From Alkalinema sp. FACHB-956 (GTDB lineage Bacteria; Cyanobacteriota; Cyanobacteriia; Leptolyngbyales; Leptolyngbyaceae): a DNA stretch of 64,000 nucleotides. The notes under the pieces are model-generated. The model saw nothing but the letters and a program-made list of their open reading frames with translations, did no database searches and was not told the DNA's origin. Positions 1 to 64,000 of this stretch are shown here, piece after piece. Position 1 is the first letter of the stretch; the number at the start of each line of letters is the position of its first letter. The translations under genes and the position numbers were made by a program. The stretch covers positions 1 through 64,000 of the forward strand of contig NZ_JACJRC010000007.1 in assembly GCF_014697025.1 (NCBI RefSeq). Reading direction: 5' to 3'.

Positions 1-77
1 ACAATGAGTTTGATTAACTGAAGCATTGGTTAGATCGATCTCTTTTGATCTATGAGCTAGCTGAGCTCACGTTACAC

Positions 78-707
78 TTAGAGCTTAACTTTCATTAGAT
101 CTTGTCCAAACACTTGGGTCCACCGCAAGGTTTGAAAGGCCACGTAACTGAGGAGATCCTCCCGCCGCTGCACATCGAGTTTCTTATAGATTTGATCGCG
201 TTGAATATTTCGCTTTGCATCCCATTTCTTGAGGAGGATCCGAACCCCTTCTTCGTAGAGGTCTGCCCGTCGGCTCGGAAAGTCGCCTTATTCCCCAAAC
301 ACTAAGCACAGCAGGGTTAAGAGGAGCGGACTACTCGCCAGTTCCCAAATAGGTTCGCTCTCCTCTAGTCGTTGAATAAATCGAGTCGCTTTGGGGAGAT
401 CCTCCTTGGCTCGGAACCAGTTTTCAACAAAGGTGGTGATTTGGTCATGGTCAAAATCGGCGATTTCGACTTCTGTAAAGCGTTCAAAAGTGTACTCCTT
501 TTCCTGCACTTCATCGAGCCCATCCAAGAGCACTAATGCGCGTCCCATGGCCAGGAGTTTTTCCACGTATGGCCAGATATTTGAGAAAGGTGGTTTTGCC
601 TGCACCGGGTTTGCCGAGAACGATTAGCCCTCGCATCATGCCACAGTAATCCTGAATCAGCGGATGGATTGCGTCACGGAGTTGCTGAACCAGTAGATCT
701 ATGGTTT
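78..707 (-). pseudogene. Decayed NACHT-family NTPase
   Basis: Pieces of a cyanobacterial NACHT NTPase (STAND class, usually signalling or defence) lie in order but in three reading phases. A segment with Walker A GKPGAGKTT is read at about 707-560. After a +1 shift comes Walker B LVLLDGLDEV, followed by EYTFERFTEVEIADFD and the SSPLLLTLLCLVF helix. A further shift near 290 gives DFPSRRADLYEEG to a stop at 78-80. In intact relatives about 60-80 residues normally separate Walker A from Walker B; here only about a dozen remain. The stretch between DEVQ and EYTFERF is also far too short, and a stop lies immediately upstream. I infer several deletions plus frameshifts, so no functional ATPase is likely. 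The family call is firm; the exact ends are approximate. Confidence 0.8.
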
Positions 708-810
708 AAATTGATAGTTTTACTGTTACTTAAACTTATTGGTTGAATTATTTGCACTGTTGGTTTAACCGTTAGTTTTAACGTTGTTTACATACTGTCA
801 GGTGGTTGTG

Positions 811-858
811 TATTGCTAGATGGTTGCATGTTGCTAGATGGTTACATATTGCTAGATC
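811..858. repeat. 18-bp tandem repeat, about 2.7 copies
   Basis: The unit TATTGCTAGATGGTTGCA recurs at 811-828, 829-846 and partly at 847-858 with small differences. It sits in the spacer between the NACHT remnant and txlA, about 90 bp beyond the txlA stop. It is one of many private short tandem duplications in the window. Confidence 0.8.
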
Positions 859-951
859 CATATTGTTCGCCCCATACCATGTCCGATGACCTTCGTTGTC
901 TTTTTGGGAAAGTCTTTGCTATCGAAGAGTTGGTATAGGGCTATGTTGGAT

Positions 952-1530
952 CTAGGAATTTTTGACCTGTGCGCCGTGGCTGCGGGGATCGTCCTGAGTC
1001 GATTTTGTAGCCGCAGCGGGTGGTTTATAGTCACTAGTCTGACCAATGCCAGCTTGCAGGTAGGGCAGCGGCTGACCTTCTGATAATGCGACGAGGTTAG
1101 CTTCCATCACACCCTTGGGTTGCTCGCCGATCGCCTCAGCAACGGCATCCCCTTGATCACTGAGGTAAACAAAATGGGGAATGCCATCGACTTTATAGTG
1201 AACGATTTCCGGCAGCCACTTGTCGTTATCTACGTTCAGCATGACAAAGTTGACGCGATCGCCGTATTCCGTTTTTAATGCTTGCAAATCCCCGGCCATG
1301 GCCTGACAACTTGTGCACCAATTGGCATAGAATTCCACCAGCGTTGGTTTGTGATTACTCAAGGCAACTTCGTAGGAAATTGCGGTTTTGGCCATGCCAT
1401 CGAGGGAAGCTGGGGTGGTATTCGATCGTAATCCCAGAGCGACCAGGGTCGAGAGGACGATCGCTACGATCGCAACTATAATATTGCGTAGTTTGCTCCC
1501 GGTGTTGGTTTCAGAGGGTGTACTAGTCAT
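952..1530 (-). CDS. txlA: Membrane-anchored thioredoxin-like protein TxlA (HCF164 type)
   Basis: A 192-residue thioredoxin-fold protein with one N-terminal membrane segment (about residues 17-35) followed by a thioredoxin domain. The active site is WCTSC after the strand VEFYAN, and a cis-Pro loop VDGIPHFV is present. This is the HCF164/TxlA arrangement: in chloroplasts and cyanobacteria such proteins sit in the thylakoid membrane and pass reducing power to the lumen, supporting cytochrome b6f assembly. The ATG at 1530 is preferred because GGAAGG lies directly upstream at about 1533-1538; an in-frame ATG further upstream at 1563 lacks this. The C-terminal 30 residues are polar and low complexity. 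The gene is divergent from the NIL-ferredoxin, with about 210 bp between starts to hold both promoters. Confidence 0.88.
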   Translation of the reverse strand: MTSTPSETNTGSKLRNIIVAIVAIVLSTLVALGLRSNTTPASLDGMAKTAISYEVALSNHKPTLVEFYANWCTSCQAMAGDLQALKTEYGDRVNFVMLNVDNDKWLPEIVHYKVDGIPHFVYLSDQGDAVAEAIGEQPKGVMEANLVALSEGQPLPYLQAGIGQTSDYKPPAAATKSTQDDPRSHGAQVKNS

Positions 1531-1741
1531 AATCCTTCCAGAGTTTGCGCTAAGCCTTTCCATTGCCCAGTTTAGCTGACGACGGAAAGCATCGCCCGGT
1601 TTATCCCAAAATGGAGATCGTGGTTGTGGAAGAATCTCGTCGCTCCGGGTTGCCCCAGCGTTTTATTTCTACGTTCTGTTTCTACAATAGAGACAACTGA
1701 CTCCAGTCAGGTCTGACCCCGCCGACCTATCCAAAACTACT

Positions 1742-2146
1742 GTGAAAAAACGAGTCACCCTTACGTTCCCTCGTCGTTATGTTCAGATGCCAGTTACCTA
1801 TCGTCTGGCGAAGGATTTCAACGTTGCCGCTAATATTATTCGGGCGCAGGTGGCTCCGAACCAGGTGGGCAAGTTGGTCGTGGAGCTATCTGGAGATATT
1901 GATGCCCTGGATGCCGCGATCGACTGGATGCGCACACAGGAGATTACCGTTTCCTTTGCGAGCAAGGAAATCACGATCGATGAGGATGCCTGTGTTCACT
2001 GTGGTTTGTGTACGGGGGTGTGTCCGACCGAAGCGTTAACGTTAGATTCACAAACCTATTTGTTAACCTTTACGCGATCGCGTTGTATTGTCTGTGAACA
2101 ATGTATTCCGACCTGTCCCGTTCAAGCAATTTCCACTAACTTCTAA
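1742..2146 (+). CDS. NIL-domain 4Fe-4S ferredoxin
   Basis: A 134-residue protein in two parts. The first about 75 residues match the NIL domain, a small ligand-binding fold also found at the C terminus of methionine ABC ATPases. The rest is a dicluster ferredoxin with CVHCGLCTGVCP and CIVCEQCIPTCP, enough cysteines for two [4Fe-4S] clusters. Cyanobacterial relatives are single-copy and often discussed with sulfur or methionine metabolism, but the electron partner is not evident here. The start is GTG (1742), which places KKRVTLTFP at the N terminus as in the family. The gene stands alone, divergent from txlA. Confidence 0.85.
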   Translation: MKKRVTLTFPRRYVQMPVTYRLAKDFNVAANIIRAQVAPNQVGKLVVELSGDIDALDAAIDWMRTQEITVSFASKEITIDEDACVHCGLCTGVCPTEALTLDSQTYLLTFTRSRCIVCEQCIPTCPVQAISTNF

Positions 2147-2276
2147 TGAGTCTATAACGGGTTACTCGAGTCACGATAAATTATTTTTGAAATTTTCTTT
2201 TAATATGGCTTTCAGTGATTTGTATGGATAGATCGCCTACGATTAAAATTGTGTTGTTTTAAATTGTAGAACTGCC

Positions 2277-3056
2277 ATGAAGCACATTGTGATTGGAGTC
2301 CTGATTGTGATAGCTAGCTTGGGCTGGGTCGATCGTGCGTTGGCGGAAAGCTTGAGCGATCGGGTGGTAACCTTTCCCCAATGGCAGCACTTGCCCACCG
2401 TTCAAGCCCCCGATCGGGAAATTGCCTTTCCCCAGTGGATCGCTGGAACGTGGCATGTCAAAAGTACGCTGGTGGACTTAGCTGCGCCCCTCGCGCCGGA
2501 CATTGTGACGCCGGGGTTTGAAGGGAACCGGGCGTCGCTCAATCAACCGATCGAATTTGATGTGCGGTTTGTTGAGCAATCAGTGATCAAGACAACCGGC
2601 CCAATTCCATCAACGGCAAATCAAATTGTGGTCGATCGGGCCTTTAATGGATTAAATATTGCTCGGGCTTATCTGGGAGATAACTTTGTGAAATCAGTGA
2701 CGGTCAACCCCAAATCTCCCAATGAACAACGCACGCTGTTACAGGGCGATCGGGACTTAATTTCCCGCATCACGGGCCGCAATACCGAGCAACCCAATTC
2801 TGAAGAATTCATTACGACAGAACTCTTTCAGCAAATTTTTCGCGGTAGTTCCTCTCCCTACCTCAATCAAGTGGAAACCACCACAGACTATCGCCTTCAG
2901 CCTTCAGCCGCGATCCCAGAGACTCCAACGATCGTGGCGGATCAGTTTACAGCGATTTATCTCTCTCCCCAGGATCCCCAATATTTTCGTGCTCGGGAAA
3001 CCCCCGTTGCCCTCTATCGCTACCGCCTCGAATTATTCCCAGTGACGGCAAAATAG
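2277..3056 (+). CDS. Secreted/lumenal conserved protein (probably DUF6816)
   Basis: A 259-residue protein with a clear Sec signal peptide: Lys at position 3, a hydrophobic core at about 5-18, and cleavage likely after ALA at 22-24. The mature part contains the FPQW...IAGTW and APLAPDIVTPGFEGN signatures that I associate with a cyanobacterial/plastid family (DUF6816). It is probably periplasmic or thylakoid-lumenal. No catalytic motif is apparent and the function is unknown. It is a single gene with its own upstream region of about 130 bp. Confidence 0.7.
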   Translation: MKHIVIGVLIVIASLGWVDRALAESLSDRVVTFPQWQHLPTVQAPDREIAFPQWIAGTWHVKSTLVDLAAPLAPDIVTPGFEGNRASLNQPIEFDVRFVEQSVIKTTGPIPSTANQIVVDRAFNGLNIARAYLGDNFVKSVTVNPKSPNEQRTLLQGDRDLISRITGRNTEQPNSEEFITTELFQQIFRGSSSPYLNQVETTTDYRLQPSAAIPETPTIVADQFTAIYLSPQDPQYFRARETPVALYRYRLELFPVTAK

Positions 3057-3495
3057 TCGGGTCGATCGCCACGGCTTCCTCGATTTTCTCTGAGATGGCG
3101 CAATGGATGACTTAATGAGTTGCGGTTGGGCAATAAACTTACAGGTGATGCTTGCCCAGCCTGGTTTACCAGCTACCTGACTTTAGTGACATATCGCAAT
3201 GGTTTCCGTATAGATACGTAAACTTTAATATATTTGGTTGTGGAGAGGGCTTGTCCTTTGCTACTCTCTTGCAATAATAGATTTAAATCAAAGCATCGAA
3301 TTAATTAGTCACATTCTTAGGTAACCAAATTCGCGAGTTATAGGATGGATTGGGAGAGACGAATGGGCTGATGAGGCTCTGTTCCCAGCCGCATAGCTAG
3401 GCTAATGAAGGGTTACTTGATGGCGTTCTAATTGGTGTGGCAGTTGCCACGCAGGGTTGCTTTATCCACTTTTCTAAGGCTCAGACAATTGCGCT
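3057..3495. other. Intergenic region, no gene seen
   Basis: About 440 bp, AT-rich in the middle, between two plus-strand genes. All frames are closed apart from short runs. I see no tRNA fold, no strong terminator and no repeat. It probably contains the promoter of the gene at 3496. Confidence 0.5.
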
Positions 3496-3813
3496 ATGAA
3501 TCACTATTGCGAACAGTGGATCGCCGACTGGTGTTTGGAAAATGGCTGGAGTGATTGGTTTCGCGATCGCTCCCGTTATTGGGCCTTTCCGCCGAATGCC
3601 GTCATGCCTGTGCCGATTCCCCAGCAGGTCTTACAAGCTATCAAAGCGGAAAAGGGTCTGAGCGCCGATGAACGATTTTGGTGCATCTTGGCAACCAGCG
3701 TTTTTGTGGTCTCGTTAGTCCTCAGTTGCGCGATCGCGGCTCCGATCCCCTTGGTGGCGGGGTTCGCCTTTTGCGCGATCGTGGTAGGCAGCTTAGATGA
3801 CGAAGAGATTTAG
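3496..3813 (+). CDS. Small conserved cyanobacterial membrane protein
   Basis: A 105-residue protein. The N-terminal half is Trp-rich (WIADWCLENGWSDWF, then YWAFPPNAVMPVPIP) and the C-terminal half has one or two hydrophobic segments (about 64-97) ending in acidic DDEE. It is a compact conserved hypothetical with no enzyme motif. HIP1 sites within it and a closed reading frame suggest a real, resident gene. Function unknown. Confidence 0.6.
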   Translation: MNHYCEQWIADWCLENGWSDWFRDRSRYWAFPPNAVMPVPIPQQVLQAIKAEKGLSADERFWCILATSVFVVSLVLSCAIAAPIPLVAGFAFCAIVVGSLDDEEI

Positions 3814-3883
3814 CCACACAGCTCCCTCGAAGTAACGGATTCCTCGAATCAAAATCGCGGGATCTCCTCCTGCGCTGAGATCC

Positions 3884-5998
3884 CTAGAAAGGCACATCAT
3901 CGTCGTCCTCCGAACTCTCTCCATCCTCAGCCAAGATCTCGGCCACCGTTGGCGTGGTTACTGTTGGCATAACAGGCATCACAGTCGGCATAGGTGCTGA
4001 TTGCCTAGGATCTTGGCTGATTTGATCCGGAGGCGTCTGAGTTTCTGGCTCCTCTACCTCATCTTCAAGATTGACAACCTGGCCATTGAAAGCTTCGGCC
4101 AAACTTTTAGTAGCGCGGCTCAATTCATCTAAGTCATAGCCGGTTCCCGCAGCTGAGGGCAGATCTCCAATGGGCGCGGTTCCGCTGGATGGAGCCGTTC
4201 TGTCCGCTGGGACTGGGGCAGAGCTAGGGATGCGGGGGGCTGGAGCTGCTTGGGGGCTGGCTGGCTGCGATCGCGGGGGAGGTGCGATCGCGGGGGCAGA
4301 CGGGGCTGAAAAGCCTGGAGATCGGGGTTGGCTGGGTGCGCCGGAATCCTGGGGCATCCCTGGGGGGGAAGACATTAATTTGCCATCCACGGCGACCCAA
4401 ACCAGCTTGACATTGGCTTTACAGGCTTTAGCACAGGCTTTGCCCAGAGCGGGGGATTGTTTTTTGACGATCGCCAGCATGGTTTTGACAACGCCGATCG
4501 TAATTTCTTGGCCATCGAATTTCAGCAGTTGGCAGTTGGGCCGAATCATCCCCAAGGCCGGAGCCGAATCAATGTGCCCCAGAATTTGCTGCCACAGCGT
4601 TTCTAGATCGGGGTTTGTGAGTGGCTGACTAGCTGACGAATCAGCTGACGAATCTGAGTGTGCAGCCGACTGGTGGGCTGATGGGGCAGGTGCTGGAGAG
4701 GGATCGATCGCTGAGACGGCAGGGGGCGGTTCTGGAGTCGGTGTGTTAGGGGGAACTGCTGTGGGAGCCACTGTCGATCGCGGGGGCGTCGGAGCGGCTG
4801 TGGGTTGAGGGCTGGGTTTGGGCGCGGTTTTGGCGGAGGGCTGGGGCGCGACCGATCGGACTCCCTGCTGCACCGCAGAGGTTTGGGTCGCAATGCTGGA
4901 AGTCGCGATCGCTGAAGGCAACAGGCCCATCAGGGTCACTTCTAGCCAGAGCCGGGGTTGGGTCGTGTTTTTAATTTGGACTTCGGCGCTGCGTAGATGT
5001 TGCTGTCCGGCCAGTAACCAGCCAATGTCCACCGATTGTACAAAGGCGGTCATTTCCGCCCAAGTGGGGGGCGTGATGGCCACTAGATCATTGCGCTGGG
5101 GGGCCGTTTTGGCGATGAGTAAATCCCGGTAGAAACTGGCTAAATTTTGCAGCACAATTAACGGCTCGCGACCCCGATCCATTAGGCGACGGGTGTGATC
5201 GAGCATGGTTTCGGGATCATCCGTCGCGATCGCCTGCACCAACGCCATCAAATCCCGCTCCGGTACCGCCCCCACCAGATCCCAAACTTTTTCGACGGTG
5301 ACTTCGCCTGCGAGCAAGCTGAGCTGATCCAGCAAACTTTCGGCATCCCGCATCCCGCCCTGGGAAATCTGAGCCACCAGTTGCACCGCATCGGGGGCGA
5401 TCGCGATCTGCTCCTGTTGGGCAATTTGCCCCAAGTGTTGCACCATCGCTTCCAGGGGAATGCGCCGAAAATCGAAGCGCTGGCACCGGGAAATAATCGT
5501 CGGCAAAACCCTTTGGGGATCGGTGGTTGCCAAGACAAAAACGACCCGTTCCGGCGGTTCTTCCAACGTTTTCAGCAACGCATTAAAGGCTGCATTGCTG
5601 AGCATATGCACCTCGTCAATGACATAGACCTTATAACGGCAACGCACTGGAGCAAATTGTGCCCGTTCAATCAGTTCACGAATGTTATCAACCCCTGTAT
5701 TGCTGGCCGCGTCGATTTCGATCACATCTAAGGCAGACCCTTGCGTGATTTCGCGACAGGTTTCACATTGGCCGCAGGGGTGGGGCGTCGGTTCTGAGCC
5801 TGCAATGCAGTTGAGGGACTTGGCCAAAATGCGCGCACTGGAGGTTTTTCCGGTTCCCCGTGCGCCCGTGAACAGGTAGGCCGGAGCAATGCGTTTTTGG
5901 GTCAGGGCGTTGCTGAGGGTGGTCGCGATCGCTTCCTGTCCCACCAATTGCGCAAAGGTTTGAGGGCGATATTTATGGTGCAGAGGAATGTAGGACAT
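3884..5998 (-). CDS. dnaX: DNA polymerase III gamma/tau subunit
   Basis: A 704-residue clamp-loader ATPase. The AAA+ core has Walker A GARGTGKTSS (about 45-54), a Cys4 zinc module (C64, C75, C78, C81), Walker B VIDEVHML (about 126-133) and sensor SRCQRFDF (about 170-177), followed by the domain III oligomerisation region to about 360. A long Pro/Ala/Ser-rich linker then leads to a second conserved block (about 470-560) and an acidic tail ending DDDDVPF. Synechocystis DnaX carries an intein; this one is uninterrupted. It is the last gene of the minus-strand series, 70 bp after the glycosyltransferase stop, so it may be partly co-transcribed with the glycan genes. Several long opposite-strand frames over it are shadows caused by GC-rich codons. 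Confidence 0.95.
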   Translation of the reverse strand: MSYIPLHHKYRPQTFAQLVGQEAIATTLSNALTQKRIAPAYLFTGARGTGKTSSARILAKSLNCIAGSEPTPHPCGQCETCREITQGSALDVIEIDAASNTGVDNIRELIERAQFAPVRCRYKVYVIDEVHMLSNAAFNALLKTLEEPPERVVFVLATTDPQRVLPTIISRCQRFDFRRIPLEAMVQHLGQIAQQEQIAIAPDAVQLVAQISQGGMRDAESLLDQLSLLAGEVTVEKVWDLVGAVPERDLMALVQAIATDDPETMLDHTRRLMDRGREPLIVLQNLASFYRDLLIAKTAPQRNDLVAITPPTWAEMTAFVQSVDIGWLLAGQQHLRSAEVQIKNTTQPRLWLEVTLMGLLPSAIATSSIATQTSAVQQGVRSVAPQPSAKTAPKPSPQPTAAPTPPRSTVAPTAVPPNTPTPEPPPAVSAIDPSPAPAPSAHQSAAHSDSSADSSASQPLTNPDLETLWQQILGHIDSAPALGMIRPNCQLLKFDGQEITIGVVKTMLAIVKKQSPALGKACAKACKANVKLVWVAVDGKLMSSPPGMPQDSGAPSQPRSPGFSAPSAPAIAPPPRSQPASPQAAPAPRIPSSAPVPADRTAPSSGTAPIGDLPSAAGTGYDLDELSRATKSLAEAFNGQVVNLEDEVEEPETQTPPDQISQDPRQSAPMPTVMPVMPTVTTPTVAEILAEDGESSEDDDDVPF

Positions 5999-6068
5999 AG
6001 GGACGATCGCGACTCAAGTCAGGGTGAACCGGGATCTATTGTAAGCCCCATTTCCCCTTTCCCTGGAA

Positions 6069-7316
6069 TTAGGACAAAAGTTCTTGAAACAGCTTCTGGT
6101 AGCGCTGGGCTTGCTGGGTCAGGGCGAAGGATTTTTCAGCATGGGCACGGGCTTGGGGCCGCAACGGTTGATCGGTCATCAGCACCCAACGAATCCCCTG
6201 GGCTAAGTCCTGGACGCGATAGGGTTGGGCCAGATATCCCGTTTCACCGGGAATAATCATATCCGGCATCCCACCAATTTTGAAAGCCACGCAGGGGGTA
6301 CCACAGGCGAGGGCTTCTAAGACCGTATTGGGCAAATTATCTTCCAGGGACGGTGCGACAAACACGTCCGCTGCGGCATAGGCCAGGGAGAGGGAAATTT
6401 CATCGCCCAAGGTGCCTAAGTAGTGGGTGGGAAAGCCCAAATCCGGCGGAACTTCGGGCCGTGATGCACCAAAAATCACCAGTTCAGGCCGTTGGGGCCA
6501 CGATTGTTGGCTCAAACTTTGCAACGCAGCTTGCAATACATGGAACCCTTTACGTCGATCGCGGGTCGCATCCGCCGCACCAAAGAGAATTAATGGTACA
6601 TCCAACGGTAAATTCAAGATTTGGCGAACGAGGGCGCGATCATCAACGCGATCGTAGGGGCGATACCGTTGTAAATCGAGGCCATAGGGAATCACGGTAA
6701 TGCGGGAATTCTTAAGCAAAGAACTTTGGGCAGCGCATTGGGCTAACCAGCGGCTGGGCGTCACGACCGTTAGATTGAGTCGTTGCCAAGCCCGCTGCTT
6801 CCGCTGCCAAATCCAATGGGAGAGATCTCGTTTTTTGGAGCTACTAAGCTTTGGGCAAGCACCACAGGTCTGCTCGTAGCGATCGCAGCCATCGCTGTAG
6901 TGACAACCGCCGGTGAAGGCCCACATATCGTGCATCGTCCAGACGATCGGTAGCCGGAGTTTACGCAACGTTTCCAGCCGCAGGAAGCCACTGCCCACCC
7001 AATGGAGATTGACAATATCCGGTTGAAGGGCGGTAATTTGCTGGTTGAGAGGTTCCGGTAACCAAGCGGGGGAATAGCGATCGATCTGCCGTTGCCGGTA
7101 GAACCCTAGGGGCAAGCCATCAATCCCAGGCCGCAGGAAGGCAATAGTTTTCTGCACTTTGCTGCGGGGGGCAATCACGGTTCGATCGTCACTGGCTTTG
7201 TTTTGTACCAGCATTTGGGAGGCTAAGCCGATTTCCTGCAAACCCTGGTGTAAGCGATAGGCCGCCCGTGCTGCGCCTCCGGTGATGTCGTACGTGCTGA
7301 GCAAGAGCGGTTTCAT
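6069..7316 (-). CDS. Glycosyltransferase, GT4-like
   Basis: A 415-residue GT-B glycosyltransferase. The N-terminal GGAARAAYRLHQGL glycine loop and the C-terminal PSLEDNLPNTVLEALACGTPCVAF segment (E-x7-E type) mark a GT4/GT1-like retaining enzyme that uses a nucleotide sugar at the cytoplasmic face. A Cys-rich patch at about 140-157 (CHYSDGCDRYEQTCGACPKL) is typical of a subset of polysaccharide GTs. Its start overlaps the upstream methyltransferase stop by 4 bp (ATGA), so the two are translationally coupled. As the last glycan gene of the Pse series it probably builds the same glycan. Donor and acceptor are unknown. Confidence 0.85.
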   Translation of the reverse strand: MKPLLLSTYDITGGAARAAYRLHQGLQEIGLASQMLVQNKASDDRTVIAPRSKVQKTIAFLRPGIDGLPLGFYRQRQIDRYSPAWLPEPLNQQITALQPDIVNLHWVGSGFLRLETLRKLRLPIVWTMHDMWAFTGGCHYSDGCDRYEQTCGACPKLSSSKKRDLSHWIWQRKQRAWQRLNLTVVTPSRWLAQCAAQSSLLKNSRITVIPYGLDLQRYRPYDRVDDRALVRQILNLPLDVPLILFGAADATRDRRKGFHVLQAALQSLSQQSWPQRPELVIFGASRPEVPPDLGFPTHYLGTLGDEISLSLAYAAADVFVAPSLEDNLPNTVLEALACGTPCVAFKIGGMPDMIIPGETGYLAQPYRVQDLAQGIRWVLMTDQPLRPQARAHAEKSFALTQQAQRYQKLFQELLS

Positions 7317-8143
7317 GGTTTGACCGCCTCCATAAACAATGAATCGGGTTTGCGGATCTGTCCTTGCAGAATGTCTAGCCCAAAGTCATTAAAGTTAGGA
7401 ATCCGACTTTCCGTTGCCTGACAGACCTGAATTTCTATAAATCCCGTTTGGCTGAGTAATTGCTGAAGGGAAAAGCGATCGTACATCCAGCGGTGAAGTT
7501 CTCCGGAATTACGAAAGAGACCTTCCTGGAAACCTTTCTGAGCCTGCTTTCCGGCAATGAGTAAGACGAACAATTCAGCAATTTTGATCCGAATTTTTTG
7601 AAGATACCAAGCAGGTCGTTTAGATTTAATTTTTTGCCATCGAGTTAGTTGTTTTGCTTGATAATAGTTATCGATTTCTGCGCCCATGCGCGATCGCACA
7701 AAGTCTAGGGTTAAGTCTGCATTGGGAGCATTGAGTCGATCGAGATACTGTCCCATCTCTCCCCCGCCATGGGTCCGGGTCATTTGGTCTAATAGTTCCA
7801 AAAGCATCCAATCATACTGCGCGATCGCTTGAGAATCACCAGATAGAGATTGTTCTAACGTTGCTAAGTATAACCGTGCAATCTGTTCTAAATCCGGTAC
7901 TATGACTCTCAAAATTCCACCGGGTTTCAGTACTCGAAAGGCTTCAGCAATTAAAAAACTTGCTTGGGCTGGCTGCAAATGTTCCAAAACGTGGGAGCTG
8001 TAGCACACGTCACAGGTTCGATCGGCAAAGGGCAAGCCGCGCCGAATATCAAACGATCGAACGGCTGACGAACTGGGGACTAAGTCGAGATTAATCCAAT
8101 CTGGGTGTAAAGTTTGGCCGCAGCCAATATTAATCAGTTTCAT
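7313..8143 (-). CDS. Class I SAM-dependent methyltransferase
   Basis: A 276-residue methyltransferase. Motif I is INIGCGQTLHPDWINLDL (residues 4-21), motif III/IV includes CDVCYSSHVLEHL, and EAFRVLKPGGILRVIVPD follows, the standard Methyltransf_11-type order. An insertion at about 130-200 is variable and basic. It overlaps the downstream glycosyltransferase by 4 bp and lies 80 bp beyond the preceding transferase candidate. The context suggests sugar O- or N-methylation, but the substrate cannot be read from sequence. Confidence 0.82.
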   Translation of the reverse strand: MKLINIGCGQTLHPDWINLDLVPSSSAVRSFDIRRGLPFADRTCDVCYSSHVLEHLQPAQASFLIAEAFRVLKPGGILRVIVPDLEQIARLYLATLEQSLSGDSQAIAQYDWMLLELLDQMTRTHGGGEMGQYLDRLNAPNADLTLDFVRSRMGAEIDNYYQAKQLTRWQKIKSKRPAWYLQKIRIKIAELFVLLIAGKQAQKGFQEGLFRNSGELHRWMYDRFSLQQLLSQTGFIEIQVCQATESRIPNFNDFGLDILQGQIRKPDSLFMEAVKP

Positions 8144-8223
8144 AGAACCAGGGGAATTCTCAAATATGTCAATCTAACTTCCCCGTCTTTTTCAGGGGGA
8201 ATCGGATTGATAGCATTGATTAG

Positions 8224-9210
8224 TCAATGGCGGTTAGCGAGTTTTGCAGGAAACACCGATCGAATCTTTCTAGTAACCCGCGCAGTATAGCCTGATATTT
8301 GCTGTTTTGGTCGCCAACCCAATAACAGTACTAATTCCTCCGGTGTTTTCTGATAGTTAGAACCCACGGTTTGCCTGCCCCAAGCTTCATGGGAGGTCGC
8401 CTCCATCGGTGAGACAAAAAACTGAGGAAAGCGTTGGCGGATTTGGGTTTCGTGGAAGATTTCTAGATGTTTTTGTAAGAGTTCTGGATATAAGCGATAC
8501 CAAGGATCATGCTGGAATTCGCTCATCTGGGGGGATGCATATTTGCCATCGATCGACACCCGACAACCAGAATAAGCAGCATAGGCAATGTGAGAACCGA
8601 TGACATTGGAAGTCACGCAATCAAAGCTACGGAAAATAATATTCATCCGAATTAGTGCATTGCGATCGTCGGTAGTTGCTCCGGTAATCCAAGGAATTTG
8701 ATAGTGATCTAGAACAGGAATCCAATATCCTTTCTCTATGCAGGAACCATGGATGCAAAATACAATATCTGAAAAATCGGTTTTCCATTGTAAGATATGT
8801 TTTACATAGTCTTCCTGATCAACCTGCTGTTCCGTATAGGCAGAGGAATGGGAAGGCATGACCAGTAGGGTGTTAGGCTTGCGATCGACGGCTTGTAAGT
8901 TGCCGTAAATGAAGGGTAAACCGGCTGCATAAACCCGCTGAAAGCCGAATTTCTGAAGGATTTGGACTTGGTCTTGGGTGGTCACTAAAACGGTGTCTTG
9001 CGGCTGCCCCCAAAAGGTGAGTTCGCGGGGATGGGTAATCGGATCGGTGTAAATCCAACCATGGAGCCAGTGGGCAAAGCTGCGGGGTGGTTTGGGCCGA
9101 TCGACGGCCTGGGCAATCAAATGGCTAATGCCGTAATAATCCGGTTCGCTGCGGAGCCGAATCCGTTCAATAGGAGGTAATTGTTTTGTTAACCATTCGA
9201 TCGAAGCCAT
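8224..9210 (-). CDS. Unrecognised protein, possible GT-B surface-sugar transferase
   Basis: A 328-residue soluble protein that I cannot assign to a named family. No signal peptide or membrane segment is seen. A central stretch, DCVTSNVIGSHIAYAAYSG (about 197-215), then RVSIDG, resembles the donor-site helix and following strand of GT-B enzymes such as capsule and sialic-acid transferases; this is a resemblance, not a proven homology. It sits directly after pseI (89 bp) and before a methyltransferase-GT4 pair, where a nonulosonic-acid transferase would be expected. The N-terminal 60 residues contain PDYYGISHLIAQAVDRP. It could instead be a modifying enzyme of the same glycan. Confidence 0.5.
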   Translation of the reverse strand: MASIEWLTKQLPPIERIRLRSEPDYYGISHLIAQAVDRPKPPRSFAHWLHGWIYTDPITHPRELTFWGQPQDTVLVTTQDQVQILQKFGFQRVYAAGLPFIYGNLQAVDRKPNTLLVMPSHSSAYTEQQVDQEDYVKHILQWKTDFSDIVFCIHGSCIEKGYWIPVLDHYQIPWITGATTDDRNALIRMNIIFRSFDCVTSNVIGSHIAYAAYSGCRVSIDGKYASPQMSEFQHDPWYRLYPELLQKHLEIFHETQIRQRFPQFFVSPMEATSHEAWGRQTVGSNYQKTPEELVLLLGWRPKQQISGYTARVTRKIRSVFPAKLANRH

Positions 9211-9244
9211 GATTCACATTCCTTGCCCTACTGCCTAGCCAATT

Positions 9245-9314
9245 GATACCGCCGTAATTGTGATACCGCCGTAATTGTGAAGCCTCTAAGCTAAGAGTTC
9301 TAAGCTAAGAGTTC
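9245..9314. repeat. Two adjacent tandem duplications at the pseI stop
   Basis: A 17-bp unit GATACCGCCGTAATTGT occurs twice (9245-9261, 9262-9278). Next to it a 14-bp unit TAAGCTAAGAGTTC occurs twice (9287-9300, 9301-9314). The second copy of the latter contains the pseI stop codon (9300-9302), so the duplication straddles the end of the gene. The copies are perfect, suggesting recent events. Confidence 0.9.
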
Positions 9315-10370
9315 CCAATTCATCGGCGTTCCAGCCTTGACTGCGCAACGAAGGGATTTGCCTAAAAGCTGATCGTAGTATTTGGGCGGCAGACCTAAAC
9401 CGGGGCGGATCGATCTCAGGTTTTCCGGCGTTAAGACCGCTCCGGGTTGCAAGTCCTGGGTGATGTAGAGCGATCGACGAAACTGGAGGGACTTGGTTTC
9501 TGCTGCGGTGGGGCCGTAGCTGATTTGACCGAGGGCCAGGGCGGCTCGCTCCGTTTCAGTGACGAGTTGTGCCATCTCCTCCGGTTCCATGGAAAAGGCC
9601 GCATCGACGCCACCGTCCGATCGTCGCAGGGTGAAATGTTTTTCAATCACCGTCGCGCCCAGGGCCACACTGGCCACAGCCACCCCAATGCCCAGGGTGT
9701 GATCCGATAAGCCCACTTGCACGTTAAATAACTCCCGCAGGTGCGGAATCGTGAGCAAATTAGAATTTTCGGGGGTGGCGGGATAGGTGCTGGTACATTT
9801 CAGCAAAATTAAATCCTGACAACCCGCCTCCCGCGCCGTTCTGACCGCTTCATCCAATTCCGCGATCGTCGCCATGCCCGTGGACATAATCATCGGTTTT
9901 CCGGTTTGGGCGACTTTGCGAATTAATGGTAAATCAATATTTTCAAAGGAGGCAATTTTGTAACAGGGTACAGCAAGCGATTCCAGAAAGTCCACCGCAG
10001 TGGCGTCGAAGGGTGAACTGAAGCCAATCATACCCAAGTCGCGACAGCGCTGAAAAATTGGCTCGTGCCATTCCCAAGGGGTGTAGGCTTGCTGGTACAG
10101 GTTGTACAGGGAATTGCCCTGCCAGAGGCTGTCGGCGTCGTGAATCCAGAATTCCCCCTCCGCCAGATCCAGGGTCATGGTATCCGCAGTGTAGGTCTGG
10201 AGTTTGAGGGCGTGGGCACCGGATTTTGCTGCTGCTTCGACGAGTTCCAAGGCCCGATCGAGGGATTGGTTATGGTTGCCCGAGAGTTCGGCAATAATAA
10301 ACGGCGCGGTGTGCGATCCGATCGACCGACTTCCAAGGTAAATTCTTTCTAGTGACATTTCAGATTCCAT
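9300..10370 (-). CDS. pseI: Pseudaminic acid synthase (NeuB family)
   Basis: A 356-residue NeuB/PseI enzyme that condenses a 6-deoxy-AltdiNAc-type sugar with phosphoenolpyruvate to make a nine-carbon nonulosonic acid. Motifs are IIAELSGNHNQSLDRA near the N terminus, ALKLQTYTADTMTLD, KIASFENIDLPLI, MIMSTGMATIAEL, LKCTSTYPATPEN, GLSDHTLGIGVAVASVALGA and EKHFTLRRSDGGVDAAFS. The C-terminal SAF (antifreeze-like) domain has RSLYI..DLQPGAVLTPENLRSIRPGLGLPP. The RSIRPGLGL signature and the neighbouring pseBCFG support pseudaminic rather than N-acetylneuraminic or legionaminic acid. ATG 10370 is used; ATG 10358 is also possible. It lies 28 bp after the WbqC-family gene. Confidence 0.9.
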   Translation of the reverse strand: MESEMSLERIYLGSRSIGSHTAPFIIAELSGNHNQSLDRALELVEAAAKSGAHALKLQTYTADTMTLDLAEGEFWIHDADSLWQGNSLYNLYQQAYTPWEWHEPIFQRCRDLGMIGFSSPFDATAVDFLESLAVPCYKIASFENIDLPLIRKVAQTGKPMIMSTGMATIAELDEAVRTAREAGCQDLILLKCTSTYPATPENSNLLTIPHLRELFNVQVGLSDHTLGIGVAVASVALGATVIEKHFTLRRSDGGVDAAFSMEPEEMAQLVTETERAALALGQISYGPTAAETKSLQFRRSLYITQDLQPGAVLTPENLRSIRPGLGLPPKYYDQLLGKSLRCAVKAGTPMNWELLA

Positions 10371-10398
10371 TTGTTCAGAAGGACTTATGAATGGCGTG

Positions 10399-11106
10399 TT
10401 ACGGGTTCATAGTTTTTCCTGTGAGCACATATTCTGAGGCTCGCTCCCAACCCAAATTAGCAATCACATCAACTATGGATAAGTGACTGATAAAATGAGC
10501 TGTTTTCAATTGTGGATAGGGCTGAGGATTATAATCTTGGAAAATCAATCGAGTTGATGATGCTTCAAAAACCCGGTCTGCAATAAGATACTCTTGAGAC
10601 CCAATCGGACTTAAATATTCATCACATTGACAAGCTTCACACAGGTTGTAGAGATGCTGTGATCGTTTTCCAGATACTCCAACTTCACTAGCACGGATGA
10701 TTTTAGGATTTAAATTTAGTTGATTTGCAATCCAGGTAATAATCTGAACATTGAGATCCACCAAAAGTTTAAATGATTCATTGAGAAGAATTTCTGTCAA
10801 ACCGATCAAACAATCAGCATAGGGAGCTTTGGAATAAGCTTGACTAATTGTTTGAATATGTTTTTTTCGCCATTTTTGTCCATTATCTAATTGAATCGTC
10901 GAAATAGATTCAACTCCATACTGAGAATGAACAGGAACGGTAAGCCAGCATTCTTGACCGTTTAATAAGATCCGATTCCGACTTTGCCAGGATCTCCGCT
11001 CAAACTGAACATCATCCAAAATGATGAATATATCAGCCTGAGTCATCAAGTTAAAATAACCTGCCCAAGGAAGATAAGTTGGCTGCATAATAACGCATCG
11101 CATCAT
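10399..11106 (-). CDS. WbqC-family protein
   Basis: A 235-residue WbqC-like protein. The N-terminal CVIMQPTYLPWAGYFNLM and DIFIILDDVQFERRSWQSRN blocks and the later SEVGVSGKRSQHLYNLC and EYLSPIGSQEYL blocks are family hallmarks. WbqC homologues occur in O-antigen and nonulosonic-acid clusters, and some have been proposed to take part in N-acylation of amino sugars; the reaction is not settled. The gene is visibly more AT-rich than its flanks and has no CGATCG, unlike most of the window, suggesting later acquisition. It is 2 bp from the upstream methyltransferase and 28 bp from pseI. It is a candidate to supply or modify the N-acyl group that PseH would normally add. Confidence 0.82.
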   Translation of the reverse strand: MMRCVIMQPTYLPWAGYFNLMTQADIFIILDDVQFERRSWQSRNRILLNGQECWLTVPVHSQYGVESISTIQLDNGQKWRKKHIQTISQAYSKAPYADCLIGLTEILLNESFKLLVDLNVQIITWIANQLNLNPKIIRASEVGVSGKRSQHLYNLCEACQCDEYLSPIGSQEYLIADRVFEASSTRLIFQDYNPQPYPQLKTAHFISHLSIVDVIANLGWERASEYVLTGKTMNP

Positions 11107-11108
11107 TC

Positions 11109-11708
11109 TTACCGACGATAGATATAAGTTGTGAACTCAAAGGGGATGATACCTGGTTTCAGTTGGTAGTCATTGCGTAAGACCACGTAGGGAGATAGGT
11201 GCTCCTTAGCGAACTTAAAAACGACCTCAGGATATTCATAAAAAAGTCCTTGATCATAGTAGTCAACATAATGACTTAGTAAATTAAATGCCAATCCTTT
11301 ACGAGCGCGGGAAAAACATTCTGTGAGAGTGGACTGGTAAAATAGACGGTTATTTTCAACCAAATTGTTGAAAACGCCACTAATCAGAACATAATCAAAT
11401 TTCTCTGAGGGGGTAATTTCATCCATCTGACAAAAACGAAACTCAGGATATTTTTTCTGGCCACACTGAAGTACTTCAGACACAATATCCACACCAGTAT
11501 AATTAACGGAAATCTCTCTGGATTTTAAATAGTTTGCTAGATGTCCTGTCCCACAGCCAAAATCTAGAATGCTTTGGTCATGGAGGTCAGCAATTTCTGT
11601 AAGAATTGCAAAACGATTTTCTTGAGTCTCTCGATCGCGCCATTGGGATGCTTCTGGTGAATCTCCATACTGGAGAAAAAGGTTGCGATAGTGTTCTACT
11701 AGATTCAT
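11109..11708 (-). CDS. Class I SAM-dependent methyltransferase
   Basis: A 199-residue methyltransferase with motif I ILDFGCGTGHLANYLKSR (about 48-65), acidic strand YTGVDIVSEVL, and FDYVLISGVFNN as motif IV. The C-terminal part (ARKGLAFNLLSHYVDYYDQGLFYEYPEVVF) resembles trans-aconitate or small-molecule methyltransferases seen in sugar-modification loci. It is AT-rich with a single CGATCG (near 11635). It is tightly packed with WbqC (2 bp), and a 67-bp spacer separates it from the second methyltransferase upstream. It probably acts on the Pse glycan or its nucleotide-linked precursor; the substrate is unproven. Confidence 0.8.
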   Translation of the reverse strand: MNLVEHYRNLFLQYGDSPEASQWRDRETQENRFAILTEIADLHDQSILDFGCGTGHLANYLKSREISVNYTGVDIVSEVLQCGQKKYPEFRFCQMDEITPSEKFDYVLISGVFNNLVENNRLFYQSTLTECFSRARKGLAFNLLSHYVDYYDQGLFYEYPEVVFKFAKEHLSPYVVLRNDYQLKPGIIPFEFTTYIYRR

Positions 11709-11775
11709 ACTACCTCAATAATGAATTGGATTTTTGAAGTTTATATTTGCTGGTTGAAAATCCACTTGTTAAAGT

Positions 11776-12399
11776 TTACTTTTTCAAGGTGATCAGAAAA
11801 TCATTGGATTGAAAGGTCTGATTTTGAAATGTTGTGATGTATCTATCTATGTATAAAAAATTAAGATTCAATGGTTTGAAAATTGACTCAACCTCTACTT
11901 GAGAGAAGCCATGTAATCCCAGGGTATTGTTCTGCTGAATCCTAAAATCAACCTCGCTAGCAAACAGAAAAAATCCTAGTCCCCCCGATCGAAGAACTCG
12001 ATAAATTTCCCTAATGCCTTTTTGTACAGTTGCTAATCCAGCAGCTTCAAATACGCTACAACTGATAATTAGATCGAAAAAATCATCCTCGTAATTGAGT
12101 TGGTCGAGGCTAGCTACCTGTAAATCTGCCACAAGACTAGCAGACTGCAGCCGCGATCGAGTGTTGGCGACCCCAACCTCAGAGATGTCACAGCCGTAGG
12201 CTTGAAATCCCTCCGATGCTAGGAAATGGGTATGGACTCCGCTGCCGCAGCCAAGATCTAGGACGCGGGTCTGAGCACGATCGGCGATCGGAAAATTCCG
12301 AAATACGAATTGAATTACTTTTTCATGGGGGTACTTAGGCCCTTTTGACTGATTCCAGGAATTCCAGATATGCTGATGTTCTTTCATTAAACTTTCCAT
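11776..12399 (-). CDS. Class I SAM-dependent methyltransferase
   Basis: A 207-residue methyltransferase. Motif I is VLDLGCGSGVHTHFLASEGF (about 45-64), then YGCDISEVGVANTR and DDFFDLIISCSVFEAAGL, then IREIYRVLRSGGLGFFLF. It lies 15 bp after pseG, as expected for a gene of the same operon. Two consecutive but dissimilar methyltransferases suggest two different methylation positions, or one N- and one O-methylation, on the glycan. Unlike its WbqC-side neighbour it has several CGATCG sites. Confidence 0.8.
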   Translation of the reverse strand: MESLMKEHQHIWNSWNQSKGPKYPHEKVIQFVFRNFPIADRAQTRVLDLGCGSGVHTHFLASEGFQAYGCDISEVGVANTRSRLQSASLVADLQVASLDQLNYEDDFFDLIISCSVFEAAGLATVQKGIREIYRVLRSGGLGFFLFASEVDFRIQQNNTLGLHGFSQVEVESIFKPLNLNFLYIDRYITTFQNQTFQSNDFLITLKK

Positions 12400-12414
12400 T
12401 GAAAACTCTCCAAT

Positions 12415-13479
12415 TTATCTAGTTAGTTGGTGAATCTTTTCGATTACTCGTGTGACTCCTAATCCATCAATAAACTGCTGGCCTTGAATTGACATCGCCC
12501 CTAGATGAAGTGGATCACTTAGAAACTGAGTGATTTGCGCTGCTAAGGATGGAACAGTTAAGCCAGAAGCTTCTCCCAAAAAATAGTTAATCCCGTGATT
12601 ATGCATCGCTTCAGCGACCCGAATTTGTGTAGGATGAGTCGCAATAATCATTGAAGGAACCCCTATGCAGGCTAACTCATATACTGTAAAACCACCTGCA
12701 CTGATAGCTACATCTGCCCAATCCATTTGTGATGCCATATTAGAGATGTCGTGCAGGCAGGTTATAGTATGTTGAGGAGCTGCATTAATTTGTAATTGAA
12801 TGTCTTCCCAGTATGGACAACCAATGCCGATAACAACTCTAACTTCTAGCGATTGATTAATAGATTTCAGTGCTTTTATAACAAGAGAAGTCATGTTGCT
12901 GGGATCGCTGCCGCCCATAGTAATTAATAGTGTCTGGGCGACATTGCAACGATTTTGTCTGTGATTTTGTCTTTGAGATCGTGTTTGCCAAAACTCCGAT
13001 CGCAGTAAAAGATAGTCGATTCCCAAGAGTTGGAGACAGTGACTAGGTAACAGCGATTGGTATTGGGCATGGCGATCGTCAGCAAGATTTTGATCTAGTA
13101 GTAAGTCACAGTCATGATCACGATCTGCCAAATCATCCAGGACTAAAATCTTTTTGATATAAGGACGAATCAGTTGTTCCCACGATCGACCAATTTGATA
13201 GTGATCAACAATCAGCCAGTCAATTTCGCTTGAGTATTGCTGAATTACTGAAATGGTGGCTTGTGCATCGACAGAATGATTCCAGGCTACGCATCCTCCT
13301 AGCCGAACTACCTGAAAACCTTGATTTCTGATTTTATGCTCAAGATTTTCCAACAGTGTTTTACAGATAAAAAAGACCTCAGATCCCTGGAATTGTAATG
13401 CTGTTGCTAGTGTCAGACAGCGCATAATGTGCCCTGTTCCAATTTCTACAGAAGCGTCTGCACGAATTGCTACTTTCAC
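12415..13479 (-). CDS. pseG: UDP-2,4-diacetamido-trideoxy-beta-L-altropyranose hydrolase
   Basis: A 354-residue PseG homologue, a GT-B-fold (MurG-like) hydrolase that removes UDP from the Pse precursor. The N-terminal AIRADASVEIGTGHIMRCLTLA (about 4-25) carries the catalytic His region GTGHIMRC; LVLDDLADRDHDCDLLLDQN and LLITMGGSDPSNMTSLVIKAL are typical; ISAGGFTVYELACIGVPS is the UDP-binding loop. The family is often fused to, or followed by, the PseH GNAT acetyltransferase. Here the length matches the hydrolase alone, and the next genes are methyltransferases. Its start overlaps the pseF stop by 4 bp. Confidence 0.9.
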   Translation of the reverse strand: MKVAIRADASVEIGTGHIMRCLTLATALQFQGSEVFFICKTLLENLEHKIRNQGFQVVRLGGCVAWNHSVDAQATISVIQQYSSEIDWLIVDHYQIGRSWEQLIRPYIKKILVLDDLADRDHDCDLLLDQNLADDRHAQYQSLLPSHCLQLLGIDYLLLRSEFWQTRSQRQNHRQNRCNVAQTLLITMGGSDPSNMTSLVIKALKSINQSLEVRVVIGIGCPYWEDIQLQINAAPQHTITCLHDISNMASQMDWADVAISAGGFTVYELACIGVPSMIIATHPTQIRVAEAMHNHGINYFLGEASGLTVPSLAAQITQFLSDPLHLGAMSIQGQQFIDGLGVTRVIEKIHQLTR

Positions 13480-14215
13480 ACCACAGTCTCCATCAACGGC
13501 TTTTGTCTAACATGAGCATTAATCGCCACTAATTCTGGCTTTTGCTGAAGTAAATCAATGATGCTATGTAAATTAAATTGAGGCTTGGCTGAATACAAGT
13601 GTTCTAAAATGCAGCGAATTAATTCAAAATCTTCTGAAGTATCTACAGTTAATCGATAGGGGGCGAGTAAGCAATCCTGGATAACGGTATAGATATGATA
13701 TCGAGAGGGCTGTTGGTAGATAAACGGTGTGACATGTTCTCGATGAGTAGGATGGGTTGCTTCTTTATAGGTTCCTTCTAGAACCCGCATTGAAAAAACT
13801 TCGACATCCATTCCCCGTGGATAACTCACTTCATCGGTTACAATATAGTCCAAGTTGGGAGCGTTTTGTTGATAAATGGCAATTACTCGATCGATCAGTT
13901 CTGGATCAATCAACGGGCAATCTGAAGTCACTCGCACAATGACCTCTGCGGCAAATTGCGTAGCGGCTTCATAGTAGCGGGCTAGGACATCCTCTTCTGA
14001 ACCACGATATGTGGGGATGGAGAGGCGATCGCACAGATCAACGATCGGCTGATCCGTTTCATTGACCGTCGTCGCAATCACGATCTGATCCGCCAGAGAA
14101 ACCCGCTGAAGTCGCTCCAGTTGATACTCCAGTAACGGTTTCCCCAGCACTGTTTTCAACACCTTACCGGGCAAGCGGGTTGAAGTCATTCGAGCTTGTA
14201 CAATGATGACGGTTT

Positions 14216-14219
<4 letters not shown>
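13476..14219 (-). CDS. pseF: Pseudaminic acid cytidylyltransferase-type protein (SpsF/PseF)
   Basis: A 247-residue nucleotidyltransferase of the CMP-KDO/CMP-sialate synthetase superfamily. It begins IIVQARMTSTRLPGKVLKTVLGKPLLEYQLERL, the LPGK/KPLL signature for CTP binding, and has IVRVTSDCPLIDPELIDRV with the catalytic Asp and YPRGMDVEVF. The form is closer to SpsF than to classical NeuA, which is common in Pse clusters from environmental bacteria. It would activate the nonulosonic acid as CMP-Pse. It overlaps pseC and pseG by 4 bp each, so the three are coupled. Confidence 0.82.
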
Positions 14220-16777
<2,558 letters not shown>

Positions 16778-18100
16778 CTAGACTGGGTGATAATCGCGAG
16801 CATTGGTGCCTTCAAAGGCATCCCGCGTCGAAGCGCGACCGGGATCGAACCCTTCGTTCCGCACTCGGCGGCGCAGGTCGCCCGCATCGGGACTGGATTT
16901 CACTGCGTCATCGGGGCTGATCCGACCCAACAACACCAGTTCACACAGCGCTTGGTTCATGACCTGCATACCTTCGGAACCATCGGTTTCCATCAGGCGG
17001 AAGGCTTCCGTTTCATCCCCCTTCAGGAGGTAGTCGGCCATGGCTGGGGTATTCACCAGAACTTCGTGGACAGCAGTCCGACGACCGTCCGTGGTGGGCA
17101 GCAGTTGCTGGGAAATCACGGAAATTAAGGATTCCAGGATTTGCACCCGCATCGAGGCTTGCTCATCTGGGTTGTAGATGTTGAGCAGACGGTTGAGGGT
17201 TCCGATCGCGCTCTTGGTGTGCAGGGTTCCCAGCACCAAGTGCCCCGTTTGAGCCGCCTTCAACGCGGTATCCACCGTAACACGATCGCGCATTTCCCCA
17301 ATCAGAATCACGTCGGGATCTTCCCGCAACACGGCTCGCAGCGCGTGGGCAAATTCCTTGGTGTGCAGTCCCACTTCCCGTTGGCTGATCAGGCATTTAT
17401 CAGACTGGTGCACGTACTCAATCGGGTCTTCGATCGTCACAATATGGCGCGTATCTGACTCATTGAGGTGACGGATCATCGCCGCGATCGACGTCGATTT
17501 CCCTGACCCCGTTGGCCCGGTTACGAGAATTAATCCTTGGGGTTGGGCAATAAAGTGCTTCAGCACCTGGGGCAGTCCCAAACCATCGATCGTCGGGACA
17601 TCCAAGGGAATCAACCGGAACACGATCGCGCCTCCGGTCAAGCTATCAAAGCAGTTGACCCGACAACGTAGGAAGCCGGGATAATAAATCGCCGTATCCA
17701 GTTCCTGGGTCTCCTCAAAGATTTCTCTTTGCCGAGGATTGAGAATTTCGTTTAAATACTGTTGAAAAATTTCTGGCGTGACTACGGAATATTCCCGCTG
17801 CTGCACCATTTGTCCCCGCACGCGGAAGCGGGGCATTTCACCCACCCGGATGTGAATATCTGAAGCGTTTTTGGAATGGGCATCCCGCACCATCTGCTCG
17901 ATCGTATCCACCGTAGCCGAAGCTTTGACGGTTGCAGGGTCTGGCATGGGAGGGGCTGGCCGAGTGCGCGGAGCCATGGGATTGACAGGAGGCGGGGGCG
18001 GCGCAACGGGTTCAGCTTGGGCACGCGGAGGCGGGGGAATGGGGACAGTCCTCGAATATTCCTGTTGGTTTTGCTTGTCCGGAGAGTTAAATTGATTCAT
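16778..18100 (-). CDS. pilT: Type IV pilus retraction-type ATPase (PilT family)
   Basis: A 440-residue secretion ATPase. A Pro-rich N-terminal tail (about 18-55) precedes the PilT PAS-like domain (NASDIHIRVGEMPRFRVRG, about 78-96). The RecA-like core has Walker A GPTGSGKST (195-203), Asp box VTIEDPIEYVH, Walker B DVILIGEMRD (263-272) and His box GTLHTKSA (291-298). The C-terminal region normally carrying AIRNLIRE in PilT reads AMADYLLKG instead, followed by GMQVMNQALCELVLLGRIS. It is therefore probably one of the secondary cyanobacterial PilT paralogues rather than the main retraction motor. It has a 594-bp upstream region shared with the divergent DUF58 gene. Confidence 0.88.
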   Translation of the reverse strand: MNQFNSPDKQNQQEYSRTVPIPPPPRAQAEPVAPPPPPVNPMAPRTRPAPPMPDPATVKASATVDTIEQMVRDAHSKNASDIHIRVGEMPRFRVRGQMVQQREYSVVTPEIFQQYLNEILNPRQREIFEETQELDTAIYYPGFLRCRVNCFDSLTGGAIVFRLIPLDVPTIDGLGLPQVLKHFIAQPQGLILVTGPTGSGKSTSIAAMIRHLNESDTRHIVTIEDPIEYVHQSDKCLISQREVGLHTKEFAHALRAVLREDPDVILIGEMRDRVTVDTALKAAQTGHLVLGTLHTKSAIGTLNRLLNIYNPDEQASMRVQILESLISVISQQLLPTTDGRRTAVHEVLVNTPAMADYLLKGDETEAFRLMETDGSEGMQVMNQALCELVLLGRISPDDAVKSSPDAGDLRRRVRNEGFDPGRASTRDAFEGTNARDYHPV

Positions 18101-18234
18101 AGAAAGCCTATTCCAGTAATACGCCCCTAACCTCAGTGACTAAGAGACTGGTTGGATAGAAACCCAATTCAAATCCTGCTTACAAGGAAATCTTGACTGG
18201 GCATTTGCATAGAAACAAAGATAACCAATGGGTA

Positions 18235-18353
18235 TGACGGTTAAGTTCGGGTACAACCGACGACTAGGCTGAACCCACGGCGATACCTAAGCGACAAAAC
18301 CTAGGCTGCAAAACTTAAGGTGTAAAGCTTAAGGTGTAAAACTTCAACCGTCA
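18235..18353 (-). promoter_or_regulatory. Structured leader candidate upstream of pilT
   Basis: Inverted arms TGACGGTT (18235-18242) and AACCGTCA (18346-18353), extending to about 11 bp with one bulge, enclose about 100 nt. The enclosed part contains further complementary pieces and a tandem 14-bp unit (CTTAAGGTGTAAAR, at 18314-18341). The element ends about 135 nt before the pilT start. I compared it by eye with GEMM c-di-GMP riboswitch consensus and saw no match, so no class is claimed. Confidence 0.35.
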
Positions 18354-18694
18354 CGGTTCCCTATATATTAACGGCTTCCTAAAAATGTACCTAAAAATTC
18401 CTGCGATCGCGGAGGATGGATGGGGATTCTTCATGTTTGATGAGTCTAATTGAGCTCAAATTTCTTTCAGGTTAATGATTTCATTAAAATTTTGGGCTCT
18501 TTAAAACCAAGACATTTTAGGAGGTGGAATTTCTGCTTTTTTTGGGATGTCTCCAGTCGCATCTATCGCAATCTAGACATTACATGTTGAATTTGAGAGT
18601 TGAGTTTGCGAATAGGTTGTTGCCATCTGCATTAAATGTTGCAGTTTGTGAATTTTTGTAATTTTTCTGTTTATCCACCTGCCAACCAAAACCT

Positions 18695-19843
18695 ATGTAT
18701 CTGGGTCAGCAATGGTTCGATCGTCTAGAACGTCGTTGGGCAAAGCCCGCCTATAGTGGGGGTTTACTCGGCTGTCTTGCGATTTTCTTTTTTATCGCTG
18801 CAACAAATACGCTTTCCGGCTGGCTGTATGTGATGAGTGGCGTACTGTTTGCGCTATTAGGATTGGCAGTGCGGCTGGTTATGCAGAATGTGCAAGGAAT
18901 TCGGGTCGATCGCCATGCCATGGAACCCGTGACCGCAGGGGAACCCTTGCAGATCCGCCTAGAGGTTTGTAATACGACGCGCCGACCTAAGACGTTAATT
19001 AAGGTGGAAGACCGCATTCCCCCCGCATTAGGTCAGATCCAAGCACAGGTTCTGGAAACCTTAGCCCCCCGATCGAGCCAGACCCTGACCTACGAGCAGC
19101 CCACAAGCCAACGGGGAATCTATCGCTGGCAGGCTGTGGATCTCCTGACGGGTGCTCCCTTGGGGTTGTTCTGGGCAAGGCGACCCCAACCCTGCCCCAC
19201 GATGGCGATCGTGCATCCGATGGTGCTGTCCCTACAACGCTGTCCGATGATCGATCAACTGGGGCGTGACATGAGCCTTCAGTTTAATAGCGATCGACGG
19301 ATCCAATCTGCCAACGAAGGTGTGACGCGATCGCTGCGGCCCTACCGTTGGGGGGATCCCATTCGGCTGATCCACTGGCGTACTAGTGCCCGCTATGGCG
19401 AACTACGGGTGCGGGAGTTAGAGCTATTTACCGCTGGGCAGGAAGTGGTGATTTGTTTGGACAGTGCTCGATCGTGGTCTCCCGAAGACTTTGAGCAAGC
19501 GGTGGTGGCTGCGGCTTCGCTCTATTTCTACGGGCAACGGCAACAATTGCGGATGTCTCTGTGGACCGCAGGCACGGGGCTAGTCCAGGGCGATCGGGCG
19601 GTTCTGGATACCCTAGCGGCCACCAATCCCAATGAACTGGTCTACGCGGAAAGTCTGCCGGATTGCCCGATTATCTGGCTAACGCCCAATGGGGAGAGTG
19701 TTAGTACCTTACCCCCCAGTAGTCGCTGGATCCTCTGGTCTAGTCAGGCTGCTTCCTCAAGCCAAGTGCCAACTGCTGCCCATCCGGGGCTTTGGGTACA
19801 GCCCGATCGGCCGCTGGTTCAACAATTGCAGGCGGAGCTATAG
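18695..19843 (+). CDS. DUF58 domain protein
   Basis: A 382-residue protein with two membrane segments near the N terminus (about 20-40 and 45-62) followed by a periplasmic/cytoplasmic beta-rich part, then the DUF58 signature RPYRWGDPIRLIHWRTSARYGEL (about 207-229) leading into a von Willebrand-like fold. Family members usually accompany MoxR ATPases and transglutaminases; neither is adjacent here. Its molecular role is unknown. The preceding 594 bp hold both this promoter and that of pilT. Confidence 0.85.
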   Translation: MYLGQQWFDRLERRWAKPAYSGGLLGCLAIFFFIAATNTLSGWLYVMSGVLFALLGLAVRLVMQNVQGIRVDRHAMEPVTAGEPLQIRLEVCNTTRRPKTLIKVEDRIPPALGQIQAQVLETLAPRSSQTLTYEQPTSQRGIYRWQAVDLLTGAPLGLFWARRPQPCPTMAIVHPMVLSLQRCPMIDQLGRDMSLQFNSDRRIQSANEGVTRSLRPYRWGDPIRLIHWRTSARYGELRVRELELFTAGQEVVICLDSARSWSPEDFEQAVVAAASLYFYGQRQQLRMSLWTAGTGLVQGDRAVLDTLAATNPNELVYAESLPDCPIIWLTPNGESVSTLPPSSRWILWSSQAASSSQVPTAAHPGLWVQPDRPLVQQLQAEL

Positions 19844-19856
19844 ATTTATCGCAAAT

Positions 19857-19886
19857 ACAAATAGATTCATTACAAATAGATTCACG
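19857..19886. repeat. 15-bp tandem duplication after DUF58 gene
   Basis: ACAAATAGATTCATT (19857-19871) is followed by ACAAATAGATTCACG (19872-19886), 13 bp beyond the DUF58 stop. It is a private duplication not repeated elsewhere in the window. Confidence 0.8.
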
Positions 19887-19939
19887 GCAGAACCGGGGAT
19901 GCTCACTCCACCAGCGCTACTCATGCTCCAAAAGCAGTC

Positions 19940-20488
19940 CTAACTAAACAATCGAGGAACTTCGACGGCGATCTCAGGAAAGGCTAGAGGCGCGATCGTC
20001 CCTTGGGTCAGCGTTAGGTCAGTGGCGTACTGCTCTGTTTGGAGATCTCGAAAGACCCGCAGATGAAAATCCTGGAGATTGACCACCCAGTATTCTTGAA
20101 TGCCCGCTGCTGCGTAAATTTGTTGCTTTTGCCCCAAATCCTTTGCCAGGGTCGACTGGGCATATTCAATTACCCAAAAGATATCCTCAGGATAGGGATA
20201 GTGGCTACGATAGACCGAGCCCAACGGTTTGACGATCGCTAAGTCTGGCTGAGGTTCAGACGCATTCGGCAAGGTGACGGGTTTGGCATCTCGAATCTGG
20301 GCTCGATCGCCGAGTAACCGCCGGAGATAGTCTGCGGCATCGCTACTAAAGGCTGCATGGGCGGTTCCTTCCGGTGCCATATCAACCAGATCTCCTTGGA
20401 GTAATTCCACCGACTGATCATCAAAAACCCCCGCCGCGATCGCGGTGTGATAGCGTTCGATCGACCACTTGTAGAGGCTTCCTGTCAT
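19940..20488 (-). CDS. Uma2-family restriction-endonuclease-fold protein
   Basis: A 182-residue Uma2 protein (PD-(D/E)xK fold), a family massively expanded in cyanobacteria with unknown biological role. Core motifs are VELLQGDLVDMAPEG, EPQPDLAIVKP with the catalytic Asp, and FWVIEYAQSTLAKDLGQKQQIYAAAGIQEYWVV with the Glu and Lys region. It appears full length. It is convergent with DUF58 and divergent from the DUF309 gene. Confidence 0.85.
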   Translation of the reverse strand: MTGSLYKWSIERYHTAIAAGVFDDQSVELLQGDLVDMAPEGTAHAAFSSDAADYLRRLLGDRAQIRDAKPVTLPNASEPQPDLAIVKPLGSVYRSHYPYPEDIFWVIEYAQSTLAKDLGQKQQIYAAAGIQEYWVVNLQDFHLRVFRDLQTEQYATDLTLTQGTIAPLAFPEIAVEVPRLFS

Positions 20489-20596
20489 ACTGGCGAGGGT
20501 TTCACCTAATTTAGGGTTTTACCTAGTTTCTAAATTTGACGCCATCTTCCCAGGCGATCTATCCTGCATCCATTACAACACGAGGCGGTTTTTCCC

Positions 20597-21055
20597 ATGG
20601 GGGATGCATTTCCGGCGGAACTGTGGCAAGGGATTGAGGCGTTCAACCAGGGACATTTCTATGCTTGTCACGATATCTTAGAGGCGATCTGGTTTCAGGC
20701 GGAAGAAGAGGACAAAAAGTTCTATCAAGGCATCTTGCAGATTGCCGTGGGACTGTACCACTTCGGCAATGGCAACTGGCGTGGTGCAGTCATTTTGATG
20801 GGAGAAGGTCTGAGTCGGCTGCAAGGCTATCTACCGGACTATGCCGGGTTGGACTTAGAACAGCTCACCCAGGACGCTGGCGACCTGTTGAGTACCTTGC
20901 AAAACCTAGGGGCCGATCGGGTTGGAGATCTGGTGCTGTTGGCTCCAGAGGATGATGCCGCGATCGATCCTGCTACAACGGATAAAACTTTACAAGAAAA
21001 GGTCATTCGATCTCGCCCCATCATCCAGAAAGTAGCCCCCCTTGGGGAAGAATGA
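20597..21055 (+). CDS. DUF309 protein
   Basis: A 152-residue helical protein. The DUF309 signature FNQGHFYACHDILEAIWFQAEEEDKKFYQGILQIAVGLYHF (about 15-55, quoted in parts: GHFYACHDILEAIW, FYQGILQIAVGLYH) carries conserved His and Glu residues that suggest a metal or ligand site. Function unknown. The stop overlaps a downstream in-frame ATG (ATGA at 21052), but the LptA-like protein probably starts later. Confidence 0.82.
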   Translation: MGDAFPAELWQGIEAFNQGHFYACHDILEAIWFQAEEEDKKFYQGILQIAVGLYHFGNGNWRGAVILMGEGLSRLQGYLPDYAGLDLEQLTQDAGDLLSTLQNLGADRVGDLVLLAPEDDAAIDPATTDKTLQEKVIRSRPIIQKVAPLGEE

Positions 21056-21201
21056 AGATAGGATCACTCAGCCATATCCATTATCAAAGTCCTCATATAA
21101 AGTCCTCATCTGGCACCTTTATCCCGGAGAAACTTTATTCTCAAGCGTCGCGTCTCAGGGAATCAGTGGCTGTGTTAGTATCCCTTTGTACTGAAATTGC
21201 T

Positions 21202-21813
21202 ATGCAATCGCTTCCTCACCCGTCGCCATCGCGTCAAACCACCATGCTGTCAAAGCTTCGCTCAATCTCCACTCGTTTTAGCCTACTGCTCCTCCTGCCG
21301 ATCGCTACATTATCCACAGGAGTCGTGCTGCCTAATGCGATCGCCGCATCCCAAACTGCGCCCGCCAGCAGTGGCCCGCAAAATCCCCAGGCCATGCAGC
21401 TCAAAGCGAACGTGACCGAAGCGAATGCCAAAACGGGGGTTGTCGTAGCCCGAGGCAATGTGCAGATTAACTACCCCGCCCGAAAAATTCAAGCCACCGC
21501 AGCCCAAGCCGTGTACTTCAGCAAAGAAGGACGGATTGTCCTTAGTGGGGATGTGTATATCCTGCAAGAAGGAAATAGTCTCCGAGGGGAAACGGTGACG
21601 TATCTAGTCAATGAAGGACGATTTGTTGCATTACCGGAACAAAATCGCCAAGTCGAAGCCATTTACCTCGTTCCAGAAACCGCCAATGCGGCTCCGGCTC
21701 CGGCTCCGGTTCCCGTCAACCCAGCTCCTGTCAAACCTGCAAAAATGCCGTTCCCAACCGCGCCCAAGGCAACTCCAGTGACGCCCGCAACCAAACCGTC
21801 TCCTAACTCCTAA
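21202..21813 (+). CDS. lptA: LptA/OstA-like LPS transport protein
   Basis: A periplasmic LptA/OstA-family protein of about 200 residues. A signal sequence (FSLLLLLPIATLSTGVVLP, cleavage after AIAA) leads into the beta-jellyroll: NVTEANAKTGVVVARGNVQINYPARKI and VYFSKEGRIVLSGDVYILQEGNSLRGETVTYLVNEGRFVALP. The C terminus is a Pro/Ala linker with repeated AP units. The frame is open from 21052; ATG 21202 or 21244 are better placed for the signal peptide. The following lptB and lptF/G genes make a compact LPS-export module, in which LptA bridges inner and outer membranes. Confidence 0.82.
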   Translation: MQSLPHPSPSRQTTMLSKLRSISTRFSLLLLLPIATLSTGVVLPNAIAASQTAPASSGPQNPQAMQLKANVTEANAKTGVVVARGNVQINYPARKIQATAAQAVYFSKEGRIVLSGDVYILQEGNSLRGETVTYLVNEGRFVALPEQNRQVEAIYLVPETANAAPAPAPVPVNPAPVKPAKMPFPTAPKATPVTPATKPSPNS

Positions 21814-21971
21814 AGATGGATGGGTGCATGGGGTAACCCGTGGCGGATTGATGGCTAAACCCATGCCTGAGTCGGCTAGTTGTGCCTATACCCTCTCGTT
21901 CAGGGGGGATATGGGGCATAATCAGAGACGTGTGGCGGCCCTTAACAGCACGATCCGTTTAGGAGCGAGAC

Positions 21972-22697
21972 TTGAAGCTAGTACTCGAAAATGTCCATAA
22001 GTCCTATGGCGCACGGTCGATCGTCAGCCGTGTTAACTTGTCCGTTGCCCAAGGTGAAGTGGTGGGTCTCCTAGGCCCCAATGGAGCCGGAAAAACGACG
22101 ACGTTCTACATGGCGACCGGGCTGGAAAAACCGGATGGCGGCAAAGTTCTACTGAACGATGCAGAGATTACTCAGTTACCGATCCACCAGCGAGCTAGGT
22201 TAGGCATTGGTTATTTGGCCCAGGAAGCCAGTATCTTTCGTTATCTCACCGTTCAAGAGAATATCCGCCTAGTTCTAGAACAAACCAATGTGGGACGGAA
22301 CCGGGAGGCTCGCCTCTGGGAACTGATTCAGGAATTTCGGCTGGAGAAAGTGGCGAATACGCTGGGGATCCAGGTGTCCGGGGGAGAACGACGACGCACG
22401 GAATTAGCCCGCGCTCTGGCGGCTGGCCCCGATGGCCCTAAATTTCTGCTCTTGGATGAACCGTTTGCTGGGGTAGATCCGATCGCGGTTGCGGAAATTC
22501 AAGACATCATTGCTAAACTGCGCGATCGCCATATCGGCATTCTGATCACGGATCACAACGTGCGGGAAACCCTAGAAATTACCGATCGGGCCTACATCAT
22601 GCGCGATGGGCAAATTTTGGCCTCGGGGAGCGCTGAGGAACTTTATGCCAATCCCTTGGTTCGTCAATATTATCTGGGGGATAACTTTCAGCCGTAG
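21972..22697 (+). CDS. lptB: LPS export ABC transporter ATPase
   Basis: A 241-residue ABC ATPase. It has Walker [11 protein letters not shown]-loop [18 protein letters not shown], signature [15 protein letters not shown], Walker [17 protein letters not shown] and H-loop [10 protein letters not shown]. The GERRRTEIARAL-type signature and ASIFRxLTVxEN are diagnostic of LptB. It energises transfer of LPS from the inner membrane to LptA. The start is TTG (21972), supported by AGGAG at 21961-21965, six nt upstream. It is followed after 187 bp by the permease. Confidence 0.93.
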
Positions 22698-22884
22698 GCG
22701 ATCGGCCCTGTCGAATATCTATCACCCATCCATCGTCTGCAAGTTGTGTTTTCGCAGTATCCCGTTCCGTTTAAGTCTAGGGGGAACTCACTAGCGTAGT
22801 TCTGGCTGGTACCCTATCTAGAATCCCTTTGATCCTCCCTGCCCATCCTGTGTGCCCTATTTGTCCTGACTTGTCCTGCCAACC

Positions 22885-24048
22885 ATGACTGCAACTCCGT
22901 CTTTTCGTCCTGCTTTTCCGGGCATTGCTGTCCTCGATCGCTATTTAGCTACCCAGTTGACAATGCCTTTCCTGTTTGGAGTGGGGGCATTTTCTTCGAT
23001 CGGGGTCTCCGTCGGGACACTCTTTGACCTAATCCGCAAGATGACAACGATGAACCTGCCGTTGGATATCGCGGTGCAGGTGTTCTTTTTGCAGTTGCCC
23101 TACTACATTAGTTTGGCGCTGCCCATGTCTACCTTGCTGGCCACGCTTATTCTTTACAGCCGTTTGTCTACGGATAGTGAATTAATTGCGCTGCGCAGTT
23201 CGGGGATCAGCCCCTATCGCTTGGTGCTGCCTGCGGTGGCGTTAAGTTTTTTCATTACAGGTATGAGCTTTGCCTTCAGCGAAGCGATCGTGCCAGCGGC
23301 GAAGTATCGCGCTACGGTGACCCTGGAACAGGCTCTGAATGAAGATAATCCTAAATTTCAGGAATCGAATATCCTCTCACCCCAATTTGAAGAGGTCAAA
23401 CAACCGGATGGCAGTAAAGATCGCATCCTGACCCGATTATTCTACGCCAGCAAATTCAATGGCCGGGAAATGCAGGGGCTCACGGTGCTCGACTTTTCCA
23501 AAGAGGGCTTAAACCAAATTATTGCAGCCCAGTCGGCAATGTGGGATAACAAGCAGGGAACTTGGGATTTCTTTAATGGGACGGTGTATCTCGTGGCCCC
23601 GGATGGCTCCTACCGGAACATCGTTAAGTTCCAGCAGCAGCAATTACAACTGCCTCGCACACCGTTGGATTTAGCCAACCGCAAGAAAGATTGGGAGGAA
23701 ATGACGGTTACGGAATTGCGGGAAGCGCAGGATCTGTCTGCCCAAAGCGGAGATGATAAACAAGTTCGTAAGTTTGATTTACGAATTCAGCAGAAATTAG
23801 CGATCCCGTTTATTTGCTTGGTGTTTGGGTTAGTGGGGGCAACTTTAGGGATGCGGCCTCAGCGGCGATCGGGTAAAGGCGCTAGCTTCGCGATCAGTGT
23901 CCTAATTATTTTTGGCTACTATATTCTGCTGTTTCTCTGCGACGCCATGGGAAATTTGGAAATCTTAGCCCCTGTGGTCGCAGCTTGGTTACCGAATCTG
24001 ATTGGTCTGAGCATTGGCGGCTTTCTGCTAACTCGCACTGCAAAATAA
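22885..24048 (+). CDS. LptF/LptG-family permease
   Basis: A 387-residue YjgP/YjgQ permease. Three N-terminal membrane helices (about 25-120) come before a periplasmic beta-jellyroll (about 140-300), and three C-terminal helices follow (about 310-385, with GLVGATLGMRPQRRSGKGASFAIS). It forms the transmembrane part of the LptB2FG exporter. Cyanobacteria commonly have a single permease of this type, so F versus G cannot be assigned. It forms the end of the lptA-lptB-permease set. Confidence 0.9.
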   Translation: MTATPSFRPAFPGIAVLDRYLATQLTMPFLFGVGAFSSIGVSVGTLFDLIRKMTTMNLPLDIAVQVFFLQLPYYISLALPMSTLLATLILYSRLSTDSELIALRSSGISPYRLVLPAVALSFFITGMSFAFSEAIVPAAKYRATVTLEQALNEDNPKFQESNILSPQFEEVKQPDGSKDRILTRLFYASKFNGREMQGLTVLDFSKEGLNQIIAAQSAMWDNKQGTWDFFNGTVYLVAPDGSYRNIVKFQQQQLQLPRTPLDLANRKKDWEEMTVTELREAQDLSAQSGDDKQVRKFDLRIQQKLAIPFICLVFGLVGATLGMRPQRRSGKGASFAISVLIIFGYYILLFLCDAMGNLEILAPVVAAWLPNLIGLSIGGFLLTRTAK

Positions 24049-24417
24049 CATTATCAGGTAGCACTTTTCTGAATCTTGTTGCTGAATTCCACTGATTGTA
24101 ATTTCTGGATTGTTTCAATGAAGTTACATCATTCACCAAGACATTCTCTAGGATGTCATTAATGTACTAACTATCCCATTGTTTAATTTGAATGGTTCTC
24201 ACAAATCGCTTGAATGATTGAACGATCCCTTGACTACATTTGACTTGTCTCTCCGTGCAATGGGCCAAGCTTGGGCGAAGGGCACGATGGCAAATGTTGC
24301 GGTGATTCAGCATTGGGGGTGGAAGTTGGAGACTGGTATGTTGTTTGATGCATCGCTGGCGGGCAAGCTAAGATCAAACTAACCGGGCTGCCGGAGTTCG
24401 TTATCCTAGCTTCTCCT
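24049..24417. other. Intergenic region, nothing recognised
   Basis: About 370 bp between two plus-strand genes, AT-rich for the first 180 bp. I see no intrinsic terminator, tRNA or repeat. A long minus-strand frame over 24234-24680 lacks family motifs and reads as a shadow. Confidence 0.4.
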
Positions 24418-25566
24418 ATGCGTTCACCCCAATCTCCCAAAACAGTACGGTACTGGCAAGCTCGGCTACGATCGCTACGAGATCCACGGGTTTGGGGGAC
24501 AGCGATCGCCGTAGGACTCGCAGCCACCTTTGGTTGGATAGCGTGGCAAAATCCAGAAACCCTGGAATTCTCCCAATCCCCTCGTTCCGAGACTGATTCA
24601 GAACAACCGATGACGGATGCTGGAGAAACGGAAGACTTAGCGATCGGGGCAGATATTGATAACTTGTCGGTCTTGTTCAATCAAGTGAACAATCCCAACG
24701 CCCCAACCCTCAACCTTCTCCAGCCCCCCAAAAAAGCCGCAAACGCTCCTCAACCCAGCAGCGATTCCGAAATCTCCTCTACCCTCTCGCTCCTTGCAGC
24801 CGTCTCCCCTCCCCCCAAGAATCCTAGTCAAGCGGAACTGAATATGAGTCAGTTAGCGCTGTTGGGAAGTTTACCCGGCGATCGAACTCGCCCTGCTGCT
24901 CGGGATGGGTTAACAGGGCGGCCCGTGCTGGATATGTCGATCGTGCCTGGGCAGAATTCTTTTGCGCCCCTGGGTTCTCTGATCGTGCCCAGCTCCGGCA
25001 ATCCGCCCCAAAATGTGTTGGCCGATGCCCTGTCTCGCTACACCAATTCCCCCAATCAGGGTTCACCCTCGGCTCCCGCTTCGGCTAGTTTTTACAATCC
25101 CAGCAATCCGTCCTTTGCAGGCAATGCTATCACCAACCCGCCGATCGAAGGGATCCGTCCTTTTTCAGGCACTGCTTTGCCAACGAACTCCCCCCTTCAA
25201 GGCACTACGGGGATACCAGCCACTCCCTATCCTGCCAATGCCTATACTCAAGTGCTCCAACAGGCCCCAGCTACAGGACTTGATCCCCGATCGCCTGCCT
25301 TTGGGGTGCCCGGTATTCCCACAGGAGCAGTTCCTAATTCTGCGATCGAGACGGGCGCTGGCATCGGCAGCCCCTCCTCTGGAAGCAATCCTACGGGGAT
25401 CAATCCTGGTGGGATGAATCAAACCGTTCTGCCGGGTGTTGCTGGAGCCACCAGTAATCAACCCCAGTTTGGTGGCATTCCCCCAACGGAGTCATTTACA
25501 ACGCCTCGCATGACTCCGGGGCGCTACATCGGCGGTGGGCGCATTAATACCTTTTCCAATCCTTAG
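24418..25566 (+). CDS. Low-complexity membrane-anchored protein
   Basis: A 382-residue protein not recognised as a family. One N-terminal membrane segment (about 24-43: GTAIAVGLAATFGWIAW) is followed by a long region rich in Pro, Asn, Ser and Gly, with recurring PxNP and GIP-type turns. No enzymatic motif is present. It would extend into the periplasm and resembles scaffold or surface-associated cyanobacterial proteins. Closed downstream by RYIGGGRINTFSNP. No close operon partner. Confidence 0.55.
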   Translation: MRSPQSPKTVRYWQARLRSLRDPRVWGTAIAVGLAATFGWIAWQNPETLEFSQSPRSETDSEQPMTDAGETEDLAIGADIDNLSVLFNQVNNPNAPTLNLLQPPKKAANAPQPSSDSEISSTLSLLAAVSPPPKNPSQAELNMSQLALLGSLPGDRTRPAARDGLTGRPVLDMSIVPGQNSFAPLGSLIVPSSGNPPQNVLADALSRYTNSPNQGSPSAPASASFYNPSNPSFAGNAITNPPIEGIRPFSGTALPTNSPLQGTTGIPATPYPANAYTQVLQQAPATGLDPRSPAFGVPGIPTGAVPNSAIETGAGIGSPSSGSNPTGINPGGMNQTVLPGVAGATSNQPQFGGIPPTESFTTPRMTPGRYIGGGRINTFSNP

Positions 25567-25920
25567 CCTGCTGATTCGAATTCCTCCCCCGCTCCCTGCA
25601 AGGGTGGGATGGGGCATTAGAGAGACCTTTAGAGAGCGCTTCTGTTCGGATTCTCTCGGCCTCGTTCTGGGGAGCCACAGCTCAGGCGCAAGGCTGCTGC
25701 CACGTTCGATGGGGACAGCAGCAATTTGCCATGCGTGATCTCTCACCCTCGTCGAACAACTTGGCCAAATGACTCGGCAAAACTTAATGAGCATTTCTAC
25801 CGAGTTGGGGATATTATGAAAATGTGTTACAAATTGTAAAGAGTCAATTCAGATCTCACAGTCAATTTAGACCTCTGAGTCACCCGGAGTTTAGCCTTTA
25901 GATTAGATCTTTCAAAAAGC
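25567..25920. other. Intergenic region, nothing recognised
   Basis: About 350 bp. The first half is GC-rich and contains HIP1-free coding-like stretches without family motifs; the last 110 bp are AT-rich and probably the promoter of the DUF2605 gene. Confidence 0.4.
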
Positions 25921-26241
25921 ATGTTTAACTCACCCCTTCCTTCTGATCCAGATTTGCTGAAAAGCCTTTTGGAACCTCTTTTGGAGGATTTTCAGTACTG
26001 GTTTGGCCGATCGCAGGCACTCCTAGAAAACGAGCGCATTACTTTCCTTGAAGAATCCCAGCAGGCCAATCTGTTAGAGCGGGTTCTGACAGCCCAGAAA
26101 GAAGTCACCACCACCCAAACCCTCCTGAACGCAACCGATGGGAAGGTTGGTGTTGAGACGGATGTGTTGATGAATTGGCATCGCTTAGTCCATGAATGTT
26201 GGGGGGTCAGCATGAAGCATCGATCGAACCAAGTTCAGTAA
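25921..26241 (+). CDS. DUF2605 protein
   Basis: A 106-residue cytoplasmic helical protein with the cyanobacterial DUF2605 pattern LLKSLLEPLLEDFQYWFGRSQALLE and a Trp-His near the C terminus (MNWHRLVHECW). Function unknown. It is followed by DUF2973 and a DUF697 GTPase, a neighbourhood that I recall being conserved among cyanobacteria. Confidence 0.75.
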   Translation: MFNSPLPSDPDLLKSLLEPLLEDFQYWFGRSQALLENERITFLEESQQANLLERVLTAQKEVTTTQTLLNATDGKVGVETDVLMNWHRLVHECWGVSMKHRSNQVQ

Positions 26242-26405
26242 GGACGCCAAGCTCGCTGGGAAATCGATCCGAACTCATTTGAGAAAGGATTTAAGGTTTG
26301 CCAGAAATCTGAGACACTATAATTTAATGAATTGACCAGGGATCCCCCCACGAGCAAGGCTTGAACCTTCGTGGTGATCTCAACAGTTGGCTGGGGGAAA
26401 GCGTT

Positions 26406-26744
26406 ATGTGGCTCCACATTCTGTATATTATTGCCTTCACGATTGTTGCCTTCCTAGCGGTGGGAAATCTCATTCGCAGTATGTTGACCCTTGGGTTAGA
26501 GTCGCAGCGCGAGCTCACGAATATCATTAACGGATCGGGAAACAACCCCGCCGCCGCCGGGACTGTCAGACGGCAACCTATGCCCACCCATCCAGAAATG
26601 TTGGATGCTGATGGCAAAGTGATTAATGAACCGCTCCTAGTTATGCGATCGATGAGCGTTGAAGATGCCCGCGAACAACTGGATGCGATTTACCGATCTT
26701 CTCCAGGCGGGGAATCCAGCAATCCCAGTGATGAGGACAGTTGA
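26406..26744 (+). CDS. DUF2973 protein
   Basis: A 112-residue protein with one N-terminal membrane helix (WLHILYIIAFTIVAFLAVGNLI) and a cytoplasmic tail ending MRSMSVEDAREQLDAIYRSSPG. These are the DUF2973 features. ATG 26406 is used because it starts directly before the helix; an upstream TTG adds 15 polar residues. The partner DUF2605 lies 164 bp upstream and the GTPase 36 bp downstream, suggesting a common function. Confidence 0.75.
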   Translation: MWLHILYIIAFTIVAFLAVGNLIRSMLTLGLESQRELTNIINGSGNNPAAAGTVRRQPMPTHPEMLDADGKVINEPLLVMRSMSVEDAREQLDAIYRSSPGGESSNPSDEDS

Positions 26745-26780
26745 TAGGATTGAGGCAGCTGATTGACCCCCTGCTGTCCC

Positions 26781-28454
26781 ATGACTGACCCCACATCCGA
26801 CTCCCCCCTATCTGAATCTTCTCAAGAAGTGACTGTTCAGGACGCGAACAGTCAGGAGGCGAGCGCCCAAGATCCTAATACCCCAAAGCCGCCGGTTAAG
26901 TTGCCCCTTGATGGTTCCTTGGGTAAGTTTCCGTTGAATAGGCTAGTTCCAGATAAGCACTCTCTTCAGCAAATTAGTGAGACTTGGCAGCAATGGACCC
27001 AGGGATCTAGCCAATGGGTCAGCCAATGGATTAAAGAGTTGCCCACGCCCCAGGTTGTTGACCAAGTTGCGGGCTGGTTTCGGGTAGATGATGCAAAATT
27101 GCAGGATATTCTTCACAGGATCCGCAAAGATTTACCGACTACGCAAGCCATCTTAATCGGGAAACCCCAAGCGGGCAAAAGCTCGATCGTTCGCGGTCTG
27201 ACGGGGGTTTCTGCGGAAATTATTGGCCAGGGGTTCCGTCCCCACACCCAGCACACCCAACGGTACAGCTATCCCACCGATGAGCTCCCGCTACTGCAAT
27301 TTGTGGATACGGTTGGCTTGGGGGATGGCATTCAGGAAATTGCCGATGTGGTGCGCGATTTGTTGGGTGAACTGTCTCCTCCCGCTAACGCTCAGCCAGG
27401 GGCTGTTGCTGCTACCCAGGCAGGCGATTCTCCCCCTTTAGCCGATCGGCTTGAGCCATTAGAAGCCCAGCAGTCTAGGGCTTTGGAAACATCCCCCGCT
27501 GCTAAGGTGATTCTCCTAACGGTTCGTGTCGGCGACTTTGCCACCGATGCCCTGAGGCAGATTGTCCAGCAAGTCCGCCAGAAGCACCCAGAAATCCCTT
27601 GTCTCTTGGTCGTGACCTGTCTCCACCAACTCTATCCGCCCAGTCTGGAAAACCATCCTGCCTATCCCCCCCCAATAGGCGAGATCGATCGCGCCTTTGC
27701 CCAAATTCAACAGGATTTCCAAGGTCTGTTCGATCGGGCGGTGTTGATTGACTTCACCCTAGAAGAAGATGGTTTTGATCCGGTGTTCTATGGTCTGGAA
27801 GCGCTGGTAACGACTTTGGCGGAACTGCTGCCGGAAGCGGAGTCACGGGCGATCGCTCAATTGCTGAACGATCGAGAAATGGGCAACCAAGTGGGTAACC
27901 TCTACCGAGAAGCCGCTCGCCGCGCCATTCTGCCCTTTGCCATTATGGCGGGTACCCTGGCAGCCGTGCCCCTGCCCCTGGCAACCATGCCGGTGCTGAC
28001 AGCGGTGCAAATTTCGATGGTGGCCTTCCTGGGACAACTGTATGGCCAGAAACTGACGGTTTCTCAAGCCGGTGGACTGGTCAGCACGATCGCAGGGGGA
28101 TTCCTGGCTCAAACGATTGGGCGAGAATTGGTCAAGTTGATTCCCGGTTTTGGCAGTGTGATTGCTGCTTCCTGGGCTACGGCCTACACTTGGGCCTTGG
28201 GCGAAACGGCCTGTGCCTATTTTGGTGATCTCCTAGGTGGTCGGAAGCCTGACCCAGCCCAAATTCAAGCGGTGATGAAGTCTGCCTTTGCCGAAGCGCA
28301 AGATCGCCTCAAAGGAAAAGCGGTGGACCCCATGTCTACAAACGTGGGCGCAATGTCTGCGAACAATGAGTCTGCGAACAATGACTCTACAAATAATGAG
28401 TCTGCAAATAATCACAAACTGAGCCATTCACGAAGCGACAAATTCAGCCAATAA
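26781..28454 (+). CDS. DUF697-type membrane GTPase
   Basis: A 557-residue protein. An acidic/Pro N-terminal region precedes a Ras-like GTPase with G1 GKPQAGKSSI and G3 DTVGLGD. The expected G4 NKxD is absent; the corresponding strand reads LLVVTCLHQLYP. A C-terminal DUF697 membrane domain (about 390-500) contains FAIMAGTLAAVPLPLA and LIPGFGSVIAASWATAY. The tail has 15-bp in-frame repeats encoding NNESA/NNDST. DUF697 proteins are often linked to membrane remodelling or stress but are poorly defined. ATG 26781 (MTDPTSD) is preferred over 26763. Confidence 0.75.
   Translation: MTDPTSDSPLSESSQEVTVQDANSQEASAQDPNTPKPPVKLPLDGSLGKFPLNRLVPDKHSLQQISETWQQWTQGSSQWVSQWIKELPTPQVVDQVAGWFRVDDAKLQDILHRIRKDLPTTQAILIGKPQAGKSSIVRGLTGVSAEIIGQGFRPHTQHTQRYSYPTDELPLLQFVDTVGLGDGIQEIADVVRDLLGELSPPANAQPGAVAATQAGDSPPLADRLEPLEAQQSRALETSPAAKVILLTVRVGDFATDALRQIVQQVRQKHPEIPCLLVVTCLHQLYPPSLENHPAYPPPIGEIDRAFAQIQQDFQGLFDRAVLIDFTLEEDGFDPVFYGLEALVTTLAELLPEAESRAIAQLLNDREMGNQVGNLYREAARRAILPFAIMAGTLAAVPLPLATMPVLTAVQISMVAFLGQLYGQKLTVSQAGGLVSTIAGGFLAQTIGRELVKLIPGFGSVIAASWATAYTWALGETACAYFGDLLGGRKPDPAQIQAVMKSAFAEAQDRLKGKAVDPMSTNVGAMSANNESANNDSTNNESANNHKLSHSRSDKFSQ
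28350..28409 (+). repeat. 15-bp in-frame coding repeat in DUF697 GTPase tail
   Basis: Copies at 28365-28379, 28380-28394 and 28395-28409, with a degenerate copy just before, encode NESAN/NDSTN/NESAN. The unit is a multiple of 3 and conserved by reading frame, unlike the intergenic duplications. Confidence 0.85.
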
Positions 28455-28796
28455 CCATCGGCAAATAACCATCAGCCGATAACCAATTAGCCAATCACCA
28501 ATAGTCTTCTGATAGCGTTTTCTCAATAAAATCTTGAGGCTGCTGTATATCAGCATAGTCTCGCTTGGGTTGGCCGATCGGCGCAGAATACCTGACATCC
28601 TAGGGACTGATCACAGTGACTGAATGTGTAAGATCACCTGCGTGGGTGAAGTAAAAACTTGACAATATACGTCAGGATGAATTGGTGGAGTAAGATTCTC
28701 CGGTATTTAGCCAGATGATCTCTGAATCCTCCGCATTTACGGCATCCTCTTAAATCAGTGCCCTATATCAGTGCTTTTCTATCTGGTTGAGGTTCT
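28455..28796. other. Intergenic region with degenerate repeat
   Basis: About 340 bp upstream of the histidine kinase. It begins with a degenerate repeat of AATAACCATCGGCA-type units (28450-28500). GAGG lies six nt before the kinase ATG. No gene or RNA fold is recognised. Confidence 0.4.
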
Positions 28797-30713
28797 ATGC
28801 GGTTTGCTCCCTTCCAATTTTGGCAATGGCTATCCTCAGGAGGTTGGTTTGGACAACAGCCTGATCGATCGACCCATTTGGAAATGGCTCAAACCATGGT
28901 GGGTCTTGGCAGTTGGCAAATTAAGAATTTGGGTTCTTCCCAGGAAACCTTAGATTGGTCTAACCCGTTATATGGTCTGTTGGGATTGGTTCCCGCAGAG
29001 GTGGTTCCTAGTCCGGCTCGTTATTTGGCCCATGTTCATCCCGACGATCGCGATCGGGTACGCCAAGCCCACGCAACCTGGCGAACTCCGCAGAACTTAG
29101 TAACCCCAAATTTAGTCGCCCAGAACTTAACCCAACATTTAGTCACCCAACATTTAGTCGCCCAAAATAAGTTAGTCGCCCAGAATTTAGAGGCCATAGA
29201 GTATCGTCTCCTGAGTCAGGATGGGCGGGAACGATGGGTGAGAGAGCAGGTCTCTGTGGAATGGTCGGAGCAAGGAGATGGGGTCCATCTGACGGGTGTG
29301 GTGCAAGACATTACCTCAGAACGGCAACAGGCGGACTATCATCGGTTGATTGCAGAAACTAGCCAGCGAATTCGTCAGTCCCTCCAAGTGGACGAAATTT
29401 TGCAAACGGCGGTGGCGGAGGTTCGTCGGCTGTTGGGGGTCGATCGGGTGTTTATTGCCCAAGTGAATTCACAAGGATGTGGTTACATTGCCGCAGAATC
29501 TAACGATGCAATGTGGGGTTCGATCGCGACAGAAGAGTTTCCGGTAGAAGTCATTACTGAATTACAAACGGTTTATCAGCAACGGGGAACGATCGTTCAC
29601 CACAGTCCAGCAGATCAGCCCCAGGCAGGTTTTCTCCATTACTTGTATCAAAAATACGACGTGCAGGCTGGGATCAGTACTCCCATTTCAACCTCTGGAG
29701 CCACGATGGGTTTACTGTCAGTTCATCAATGCAGCAGAACTCGCCAGTGGACAGCAAAAGAGCTGCAATTATTAGAAGAATTAGCGGCTCAAGTTGGCAT
29801 TGCGCTACACCAGGGCTATCTCTATCGCCAGGTTCAAGAAACGGCGATCGTCTTAGAGCAACAGGTGCAGGAACGCACACAGCAATTGAAACAACAAATG
29901 TTATCTTTGCAGATTCTGAATCAGCAACAGGAACGATTAATTCATGCCATTAGCCATGATCTACAAACACCAATATTAGGTATGGTGATGGTTTTACAAC
30001 GTTTGGCGAAACATCCTGAGAAACCACTATCGCGCACGATGTTGGATCTAATGCTAGACAGTAGCCAACGGCAACTCAGTTTGCTCAAGTCATTGCAAGA
30101 GGAGGCAGCGGCTAGTTCACCGATGCTCAAGCTCGATCGCAAACCCACTCAAATGATGAATGTAATCGATCGCGCCCTGAACGACCTGCAACCACTTTTG
30201 GCCAATAGCAACACCCAGGTCATCACGCAGTTTGAGGATGGTCTTCCTGTGGTTGCAATGGATGCCAGTCATATTCACCAAGTTTTGGAACATCTAGTGA
30301 CGAATGCAGTCCAGCACAATTTGCCCGGGACTCAGATCACGATCGAAGTTGGCATGGATGATGGCAGAAGCTCAATGATGTCGCAAAATAACCGACGTTA
30401 CAGCAGCGATCGTGAAGCCCCTGGGAGCAGATACCCCTGGCAGCATTCCCCTTGCTTATACTGCCGAGTGCAGGATAGTGGGCGCGGTTTGCAACCTGAA
30501 CAAATTGCTCTGATGTTCCATCGGCCCTACCTCCGCAGTACTCACAATCCCCACATCACGGGGCTAGGATTGGGCTTGTATCTCTGTCACCAGACCATTA
30601 AGGCCCATGGTGGAGAAATTGGCGTGACTAGCCAAGCAGGCCAGGGAACGACCGTTTGGTTTACGGTGCCCATTCCGACTTGTGTGACTTCGGCGATCGA
30701 TCTTGCGAGTTGA
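28797..30713 (+). CDS. PAS-GAF sensor histidine kinase
   Basis: A 638-residue soluble kinase. A PAS fold (about 30-175, ending VVQDITSERQ) contains an inserted linker of repeated LVAQNL/LVTQHL units. A GAF domain follows (about 185-345; phytochrome-like ISTPISTSGATMGLLSVHQC). A coiled coil leads to HisKA with H-box ISHDLQTPILGM, then HATPase_c with N-box NAVQHN, G1 QDSGRGL and G2 GLGLGLYLC. No GAF chromophore Cys in the CHL context was seen, so light sensing is not implied. No response regulator is adjacent; the response regulator-Hpt gene lies 6 kb away. Confidence 0.88.
   Translation: MRFAPFQFWQWLSSGGWFGQQPDRSTHLEMAQTMVGLGSWQIKNLGSSQETLDWSNPLYGLLGLVPAEVVPSPARYLAHVHPDDRDRVRQAHATWRTPQNLVTPNLVAQNLTQHLVTQHLVAQNKLVAQNLEAIEYRLLSQDGRERWVREQVSVEWSEQGDGVHLTGVVQDITSERQQADYHRLIAETSQRIRQSLQVDEILQTAVAEVRRLLGVDRVFIAQVNSQGCGYIAAESNDAMWGSIATEEFPVEVITELQTVYQQRGTIVHHSPADQPQAGFLHYLYQKYDVQAGISTPISTSGATMGLLSVHQCSRTRQWTAKELQLLEELAAQVGIALHQGYLYRQVQETAIVLEQQVQERTQQLKQQMLSLQILNQQQERLIHAISHDLQTPILGMVMVLQRLAKHPEKPLSRTMLDLMLDSSQRQLSLLKSLQEEAAASSPMLKLDRKPTQMMNVIDRALNDLQPLLANSNTQVITQFEDGLPVVAMDASHIHQVLEHLVTNAVQHNLPGTQITIEVGMDDGRSSMMSQNNRRYSSDREAPGSRYPWQHSPCLYCRVQDSGRGLQPEQIALMFHRPYLRSTHNPHITGLGLGLYLCHQTIKAHGGEIGVTSQAGQGTTVWFTVPIPTCVTSAIDLAS
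29098..29191 (+). repeat. In-frame repeat in PAS linker
   Basis: Degenerate units of 15 bp (TTTAGTCGCCCAGAA-like) expand the PAS loop and encode LVTPN-LVAQN-LTQH-LVTQH-LVAQN-KLVAQN. Unit length keeps frame. It is a recent linker expansion between two conserved PAS strands. Confidence 0.8.
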
Positions 30714-30770
30714 ATCCTGTTAAATGGAGCAGGCGACAGAGCAGGATTGGCTAAGCATCCAAGCATCCTT

Positions 30771-30822
30771 ACTGAGTACACATCAGACTGGGTACACATC
30801 AGAAGACTGGTCACACATCAGA
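30771..30822. repeat. Three-copy degenerate tandem repeat at DUF1772 stop
   Basis: GAGTACACATCAGACTG, GGTACACATCAGAAGACTG and GTCACACATCAGA follow one another, in the spacer between the kinase and the convergent DUF1772 gene, touching the latter's stop codon. Confidence 0.75.
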
Positions 30823-31300
30823 GTGTGAGTGCAAAGAGAACAGCAGCGGCTAGGGATGAGATCGTTCGTACATGATTCCAAAATGTCCAATCCGTCAGAT
30901 ATTTTGCCCAAAATATAGCGCCTTCTGGACTCTCAGGTTTCACTTTGGCCAATGAATCGTTTAAGGGAACATTACAGGCGATCGTGACTCCTAGACTGCC
31001 GAGTAAATATAAAGCACTCCCGAGCAGCAGGTAGGTGGAATCTGAATAAGGCCACTTGAGAAACACACCGATCGTCAGTAAGAGACAAACTACTGCGGTG
31101 CCGAAGAGGGCAAGCATAAATAGGGGGGTGATGGCAGTTATATTAATCGATTGCATGGCTGCAATTCCTTGAGAGGGCTGAAGCCGAGCTAGAGCAGGCA
31201 TGACAAAGGTTGAAAATGCGAAGAAGACGCCAGCTACTAAGCCACAGCCCAAGGTTGCCAGTAGCCTTAAGACAAACCATGCCGAATAAGTTGGTGACAT
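30818..31300 (-). CDS. DUF1772 membrane protein
   Basis: A 160-residue protein with four predicted membrane helices, the first containing GCGLVAGVFFAFSTFVMPAL, the DUF1772 (anthrone-oxygenase-like) signature. A conserved NVPLNDSLA loop and a final WNHVRTISSLAAAVLFAL helix complete the family pattern. Some eukaryotic members oxidise anthrones; bacterial members are uncharacterised. It is a lone gene. Confidence 0.8.
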   Translation of the reverse strand: MSPTYSAWFVLRLLATLGCGLVAGVFFAFSTFVMPALARLQPSQGIAAMQSINITAITPLFMLALFGTAVVCLLLTIGVFLKWPYSDSTYLLLGSALYLLGSLGVTIACNVPLNDSLAKVKPESPEGAIFWAKYLTDWTFWNHVRTISSLAAAVLFALTL

Positions 31301-31308
31301 ATTTCTTG

Positions 31309-31343
31309 GCTAGAAGTTTTTGCTAGAAGTTTTTGCTAGAAGT
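31309..31343. repeat. 13-bp tandem repeat, 2.7 copies
   Basis: GCTAGAAGTTTTT at 31309-31321 and 31322-31334, then a partial copy to 31343. It lies 8 bp upstream of the DUF1772 start codon, within its likely ribosome-binding/leader region. Confidence 0.9.
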
Positions 31344-31396
31344 TCTCTGTGAAACGTAACATTTGGCAGGCTGTGATCTTACAGACACGAAATTAA

Positions 31397-31410
31397 TTGG
31401 GTTTACCCAA
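31397..31410 (-). terminator. Weak hairpin after fghA
   Basis: TTGGG-TTTA-CCCAA, starting about 17 bp beyond the fghA stop and followed on the minus strand by TTAATTTC. The stem is short (5 bp), so it is only a plausible intrinsic terminator. Confidence 0.3.
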
Positions 31411-31427
31411 GATTTTGGGCCAGGGTG

Positions 31428-32279
31428 TTACGGCTGACAGAGGGCTTGGGCGTGGTGGCGAATGTGATCCTCCACGAAGGTTGCAATGAAATAGTAACTG
31501 TGGTCATACCCCGCCTGCATTCGCAGAATAATTTCTTGGCCCGAAGCTTCGCAGGCAGTTGTAAACGTTTGGGGCATGAGTTGGTTTGCCAAAAACTGAT
31601 CCGCGATGCCTTGATCGATCAAAATCGGGTGATCTAATTGCACTGTCTGAACCAATTTCGTAGCATCATACTGACTCCAGAGTGCTCGATCGTCGCCCAA
31701 ATAGAGGCTAAATGCCTTCTGCCCCCAGGGACATTGCATCGGTGCCACGATCGGCGCAAAGGCGGAGACCGATTGATACTGCAATGGATTGCGCAACGCA
31801 CACACCAATGCGCCATGGCCGCCCATGGAATGGCCAAAAATGCCACTCCGATTCGCCTGTACCGGAAAATGTTGCGCAATCAGTTGAGGCAATTCTGCGG
31901 TGACGTAGCTATACATGCGGTAGTGCGATCGCCAAGGTTCCACGATCGCATCGACATAAAAGCCTGCCCCGGTACCAAACTCCCAATCATCATCTTCCCC
32001 CGGCAAATTGAGCCCCCGAGGACTGGTATCAGGAGCCACCAGAATTAAACCGTACTCTGCGGCGTAGCGTTGGGCTCCAGCTTTCACCATGAAATTTTCT
32101 TCCGTGCAGGTCAAGCCAGAGAGAAAATACAGCACCGGAACCGCTCGTTCCTTAGCTTGCGGTGGCACATAGACGGAGAAACGCATCTCACAATCGCAAA
32201 CCATCGATCGATGGCTATAAAATGCGACCGTTCCACCAAAGCAAGAAGATTGAGACCGCTGTACGATCGCCTCTGACAT
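31428..32279 (-). CDS. fghA: S-formylglutathione hydrolase
   Basis: A 283-residue esterase-D type alpha/beta hydrolase that converts S-formylglutathione to formate and glutathione. It has [49 protein letters not shown], nucleophile [10 protein letters not shown], the catalytic Asp in DQGIADQFL and His in AGYDHSYYF. It follows frmA by 49 bp on the same strand, giving the complete glutathione-dependent formaldehyde route. Confidence 0.94.
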
Positions 32280-32328
32280 ACTGACCTCACCAGCAAACGA
32301 AATCGATTTATAGGTAAATGGGAAACAC

Positions 32329-33438
32329 TTAAAACGTAATTACAGTGCGGATACCATCTCCTTGTTTCATGATGGTAAAGGCATCGTTAATCTGATCGAT
32401 CGGTATCACCTGCGTAATCAAATCATCAATATTGATCTTGCCATCCATGTACCAATCCACGATCGTGGGCACATCTGTCCGTCCCCTCGCGCCCCCAAAG
32501 GCACTGCCTTTCCACGTCCGTCCGGTCACTAATTGGAAGGGCCGCGTACTAATTTCTTCCCCTGCACCGGCTACCCCAATAATCACACTCACTCCCCAGC
32601 CTTTGTGACAGCATTCCAACGCTTGCCGCATCACATTGATATTGCCAATACATTCAAAGCTGTAATCCGCCCCACCCTTGGTCAATTCCACTAAGTAGGC
32701 CACGACATCCCCCTCGACTTCCTGGGGATTGACAAAATGGGTCATGCCTAATGTTTCAGCCAACGCCCGCTTGCTCGGGTTAATATCTACGCCCACAATC
32801 ATGTTTGCGCCAACCATTTTTGCGCCTTGGATGACATTTAAGCCAATGCCGCCTAAACCAAAGACCACCACATTCGATCCCGGTTCCACCTTGGCGGTAT
32901 TCACAACGGCACCAATCCCCGTCGTCACACCACAGCCAATGTAGCAAACCTTATCAAACGGAGCATCCGATCGAATTTTTGCCAGGGCAATTTCCGGCAC
33001 CACAGTGTAGTTAGCAAAGGTGGATGTGCCCATATAGTGATGAATCATTTGGCCATCGATCGAAAACCGGCTGGAGCCATCGGGCATGAGGCCGCGCCCC
33101 TGGGTGACGCGAATGGATTGGCATAAATTCGTTTTGGGATTGAGGCAATATTCACACTCACGACACTCGGGAATATAGAGCGGAATCACATGATCCCCCG
33201 GTTTGAGGGACTTCACCCCTTTCCCCACTTCGACAACCACCCCTGCCCCTTCATGGCCCAGAATGGCAGGAAATAAACCCTCTGGATCCCGACCCGATAA
33301 CGTGTATGCATCGGTATGGCACACGCCCGTTGCCTTAATTTCAACCAGAACTTCACCATCTCTAGGAGGGGCAAGCTGTACTGTTTCAATGCTCAAGGGC
33401 TTCCCAGCTTCAAAGGCAACTGCCGCTTTAACATCCAT
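32329..33438 (-). CDS. frmA: S-(hydroxymethyl)glutathione dehydrogenase / class III ADH
   Basis: A 369-residue zinc alcohol dehydrogenase of class III. Catalytic-zinc Cys and [12 protein letters not shown] near the N terminus, structural-zinc Cys cluster [15 protein letters not shown], hinge [19 protein letters not shown] fold [17 protein letters not shown] and [25 protein letters not shown] is typical of the glutathione-dependent class. It oxidises the formaldehyde-glutathione adduct, and also reduces S-nitrosoglutathione in other organisms. Precedes fghA, 49 bp apart. Confidence 0.95.
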
Positions 33439-33789
33439 TCCTGACTTCTCCCGTAGCGTAAAACCTGGTGAAATACCGATGTTCTAATCTTGACACTATC
33501 TCCCAAACATTCCAATGGAGTTACATAATGTTCCGTTACATTTGATTGCCAACAGCAACGCTGAATTACCAACAGCAATGCTTGATTGCCAGCAGTCATA
33601 CTATCCCAGAAGCTGCGTAGTCATCTGCATCAAAAATCTGCAAAAAAAAGATGACAGGTAATGCCCCATCATCTCGCTTTTACCGTTTATTTCTTTGTTT
33701 GAACAAATGAATTCACTGGATTAATTGAATGGATTCGACCTCGCGAGTGTAAAGCTGTTAGCTCGGTCAAATCTGCCAGTGGAAGCCGG
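33439..33789. repeat. Intergenic region with 20-bp degenerate tandem repeat
   Basis: About 350 bp containing the frmA promoter. At 33544-33599 a roughly 20-bp unit (GATTGCCAACAGCAACGCTG-like) occurs three times with 2-4 changes per copy. No gene is seen; the desA terminator is expected on the opposite side but no strong hairpin is visible. Confidence 0.6.
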
Positions 33790-34860
33790 TTAGTTTAACC
33801 CCGCTGCCTTTTTTGCTTTGTATTGCGCAAAGGTTTGGTAGAAGGACGTTTCCGGTTCGTACAGGTGGCAGTTATCGGTGATTTCCTTCACCAATTCCCA
33901 GTTAAAGCGCCGTTCAACGAGCTCATCTCCCCAAATTTCCTTCAGGCGATTGTGGGCCATGCGCAGGTTGTAGGAGGGAATCGCGACAGACAAGTGGTGG
34001 GGAATGTGAACGTTAATCTTATGGCAAAGGAACTCAACGCCAAAGGGGTAGTCACAATGTACGGTGCCGAACAGTTGAGCCTTCGCTTCGTCCCACACTT
34101 CCGGTTCTTGGAAGGGAATTCCGGGCAGGGTATGGTGCACGATCGTGAAGGTGCTCATCCAGAAGTGATACACCATCCAAGGCATCAACCAGAACTTGAC
34201 CAATCCCCAAGGGCCAGTGAAGGCGAGTAACAGAGATAGCCCGATCGCACCGCCGATGATCACAAACCAGTTGGAGAAATTGGCCTTGGCCCGATCGCGG
34301 GGTTTGTAGTTCTCCAAATCAAAGTGAATCAACGCCCAGTGGAGAATAGAACCGATCCACCAGAACTTACCCCGCATCAATTCATAACCCGTCCGTTTTA
34401 CCGGATCCAAGCTATCATAGTATTCCGTGCGGAAGGGTTGCCAAGCGTTGTCCACATCCATTTTGTTGGTGTAGCGGTGGTGGACATCGTGGAGCAGACG
34501 CCAACTGTGGAAGGGGTAAATCAAGGGCAAGAAAACGAGGTGGCCCACGAGATCATTGACCCAGCGCCGCTTTGCAAAGGAGCGATGACCGCAATCATGC
34601 CCAATGACAAAAAATCCCGTCAATGCGGTGCCTGTAAAAATCCACGCCAAGGGCAGCAAATACCAAGGAGACAGCGCGATCGCGCAATATCCTAGGGCGA
34701 CCATGGCGATATTGACCACGACCTGAGTCCAGGCTTTACGCGCATTTTTCTGGAAGCATTCCCGGGGCAAAGTTTTGATAATATCCTTGAGGCGCAATTT
34801 TGTTCCCGGCGCGGTTAGCGGATGGGGTGTGGGTTGGGTTGGTTGGACAATTGCGGTCAT
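33790..34860 (-). CDS. desA: Delta-12 acyl-lipid desaturase
   Basis: A 356-residue membrane desaturase that introduces the delta-12 double bond in glycerolipid-bound fatty acids, using ferredoxin. The three His boxes are [15 protein letters not shown] and HIPHHLS. Two hydrophobic pairs (about 50-95 and 205-245) span the membrane. [21 protein letters not shown] at the N terminus is typical of DesA. ATG 34860 (MTAIVQP) is chosen over 34881. Expression of desA is usually cold induced; no regulatory element is evident here. petF in the same window could be its electron donor. Confidence 0.94.
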
Positions 34861-35356
34861 TGTTACTCCATAAAGACGCACAAAATCTGCCCACAGTAGA
34901 TACCGCAGGCGGTTTCAAAGATGATCAGCGATGCTCAAAAACATCACCGCAGTTTAGCGGCCCACCTGCACAGCCCCCACAGAACGCAACCCACGAACAC
35001 AAATCCCACGAACACAAGCCATTAGACAGAAGCATTAGGTTGTTTTTCGGCATTTGGCGTGTTTTTTTGGGCAATCACAAGTGAACTGATGAACGGATTA
35101 AGTAACGAATTAAGAAATTTGTTACGAAACCTAAACCTTTATATCATGATTGGCCCCTTCTGCAAGTCAGAATTCCCCTCGGTTTTTCTAGGGAAGTTCA
35201 GCTGATTGAGAATTTTTCGCGAGTTGGCATTGAGAAGAAACAGGGGTATCACGTGAGTGTGATAGGTGCCTAGTGGAAATCGATCGGCTCGATAGAATGG
35301 AGATACCGTAGCGGCAGATAAGGCAAGATTCCATTAAAGGGCGATCTCAGGCTTGT
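34861..35356. other. Intergenic region upstream of desA with a 15-bp duplication
   Basis: About 495 bp. CCCACGAACACAAAT (34990-35004) is repeated as CCCACGAACACAAGC (35005-35019). The following 130 bp are AT-rich and could be the desA promoter. From about 35270 the sequence may include the eroded 5' part of the Uma2 gene. Confidence 0.5.
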
Positions 35357-35683
35357 TTGTTCCTGCATGAACCCAATCCGGCGATCGTGATTGAAATTGT
35401 CTCACCGGGGAGCGAAGCCACAGAAAGCGACCAACGGGATTACGTGCAAAAGCCCAAGGAATATGGCGATCGCGGCATTCCAGAGTTTTGGCAAATTGAT
35501 CCAGAACGGGCCTGGGTGCGAGTTGGGCGTTTGGTCAGCGACCGGCAGGACGATCGGCAGGAGCACGATCGCTATGAGTTTCTGACGTTTCAAGGGGATG
35601 CACTGCTCCAGTCGGCAGCTTTTCCAACGTTGCAGCTAACGTTGCAGCTAACAGCGGCACAGGTACTGAGTGCGGATGATTAG
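35357..35683 (+). pseudogene. Truncated Uma2-family gene
   Basis: The frame preserves only the C-terminal half of a Uma2 endonuclease-fold protein: PAIVIEIVSPGSEATESDQRDYVQKPKEYGDRGIPEFWQIDPERAWVRVG (quoted as PAIVIEIVSPGSEATES, then EYGDRGIPEFWQIDPE). The N-terminal about 80 residues seen in the complete copy at 19940 are missing, including the first catalytic Asp strand. The only start is TTG 35357. The end contains in-frame TLQLTLQLT repeats (12-bp duplication). Probably non-functional; a shortened protein cannot be excluded. Confidence 0.7.
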
Positions 35684-35716
35684 CGCCGAGATGGTTAGCG
35701 CCGAGATGGTTAGCGC
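35681..35716. repeat. 15-bp tandem duplication at stop of Uma2 remnant
   Basis: TAGCGCCGAGATGGT occurs at 35681-35695 and 35696-35710 followed by TAGCGC. The first copy begins exactly with the TAG stop. Confidence 0.88.
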
Positions 35717-35850
35717 TAAGGGCAATCACCCCCCCACTGAGGCTCAACTCAGGTGGCTCAACTAGGAAATTCCAGACGTTTTCTAGAAAACCATAGACAA
35801 TAGAAACTAATTTTAGTCACTTCAATTGTTTTCTAGAAACAGAGACTGCT

Positions 35851-36918
35851 ATGGATTGGTGGCAACGGTTACAGAAAAATAACCTGGCTCGCTGGGGTGG
35901 CCTGATTTTGGCCTTGTTCTACATCATTGTGATTTTGGCTGAGTTCATTGCGCCCTATGATCCCTACGATTCCCAGGTCGATGGGGCACTCTTGCCACCG
36001 ACTCAAATCCACTGGGTTGATCAGTCCGGCAAATTCATCGGCCCCCATGTCTATCCCACCACCCAAGGCCCGATCGATGTGCAAACTGGCCAGCGGGAAC
36101 TGCGGGTCGATCGCAGCCAACCTTCCCCCCTGCGACTGTTTGTCCAAGGGGCGAACTATAAGCTGGCTGGCTTGATTCCCAGTAATCTCCATCTCTTGGG
36201 CACCGATGGCAACGGCAAATTGAACCTGCTGGGTACCGACGAGCAAGCCCGCGACCAATTCAGTCGCCTCGTCTATGGTGGGCGCGTCAGCTTGTTTATC
36301 GGGCTGGTGGGGATCGCCATTTCCTTCCCGATCGGGATGCTGGTGGGTGGCATCGCAGGCTACTTTGGTGGTTGGATCGATGTCATCCTGATGCGGTTAG
36401 TGGAAGTCTTGATGACGATTCCTGGCATTTACCTACTGATTGCCTTGGCTGCGGTTCTCCCACCGGGCCTCACCAGTTCCCAACGATTTTTGCTCGTCAC
36501 GTTCATCACCTCATTGATCAGCTGGGCTAGCTTGGCACGGGTGATTCGGGGTCAGGTTTTATCCATCAAGGAACGGGAATTTATCCAAGCTGCGCGTGCC
36601 ATGGGGGGTAAACCGCTCTACATCATCCTGCGGCACGTCCTGCCCCAGACCGCGACCTATGTGATTATTTCCGCCACGCTGTCTGTTCCGAGTTTTATTA
36701 TTGCGGAGGCAATTCTTAGTCTGATTGGCCTAGGAATTCAACAGCCGGATCCATCCTGGGGCAACATGCTGTCCTTGGCAACCAACGCCTCGATTTTGAT
36801 TTTGCAACCCTGGTTAATTTGGGCTCCGGCCTCTCTCATTGTGGTGACGGTCTTGGCGTTTAACCTCCTGGGGGATGGGTTGCGGGATGTACTGGATCCC
36901 AGAAGCTTGGAACGCTAG
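35851..36918 (+). CDS. ABC transporter permease, DppC/OppC type
   Basis: A 355-residue permease of the peptide/nickel (binding-protein-dependent) class. One N-terminal helix (about 17-36) precedes an extended periplasmic loop (about 40-130), then five helices with the EAA motif at SIKEREFIQAARAMGGKPLYIILRHVLPQ (in parts: EFIQAARAMGGKP). SLIGLGIQQPDPSWGNML is typical of DppC. No DppB, ATPase or binding protein is adjacent, so partners are elsewhere. Convergent with the response-regulator gene, 34 bp apart. Confidence 0.9.
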   Translation: MDWWQRLQKNNLARWGGLILALFYIIVILAEFIAPYDPYDSQVDGALLPPTQIHWVDQSGKFIGPHVYPTTQGPIDVQTGQRELRVDRSQPSPLRLFVQGANYKLAGLIPSNLHLLGTDGNGKLNLLGTDEQARDQFSRLVYGGRVSLFIGLVGIAISFPIGMLVGGIAGYFGGWIDVILMRLVEVLMTIPGIYLLIALAAVLPPGLTSSQRFLLVTFITSLISWASLARVIRGQVLSIKEREFIQAARAMGGKPLYIILRHVLPQTATYVIISATLSVPSFIIAEAILSLIGLGIQQPDPSWGNMLSLATNASILILQPWLIWAPASLIVVTVLAFNLLGDGLRDVLDPRSLER

Positions 36919-36952
36919 TTCTAGGGTGAATCGTGTGATTTCTATAGGATGT

Positions 36953-37870
36953 TTACGATCGCTGGCCTAATTGGGCTAGGGACAAACGGTTCAGTTCTTG
37001 CTGAATGGCCTGACAGGTCGTTTGGTGGGACTGAACCAAATCCTGAATACTGCGCTGAACACTCTCAGCCTCGATCGTGCCTGTGTGGCTGCATTGTTCT
37101 ACTGCTTCTGCAAGACCCACCAGGGGATAGGCTCCGATGCTGGCGCTAATCGACTTTAATCCATGCAGAGCAAACTCCAAAGCGACTTGATCCGCTTCTT
37201 GCGCGGCGTATTGAATTTGTTGAATTAACTTCGTGCTGGTTCTCCAGTAGCTTTGCAACATTTCACTCAAAAAATCATCTTCTTCCTCCAGTTCCTGCTT
37301 TAACTGTCGGAGATTTTGGAAATCGATGGGAGCTTGGGCCGTGGGAGCTTGGGCAGTAGGAGCTTGGGCAGTAGGAGCTTGGGTAGGGTGGGCTGGTGGA
37401 ATGGGAGAAGGGACGGACTGCGCAGAACCCTTGAACGTAGAGGCTTCTCCCGCAGGGGGTGTCGATCGGTGAAGGCATCGTTCAGCATAGCGATCGATCA
37501 TTCGCCCCAAATCCACCATCCGAATCGGCTTACTCAGAAAATCATCCATTCCAGCCTGGAGACAGCGATCTTGATCCTCCAGGTGACTGTTGGCGGTCAG
37601 TGCAATTAACACCGGACGAGGTTCCGGCATCTGACAAATGCGTGTAGCCGTTTCTAAACCATCGAGGCGAGGCATTTTCAAGTCCAACAGCACGATGTCA
37701 TAGGACTGCTGCTGCAACGCCTCTAAAACGGCGATCCCATCCCCCACGGCCTGCACTTGATGACCCAGCCGCTCTAGCATTTGACGAAATAGGTCTTGGT
37801 TGATGGGGTTGTCCTCTGCCAGCAAAATGGAGAGGCTGGCACGAGCCGTGGGTGGAGAGTTGGGATACAT
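36953..37870 (-). CDS. Response regulator with C-terminal Hpt domain
   Basis: A 305-residue protein. The receiver (about 12-130) has acidic pair AEDN, phospho-acceptor Asp in VLLDLKMPRLDG, TAN and Lys in FLSKPI. A linker with repeats APTAQ (15-bp units) leads to an Hpt domain with phospho-His in FALHGLKSISASIGAYPL (about 245-260). This is the layout of intermediate phosphorelay proteins: phosphate passes from a hybrid kinase to the Hpt. No cognate kinase is adjacent. Confidence 0.85.
   Translation of the reverse strand: MYPNSPPTARASLSILLAEDNPINQDLFRQMLERLGHQVQAVGDGIAVLEALQQQSYDIVLLDLKMPRLDGLETATRICQMPEPRPVLIALTANSHLEDQDRCLQAGMDDFLSKPIRMVDLGRMIDRYAERCLHRSTPPAGEASTFKGSAQSVPSPIPPAHPTQAPTAQAPTAQAPTAQAPIDFQNLRQLKQELEEEDDFLSEMLQSYWRTSTKLIQQIQYAAQEADQVALEFALHGLKSISASIGAYPLVGLAEAVEQCSHTGTIEAESVQRSIQDLVQSHQTTCQAIQQELNRLSLAQLGQRS
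37326..37385 (-). repeat. 15-bp in-frame repeat in REC-Hpt linker
   Basis: About four copies of a unit encoding APTAQ (GGGAGCTTGGGCAGTA-like on the plus strand) with a few substitutions. The frame is preserved. Confidence 0.85.
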
Positions 37871-38268
37871 AATTCGTGATCTAAATTTCGTGATTCGTAA
37901 TCTGAATAATGGCTACAGATCCATGATGGTTATAGAGATTGGCCCCGCAGAGAATCTAGTCGATCACTCAGTGAAATTTGGACAATGGCAAATCCCTGCA
38001 TTCAACAACCCTGAATCAAAATGAGGAAAATTTAGCGCGAGATCCTCTCAAAATTGCACCCAAACGATCGGCTGGCTACTGTAAATTCAACTAGTGTAAA
38101 TTCTAGGCTCCCTGTGGATTGAAGGGAACGATCGATTTCCTATTCCTAGCTGGAAGTCACTTTGCCTGGGTGGCTTGCAATTGGTTACTGGTGGCCTGAA
38201 ATTGACTCATTGACTCATTGACTCATTGACTCATTGACTATTGAAAGAAGATTGAACTAGGTTTTGCT
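37871..38268. repeat. Intergenic region with 8-bp tandem repeat
   Basis: About 400 bp between divergent genes. TGACTCAT is repeated four times plus a partial copy (38203-38240), 29 bp upstream of the iminopeptidase start. Two further partial copies of ATTCGTGATCTAA-like text are at 37871-37905. No gene or RNA fold is recognised. Confidence 0.7.
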
Positions 38269-39219
38269 ATGCGTCAGCCCTATCCTGCGATCGAGCCCTA
38301 CCAATGCGGGTTTCTGCAAGTTTCGGATTTACACCGAATTTACTACGAACAAGCGGGAAATCCGGAGGGAAAACCGGTGGTGTTTCTCCATGGAGGGCCT
38401 GGAGGGGGCAGTTTGCCGATTTATCGCCAGATGTTTGATCCAGCCCAATGGCGGATTGTGTTGTTTGATCAAAGGGGCTGTGGACGCAGTACCCCCCATG
38501 CGGAACTACGGGAGAACACCACCTGGGACTTAGTGCAGGACATTGAAACCCTGCGAGACCATTTGGGGATCGATCGCTGGACGGTCTTTGGCGGCAGTTG
38601 GGGCAGCACCCTTTCCCTGACCTACGCCCAAACCCACCCCGATCGCTGTACGGGATTAATCCTGCGGGGCATTTTTCTGCTGCGTCGCCAGGAAATCCTC
38701 TGGTTTTACCAATCGGGGGCTAGTTACCTGTTCCCCGATGCTTGGGACGCTTACCTGGCACCGATTCCGCCAGAAGAGCAGGACGACCTGCTGACGGCCT
38801 ACTACCAACGCCTCACCAGCGAGGATCCCCAGGTGCGTGCCACCGCTGCCCGCGCTTGGTCTGTTTGGGAAGGTTCGACCAGTAAGCTATTTGTGGATCC
38901 CGATTTCCTCACGAAGTTTGGTGAGCCCGAATTTGCGGAAGCCTTTGCCCGGATTGAGTGCCATTATTTCGTTAACCGAGGATTTTTTGACACCGATGAT
39001 CAGCTTTTGCGCCAGTGCGATCGCATTCAACACATTCCCACGGTGATTGTCCAGGGTCGCTACGATGTGGTCTGCCCCATGCGATCGGCCTGGGATCTCC
39101 ACAAAGCCTTACCCCAAGCAGAATTTATCGTGGTGCCCGATGCGGGCCATTCCATGACAGAACCCGGCATTCTGACCGCATTGCTGGAGGCAACCGATCG
39201 CTTTGCCGAGTTGCCATAG
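38269..39219 (+). CDS. pip: Prolyl (proline) iminopeptidase
   Basis: A 316-residue alpha/beta hydrolase of family S33 that releases N-terminal proline. It has VVFLHGGPGGGSLPIYRQMF, FDQRGCGRSTPHAELRENTTWDLVQDIE, nucleophile GGSWGSTLSL, the Asp in GRYDVVCP and the His in DAGHSMTE. Length and motifs match the Pip family throughout. A cytosolic enzyme for peptide recycling. It is followed by a strong hairpin. Confidence 0.94.
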   Translation: MRQPYPAIEPYQCGFLQVSDLHRIYYEQAGNPEGKPVVFLHGGPGGGSLPIYRQMFDPAQWRIVLFDQRGCGRSTPHAELRENTTWDLVQDIETLRDHLGIDRWTVFGGSWGSTLSLTYAQTHPDRCTGLILRGIFLLRRQEILWFYQSGASYLFPDAWDAYLAPIPPEEQDDLLTAYYQRLTSEDPQVRATAARAWSVWEGSTSKLFVDPDFLTKFGEPEFAEAFARIECHYFVNRGFFDTDDQLLRQCDRIQHIPTVIVQGRYDVVCPMRSAWDLHKALPQAEFIVVPDAGHSMTEPGILTALLEATDRFAELP

Positions 39220-39223
39220 GTTT

Positions 39224-39266
39224 GCCCAGCCTCCTAGGTCGTCTAGGCCAACCTAGGAGGCTGGGC
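39224..39266 (+). terminator. Strong 16-bp hairpin after pip
   Basis: GCCCAGCCTCCTAGGT (39224-39239) and its exact complement ACCTAGGAGGCTGGGC (39251-39266) flank an 11-nt loop, starting 4 bp beyond the pip stop. No T-run follows, but the stem is long and perfect. Confidence 0.7.
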
Positions 39267-39482
39267 AATCTGACCAATCAATTGCTTGGATAAGAAAAAC
39301 AAATCATTCCCCTGAAAGACATAAGACGAACTTCAGGAAATGCCTCGAAATGAGTCTTTGTAAGGATTCGTTCGCGATGGAGAGGATTTCTTCGAGGTTG
39401 TTTACAGAGAGAGTTCTATCCTCCGATAGCGTCCGAAACCCTTGTCCAATGTTGGCTCCAATACATCAATCGGTACATCTTC

Positions 39483-39668
39483 TCACCGTCCTATAAGTAT
39501 AAGTAGATCAAATCGCCAAGTCTGATTACGAATCCCATTCACCCAACGTCGATCTCGATCGTCATAACTCAGGTTTTTCCCGTAGTATCTGATATTGAGG
39601 CTATTTCCATTTGCCGATTCCCATTGGTGTATGGTTTCGCCATCCGAAATATTTGGCGCATTCGCCAT
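39483..39668 (-). other. Possible fragment with ricin-lectin-like repeats
   Basis: A 61-residue frame, read divergently from petF, contains DGETIHQWE and NQTWRFDLL. These resemble ricin-type lectin D..IHQW and QxW units. It starts only 27 bp from the petF ATG, so a promoter is hard to place. It is either a gene remnant or coincidence. Confidence 0.2.
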
Positions 39669-39679
39669 TTTTGTTTAAT

Positions 39680-39687
39680 AGAGAGGA
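39680..39687 (+). promoter_or_regulatory. Ribosome binding site of petF
   Basis: AGAGAGGA centred about 10 nt before the ATG at 39695. It decides the petF start; an in-frame upstream ATG (39611) would add 28 residues not seen in ferredoxins. Confidence 0.7.
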
Positions 39688-39694
39688 CCACTGC

Positions 39695-39994
39695 ATGGCA
39701 ACTTACAAGGTCACGCTAATCAATGAAGCTGAAGGTTTGAACACCACGCTGGACGTGGATGACGATACTTATATTCTTGATGCAGCAGAAGAAGCAGGCA
39801 TCGACCTGCCCTACTCCTGCCGTGCAGGTGCTTGCTCCACCTGTGCTGGTAAGATCACCGCTGGTACCGTTGATCAGTCTGACCAGTCCTTCTTGGATGA
39901 TGACCAAATCGAAGCTGGTTATGTGTTGACCTGTGTCGCATACCCCAGCTCTGACTGCACCATCCTGACCCACCAAGAAGAAGCTCTGTACTAA
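39695..39994 (+). CDS. petF: Plant-type [2Fe-2S] ferredoxin
   Basis: A 99-residue ferredoxin I. It begins [13 protein letters not shown] and has the cluster ligands in [15 protein letters not shown] (four Cys in CxxxxCxxC plus C85 region [15 protein letters not shown]) and ends THQEEALY. It accepts electrons from photosystem I and passes them to FNR, nitrite reductase, desaturases and others. It is highly conserved, and the codon bias (uniform, C-ending) suggests strong expression. It is followed by a hairpin with T-run. Confidence 0.97.
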
Positions 39995-40058
39995 TTTGTA
40001 CAAGTTCTAAACTTCTTACAAACAAGCAACTGTACGCTTCTCATAGTTGCAAAATAAG

Positions 40059-40087
40059 CGGGGAACTGGATTCCAGTTCCCCGTTTT
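40059..40087 (+). terminator. Intrinsic terminator of petF
   Basis: CGGGGAACTGG pairs with CCAGTTCCCCG around a 4-5-nt turn, followed by TTTT. It starts 64 nt after the petF stop. Confidence 0.85.
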
Positions 40088-40116
40088 GCTGGGTTATGTT
40101 TTGCTGGGTAGTATCG

Positions 40117-40183
40117 CAATTAGGCCAGTGTAACTAGGCCAGTGCAATTAGGCCAGTGCAATTAGGCCAGTGCAATTAGGCCA
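40117..40183. repeat. 14-bp tandem repeat, about 4.5 copies, at pgi end
   Basis: CAATTAGGCCAGTG repeats with few changes. The last copy extends over the pgi stop codon (40176-40178). It is the longest of the private intergenic arrays in the window. Confidence 0.9.
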
Positions 40184-41777
40184 TCGACACGAGTAAGCTA
40201 TTGGGACGGGCGAGGTCACCTTGCAATTTCACACCCCGATCGTTGGCAGCGAGGTGGCGAACAATTTTGTAAACTGTTTCCACGTCATTGGCCGCGTTGG
40301 CGCGAATGGCTAAATCCATCAGGGGCATCGGCGTCTTATCCTGGGACAACACCGTTAACAGGGCGCGTTGCAGTTCCAAAACCTCCGCAGCGGCTTTTTT
40401 GCCCGCTTCCACTCCGGGTTGGTGGTAGGAATTGACATTCACCAAAAAGCCGTACAGCCCCACTGCCCGTTCGTAAAGAGCAATCAGCGCCCCCACAATT
40501 TCCGCTGTGACTTCCGGAACGGTGACGGTGATGGAATCCCGATCGTTGTCGTAGATGGCCTTACGGGTGCCTTGCAGCAGGCCACAGAGGTAGTCCCCTG
40601 AAGTCACATTTGGTTCCACTTCGATCGACCCTTGGCGGCGATCCTTGAGGACTTCAATGAACGTAATGAAGAAATTGGGGACGCCCTCCCGCAACTGCTG
40701 CACGTAGGCGTGCTGGTCGGTTGTACCCTTGTTGCCATAGACGGCGAGGCCCTGGCAGACGAGATTGCCATCCAGGTCGTACTGCTTGCCTAAGGACTCC
40801 ATGACTAACTGCTGGAGGTAGCGGCTGAACAGGAGCAAACTGTCTTTGTAGGGCAGCACGACCATATCTTTTTCGCCCTTACCGTTGCCTGCAAAATACC
40901 AGGCCAGGGCCAACAGGGCCGCAGGATTGTTTTTGAGTTCCGCTTGGCGGGTGGCGCTGTCCATGATGTTGGCTCCCTTCAGCATGGCGCGAATGTCTAC
41001 GCCTTGCAGGGCAGCGGGTAATAACCCTACGGCAGACAGTTCCGAGGTGCGGCCTCCCACCCAGTCGTACATGGGGAATGTAGCTAGCCAGCCTTCCGAT
41101 TGGGCCACCTGATCTAACTTGCTGCCGCCGGTGGTGATGGCGATCGCGTGCTTGGCAAAGTTGAGCCCCAGGGTTTGGTAAAGGTGCTGCACTTCCAACA
41201 TGCCGTTGCGGGTTTCGGGGGTGCCACCGGATTTAGAAATGGTAATGACCAGGGTGGTACTGAGGCGATCCTTGAGGCGATTTAACACCCGATCGAACCC
41301 GGCGGGATCCGTGTTGTCCAAAAAGTGAAGGGTGAGGGGGGGAAAGTCAGGAGCGAGGGCTTCGGAGACAAATTGGGGGCCCAGGGCTGATCCGCCAATG
41401 CCGATCGACAGAACATCGGTAAACTTGGGCGCGTTGGGCGGCTGAATCTCACCGCGATGCACCTTAGCGACAAAGGCATCGATCGCATCCAACGTGGTTG
41501 TAATTTCTGTTTGCATTTCCGGGGTGGGGGCCAGTTCTGGCGTGCGCAGCCAGTAGTGACCTACCATGCGATTTTCGTCGGGATTGGCGATCGCGCCGCC
41601 TTCCAAATCCGCCATGGCTTGAAATGCTTGGGCAAATTTGGGTTGCATCTGGGCGACGAAGGCCTCGTCAAAGCGCATCCGGCTGATATCGAGATAGAGT
41701 CCTAGTCCTTCATGGTAATAAAGCCAAGCTTGATAGCGTTGCCACAGTTCAGTAGGATCCAGTGCAGTATTATGCAT
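40176..41777 (-). CDS. pgi: Glucose-6-phosphate isomerase
   Basis: A 533-residue phosphoglucose isomerase of the cyanobacterial size. It has [32 protein letters not shown] (phosphate loop SKSGGT), [14 protein letters not shown] and the [25 protein letters not shown] region with catalytic Lys-Glu-His set downstream (QHAYVQQL). It interconverts glucose 6-phosphate and fructose 6-phosphate in glycolysis, the oxidative pentose pathway and glycogen metabolism. ATG 41777 is preceded by AAGGAGA nine nt upstream. Confidence 0.96.
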
Positions 41778-41950
41778 TGTTTGTTATCTCCTTCTCTCAC
41801 TCCACTGACCAGTGTATTCGGCCTCCAGCCTATCGACTTAACAGGAGCGGGAAAGTTTAATGTGAGCAAAAAGTCATCAAATCTTGAAAAAGTGTCAGCG
41901 AAACGACATCCATGGAGGGGATCTTTGTGAATGGCTTGCACAGGTGATGA

Positions 41951-41980
41951 AGGGTGGGATGCAGGGTGGGATGCAGGGTA
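41951..41980. repeat. 12-bp tandem duplication
   Basis: AGGGTGGGATGC occurs at 41951-41962 and 41963-41974 plus a partial copy, in the 270-bp spacer upstream of pgi. Confidence 0.85.
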
Positions 41981-42048
41981 CATCGCACCACCACCAATTC
42001 TCTCGCATTCATGATGACCCGAATTGAACCTACCGATCGGATTCGGGA

Positions 42049-42381
42049 TCAGACCTGGGGCTTGGGCAAGACGCGCAAAAACTTAATGATTTGGCCGGTG
42101 ACTTCAATGCTAATTAGATGATCCGCTAAGGTAAAGCGGTAAAAAATTCCGCTGTTGCCCATTTGCCGAAAGTCGGGCAAAAACTGGAGGTGATTGGTTT
42201 GAAAAAAATCACTGAAGACAAATTCCTGAACCTGTTGGCGGACAACGGGAGGTAACTGTTTCAGGTCAAGCAAAAAGGAACGTTCGTAAAGCACTTCAAC
42301 GCTGGCGTTTGAGGGTTTCAGGGGGGTGGCTTTGGCGCTGGAAACAATACTCCCTTGATCAGATGGGGGATTACTGTTCAT
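42049..42381 (-). CDS. RelE/ParE-like toxin candidate
   Basis: A 110-residue protein. After a polar N-terminal extension (about 28 aa) the sequence VLYERSFLLDLKQLPPVVRQQVQEFVF, then FRQMGNSGIFYRFTLADHLISIEV and FLRVLPKP, follows the helix-then-sheet order of RelE/ParE toxins. The similarity is by pattern only. It overlaps the upstream helical protein by 4 bp, as toxin genes do. An internal GTG at the VLYERS position is an alternative start. Confidence 0.5.
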   Translation of the reverse strand: MNSNPPSDQGSIVSSAKATPLKPSNASVEVLYERSFLLDLKQLPPVVRQQVQEFVFSDFFQTNHLQFLPDFRQMGNSGIFYRFTLADHLISIEVTGQIIKFLRVLPKPQV

Positions 42382-42635
42382 AGGGACTCAGGAATTTCAG
42401 TAGGTTGGGTCAGGAGGGCGATCGCTTCGTCACGGGTCAACATATCCCCAGGCTGAAAGGTTTCCTTGGCGGCCTCGATCGCGCTCAGCATATAGAGATC
42501 GTAATAGTGAGTTCTCATAACATCCCACATCACAAGAAGCTGATCATCGGTCAGCCCGTTGAGAAGATGATGGGCGCGATTGCGAAGGGACTGCATGGTT
42601 TCAAGCGGGAGGATCGTCTCCTTCAGCATACCCAC
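42378..42635 (-). CDS. Antitoxin candidate paired with 42049-42381
   Basis: An 85-residue helical protein (RNRAHHLLNGLTDDQLLVMWDVM; AAKETFQPGDMLTRDEAIALL). The PGD-LTRDEA-type C terminus is seen in antitoxins of RelE-like systems. Gene order (short helical gene first, toxin second, 4-bp overlap) supports a type II pair. Not recognised as a named antitoxin family. Confidence 0.5.
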   Translation of the reverse strand: MGMLKETILPLETMQSLRNRAHHLLNGLTDDQLLVMWDVMRTHYYDLYMLSAIEAAKETFQPGDMLTRDEAIALLTQPTEIPESL

Positions 42636-42831
42636 TTTTTCCGTAGACCTACCGCAATTTACCCTAAAATCAACTCTACCTGCGCTTGCAGTCCACTGCT
42701 CTGAAAATCCCCGGTTTTACGGTGATGCTAGACAGTTCTTCAAGGCCGTTTTTCAAGGCCGTTCAAGGGTGCCGGTGCAATGCCGACTCTTGTCTCGATT
42801 CTGTGTCACTCCGTGTTACTTTGTGATCCCT

Positions 42832-43971
42832 ATGCTCAATTATCTGTTCTCCTTTGATCCTGGAATTTTGAACTATGTGGCGTTCCTGCTGACCAGCATG
42901 GCGATCTATGGCTTGATGGGGCTGGGGCTGAATTTGCAGTGGGGCTTCACGGGGCTGATTAATTTTGGGATTGCGGGGTTTGTGGCGGTGGGAGCCTACG
43001 TGACGGTAATTTTGAGCTTGACGAAGGTGCCGATCGTGCTGGCCATGCTGGGGGGAGGCTTTGTGGCGGCGCTGTTTGGGTTACTCATGGGCTTTTCGAC
43101 CCTGCGGCTACGGGAGGATTACCTGGCGATCGTGACGATCGGGTCATCGGAACTGGTTCGTCTGGTGTTCAACAATGAGGAACTGTATGACAATCGGCCC
43201 GGTTCCATGGGGATTAATGGCTTTCCGTTGCCGTTGGAAAGTTTTCGTCCCAATACCTTCACGCGGGTGGGCATGGTTGCGATCGTCACGGTGATTTTTG
43301 GGCTGGCGCTGTGGAAGCTATGGCAATGGGCCAGTCGGCGCTTAAAGTCCGCTGCCCAACGGCAAAAGGTGGGCATTACGGCGGTGGCGGTGCTGGCGGG
43401 GTTGTTGGGGTTGCGGGCCTATGTGGTCACGGCAATTTCCCTATCGAATTTCAAAGCGAATCAGGCGGGGAATGGCTTGCTGTTTGTGGCATTGATTGTG
43501 ACGGCGATCGCCTTTTGGGTGGTGGAGCGCTTGATTCGATCGCCCTGGGGGCGGGTGCTGAAGTCAATCCGGGAGGATGAAGAAATTGCTAAAGCATTGG
43601 GGAAAAATGTCTTTGCCTACAAACTTCAGTCCTTAATGATTGGTGGGTTTTTGACGGGTGTGGGAGGTGCGCTATACGCTTGGCAACAGAGCAATGTTTA
43701 TCCGGATAATTTCCGATCGGATTTGACCTTTAATGTTTGGATCTTGATGGTGTTAGGAGGAGCCGGAACGAATCCTGGGGTGTTATTAGGAGCGGTCATC
43801 TTTTGGGTATATACCGCGCTGACGCGGGATTTAAATCAAATTTTGCCCTTCCCAACGGTGCAAATTGATGCCTTTCGGATGGTGTTTATTGGGTTGCTAT
43901 TGATTGGTCTGATGGTGTGGCGGCCCCAGGGTATTCTGGGCAATCGTGATGAACTAACGCTGGGAAAATAG
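42832..43971 (+). CDS. livM: Branched-chain/neutral amino acid ABC permease, LivM type
   Basis: A 379-residue permease of the LivM class. Hydrophobic segments span from about 10 to 370. LTSMAIYGLMGLGLNLQWGFTGLINFGIAGF near the N terminus (in parts: GLNLQWGFTGLINFG) and SPWGRVLKSIREDEEIAKALGKNVFAYKL are hallmarks. ATG 42832 is chosen because it starts at the first membrane helix; the frame is open to 42580 without family similarity. In cyanobacteria such genes belong to the neutral amino acid transporter (Nat) systems. The ATPase follows after 131 bp. Confidence 0.88.
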   Translation: MLNYLFSFDPGILNYVAFLLTSMAIYGLMGLGLNLQWGFTGLINFGIAGFVAVGAYVTVILSLTKVPIVLAMLGGGFVAALFGLLMGFSTLRLREDYLAIVTIGSSELVRLVFNNEELYDNRPGSMGINGFPLPLESFRPNTFTRVGMVAIVTVIFGLALWKLWQWASRRLKSAAQRQKVGITAVAVLAGLLGLRAYVVTAISLSNFKANQAGNGLLFVALIVTAIAFWVVERLIRSPWGRVLKSIREDEEIAKALGKNVFAYKLQSLMIGGFLTGVGGALYAWQQSNVYPDNFRSDLTFNVWILMVLGGAGTNPGVLLGAVIFWVYTALTRDLNQILPFPTVQIDAFRMVFIGLLLIGLMVWRPQGILGNRDELTLGK

Positions 43972-43977
43972 GTGTTG

Positions 43978-44032
43978 TCTAGAGCAGTATCTAGAACAAT
44001 GTCTATAGCAGTATCTGGAGCAGTATCTAGAT
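43978..44032. repeat. Degenerate tandem repeat between livM and livG
   Basis: TCTAGAGCAGTA, TCTAGAACAATG, TCTATAGCAGTA, TCTGGAGCAGTA and TCTAGATC follow one another, a 12-bp unit with one or two changes per copy, just after the livM stop. Confidence 0.85.
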
Positions 44033-44102
44033 CCCTCTCGATCGATGCGATCGAACGTTCAACAAATGACTTAACTTTGGATGTAATAGATTTTAAAAGC
44101 TT

Positions 44103-44861
44103 ATGACTGCACTGCTTTCTGCATCGGGTTTAGTGAAAACCTTTGGGGGGGTCACGGCTGTTGACAGCGCTGATCTTGAAGTGGCTACCGGCAGCATTAC
44201 TGGACTGATTGGCCCCAATGGTGCAGGGAAGACGACGTTATTTAATCTGTTGTCTAACTTTATCCCGCCCGATCGCGGCCAAGTAACCTTCAACGGCCAA
44301 TCGATCGAACGGTTACAGCCCCACGAAATTGCGCGATTGGGCATGGTGCGTACCTTTCAAGTGGCCCGCACCCTATCCCGGTTATCGGTTCTGGAAAATT
44401 TGCTCCTTGCGACCCAACAGCAAACCGGAGAGAAGTTCTGGCAGGTCTGGTTGCAACCGGGCAAAATTGCCACAGAGGAAAAGCAAGCCCGCGATCGCGC
44501 GCTGGAAATCCTGGAGTCGATCGGGCTGGCTCATAAAGCCTACGACTATGCAGGGGGACTCTCCGGCGGGCAACGGAAGCTTTTGGAAATTGGCCGTGCC
44601 CTGATGACCCGTCCTAAGCTAATTCTGTTGGATGAACCCGCAGCGGGCGTCAACCCAACCCTGATTAATCAAATTTGTGAATACATTACCTATTGGAACC
44701 AGCAAGGGCTGTCTTTCCTGATCATTGAACACAATATGGACGTGATTATGTCCCTGTGCGATCGGGTGTGGGTGTTGGCCGAGGGCAAAAACCTCGCCGT
44801 CGGCACGCCCCAGGAAATCCAAACGAATTCCGCCGTCTTAGAAGCCTACTTGGGGAACTAG
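44103..44861 (+). CDS. livG: Branched-chain/neutral amino acid ABC ATPase, LivG type
   Basis: A 252-residue ATPase. It has Walker [27 protein letters not shown], an insertion with EKFWQVWLQPG typical of LivG, signature LSGGQRKLLEIGRAL, Walker B ILLDEPAAGVNP and H-loop IEHNMDVIMSLCD. AAGVNP is characteristic of LivG/UrtD-like subunits. It is the partner of livM; no LivH, LivF or binding protein is in the window. Confidence 0.93.
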   Translation: MTALLSASGLVKTFGGVTAVDSADLEVATGSITGLIGPNGAGKTTLFNLLSNFIPPDRGQVTFNGQSIERLQPHEIARLGMVRTFQVARTLSRLSVLENLLLATQQQTGEKFWQVWLQPGKIATEEKQARDRALEILESIGLAHKAYDYAGGLSGGQRKLLEIGRALMTRPKLILLDEPAAGVNPTLINQICEYITYWNQQGLSFLIIEHNMDVIMSLCDRVWVLAEGKNLAVGTPQEIQTNSAVLEAYLGN

Positions 44862-44885
44862 GAACTTACAAGTCTGCCTGAACCA

Positions 44886-45923
44886 CTAGTCCCCCTCACC
44901 GAGGCCCAGCCGTTTTTTCACTTGTCTCAAGACCTGGTACATATCCGGTAGACGGCTGTAGATTGCGGAGGATTTGAGGTAAATCTTGTGATCCACCGCA
45001 GGGTACCCCGACACGATTTGCCCTGGTGCCACGTTGGCATGGATCCCTGACTTGGAGGATGCGATCGCGCCATCGCCGATCGTCACATTATTAGCCACGC
45101 CCACTTGTCCCGCCAGTGTGACCCGATCGCCCAAGGTGGTGCCCCCGGCAATGCCGACTTGGGCGGCCATGACACAGCTCTGACCAACCGTCACACCATG
45201 GCCAATGTGGATCAGGTTGTCTAACTTGGTGTCGCGCTTCAGTCGCGTTTCTCCCACCGCAGGCCGATCGATCGTGCAGTTGCAGCCAATTTCCACCAGA
45301 TCTTCCAGCACCACATAGCCGGACTGATTCATCTTGTACCAACCGTTCGGCGTCGGCACATAACCGAAGCCTTCGCTCCCAATCACAGAGCCGCTATTCA
45401 CTAAACAATCATTGCCAATTTGAGTGCGTTCTTGAATGGTGCAGTTGGCATGTAAGGTGACTCGATCGCCAATGGTGACGTTAGGATAGATGACGACGTT
45501 GGGATGAATAACAACATCATCGCCAATCACAACGTTTTCACCAATGGCAACGTTCGCGCTAATGGCTGCATTTTGACCGATCGTAGCGGTGGCATCGATG
45601 ACTGCGCTGGGATGGATGCTGGGTGTGGGTTTGTACGGTTGATAGAACAGCCCGATCGCTTGGGCAAAGACGAGACGGGGATGTTTGACTGCGATCCAGG
45701 CAATGCCCCGATCGCTGGCTTGGGTTTGCAGGGCTTCCTGGGACGGCAAAATTAACACAGTGGCTTGGGTGGTGTTGATTTGGGCCGCAAATTTTTTGCC
45801 TTCAATGTAGCTTAGGTGACCCGGTTGGGCTTGGTCAATCGCGGCAACGCCAGTGACTTCCAAGGTGCGATCGCCGTTGAATTGCGTTGCCCCTAACTGC
45901 TCAATAATCTCGCCAAACTTCAT
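44886..45923 (-). CDS. lpxD: UDP-3-O-acylglucosamine N-acyltransferase
   Basis: A 345-residue LpxD. An N-terminal uridine-binding domain (about 1-100) precedes a left-handed beta helix with hexapeptide units (IDATATIGQNAAIS..., NVTIGDRVTLHAN) and the catalytic His region HIGHGVTVGQS, then a C-terminal helix. It adds the second hydroxyacyl chain in lipid A synthesis. With lptABFG this makes the LPS pathway well represented. It is convergent with livG. Confidence 0.95.
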   Translation of the reverse strand: MKFGEIIEQLGATQFNGDRTLEVTGVAAIDQAQPGHLSYIEGKKFAAQINTTQATVLILPSQEALQTQASDRGIAWIAVKHPRLVFAQAIGLFYQPYKPTPSIHPSAVIDATATIGQNAAISANVAIGENVVIGDDVVIHPNVVIYPNVTIGDRVTLHANCTIQERTQIGNDCLVNSGSVIGSEGFGYVPTPNGWYKMNQSGYVVLEDLVEIGCNCTIDRPAVGETRLKRDTKLDNLIHIGHGVTVGQSCVMAAQVGIAGGTTLGDRVTLAGQVGVANNVTIGDGAIASSKSGIHANVAPGQIVSGYPAVDHKIYLKSSAIYSRLPDMYQVLRQVKKRLGLGEGD

Positions 45924-45995
45924 GGGTTTTTCTATCTCCCCTGTGCCATAGCCCTAACTGAGTAATCTACCAGCGATCTAATCCCGCGATCGCAT

Positions 45996-47879
45996 TTATA
46001 CTCTAGCAGTTTTATACTTGAGTGCTGCGGCGATGGAGCGAGAAATCTGATTTTGGGATTGGTAAATCGGCAGTTGTACGACAAATTCTGTTCCTTGGGC
46101 AGGCTTGGAGTAGCAGTGCAAGGTGCCTCGGTGCTTTTCAGTCACAATTTTGTAGCTAATGGACAGCCCTAAGCCGGTGCCTTTCCCCACATCCTTAGTT
46201 GTAAAAAACGGATCGAATAGTTTGCCGATAATGGGTTCTGGAATGCCAGGGCCGTTATCCTGAATGCGAATTTTGACCTGATTGTGATCGACGACTTCTG
46301 TGTAGATATTAATTTGATTGGGATGACTTACTATTTCCTGATAGGTGCGATTTTTGTTGCCTTCTTCCAGGGCATCGATCGCATTGCTGAGGATGTTCAT
46401 GAAGACCTGATTCAATTGACCTGCATAGCATTCAACTTGGGGCAGGTTGTCATAGTGCTTAATGATTTGAATCTCGGGATGGTGATTGTTGGCCTTCAGG
46501 CGGTGGGCCAAAATGATCAGGGTACTATCAATCCCATCGTGGATGTTGACGCACTTAATTTCAGCTTCATCCAGACGAGAGAAGTTACGCAATGCTAATA
46601 CAATGTCACAAATCCGATGGGTTCCCATGCGCATGGATTTCACAATATTGCCAATGTCTTGAATCAGGTAATCTACATCGATATCTTTTAGCGCTTGTAC
46701 AGTGCTTGGAGGGAGTTCGGTGCAATGTTGTTGATAGATCTCTAGCGCATGGCACAAATTTTGCACATAGTCATTGAGATGTTCAAGATTGCCATGGATA
46801 AAGGTGACTGGGTTATTAATTTCATGGGCAATTCCCGCAACCATCTGCCCAAGGGCAGACATCTTCTCACTTTGGAGCAAAACGGACTGGGTTGCTTGAA
46901 TTTCACTGAGGGCTTGTTCTAGGGATTCAGTTTTGGCTTGTGCCTGCTGTAAGAGTTGGTTGACTTGGATAATCAAGCGATTGAGGGAAAGCGATAACTG
47001 ACCGATTTCATCGGTACTGGTGACGGGTACCTGGAGATCAAAATTGGCAGTTTCAATCACTTCTTCTGCAATGGCCGCGGCTTTTTCAACGGAAGCAGAA
47101 ATTTTCCGACTGAGGAGCGAAAGAAGCAAAAATGCGATCGCAATGGACGCGATCGCACTTGTGGCCAACATGATGGTTCGTAAAACATCTGCTTGATTTA
47201 ACGCTATTTTTGCTTCTTTGAGTTTTATCTCCTCAATATCACTGAGTTGTTGGACTAGGCTAAGAACCTGATAAGCATCTTGCCGTAGTGCTTCATTGTT
47301 AAATCGGGTGAGTTCTGCTTGCAAAGCTTGACGCTGCGAGTCAGATAATTGAACAAGGTCTACCTGATTTAACTTGACCGTTAGGGTGTCGAGATCTGTA
47401 GACAACGTTTCGTAACTAGCCTTGAGAGATTCAATTAACTGTTGCTCCTGCTGATCGGAGGAAGTATCGCCCTCGACAATCCCGTGGGTGGCTATGTAGG
47501 TCGCCCAGCTTGCATCGAATTGGTTGCGATCGGCAAGAAAAATATCGTATACACTTTTCCACTGGGATATATTGTTTAGGGTCAGAATGCTGCCTTTTTG
47601 GTGCAGGTGCATTTTCAGTAGCTTCGCTTGTAGCTCATTGAGCATGTGGTGCTCGGCTTCGCTCTCTGCGATCTCTGCCTTTGCCCGGTTGAGATGAACT
47701 TCTGCAATGCCCCAACCTGTGGTCATACCTACGATCGTCACACTGGCGACTAAGCCCATGCTCCACCCAATTTTGTGTTGGAGCTTCAGACTGTTAAACC
47801 ACTGCAATAGGTTAGATACGAAACTGAGGGAAGCAGGGGACGGTGAGCCAGACTTGGGAACAGGAGCATCAGGAAACAT
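45996..47879 (-). CDS. Membrane sensor histidine kinase with HAMP
   Basis: A 627-residue kinase. Membrane segments at about 38-60 and 245-268 enclose a helical periplasmic 4HB-like domain. A HAMP region follows (SRKISASVEKAAAIAEEV, VPVTSTDEIGQLSLSLNRL), then a coiled coil, HisKA with H-box GIAHEINNPVTFIHGNL, and HATPase_c with QDNGPGIPEP and GKGTGLGLSIS. The extended EINNP-type H-box and DYVQNLCHAL helix are of the class common in cyanobacteria. ATG 47879 (MFPDAP) is chosen. No partner regulator is adjacent. It lies 72 bp downstream of lpxD's start. Confidence 0.88.
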   Translation of the reverse strand: MFPDAPVPKSGSPSPASLSFVSNLLQWFNSLKLQHKIGWSMGLVASVTIVGMTTGWGIAEVHLNRAKAEIAESEAEHHMLNELQAKLLKMHLHQKGSILTLNNISQWKSVYDIFLADRNQFDASWATYIATHGIVEGDTSSDQQEQQLIESLKASYETLSTDLDTLTVKLNQVDLVQLSDSQRQALQAELTRFNNEALRQDAYQVLSLVQQLSDIEEIKLKEAKIALNQADVLRTIMLATSAIASIAIAFLLLSLLSRKISASVEKAAAIAEEVIETANFDLQVPVTSTDEIGQLSLSLNRLIIQVNQLLQQAQAKTESLEQALSEIQATQSVLLQSEKMSALGQMVAGIAHEINNPVTFIHGNLEHLNDYVQNLCHALEIYQQHCTELPPSTVQALKDIDVDYLIQDIGNIVKSMRMGTHRICDIVLALRNFSRLDEAEIKCVNIHDGIDSTLIILAHRLKANNHHPEIQIIKHYDNLPQVECYAGQLNQVFMNILSNAIDALEEGNKNRTYQEIVSHPNQINIYTEVVDHNQVKIRIQDNGPGIPEPIIGKLFDPFFTTKDVGKGTGLGLSISYKIVTEKHRGTLHCYSKPAQGTEFVVQLPIYQSQNQISRSIAAALKYKTARV

Positions 47880-48350
47880 GGGAGGTGTTACGACTGTGAT
47901 TTGTATTCTGCCCAAAGACAGTCAGGTGGGCTAGCGTTAATATGCCCATTTTGGTCTAAGGTGCCTCATCCATCTATAATCTGCTTCGGTTCTGTGCCAC
48001 CGTAATTACCGCAGGCCATCTGGTGACCTCGGTGGACTCAGGGGGGATTGATGTGGCCGATCGCTGAAGTCGTTTCCAATAGGGTTGCCTATTCTATTGA
48101 ATTTCCTGAATTTAATAATGTAGTTTCTGCTTCTGCCAAGCTGTAATATATGGTGTCGATCGTCTTTGTTTGAATGGATTGGCGCGATCGCCCCCAATCA
48201 TTCGACTAACGTTTGCAGTGAGCGACTCCAAAGCTACGTATTGCTATATAGAGTAACTCTTGCGAGTCTGCTCTGGCACAAGGTTCTACGGGTGGTCATA
48301 ATTTGGACGGTGCGCTGCAAGCTATCTTGCAAACCTGAGAATGACGCCCC
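47880..48350. other. Intergenic region, nothing recognised
   Basis: About 470 bp between the kinase start and the next minus-strand stop. It contains the kinase promoter, two CGATCG sites and no family-like frame. I see no RNA fold. Confidence 0.4.
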
Positions 48351-48836
48351 TCATGCTGGCCTCCCTAAGCATCTCTTCTGCCGCTCAATTTCTGCTCGCA
48401 TCGTGGGGTCACCCAGCATGTTATCGAGGGAATACTCATCACTATTCGTGTTGTAATCTGCCCAATTGATCATGCTAATACAGAGATCAAAGATCTGATC
48501 TGCGCTCTGGGTAACTCTGTATTGGAGGAAGCTCTCGATACAGACCAGTAGTTCAACCAATTCACAAGAAAACTCGCTCGCTCGGACATCATCTTCGGTC
48601 ATGCTGACATCTAGCGCGTCGAGGTGCGATCGCACTTCCTCCACAGATCCACATTCAAACTTACGTAAAATATCGTTGAGCAAATCACGCTCTGAATCTT
48701 CAAGTTCGGCTTCGATAGCCTCGGCACTGGCTAAACGCAGGATTTCAATGGATTCGAGTGAGAACTGAATTATATTGTTGTGTTCAGCACCAGATATCAG
48801 AGTTTGAATCTCCTCTTCAAGCTGTTTGTAGTTCAT
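48351..48836 (-). CDS. Immunity-like small acidic protein (weak DUF416 resemblance)
   Basis: A 161-residue acidic, helical protein. The C-terminal ISMINWADYNTNSDEY and LGDPTMRAEIERQKRCL resemble the D-x-Y ... DP-x-x-E-x-x-x-Q pattern of DUF416/YjaG proteins, which have been proposed as immunity proteins. It has few CGATCG sites. It is flanked by over 200 bp on each side, with no toxin adjacent. Assignment is tentative. Confidence 0.5.
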   Translation of the reverse strand: MNYKQLEEEIQTLISGAEHNNIIQFSLESIEILRLASAEAIEAELEDSERDLLNDILRKFECGSVEEVRSHLDALDVSMTEDDVRASEFSCELVELLVCIESFLQYRVTQSADQIFDLCISMINWADYNTNSDEYSLDNMLGDPTMRAEIERQKRCLGRPA

Positions 48837-49043
48837 TTTTTACTCATCCATGGGGTAAAGTCTGTCTAAAAAACATGCCCAAAGCTCAAAGGATCATTAA
48901 CATTTGGGGTATGGATCTAAGCTGCAACCTATCCTGTTGTGCAAGATTGCAATGTCATTCAAAACTGTAGAACGTTGCCATCACCCGCCGCAGATAACCT
49001 TTGCATCATAGCGATTCACTTTCGGCGGTCGGTGTGCATGGCC

Positions 49044-49487
49044 TTATGCGGGCACCCGCTGTAAAGTGATTAAACTGAGTATTGAGTCACGAAACTCATA
49101 GTGGACACTATAAGTTTCATACTCAAATCGAATCCATTCTCTTTCTTCACCCCGAAACCTTGCTTTCCCATTTTCAAATTTCATCCTTTTTTCTTCTGCA
49201 TATTGCTGTGCAAGAGCAATTGAACCGAAGTTTGACACCCCATATTCATCAGGTTTAGCCGCTGAAAATCCGTTCTGATCTGTTACGTAAATAAATAACG
49301 TACTTAACATCTGATTCTCGTCAAATAGGAACTCAAGCCCTAAGCTCTTGATACTGGCTCTGTATTCATCTTCTTCACATTCTTGGTGGCGATCATATTT
49401 ATACACTACAGATACATCGTTATATTCAAATAAATCAATAAGCTCTTCTGACTTTAAAGCTTTATTGAGTAATGGTGTGAGATTCAT
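49044..49487 (-). CDS. Immunity-like small protein, unrecognised
   Basis: A 147-residue acidic protein. An N-terminal helix (LLNKALKSEELIDLFEYNDVSVVYKYD) precedes beta-rich text (LSTLFIYVTDQNGFSAAKPDEYGVSNFG, IRFEYETYSVHYEFRDSILSLITL). I do not recognise the family. The size, acidity and isolation match immunity proteins of polymorphic toxin systems, but no toxin is seen. Single cytoplasmic domain, no signal peptide. Confidence 0.5.
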   Translation of the reverse strand: MNLTPLLNKALKSEELIDLFEYNDVSVVYKYDRHQECEEDEYRASIKSLGLEFLFDENQMLSTLFIYVTDQNGFSAAKPDEYGVSNFGSIALAQQYAEEKRMKFENGKARFRGEEREWIRFEYETYSVHYEFRDSILSLITLQRVPA

Positions 49488-49626
49488 TTTTGCCTAATCT
49501 CCTAATAAGGAAAATAAGTACTAACACACTGGATGTAAAGATTTAAAGCCATATTCCTATAAAAGTTGCATGAATTAGGTATAGCCTGCTCCACTACAGG
49601 GCTTTGGCTCCATAAATCTGTCCGGA

Positions 49627-49824
49627 CTATTGATTAAGCAACTTTGGAAGAAAGCCCAAGGTTACGCTTAAGTCATCAGTGTTGTCTGTGCATCGACCTG
49701 ATCCGCCCATTGCGGACCCGCACGATGGGTGGTGTGGGAGGGGAGGGTTAAATTCCCTCATCAACCCGATTCTACGAGTAGTAATCATGAACGAAAGCGC
49801 TTCGCACTCATCATGATTGCTCAT
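49627..49824 (-). other. Possible mobile-element remnant with hairpin
   Basis: A 65-residue frame contains PPLPHHPSCGSAMGGSGR; such peptides are often translated beside group II intron or transposon ends. The DNA forms a small hairpin (49705-49730, CCCAT...ATGGG with TGCG/CGCA inside). No reverse transcriptase or transposase is present, so I claim no element. Confidence 0.2.
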
Positions 49825-49898
49825 ATAAAACCATGCCGCTATATTCCTCTTAATTGGCCAACTTATCCTTTACTCTAGCGGCAATCTACCACTTTATA

Positions 49899-51227
49899 TC
49901 AGCGTTGTGGGGGTCGTGAGAAAATCAAGAGTTTCTTGGTGTTTACTACAACAAAGCTCTGGCCCGTTGGAGAAAATCCACAAACGGCTGCATCATAGCA
50001 CTGGGCAACTTGGATAAACTGCTCCAGATTCTCCTGCAAGCTTGCATTAGGGGGTGAAAGCAGGATGCGATAATCTGGCCAAGTGGGTGAAATCTTCCAA
50101 AGGACAAAGCCATCCTCGGTATAGTGCCTAAATTCTCCTCTTTGGATGTCTGTATCTGTTCCCGACATGGCGATCGCTTGATCTTGCAATGGCCCAATTC
50201 CGGTGGCAGATAAAGTTACAGGATCAAACCAAGAATCATCAGTATCATCATGCCTGACTTCTGCCAATTGATTTCCTGTAAGACCATCGTAAACCTGACG
50301 TGATGTACTGTTAATTAATAAAATATCATCACTGCCTCTTCCATACCCCACGGAGTCTAGCATCATGAAGTCTAGTTGAGCCACGAGCTGCCAAGGTGAC
50401 ATCGGGGTTTGTGTGATCATTTGCCGAATTTGCCGCCGCAGTTTTCCCTGGTACTGCACTGGGCTAAGATAGTGTTCAGCGTAAGCCTGTTGCGCTGCTA
50501 AAAGCGGGTCTTCTCTATGAGGTGCAAATCGACGTGGCGGTTGTACTTTGAACCAAATTTCATTCTCAACCCAAAATCGATAAATGAATTCCTCAAAGCT
50601 AGAAGCACAGAAATGGAAGTGGATGGCATCCCACTCTTCATCCCAATCTTCACCTAAGTTTTCTTTTTCTGTTTGCTCATCTTCAAAAATACCAGGGTAG
50701 AGACGACGATTGCTACTAATGATGCAATGTTCACCGGCTGGATTGATATAAAGATACCAGAGAATACAAGATTGGGAATCAGATAAAAACAACATTAAAT
50801 AGCCGTTTTCTCCAGTTTGTTCAACCGGGAATGGAATAAAGCTTTCGCCTAACTCAAAGTAACAGCAAGTGACTGAGCGGATACGACAAAAAAGTTCTGC
50901 GGATTTCAGAAATTGCACCCAGGCTGGTGGCAATCTCAGCCCTAACTCAGATGCTTTCTCTTCTATGACTGCAACTTGGGCGGGTAAGGGCAATGCTCCT
51001 TGAGTAATATCGGTTTCCCCCTGGGAAATGGCAAGATTAGTATCGTGATAGGGAGGGTGTGCTTCAATGAGCCACTCAAAGTTGCCCTGAAATTGTTCAG
51101 TCGGCACTTCTGGCAAAAATGCATAGGGAAAGGGAGAATAGGTCGCACAGTCTTCTATATGCTCCCGGTAACCAGGAAGATCGATTGAGTACCAGACGGA
51201 GCCTAAAGAGAGGTGGTTAGCATCCAT
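49899..51227 (-). CDS. SUKH (SMI1/KNR4)-like protein with C-terminal extension
   Basis: A 442-residue protein. The central region (about 85-230) has SELGLRLPPAWVQFLKSAELFCRIRS, CYFELGESFIPFP, LMLFLSDSQSCILWYLYINPAGEHCI and SSFEEFIYRFWVENEIWF, the LPxxxxxFL...YL(Y)...FxEFL order of SUKH/SMI1-KNR4 immunity folds. The C-terminal about 160 residues contain repeated beta strands (SDDILLINSTSRQVYDGLTG, FVLWKISPTWPDYRILLSPP). SUKH proteins neutralise diverse toxins in bacteria. No toxin lies nearby. Larger than typical single-domain immunity proteins. Confidence 0.55.
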   Translation of the reverse strand: MDANHLSLGSVWYSIDLPGYREHIEDCATYSPFPYAFLPEVPTEQFQGNFEWLIEAHPPYHDTNLAISQGETDITQGALPLPAQVAVIEEKASELGLRLPPAWVQFLKSAELFCRIRSVTCCYFELGESFIPFPVEQTGENGYLMLFLSDSQSCILWYLYINPAGEHCIISSNRRLYPGIFEDEQTEKENLGEDWDEEWDAIHFHFCASSFEEFIYRFWVENEIWFKVQPPRRFAPHREDPLLAAQQAYAEHYLSPVQYQGKLRRQIRQMITQTPMSPWQLVAQLDFMMLDSVGYGRGSDDILLINSTSRQVYDGLTGNQLAEVRHDDTDDSWFDPVTLSATGIGPLQDQAIAMSGTDTDIQRGEFRHYTEDGFVLWKISPTWPDYRILLSPPNASLQENLEQFIQVAQCYDAAVCGFSPTGQSFVVVNTKKLLIFSRPPQR

Positions 51228-51454
51228 ATTGTTTATTGGCTAAAATCATCTGAGTCCAACTCATTATTCCCAGCGATCGGCCTTTCAGTGACATTTGGAG
51301 CATGACAATACTCAATCAACTGGTCATTTCAACCCATAAGATTCCCCTAAATTCCCGCTTATTTAGAGCGAATTTTGCCGAATTTCTCCTTGCTTGAAAA
51401 TCGGTTTCCATGGGAATAATTATGCGCTTGGCAGCGGTTTTCTACCATGATTAA

Positions 51455-51961
51455 CTAACAAGGATCTCTATCAACCAAAGCTGACCAGGTTGGGTAATCA
51501 CATAGACAAACCATGTGTCGTGATATACCCCATTCAGATACTTGAGGTAAGTCATCAATCATGGATGGAACGCCCTCTGGGAATTCAATCACACATACTG
51601 TCTTCCACCCGTGCTGTACGATTGGCCATGGTACAGCCATTTGTTGGGTGACTGCAACAACACGGCTTTTTGCGTGAATGACACTGGCGAGATGGTGAGG
51701 TCGAAGCGATGTGCAATCATCACGATCGTTGGAACGTACACACTCGTTACGGTTAACCCAAAACATCATACTAAACTCTTTGGGTAGTTCAAGATCTGCA
51801 TAGGCATAAGTTACGAAGACTATTCTACTGTTATGAGAAATTTGTGCTGGTAATCCTGTCTGAAGCTGTCTTTGCACTCTGACTGAGACTCTTGCTTCAA
51901 TACCCAGATAGCGTTCCCAAAGTTCAGCATCGTTCTCGTTCAGCAAATCATCTGCCCTCAA
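51455..51961 (-). CDS. Unrecognised protein of immunity-like region
   Basis: A 168-residue protein with a Cys-rich C-terminal half (HMVCLCDYPTWSALVDRDPC). Only the frame integrity and position support it; no family is recognised. No signal peptide or membrane segment. It is separated from the SUKH-like gene by 227 bp. It is on the same strand as the other members of the accessory array. Confidence 0.4.
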   Translation of the reverse strand: MRADDLLNENDAELWERYLGIEARVSVRVQRQLQTGLPAQISHNSRIVFVTYAYADLELPKEFSMMFWVNRNECVRSNDRDDCTSLRPHHLASVIHAKSRVVAVTQQMAVPWPIVQHGWKTVCVIEFPEGVPSMIDDLPQVSEWGISRHMVCLCDYPTWSALVDRDPC

Positions 51962-52673
51962 TCATGAAAACTGACATACAAGCTTCAAAGACTGTCTCAA
52001 CTATTGAACTCAGCGGTATAACGCAAAGTTCATCTGCTGCGAGTTGATTTTGCTGGAACCAGTGTAGCATCACCAGTCAGGTGCGATGACGGGCTAGGCG
52101 GGGCTAATCATGAAGTTTTTCTAGATTTTTGTCTGAAAACGACTGCCCATGAAACAATCTGAAAAGCCGATCGAACTTTGCATCCCACAAATGAGGGAGG
52201 AAATGAACGATCGCTCTCAATTACCCCGATCGCTGCTTTTGCGGACGGGTTTCTGGGTGAATGAGCTGACTACTTTTGCTAAAGCTTCGATCGAATGCTG
52301 GGAAAACAAACGGATCAATGTTGCAAAAGCCTCTCGATCGATGAGTTCGCGCCGAGTCTCGAATAACATTGATGATGCGATTATGGGAGCGATCGTGATT
52401 GCCAGAGTTCTGAAACGTAAGCTGAAATGCTGGAAAGACAGAGAATGGAAGGGAGTTTTTCTCTCTGGGCAGTCAGCATAACGACTAAGTTGAGCGGCGA
52501 TGAAAGAACTGAAACGTAGACGAGAAAATCTCAGATCGCCGCTCCAACGACTGGTTAGCTGGCTGCCCCACCAAGATCTCTCAACTACGATCGCAATTTC
52601 CTGCAATTACCGATTTTCTCTCAATACGCTGATGAAACTTAAAACTAAAAGTGAAGATGTTAGAGCAGGCGAC
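51962..52673. other. Region without convincing gene
   Basis: About 710 bp. A plus-strand frame (52149-52481, 110 aa) and an overlapping minus-strand frame (52217-52606, 129 aa) compete; neither has a recognised family motif. HIP1-type cores are frequent at 52170-52400, unlike the neighbouring array. Left unannotated. Confidence 0.4.
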
Positions 52674-53261
52674 TTAACAAGGGCGAGGCTCACCCGCTTT
52701 CACTCGGACTTCGTAAGGTCTATTGGAGCCATCAGGCCCATATTCCCAACACGTAACATAACGGTCTCCTGCTTGCTGGCTTGAACCGGAGCCTCCTATA
52801 AGAAATATCGACATCAGTCCAAAAAGTGCAGCAGCTCGATCATTAGCCTGAATTCTTCGGGCTTCCTGCTCAGCTAAGTACGCTTTCTTATCTTCTGGAG
52901 ATAAACTTTCAAAATGCTGACGACGACGTTCTGCCTCTAATCGCTGTTCCTCAGTCGCTGCTTGCCGAGCAGCCTCCAGTTCTTTCTGCCTTTGCTCCAA
53001 TCGCTCCAATTCTTGTTGACGTTTTAGCCGTCGCAGCTCGCGTTGTTGTCGTCGAAATTCATTGCGTTGCTCACGTTCCCATTTACGTTGCTCACGCTCC
53101 AGTCTACGGCGCTCGCGTTCCAGTATTCTCACGGGATTAGAAGCGATCGTTTGAGTCGATTGAGAACCCTGCTTAGAGATTATGTCGATCGCAGCAACTG
53201 AATTAACACTGATGCAATAGATGAAAGCAGTAGACAAACAGCCAACAAGCTTGAATCTCAT
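52674..53261 (-). CDS. Secreted Arg/Glu-rich coiled-coil protein
   Basis: A 195-residue protein. ATG 53261 (MRFKLVG) begins a signal peptide (cleavage probably after SVAA). Residues about 45-130 form an unbroken charged helix of RR/ER/EQ units (LEREQRKWEREQRNEFRRQQ). A hydrophobic patch FGLMSIFLIGGSG then leads to a C-terminal YVTCWEYGPDGSNRP domain ending in Cys. The two C-terminal Cys could form a disulfide. Function unknown. No family is recognised. A candidate periplasmic scaffold or surface protein. Confidence 0.6.
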   Translation of the reverse strand: MRFKLVGCLSTAFIYCISVNSVAAIDIISKQGSQSTQTIASNPVRILERERRRLEREQRKWEREQRNEFRRQQRELRRLKRQQELERLEQRQKELEAARQAATEEQRLEAERRRQHFESLSPEDKKAYLAEQEARRIQANDRAAALFGLMSIFLIGGSGSSQQAGDRYVTCWEYGPDGSNRPYEVRVKAGEPRPC

Positions 53262-53475
53262 TCGACATCTCCCAGGTAGTTTATGTGGCAAGGTATATCA
53301 GAAAAATCACTTAGCCAATCAGTCAAAAGAATTTTATTCTTCGGCATTTTGCAAGTCAATACCTTTGCGAAGAATTCACGAAAGAAAACTAGAGTAGTTT
53401 TGAACTGGAATTTCTCACAACCGTTTTGCCTTGTCCCATCTTCACCAAAAAGCGAAGCCAGCTAACAACTAAATT

Positions 53476-53541
53476 ATACGGAAATTTTCCGTATATCTCC
53501 CCGATTTGGGTGGATACCCCGAAAATTTCCGTATATCTCCC
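53476..53541. promoter_or_regulatory. Operator-like palindrome plus 40-bp-spaced direct repeat
   Basis: ATACGGAAATTTTCCGTAT (53476-53494) is a perfect 9-1-9 palindrome. GAAATTTTCCGTATATCTCC (53481-53500) is repeated as GAAAATTTCCGTATATCTCC (53521-53540), one mismatch plus shift, 40 bp apart. The spacing near four helical turns suggests two protein sites on the same face. It lies about 215 bp upstream of the coiled-coil gene. Confidence 0.45.
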
Positions 53542-53720
53542 TCCGTTTCCCATAAGCTATCCTGATTTTATCGGGAGATATAAGCCATTTGGTTTAAGAA
53601 AAGTGAATTATTATGGAAGCTTGTCACCAACTGTTACTCGCAGCAGATTGTGTCCTGAGATTGCAGTGTCCGCAGTCCATGAGAGCATTAACAAACCTGC
53701 GGACACCGATGCTTTAACCG

Positions 53721-53939
53721 TTAACGCAGCCGTTCACGACTGAGGATGCTGATGTATTGCCCGTCGGAATGCACGATCTTCATCGGTTGACTCCAGTGAA
53801 TCCTGTCTGCGATCCGATGGGCATGGAATTGATTAATCGTGTCCTGCACAAACTCCTTGTGACCGATTAAGTGAATCTGTAAGCGTTGCTTCTCGTGTTG
53901 AACTTCACGATCGCTCCGATCGCTAGAACCTTTCGCCAT
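53721..53939 (-). CDS. Small conserved-looking protein
   Basis: A 72-residue basic, soluble protein (LQIHLIGHKEFVQDTINQFHAHRIADRIHW; GQYISILSRERL). It resembles other small cyanobacterial proteins of similar size in the GxxEFVxDTI and YISIL segments, but I cannot name a family. A frame this short can occur by chance. Same strand as its neighbours. Confidence 0.4.
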   Translation of the reverse strand: MAKGSSDRSDREVQHEKQRLQIHLIGHKEFVQDTINQFHAHRIADRIHWSQPMKIVHSDGQYISILSRERLR

Positions 53940-53972
53940 ACTGTGAGCTTCTCCTGTTTGTAGTGAGTCTTT

Positions 53973-54058
53973 GCCCTCACCCTAACCCTCTCCCAAAGGT
54001 AGAGGGAACCCGATCTCTTGCTCCCTTCTCCTGCGGGAGAAAGGCCGGGGATGAGGGC
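53973..54058. repeat. Dispersed REP-like inverted repeat
   Basis: GCCCTCACCCTAACCCTCTC pairs over much of its length with the end ...GGCCGGGGATGAGGGC, with an inner GGGAGAAAGG/CTCCCTTCTCC pair. This is the CCCTCACCC...GGGATGAGGGC type of intergenic repeat that I recognise from many bacterial and cyanobacterial genomes. It could form one long imperfect hairpin in RNA. Confidence 0.7.
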
Positions 54059-54082
54059 AGTCTTAAGAAGCCCAAAAATTTA

Positions 54083-54119
54083 GAGCCACCCCGTTTGACA
54101 TCACAAACAAGAGTGGCTC
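54083..54119. terminator. Bipartite hairpin
   Basis: GAGCCAC...GTGGCTC with inner GTTTG...CAAAC. It lies in gene-free sequence between the REP-like element and the ABC exporter, beyond the exporter's stop. Role unclear; possibly termination of the minus-strand exporter transcript. Confidence 0.4.
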
Positions 54120-54460
54120 GATCGAATGTTAAAATTCTCAACAAGCCTCCTTGCTGCTTCCTCAGCGAGGGGGAATAGCTACTTGGGCTTGTTCCAGCAA
54201 TCCCAGGTAGTGCCCTAAATTTTCGGAACCCGGCGACCCCACGCTTCATACCAACCCGTAACTCGAAAGAAGGATGTCCGTGGACTCGCTTGAGAAACTA
54301 GCCTACGGAGAAACTAGAGGCTCTGTCAATCCGTATTGCAAAAAATATTGAGGTATCATTAATCACCTCACTCCACGGAGATCCCGCTTCCCACCTCGAT
54401 CGAGCCTGGAACAGCATGGCCCGCCCTTCCGCTGACCCAATCCCCAGGCGGACAGGAACG
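54120..54460. other. Gene-free stretch downstream of exporter
   Basis: About 340 bp. A plus-strand run at about 54320-54470 reads as 49 aa without a start or family motif. Nothing else was found. Confidence 0.35.
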
Positions 54461-56080
54461 CTATAACGCTTTGTCATACTCAATTTGACCGTAGTCCAAC
54501 TTGATAATCCGATCGCCCAGATGGAAATAACGATCGTCATGGCTGATCACCAGAACCGTTTTGCCCCGTTGCTTCAGATCAAACAAAATGTGGTTGTAGA
54601 ACAAATCGCGAAATACCGGATCTTGATCCGAAGCCCATTCATCGAATAAATAAACTGGTCGATCGTCCAAATAGGCATGGAGCAAAGCCAATCGCTTCCG
54701 TTGTCCCGTTGACAATGCCGTTGTCGATAGCAATCCATCCTGCACTTGCACCTTGTGGGCAATTTGCAATTTTTCTAAATAATCCTGGGCTTGGCGATCG
54801 AGATCGTGACTCTCCTGCCCCACCACCCGTTCAAACAAATGAAAATCTGCAAATACAACGGAAAAATTTTCCCGATAGGCACTCAGCGTTTCCGGAGTAA
54901 TGGTTGCGCCACCATACTTCACCGCGCCCGTTTCCGCCCGATACAATCCCACCAATAATTTCGCCAGCGTTGACTTCCCACTCCCATTCCCTCCCACAAT
55001 AAACACCATTTGTCCCGCAGGAATGGTCAAATCCGGAATCGTTAGACGGAACGGCTCTTCATCCCGATCGGTGCGGTAGGTATGGACAATGTGGTCAAGC
55101 TGAATCTCCTGGGGGGCAAGCTGTCGGGTCGGGACAAAGGTGTCGCGGGCGACTGGAATTTCCTTATTACTTTCCAGCGTCAATCCCATATATTCCACCT
55201 TCTGCAACGCCACATTTGCCTTAAACAACAACGGCAGACGTTCCAACAAATTCCGAAACGGCAACATCAAAAACGTCAATGTCAAGATAAAAGCAGCCAG
55301 AGTATTGGATGGAATATTAATCAACTTTGGCAATGCAAACAGCACCATGCCAATAATCATAAAAAAGAGTAAATTTCCCCAACCCGTCGCCAAGGAAAAT
55401 AGCGTCAATGCCTGTACATTGTAGCGTTTGGAATTCAGCGCACTGGCTTCTAGATCCTGTTTGATGAACGATCGCCGTCGCTCATAACTCAGTTTCAGTT
55501 CCTTAATGCCATCGGTCAAGGTACGGAAATGCTTAAACAGAAAATCATCCTCCGCCCGTGCCAGCTTTAAATACTTCCTCGCTCGCCCTAGGAAATACTG
55601 AACACTCACGATCGACAATGCCATGAAGACCAAAAGCCCCAGAAAAACAGGAATCGAAATGAATCCCAAATAAATCATGCAGGACACAATAATGGAAATG
55701 TCCACGCAGAGAAAGGGAATTGCAAAGACGGTATTGGCGATCGTTTGCACATCTTCCGTCAGTGCGGCCAGCAGCTTACTGGGGCCGAGGGCTTCCAGTT
55801 GGGAAAGGGGCGTCGTCAGAATGGCATGGCTCAACCGAAGTCGCAGCCGATAGATGGAAGTTTGCGCCAACCGGATCAGCAAAAACTGCGCCATCACCGT
55901 GGTCAACAGAGATAGTAGCGTGAGGACAATAAACAGCCCGATCGACACTGACTTTCCTGCGATCGCTTGGTTAATCAAGGCAATTAACTGCGCACTGCAA
56001 CCGCCACTAATTAAACCCGTCAGGATCGCGATCGTGACGTTTTGCCAGGAGGCTTTGAGCAGGAGCCAGAGAATGTTCAT
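54461..56080 (-). CDS. Cyclic-peptide-type ABC exporter (PvdE/SyrD family)
   Basis: A 539-residue exporter half-transporter. Six membrane helices lie in the first 300 residues. The ATPase has Walker A GGNGSGKSTLAKLL, signature LSTGQRKRLALLHAYL and Walker B YLFDEWASDQDP followed by ISHDDRYFHLGDR. The DEWASDQDP form in place of the usual DEPT is characteristic of the SyrD/PvdE/YojI cyclic-peptide export family. No NRPS, RiPP precursor or maturation gene is close. ATG 56080 is chosen, as homologues begin at the first helix; an upstream start adds 23 residues. Confidence 0.88.
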   Translation of the reverse strand: MNILWLLLKASWQNVTIAILTGLISGGCSAQLIALINQAIAGKSVSIGLFIVLTLLSLLTTVMAQFLLIRLAQTSIYRLRLRLSHAILTTPLSQLEALGPSKLLAALTEDVQTIANTVFAIPFLCVDISIIVSCMIYLGFISIPVFLGLLVFMALSIVSVQYFLGRARKYLKLARAEDDFLFKHFRTLTDGIKELKLSYERRRSFIKQDLEASALNSKRYNVQALTLFSLATGWGNLLFFMIIGMVLFALPKLINIPSNTLAAFILTLTFLMLPFRNLLERLPLLFKANVALQKVEYMGLTLESNKEIPVARDTFVPTRQLAPQEIQLDHIVHTYRTDRDEEPFRLTIPDLTIPAGQMVFIVGGNGSGKSTLAKLLVGLYRAETGAVKYGGATITPETLSAYRENFSVVFADFHLFERVVGQESHDLDRQAQDYLEKLQIAHKVQVQDGLLSTTALSTGQRKRLALLHAYLDDRPVYLFDEWASDQDPVFRDLFYNHILFDLKQRGKTVLVISHDDRYFHLGDRIIKLDYGQIEYDKAL

Positions 56081-56142
56081 GGAGGATGCAACAGGTGACA
56101 GGGAGTGAAGGCGTGAAGAATCTCGATCGACGAAGTTTACTG

Positions 56143-56311
56143 ATACCAAATTGATTTACTACCGCTACAGATCCGATCCCCCTAGCCCCTCTTATTAAGG
56201 GGGGAATTTGACTAAATTTTCTCAAAGTCCCCCTTATTTCTAGCGCAGCGGCGCGTAGCGCGGGGATTTAGGGGGATCGTTATGTGTGGCAATTACAAGT
56301 TGATTTGGTAT
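56143..56311. mobile_element. MITE-like element with ATACCAAAT termini
   Basis: ATACCAAAT (56143-56151) and ATTTGGTAT (56303-56311) are inverted termini of a 169-bp element. Inside, CCCCCTAGCCCC...AAGGGGGGAATTTG and CAAAGTCCCCCTTATT...TTTAGGGGGATC form large imperfect hairpins, with a core GCGCAGCGGCGCGTAGCGCG. This is a common cyanobacterial dispersed-repeat type. It contains no transposase and sits upstream of the exporter, 63 bp from its start. Confidence 0.65.
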
Positions 56312-56389
56312 TAGCCTATCGAGAAAACGGGGCGATCGACAAGCGATGGTGAGATCCATTGCTACTTGGAACCAAAGACATAACAACCA

Positions 56390-56941
56390 CTAATCCAATA
56401 TCTGAAACGACTGGAAAAAACCATCCACACTGCGGGTCAAATTTCTCTCCCGATTCGTTTTGACTACCAAGGTATACACCCGCTGTTTTGCAATAAATAC
56501 CCGCGCCCGCCCCGTCGAGCCTTCCTTTGGAAAGGTCAGTTTAAACTCAATACCGGGGTAGCCTTTCAGCGTCATGCGACTTTCCGCCAAAATTTTGCCA
56601 TTTTCCTGGGCGATCGTGCGGCGCAATCCCGCAAAGGCGTCTTCTAGTTCTGCCGTTGTTTGATAAATGGCCACCGCAAAATCTTCATAGGCCACCGAAT
56701 AGCGCACCTCTTCTTGAGTCCGCTCCACTTCAAACAAATGCAACTCCCGCTCGGCCTGTTCCTTCACCTCTCCTGGCATCAGCACGCTAAATTTACCCGT
56801 TTCCGAGGTGAACCGCTTCCAGACGGATGGAGTTGCAGTGGGCGCAGCTTCTTGGGCAAGGCTGGTGAGTTGCAGGGTGGGTAGGGTCGGCAACCCGATC
56901 GCTAAAGACACAACTAGAGTGATTGGATAGAGTTTTTTCAT
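56390..56941 (-). CDS. Secreted protein, unrecognised
   Basis: A 183-residue protein with an N-terminal signal peptide (MKKLYPITLVVSLAIGLPTL, cleavage after LTSLAQ-region). The mature domain, with FTSETGKFSVLMPGEVKEQ, ESRMTLKGYPGIEFKLTFP and VFIAKQRVYTLVVKT, has the alternating beta pattern seen in a small cyanobacterial secreted family. ATG 56941 is chosen since upstream in-frame codons overlap the pepP end. It lies 70 bp after pepP, same strand. Confidence 0.6.
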   Translation of the reverse strand: MKKLYPITLVVSLAIGLPTLPTLQLTSLAQEAAPTATPSVWKRFTSETGKFSVLMPGEVKEQAERELHLFEVERTQEEVRYSVAYEDFAVAIYQTTAELEDAFAGLRRTIAQENGKILAESRMTLKGYPGIEFKLTFPKEGSTGRARVFIAKQRVYTLVVKTNRERNLTRSVDGFFQSFQILD

Positions 56942-57011
56942 GGATAACTTTCCCATTGACGGAATGATTAGCGAAGGGAGATGAATAGCATTCCAAACAA
57001 GATGAATAGGC

Positions 57012-58424
57012 TTAGATTGAGAGTAAGGCTTCAATTTCCGCAACCGTTGTTGGCAGTGATGCCGTGAGGACTTCAGAACCGCTATCTGTTACGAGCACAT
57101 CATCTTCAATCCGAATCCCGCGCACATCGGCAAACTCCGCTAACCGCTCCCAATTGACTTGCTCGTCGTATCGTTCGCGACGGCTGGAATCCTTCAACAA
57201 CGCGGGTACTTGGTAAAAACCCGGTTCGATCGTGACTACCATGCCCGCTTGCAAAGGCCGATCTAAGCGCAGGTATCCCAGGCCAAAGCGATCGCTGCGG
57301 TTTCGTCCTGGGGCATAGCCTGCCAAATCGCCCAAATCCTCCATATCATGGACATCCAGCCCCAACAAATGCCCCACCCCATGGGGAAAAAATAGGGCAT
57401 GGGCATCGCTTGCGACCAAATCCTCCGGCTTGCCCCGCAGAATGCCCAGGTCAACCAGTCCCGTCGCCAACGTGACACAGGCCAGCAGGTGAATGTCGCG
57501 ATACTCAACCCCCGGCTTGACCGCTGCGATCGCCGCATCATGGGCCGCCAGTACCACGTCATACACCGCCCGTTGCGTCGGTGAAAATTTGCCCGCCGTT
57601 GGCCAGGTGCGTGTCACATCTGCCGCCCAACCCTGCGCCGTTTCCGCGCCCACATCCGCCAGCAATAAATCCTGGGGTTGCAGGACATGGTGATAATGCT
57701 CGTTGTGCAAGACTTCGCCGTGAACCGTGACAATGCTGTTGTAGGCCGTTGTCATGTTGTGGGTCAGAATCACCTGTTCCATGGCGGCCCGCACCGCTGC
57801 TTCTGTTTGGGCGAATGTTTGGGCCGATCGGGTGGCGGCCATCCCGGCTTTGTGGGCTTGGACGGTGACGGCAGCAGCTTGGCGCATTTCCGCGATCGCG
57901 GCGGCATCCTGACACAGCCGCAGTTGCACGATCGCCTGGGCTAAGGCCAGATCGCGATCTTCAGGGCAGTTCGGCGCATTCACGCTGCGATCGAGGATGT
58001 AGCATTGGTCGCTGCGCTGTTCGTTGCAGAGTCCGATCGTCGCCGCATCGATCGTCCATTGGGAAGGTTGCAGAACCGTCTGCGCGTTGGGCAATTCCGT
58101 GGGCAACAGGTCTGTGAGGGGATAGGCGGCATCAGCTCCGATTTCAGCGGCGATCTGTTCCCGCGTGGGGGATTCGCCATGCCAGAGGGCCGCTGCCGGG
58201 GGCGCATCGTCCATAAACAGCGTGAGTCGTCCATGCTCTAGGTGAATCGCTGCGTTGGGAAGGGGCAAGCCTGCAAAGTAGAGAAAATGGCTACTGGCGC
58301 GGAAGGGATACTGATTGGCTGGAAAGTTGCGGGATGGCCGATCGCCCGACCACAGGAGCACTGGAAAATCCACCAGCTTGGCGAGTTTCTGGCGACGTTG
58401 TTGCAGGATTTGGGCGATCGGCAT
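57012..58424 (-). CDS. pepP: Xaa-Pro aminopeptidase (M24, aminopeptidase P)
   Basis: A 470-residue M24 metallopeptidase. The creatinase-like N-terminal domain ends near 170. The catalytic domain has metal ligands in LLADVGAETAQGWAADVTRTWP (two Asp), HGVGHLLGLDVHD (His), VTIEPGFYQV (Glu) and VRGIRIEDDVLV (Glu). It removes the first residue when the second is proline, in the cytosol. Complete length, no odd features. Confidence 0.93.
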   Translation of the reverse strand: MPIAQILQQRRQKLAKLVDFPVLLWSGDRPSRNFPANQYPFRASSHFLYFAGLPLPNAAIHLEHGRLTLFMDDAPPAAALWHGESPTREQIAAEIGADAAYPLTDLLPTELPNAQTVLQPSQWTIDAATIGLCNEQRSDQCYILDRSVNAPNCPEDRDLALAQAIVQLRLCQDAAAIAEMRQAAAVTVQAHKAGMAATRSAQTFAQTEAAVRAAMEQVILTHNMTTAYNSIVTVHGEVLHNEHYHHVLQPQDLLLADVGAETAQGWAADVTRTWPTAGKFSPTQRAVYDVVLAAHDAAIAAVKPGVEYRDIHLLACVTLATGLVDLGILRGKPEDLVASDAHALFFPHGVGHLLGLDVHDMEDLGDLAGYAPGRNRSDRFGLGYLRLDRPLQAGMVVTIEPGFYQVPALLKDSSRRERYDEQVNWERLAEFADVRGIRIEDDVLVTDSGSEVLTASLPTTVAEIEALLSI

Positions 58425-58545
58425 GGTGGTTGCAAAAAGGAGAAAAATGGCTAGCAGGGCTGAAAAATGCCCTCATCACCATCATAAGGCGGTTGAAACC
58501 GTGCCTACACAAACCGCCGGATGGGATCGTGGGATTCGATCGGGG

Positions 58546-58827
58546 TTAACGGCGAATTTCGAAGCCTTCAAAGCCTTGGGGGGCTTCATCGTTGACAATA
58601 ACCTGGTTCACCTTGGCGGAGAGTGGCCCCTGGTGGCACCAACGCAGCATGGCCTCAACTTGAGCACGATCGCCCTGAAAAACGGCTTCTACGCGCCCAT
58701 CGAGCAAGTTTCTGACCCAACCCGTTAGTCCAAGAATATTGGCTTGTGCCTTGGCTGAATAGCGATAGCCGACGCCCTGTACCCGGCCCGAAATCCACAC
58801 ATGGACACAAACCACCGATTGACTCAT
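58546..58827 (-). CDS. acyP: Acylphosphatase
   Basis: A 93-residue acylphosphatase. SGRVQGVGYRYSAKAQAN carries the catalytic Arg in a GRVQGVGYR loop and GWVRNLLDGRVEAVFQG the Asn. It hydrolyses acyl phosphates such as 1,3-bisphosphoglycerate-type substrates, although the physiological role is uncertain. ATG 58827 is preferred over 58845 because homologues start there. A single gene. Confidence 0.92.
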   Translation of the reverse strand: MSQSVVCVHVWISGRVQGVGYRYSAKAQANILGLTGWVRNLLDGRVEAVFQGDRAQVEAMLRWCHQGPLSAKVNQVIVNDEAPQGFEGFEIRR

Positions 58828-58964
58828 GACAACCTCCCTACGCAACCTTCCTGGAATGAATTTTAAATCCCCAAATATTTCAATTTATCCTATGCATGAC
58901 GCTCCGTAGCCCTGTAATCTACGAATATTGGCAACAAAATCGTTACAGAAAGTTGACAAATTCT

Positions 58965-59339
58965 ATGACTGAGCTACCCCCCCTGAATGCCGAAACCCTT
59001 TGGGGCATCCTACGGGACACGATCGAAGATGCCACGGCCAATCAACTGGTCTGGTATTACTTGGGCTATCGCTTTGATGCAGCCACGGCCCAGTGGGACA
59101 ATTCCCAGGTGGCGGAAGACTGGCGCGAAGCCTATCCCGAACCGCCGGATTTCATTGAAAGTCGTCCGGCGACGGTGAAGTTGACCCGATCGATTCCCGC
59201 AGAGAATAAGCAGTTGCTGAAGGAACAACTAGGGTTTGAAGGCTATAAGGTCAATGAACTGGTACCCCGCAAAACTCGCCGCGCAACCCTGACGAATTGG
59301 CTGTTAAGCTACATGGCCCTGCACCAGTTACCGCTTTGA
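58965..59339 (+). CDS. DUF1823 protein
   Basis: A 124-residue protein conserved in cyanobacteria and plastids. LWGILRDTIEDATANQLVWYYLGYRFD and KEQLGFEGYKVNELVPRKTRRATLTNWLL are the family blocks. No catalytic motif. ATG 58965 is selected, since upstream in-frame codons show no similarity. Function unknown. Confidence 0.8.
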   Translation: MTELPPLNAETLWGILRDTIEDATANQLVWYYLGYRFDAATAQWDNSQVAEDWREAYPEPPDFIESRPATVKLTRSIPAENKQLLKEQLGFEGYKVNELVPRKTRRATLTNWLLSYMALHQLPL

Positions 59340-59435
59340 TGAATCCCCCCTTTTTCCTGCCGTAGCCGCTTTGTAGAAGATAGTTTGTCGGAGATAGCTT
59401 AGGAGATAGGGGGGCTCGGATCGGTTGCATTAATC

Positions 59436-59489
59436 AATCAGGTTGGTCTGCGCAATCAGGTTGGTCTGCGCAATCAGGTTGGTCTGCGC
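59436..59489. repeat. 18-bp tandem repeat, three copies
   Basis: AATCAGGTTGGTCTGCGC at 59436-59453, 59454-59471 and 59472-59489, all identical. It abuts the stop of the convergent glycosyltransferase (59492). Confidence 0.93.
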
Positions 59490-59491
59490 AA

Positions 59492-60583
59492 TCAACTTTG
59501 AAAATAATCAACCACAGCTTGGGCGATCGATTTATTCCCATCTTTCGCTAATGGTTCCGCCTTGCGCGGTGGCGTCATCGGTTGGGCCAGAAAGCTCCAA
59601 TCCCCGGTGAAAAAGTCCTCTGCTTCGACAATTTGGTGCTGGGCGTAGTCCTGAATACCCTCTAACAAAATGGGGGCTTCGGCAAAGCCTTCGCGGGTGA
59701 TGCTGATGATGGGAACATCAAAACGGCAGGCTTCAGAAAAGGTGCTGTATCCCGGCTTGGAAATTAATCGTCCCGCCAATGCTGCAAAGTCGATCGGACG
59801 ATAGAATCGATCATCTACACGAATCAAGTTTGGTAATTCTGGCGCAGACAAATCGAAACAAATAAAGATATAGTCTGGGAAATGCTTGACATTCTCGTAG
59901 GGAATTCGGTTCAAACCCAGTCCCCCAAAGGTTAGCAAAACGATCTTTTCCTGTGGGATTGCCCCTAGGTTAAATGCTTCTTGTACTTCCTCTGGCGTAA
60001 ATCGCGACAGGACGCCTGTTAAGCCTACGTCGATCGTAGAACTGAAGGCGGGCATCGGTTCACTGAAGGGCATGCGAAATAGGCGATCGGCTTGGCTAAA
60101 ACAATCGCCAATCCAGTCCGCTAGGTCGTTGAATTCTGGGTATTCATCTCCCCAAGCTCGGTAGATAAAATCCCAGCCGAAATTACCCATCATCCAGCAG
60201 GGAATGCCCGCTGCCTGGGCGATCGGGGCGGCGAGGGGCGGAATATCACCCAAAACCAATCCCACGCGATTTTGCTTGAGAAAGTTGGCCTCCGATCGAA
60301 TCAACGCTTGGGCTTGGGCGCGAATCTCTTTGAGCTTGTCCAACGTGGCGGGTAAATCCATGGTCAAGCTATCTGCCTGAATTACGCCCACATCAAAGGC
60401 GCGGGGCCGATGAATCCAATCCCCCGGAAAGTAGGCTTCCAAGACCGATCGCGGGGCGGTGGTGGCCAAAATAATGGTGATCTCGGGGTTGAGCGTTTTG
60501 ATTTCTGCCGCGATCGCAGCTGCCCTTGTCGCATGACCGAAGCCATGGTTCGTAATTGCGAGATAAAGGATGGGTGAAGCCAT
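59492..60583 (-). CDS. MurG-like glycosyltransferase (GT28-type fold)
   Basis: A 363-residue GT-B protein. ITNHGFGHATRAAAIAAEI near the N terminus resembles the GxGHxxR start of MurG/GT28 and UDP-sugar transferases; ISKPGYSTFSEACRFDVPIISI and LSAPELPNLIRVDDRF lie in the C-terminal donor domain. A cyanobacterial paralogue of unknown donor and acceptor. A single gene, convergent with DUF1823. Confidence 0.8.
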   Translation of the reverse strand: MASPILYLAITNHGFGHATRAAAIAAEIKTLNPEITIILATTAPRSVLEAYFPGDWIHRPRAFDVGVIQADSLTMDLPATLDKLKEIRAQAQALIRSEANFLKQNRVGLVLGDIPPLAAPIAQAAGIPCWMMGNFGWDFIYRAWGDEYPEFNDLADWIGDCFSQADRLFRMPFSEPMPAFSSTIDVGLTGVLSRFTPEEVQEAFNLGAIPQEKIVLLTFGGLGLNRIPYENVKHFPDYIFICFDLSAPELPNLIRVDDRFYRPIDFAALAGRLISKPGYSTFSEACRFDVPIISITREGFAEAPILLEGIQDYAQHQIVEAEDFFTGDWSFLAQPMTPPRKAEPLAKDGNKSIAQAVVDYFQS

Positions 60584-61576
60584 AGAAACCTGTCAGGGAT
60601 AGCCTTTCTCTCCCAGTCTAAAGCCTTCAGGCGTGACTGAGGCGGTCTAGAGGTAGTCTATGGGTATTAGTCGAATGATATGAGTCTATTCATACTAGTC
60701 AAAGGCTATGGATTAAATCACCCAAATACATCCATCAAGATTCATAAGCTCAGCGACAATTCTTGTGTTTTTCTATATCGTTTTCTGATAATTGTTTCGC
60801 TGAATGCATTGATTGATACATTAATCAATGCGCCTATTAATTATGTATTAGCTTGGTAGAGAGGAACCCTGTTTCCTATATGTTTTTCTGATGTATTTTC
60901 TGCGCGATTTTAGGAAATTGCGAGATTTTTTGGCTGATCTAATCTATGCTGAAGTGTATACTTGAGTGACAGTTTGTCGAGTTGGAATTTTTGAGTTAGA
61001 ACCTTTTCCTGAAAAGTCTTGCATTAGTATAAATGATCGGTTCTAATGGCTTGTTGTTTGATCTGATTAGGGGTAAGCTCCGAATCAGAATCGATATCTG
61101 AATGCTAAAAAGTGTGTTTCCTCTAGTGTTGTCCTCGGATTCCAAAATTTTTATCCATATAGAGTGATTTTATAGAGCGATTCTGAAAAGTTACAGTTAA
61201 AACTATAGAAACTGTGAAAAATGTGTTTTGTTGAGGGATCTACTCCCTTGTTTCTCTGTTGGTTTATTCTTTCTTTGTAAGTCTAAATTTGTAGGTCTAA
61301 ATTTGTAGGTCTAAACTGGTCAGCTGAAGCTTGCAAGTTTGAATGAATCTAGCTTGTTGAGTACTGCTTTGCTAGCAGAGTATTCAACTTCTAGATTGAA
61401 TGACCGTTAAAGTTTCTCTTTGAAATTTCTCTTTGAAATACTGACTAAGTTGCTGCCGTGGGCTTGAAGAGAGTGCTGTTTACCCCAAGGCCGCTTTTGC
61501 TGAGTCCTCGTGCGCAATTTCAGCAATATTTTCAAAATTGCAAAAACTGTTCAAATTATTTAAGGCTTGTTGGACT
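60584..61576. repeat. About 1-kb AT-rich gene desert with two tandem repeats
   Basis: No CGATCG sites and no coherent frame in almost 1 kb. TTTGTAAGTCTAAA (61274-61287) is followed by two TTTGTAGGTCTAAA copies (61288-61315). TTTCTCTTTGAAA-type text is repeated at 61411-61438. It contains the promoter of the final sensor. No RNA fold was recognised. Confidence 0.6.
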
Positions 61577-64000
61577 ATGCGATCGCCAACCGCATCTTCT
61601 TCATCGTTTCCCCCCACTTCGTCGATCAAATTATTGTTGATTGAGGCTTGTGAGGCCGATCGCAGAACGTATCGCCAGTATCTCCAGTCGCACAGGGATC
61701 GCACCTACGACGTAATAGAAGCAAATAGCCTCGTGTCTGCACTGGAAATGTGGCAGGCCCACCAGCCCGATGTGGTGGTGCTGGCGTGGAATTTCCCAGA
61801 CGGGAATAGTTTGGAATTTTTGCAAAGACTGGAGGGGCATCCCGTCCAAAACCCTCTGCCAGTCATCATGCTCACTGACCCGAAGGATGAACCTGGGATC
61901 ATTCAGGCGATGCAGTTGGGGATCGCTGACTATTTGATTAAAACCGATCTGACACAGACTGCCTTTGTGACTTCAGTTCAGCAGGTCTACCATCGTTTTG
62001 CCCTAGCCCGTCGATTGCAACGTTTCCAGCAACAGCAAGCAATCATTGCCAATATTGCGTTGCGGGTTCGGCAGTCCCTCCAATTGCAGGAGATGTTGGA
62101 GGCGATCGTGCTGGAGGTGCGGCAATTTTTGCACACCGATCGGGTCATCATTTACCAATTCAACCCAGACTGGTCGGGCACCGTGGTTGCAGAATCGGTG
62201 GTTCCGCCCTGGTTGCCCAGTTTGCAACAGCAGGTGGCTGATACTTGTTTTCAGGATCCCATCGTTGGCTTGTCTTACCGTGAAGGCAAGATGTTTGTTG
62301 CTAATGACATCTATGACGCGGATTTAACCCCATGCCACCTGCAATTACTGGAGCAGTTCCAAGTCAGAGCCAACTTAGTTGTGCCCATTTTGTTGCCCGA
62401 GGATGATCCCTCGTCGCTGTGGGGCTTGTTGGTGGCCCATGAATGTACCGCTGCACGTATTTGGGAAGACTCCGACCTGAACTTGGTGCAGCAACTGTCT
62501 GTGCAATTGGCGATCGCCATTCAGCAGGCGACGCTTTACCAGAACTTGCAAACGCTCAATGCCTCCTTGGAACAACAAGTTGAGGAACGCACCCAAGCTC
62601 TGGCAACTAGTGAGCGGCTATTTCGAGATATTTTTAACCACAGCTTTCAATTGCTGGGGATCTTGGACTTGCAGGGGCATCTGTTGGAAGTCAATCAAGC
62701 CGCGTTGGCGATGAAGGGTCTTTCGTGGGAGGCCGTAGCCAATTGCCCCTTCTGGGAAACCCCTTGGTGGGACATTTCCACCACCCTGCGCCAGCAAATT
62801 CGATCGGCGATCGTCCAAGCCAGCCAAGGCGAACCATTTCGTCAGGAAATCGAAGTGTTAAATCGGGATCGCCAAGTGATTGCCGTTGATTTTTCCCTTA
62901 GACCGCTTTTGGATGCTTCCGGTGCAGTCCGTTTGCTGATTGCAGAAGGGCAAGATCTCAGTCAGGCCAAACGCACTGAAGCCACCTTACGGTTACAGGC
63001 CCAAACTCTGGATCAAATTAGTGATGCCGTCATTTCCACAGATGGCATGGGAACCATTTGCAGTTGGAACCAATCCGCAGAAACGTTATACGGCTACACG
63101 GCTTCTGAGGCGATCGGGCAAAATGTTGAATTTCTCTATGACGATCCAGAGGATGTCAGAACTCAAGTCTTGGGGCCGCTCCTGGCCAACGGAAGCCACG
63201 AAGCGGAAGTGCGGGTGCGCACCCAATCGGGAGAACTCCGTTATGTCAGTGTACGACTCACGGCGGTGTTAGACGATCACGGGCATTTAGTGCGTTTGCT
63301 GGGCTGTGCTAACGACATCACCGATCGCAAACAATCGGAAGTGTTGCTGCGCAATAGTCAGGAGTCCCTGCGCCGGAGTGAAGAATTCCACCGCTTGGCG
63401 ATCGAGGCAAGTGGCATAGGAACGTGGGATTTGGTATTACCAGCCAATACCTGTTTTATTTCACCGCAAATGGCGCGATTGATGGACTATCCAGACACCC
63501 AAACGACGGTGCCAGCCTCGCAATGGCAGGAATCCATTCATCCCGACGATCGCGCGAAGATGACGATCGCGCTGAATGCAACGATCGAACAAGATCTCCC
63601 CTTTCAGGTGGACTTTAGAATTCAGCTTCAGGATGGGAGCATCCGCTGGCTGTCATCGCGGGGGTCTCTGAGTTGCAATGCAACAGGAGATCCGGTGCGG
63701 ATTCGAGGCGTTTCTGTGGATATCACCGATCGCAAAGCCGCCGAAGCTGTACAACAGGAAGCTGAGCAAAAACTGCAACAACTGAATCAAGAACTTGAAG
63801 CCCAGGTTGCGCGACGCACGGCTGAATTGCAAGCCCTCTCGGAACGCCTGAAACTTGCCTTAACATCAGGAGCCGTGGGGTGTTGGGATTGGGATATTAC
63901 GAGCGATATCGCATTTTGGGACGATCGAATGTACGAAATGTACGGTATCGATCAAGCTGCAACCACCGAGTTACCCTACCAAATTTGGGTGAGTTGCCTG
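61577..64000 (+). CDS. Multi-PAS/GAF sensor with degenerate receiver, incomplete at window end
   Basis: An open frame from ATG 61577 to the window end (at least 808 residues). A receiver-like domain (about 17-145) has LLLIEACEADRR and DVVVLAWNFPDGNSL; the phospho-acceptor Asp is Ala (GCG), the acidic pair is altered, while the Lys in DYLIKTDLT remains. A GAF follows (about 165-325), then a coiled coil, PAS (about 345-470), PAS (about 475-590; SAETLYGYTASEAIGQNVEFLY), PAS/PAC (about 600-725; IHPDDRAKM, DITDRKAAE), a coiled coil and the start of a further PAS. The output (histidine kinase or GGDEF/EAL) is beyond 64000. Confidence 0.85.
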   Translation, partial: MRSPTASSSSFPPTSSIKLLLIEACEADRRTYRQYLQSHRDRTYDVIEANSLVSALEMWQAHQPDVVVLAWNFPDGNSLEFLQRLEGHPVQNPLPVIMLTDPKDEPGIIQAMQLGIADYLIKTDLTQTAFVTSVQQVYHRFALARRLQRFQQQQAIIANIALRVRQSLQLQEMLEAIVLEVRQFLHTDRVIIYQFNPDWSGTVVAESVVPPWLPSLQQQVADTCFQDPIVGLSYREGKMFVANDIYDADLTPCHLQLLEQFQVRANLVVPILLPEDDPSSLWGLLVAHECTAARIWEDSDLNLVQQLSVQLAIAIQQATLYQNLQTLNASLEQQVEERTQALATSERLFRDIFNHSFQLLGILDLQGHLLEVNQAALAMKGLSWEAVANCPFWETPWWDISTTLRQQIRSAIVQASQGEPFRQEIEVLNRDRQVIAVDFSLRPLLDASGAVRLLIAEGQDLSQAKRTEATLRLQAQTLDQISDAVISTDGMGTICSWNQSAETLYGYTASEAIGQNVEFLYDDPEDVRTQVLGPLLANGSHEAEVRVRTQSGELRYVSVRLTAVLDDHGHLVRLLGCANDITDRKQSEVLLRNSQESLRRSEEFHRLAIEASGIGTWDLVLPANTCFISPQMARLMDYPDTQTTVPASQWQESIHPDDRAKMTIALNATIEQDLPFQVDFRIQLQDGSIRWLSSRGSLSCNATGDPVRIRGVSVDITDRKAAEAVQQEAEQKLQQLNQELEAQVARRTAELQALSERLKLALTSGAVGCWDWDITSDIAFWDDRMYEMYGIDQAATTELPYQIWVSCL

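Follow-up and report, generated by a model that had tools for sequence, protein, structure and literature searches.

A candidate family of GT-B CMP-ulosonate transferases encoded beside pseudaminic acid synthase in cyanobacteria

Which enzyme attaches pseudaminic acid (Pse), a bacterial cousin of sialic acid, in Alkalinema sp. FACHB-956? Few nonulosonic acid (NulO) transferases are known, and the question is raised by a pse locus in the 64,000-nt stretch of DNA analyzed here (the window). The locus lies on the minus strand and is bordered by pilT-like and dnaX-like genes, both named by eye from their ORFs. In the order of transcription it encodes the dehydratase PseB (15379..16404; TIGR03589, 551 bits, cut-off 408), the aminotransferase PseC (14216..15421; TIGR03588, 571 bits, cut-off 424), a cytidylyltransferase in the place of PseF, the CMP-NulO synthetase (13476..14219; PF02348, 113 bits), a PseG-like UDP-sugar hydrolase (12415..13479; TIGR03590, 287 bits, cut-off 154), two SAM methyltransferases (11776..12399, PF08241 and related; 11109..11708, PF13489 and related), a WbqC-like protein of unknown function (10399..11106; PF08889, 227 bits), the pseudaminic acid synthase PseI (9300..10370; TIGR03586, 507.1 bits, cut-off 340), the candidate CMP-pseudaminate transferase that is the subject of this study (8224..9210), a further SAM methyltransferase (7313..8143; PF08241, tblastn) and a group-1 (GT4-type) glycosyltransferase (6069..7316; PF13692/PF00534/PF13439). 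The WbqC-like gene occupies a position between pseG and pseI that in other loci belongs to the gene for a GNAT acetyltransferase (L017, 11424-11942) or for a formyltransferase (L043, 12111-12683). Elsewhere in the window, a short ORF at 288-605 looks by eye like part of a NACHT-type NTPase.

The cytidylyltransferase matches no NCBIfam equivalog at cut-off, PseF and KdsB included, so the CMP-Pse synthetase of the locus would belong to a non-standard subfamily. WbqC is also present in the pse loci L055 and L094, and no PseH scores over its cut-off in the genome; WbqC may be the N-acyltransferase of these pse loci. The GT4-type gene is the only other glycosyltransferase gene between the dnaX-like and pilT-like genes, in agreement with a preliminary description of this DNA, in which the locus showed no second clear transferase for CMP-sugars. 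The whole genome contains no match to PF05159 (KpsC/KpsS type), PF04464 (TagB/TagF type) or PF04413 (WaaA) at the thresholds used.

The candidate ORF runs from an ATG at 9210 to a stop codon ending at 8224 and encodes a protein of 328 amino acids, P0001. An equally long open run has a chance of ~1.5e-7 at the base composition of the window, and intact homologues in other genomes confirm the ORF as a gene. It starts 89 bp downstream of the pseI stop codon. The same gap holds a short tandem duplication (9246-9279, a 17-base unit present twice), and a second near-repeat lies beside the pseI stop. Both the coordinates and the neighbor had been given correctly in the preliminary description, as had the statement that the protein matches no family: P0001 drew no match from NCBIfam at E up to 1, nor from Pfam or PDB sequences at E up to 10. 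The wider family gave no match of note either, and a search of PDB by sequence profile yielded only chance matches. Neither P0001 nor the L007 relative matched any viral contig, phages showed no match, and plasmids yielded a single weak match in Azospirillum (E 0.02). Among the open-licence papers listed in literature searches, none was recognized as describing the family.

Structure prediction shows what kind of protein this is likely to be. The AlphaFold2 model of P0001, built from six sequences (mean pLDDT 86.9, pTM 0.86), has a two-domain GT-B architecture comprising a small N-terminal α/β domain, a C-terminal Rossmann-like domain (from residue ~111 onward) and a helical tail. The model of a relative from a Helicobacteraceae locus (L021; 37-38% identical) has nearly the same order of elements (pLDDT 83.7, pTM 0.84). 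In a Foldseek search with the P0001 model, 13 PDB rows reached E<=0.001 and all were GT-B proteins, with low whole-chain TM-scores (0.28-0.43 by query). WaaA and UDP-GlcNAc 2-epimerases took the top rows (E 3.1e-5 and 1.0e-5) at 14-16% identity. We used only these 13 rows and the VIA-align Z-scores, as further down the Foldseek list GPCRs appear among the GT-B enzymes (E ~1e-3). By VIA-align, where Z 7-8 is stated to be typical of models without a clear match and rows within 1 are tied, the best score for P0001 was 10.1 (4zht, a UDP-GlcNAc 2-epimerase; 224 residues, 4.1 Å), with TagF at 9.4 over 238 residues and a Bcs3-CMP complex at 9.0; the L021 model scored 9.6 with a UDP-GlcNAc 2-epimerase (219 residues, 4.1 Å), then 9.1 with TarL/TagF and 8.6 with Bcs3. 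The VIA-align lists of both models are filled with GT-B proteins. A fold search of BFVD returned viral glycosyltransferases and nothing specific.

P0001 thus almost certainly has a GT-B fold, as judged from the models, and very probably is a glycosyltransferase. The solved structures closest to it come from GT-B enzymes of various kinds (UDP-GlcNAc 2-epimerases, TagF/TarL, WaaA and Bcs3); because so many GT-B families appear among them and rows within 1 are tied, the fold does not tell the donor. No GT29/38/42/52/80, GT99/107/140 or GT118 structure was among the 50 fold matches listed, which excludes nothing.

To the fold can be added a set of conserved residues, read from 27 family rows, two of which (P0001 and L024) stand for one gene, so that 26 genes are represented. 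H50 of a WLHG motif (W48-G51, codons at 9058..9069, minus strand) is present in 27/27 rows and G51 in 26/27; in the model, H50 follows a short strand in the N-terminal domain. H121 of a PSHS motif (P119-S122, codons at 8845..8856, minus strand), kept in 26/27 rows, belongs to the C-terminal domain, in the loop that follows its first strand. The segment SNVIGSHIAYA (S201-A211, codons at 8578..8610, minus strand), described earlier as a GT-B-like helix, comprises the end of a strand (196-201) and a helix (206-213) of the C-terminal Rossmann-like domain in the model; S206, a Ser or Thr in 26/27 rows, stands at the start of that helix. Y26 and D182 are each kept in 26/27 rows and C152 in 25/27. 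D182 is the only acidic residue conserved at >=85% of the rows, no Glu reaches this level, and the invariant set contains no DxD. Motifs of known transferases are rare in the family and absent from P0001: the sialyltransferase motifs (K/R)xHP and [D/E][D/E]G occur in 4/27 and 3/27 rows, and the QxxxD that would follow the first C-terminal strand in retaining Kdo transferases occurs in 2/27, with PSHS in its place in P0001.

A contig scan with three sequences gave the loci of five confirmed relatives: L019 (48% identity), L020 (Verrucomicrobiia, 42%), L021 (Helicobacteraceae, 38%), L022 (Verrucomicrobia, 35%) and L023 (Leptolyngbya, 27%). A SAM methyltransferase also lies downstream of the relative in L019, L020 and L023 (tblastn). 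Some relatives are larger proteins in which the candidate-type domain forms the N-terminal part; in L007 it is joined to an FkbM methyltransferase domain, in L010 to one of GT4 type; the L020 protein has a C-terminal extension with no Pfam match at E 1e-5. In the genome of L022, the distance to NeuB is ~19 kb, provided that contig C1 and the contig of L022 are one and the same. The L021 relative is part of a pgl-like locus, and NeuB is found on another contig. By eye, L021 3718-17381 has the look of pgl-type N-glycosylation, with oligosaccharyltransferase-, PglC- and PglD-like ORFs.

We then have counts at the level of the cyanobacterial class. Profile A4 matches 19/388 genomes at E<=1e-3 and 16 at E<1e-20; the count of 16 leaves out three genomes (G194, G221 and G255; E above 1e-20) that were later grouped with picocyanobacteria, and it includes five genomes from one genus (g92) and three from another (g41). 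PseI (TIGR03586) scores over its cut-off in 46/388 genomes of the class: 14 of the 16 carriers vs 32 of the 372 others (Fisher 1.5e-12). Counted by genus, from lists compiled by hand, the association is 7/9 vs 19/151 (p 4e-5). A PseI or NeuB gene lies within 10 kb of the family member in 13/16 cyanobacterial carriers; in the exceptions, NeuB is 18 kb away (G155) or PseI is 33-39 kb away (G058 and G147). In Verrucomicrobiota, 8/240 genomes carry the family and six of these eight have NeuB/PseI within 10 kb. Of the remaining two, G560 has no NeuB/PseI near, although a PseF-like cytidylyltransferase that scores below the PseF cut-off is encoded 1.5 kb upstream, and G607 has no recognized ulosonic-acid gene nearby.

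In the 46 genomes with PseI, the 6 kb downstream of it contain a member of the candidate's family in 12 cases and a PF05159-like GT-B gene in 10, but the two never occur there together (hypergeometric P 0.03 for exclusivity), counts to be read with the fact that many of these genomes have <6 kb of sequence downstream and three (G177, G243 and G272) <2.3 kb. The argument is weakened because the seven proteins behind the PF05159-like profile come from six of the same ten genomes that it counted. In a Pfam scan, PF05159-like proteins from five of these genomes (G314, G117, G219, G172 and G007) pass the curated cut-off, one (G355) falls below it and two (G107 and G151) give no match; those of G180 and G215 lay outside the scan. 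Six loci (L062, L064, L067, L069, L071 and L102) have a PF05159-like GT-B protein, mostly of 480-520 aa, in or near the slot. PF05159 is the KpsC/KpsS family. The Acinetobacter Pse transferase, GT118 KpsS1, and KpsC/KpsS are CMP-ulosonate enzymes, the former reported as a KpsC homologue (PMC12887879). The candidate's family thus stands where, in other genomes, a Pse transferase of a known kind would be encoded, and the PF05159-like proteins of these loci are themselves candidate pseudaminyltransferases of the GT118/GT107 kind.

A distant branch of the family is linked to another acidic sugar, Kdo. Three weak picocyanobacterial matches retain the YG, HG, HS/HT and GxH elements, and a profile that includes them finds the family in 16/151 genomes of that picocyanobacterial family. 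The Kdo-8-phosphate synthase KdsA is present in 61/151 of these genomes, in 15/16 carriers vs 46/135 non-carriers (Fisher 4e-6). In the 15 carriers, KdsA is always on the same contig as the family member, 0.19-0.86 kb away in 11 and 9.0-14.4 kb away in 4. These 15 cases are not independent, since in the tree the KdsA-linked members form one clade (support 100/100, on a long branch) and hence represent about one evolutionary event. The sixteenth carrier, G670, groups with NulO-type rows, also on a long branch. WaaA (PF04413) is found in none of the 16 carriers and over its cut-off in two of 13 KdsA-bearing non-carriers tested; as the other 11 likewise have no WaaA over its cut-off, its absence was dropped as proof of Kdo transfer. 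The simplest reading is that the KdsA-linked clade probably transfers Kdo. Because Kdo is a second ulosonic acid, we refer to the family as CMP-ulosonate transferases and not only as pseudaminyltransferases.

How does the family compare with known systems? WaaA (GT30) shares the GT-B fold and took a top Foldseek row, but its Pfam model PF04413 does not match P0001 (E up to 10). UDP-GlcNAc 2-epimerases also are GT-B proteins in the top rows; P0001 has neither a PF02350 match nor a conserved Glu. Maf flagellin NulO transferases transfer Pse in flagellated bacteria. Unlike them, P0001 matches no Pfam family whatever at E up to 10. With the KpsC/KpsS type the family shares its position, since in other cyanobacteria PF05159-like genes fill this slot next to PseI, yet P0001 has neither a PF05159 match nor (K/R)xHP; the comparison with this type covered the PF05159 profile and PF05159-like cyanobacterial proteins. 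An hhalign comparison of the family with seven cyanobacterial PF05159-like proteins gave a probability of 0.1, and no PF04464 relatives for a profile comparison were found in 59 genomes.

The retaining Kdo transferases GT99, GT107 and GT140 (WbbB, KpsC and KrkA) are GT-B enzymes that likewise have a small N-terminal domain and a helical C-terminal part (PMC12887879), and to which the KdsA-linked clade adds a relation to the Kdo pathway. The Asp nucleophile of KrkA lies in the motif QTLND (same source), which would be located after the first C-terminal strand; unlike these enzymes, P0001 has PSHS there instead of QxxxD and lacks (K/R)xHP. The TagB-like Tannerella forsythia proteins GtfS and TFUB4_00887, whose knock-out results in loss of terminal NulO (PMC6388019), resemble the candidate in its proposed NulO role, and TagF/TarL are among the nearest folds of the P0001 and L021 models. 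According to their description, these proteins have D/E-D/E-G and HP motifs and 442-445 aa, whereas the candidate's family does not conserve the motifs. The same two motifs, (K/R)xHP and D/E-D/E-G, as described in PMC12887879, PMC7439481 and PMC6388019, also separate it from the bacterial sialyltransferases (GT38/42/52/80). The preliminary description had pointed to sialyl-, KDO- and pseudaminyl-transferases as likely relatives. This expectation was not supported: sialyltransferase-type motifs are not conserved, and the fold searches singled out none of these enzymes. Fold and type of reaction are familiar, but judging by the libraries and open-licence papers searched, neither the sequence family nor its catalytic set seems to have been described.

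We propose that P0001 is a GT-B transferase that moves Pse from CMP-Pse to an acceptor on a surface or exported glycan, and put the probability of this prediction at roughly three in four. That relatives adjoin the synthases of two different acidic sugars indicates an undescribed enzyme family, which we predict, with good likelihood, to consist of CMP-ulosonate transferases. We see the scales as evenly balanced on a broader proposal, namely, that ulosonic acids of nine carbons (Pse/NulO) and of eight (Kdo) are both transferred, from CMP-activated donors, by one GT-B family, with a PseI/NeuB-adjoining branch in cyanobacteria and Verrucomicrobiota, a KdsA-adjoining branch in picocyanobacteria without recognizable WaaA, and an HG, PxHS and D set unlike those of known sialyl-, Kdo- and pseudaminyl-transferases. 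The preliminary description had taken the protein for a candidate NulO transferase of an unnamed family, a view that a model lacking a GT-B fold, or homologues mostly outside NulO loci, would contradict. The models of both P0001 and the L021 relative have the fold, and homologues are found mainly in ulosonic-acid loci, kdsA being within 14.4 kb on the same contig in 15/16 picocyanobacterial carriers; the prediction is thus supported.

In the mechanism that we envisage, the neighboring PseB, PseC, PseG, PseI and cytidylyltransferase would make a Pse derivative and activate it as CMP-Pse. CMP-Pse would bind in the interdomain cleft with its CMP held by the C-terminal domain, through the PSHS loop after the first strand and the GSH at a helix N-terminus, the latter for the phosphate. 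A hydroxyl of the acceptor, perhaps a sugar added by the adjacent GT4, would be activated by His50 or a neighbor and attack C2, upon which CMP leaves; His50, contributed by the N-terminal domain, may be the general base or an acceptor contact. We infer a single displacement because the family conserves no residue equivalent to the aspartate that serves the retaining Kdo enzymes as nucleophile, a sequence argument that weakly favors inversion of configuration. The reaction would be metal-independent. Methylation of the sugar or of the end of the glycan is suggested by the methyltransferases encoded in the locus and by the fusions to FkbM.

Among other readings, the one that survives best, although we think it improbable, is that P0001 is a GT-B transferase that acts on the same glycan with an ordinary NDP-sugar as donor, the NulO being moved by the GT4 next door or by an enzyme encoded elsewhere in the genome. 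Polysaccharide loci encode several transferases, the best structural rows are NDP-sugar enzymes, and the L021 relative sits in a pgl-like locus with no NeuB in the DNA examined around it. Adjacency also calls for caution because of B. subtilis SpsB, a GT-B protein encoded beside Leg genes and not needed for Leg transfer (PMC7439481), so that a gene of this type beside NulO genes need not encode the NulO transferase. However, the family tracks an ulosonic-acid synthase in cyanobacteria and Verrucomicrobiota and KdsA in picocyanobacteria, which is unexpected for an NDP-hexose enzyme. The filling of the PseI-downstream slot by PF05159-type genes elsewhere and the lack of a PF05159, PF04464 or PF04413 match in this genome at the thresholds used also speak against this reading.

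It is very unlikely that P0001 is a non-transferase that uses the GT-B fold for another step of the sugar pathway, for instance as an epimerase or hydrolase of nucleotide sugars, even though UDP-GlcNAc 2-epimerases give the top structural rows for both models (Z 10.1 and 9.6). UDP-GlcNAc 2-epimerases depend on conserved Asp and Glu residues, whereas D182 is the sole acidic residue of the family conserved at >=85%, and the Epimerase_2 family (PF02350) does not match at E up to 10. Moreover, PseB, PseC, PseG and PseI are already encoded in the locus, and the family adjoins both PseI and KdsA, whose precursors differ. Least probable of all is a polyol-phosphate transferase of the TagF/TarL type, which would take CDP-glycerol or CDP-ribitol as donor and likewise release CMP: the structural scores (Z 9.4 with TagF for P0001, 9.1 with TarL/TagF for the L021 model) and an HG motif in the N-terminal domain, which is reminiscent of the catalytic His of TagF, stand against the absence of a PF04464 match (E up to 10) and against contexts that, where read, show linkage to ulosonic-acid synthases and no sign of teichoic-acid genes.

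A CMP-Pse transferase of this type would bear on more than one locus. Recently described CMP-ulosonate transferases have founded new families, GT118 for Pse and GT140 for Kdo (PMC12887879). If the HG/PxHS/D set is catalytic, the family described here would represent a further way of handling CMP-ulosonates, and an enzyme of the P0001 type could serve as a tool for making Pse-glycans. As the family can be recognized by sequence, it would allow NulO loci of cyanobacteria and Verrucomicrobiota to be completed, and it offers a specific candidate for the missing Kdo transferase in picocyanobacteria that have kdsA and no recognizable waaA.
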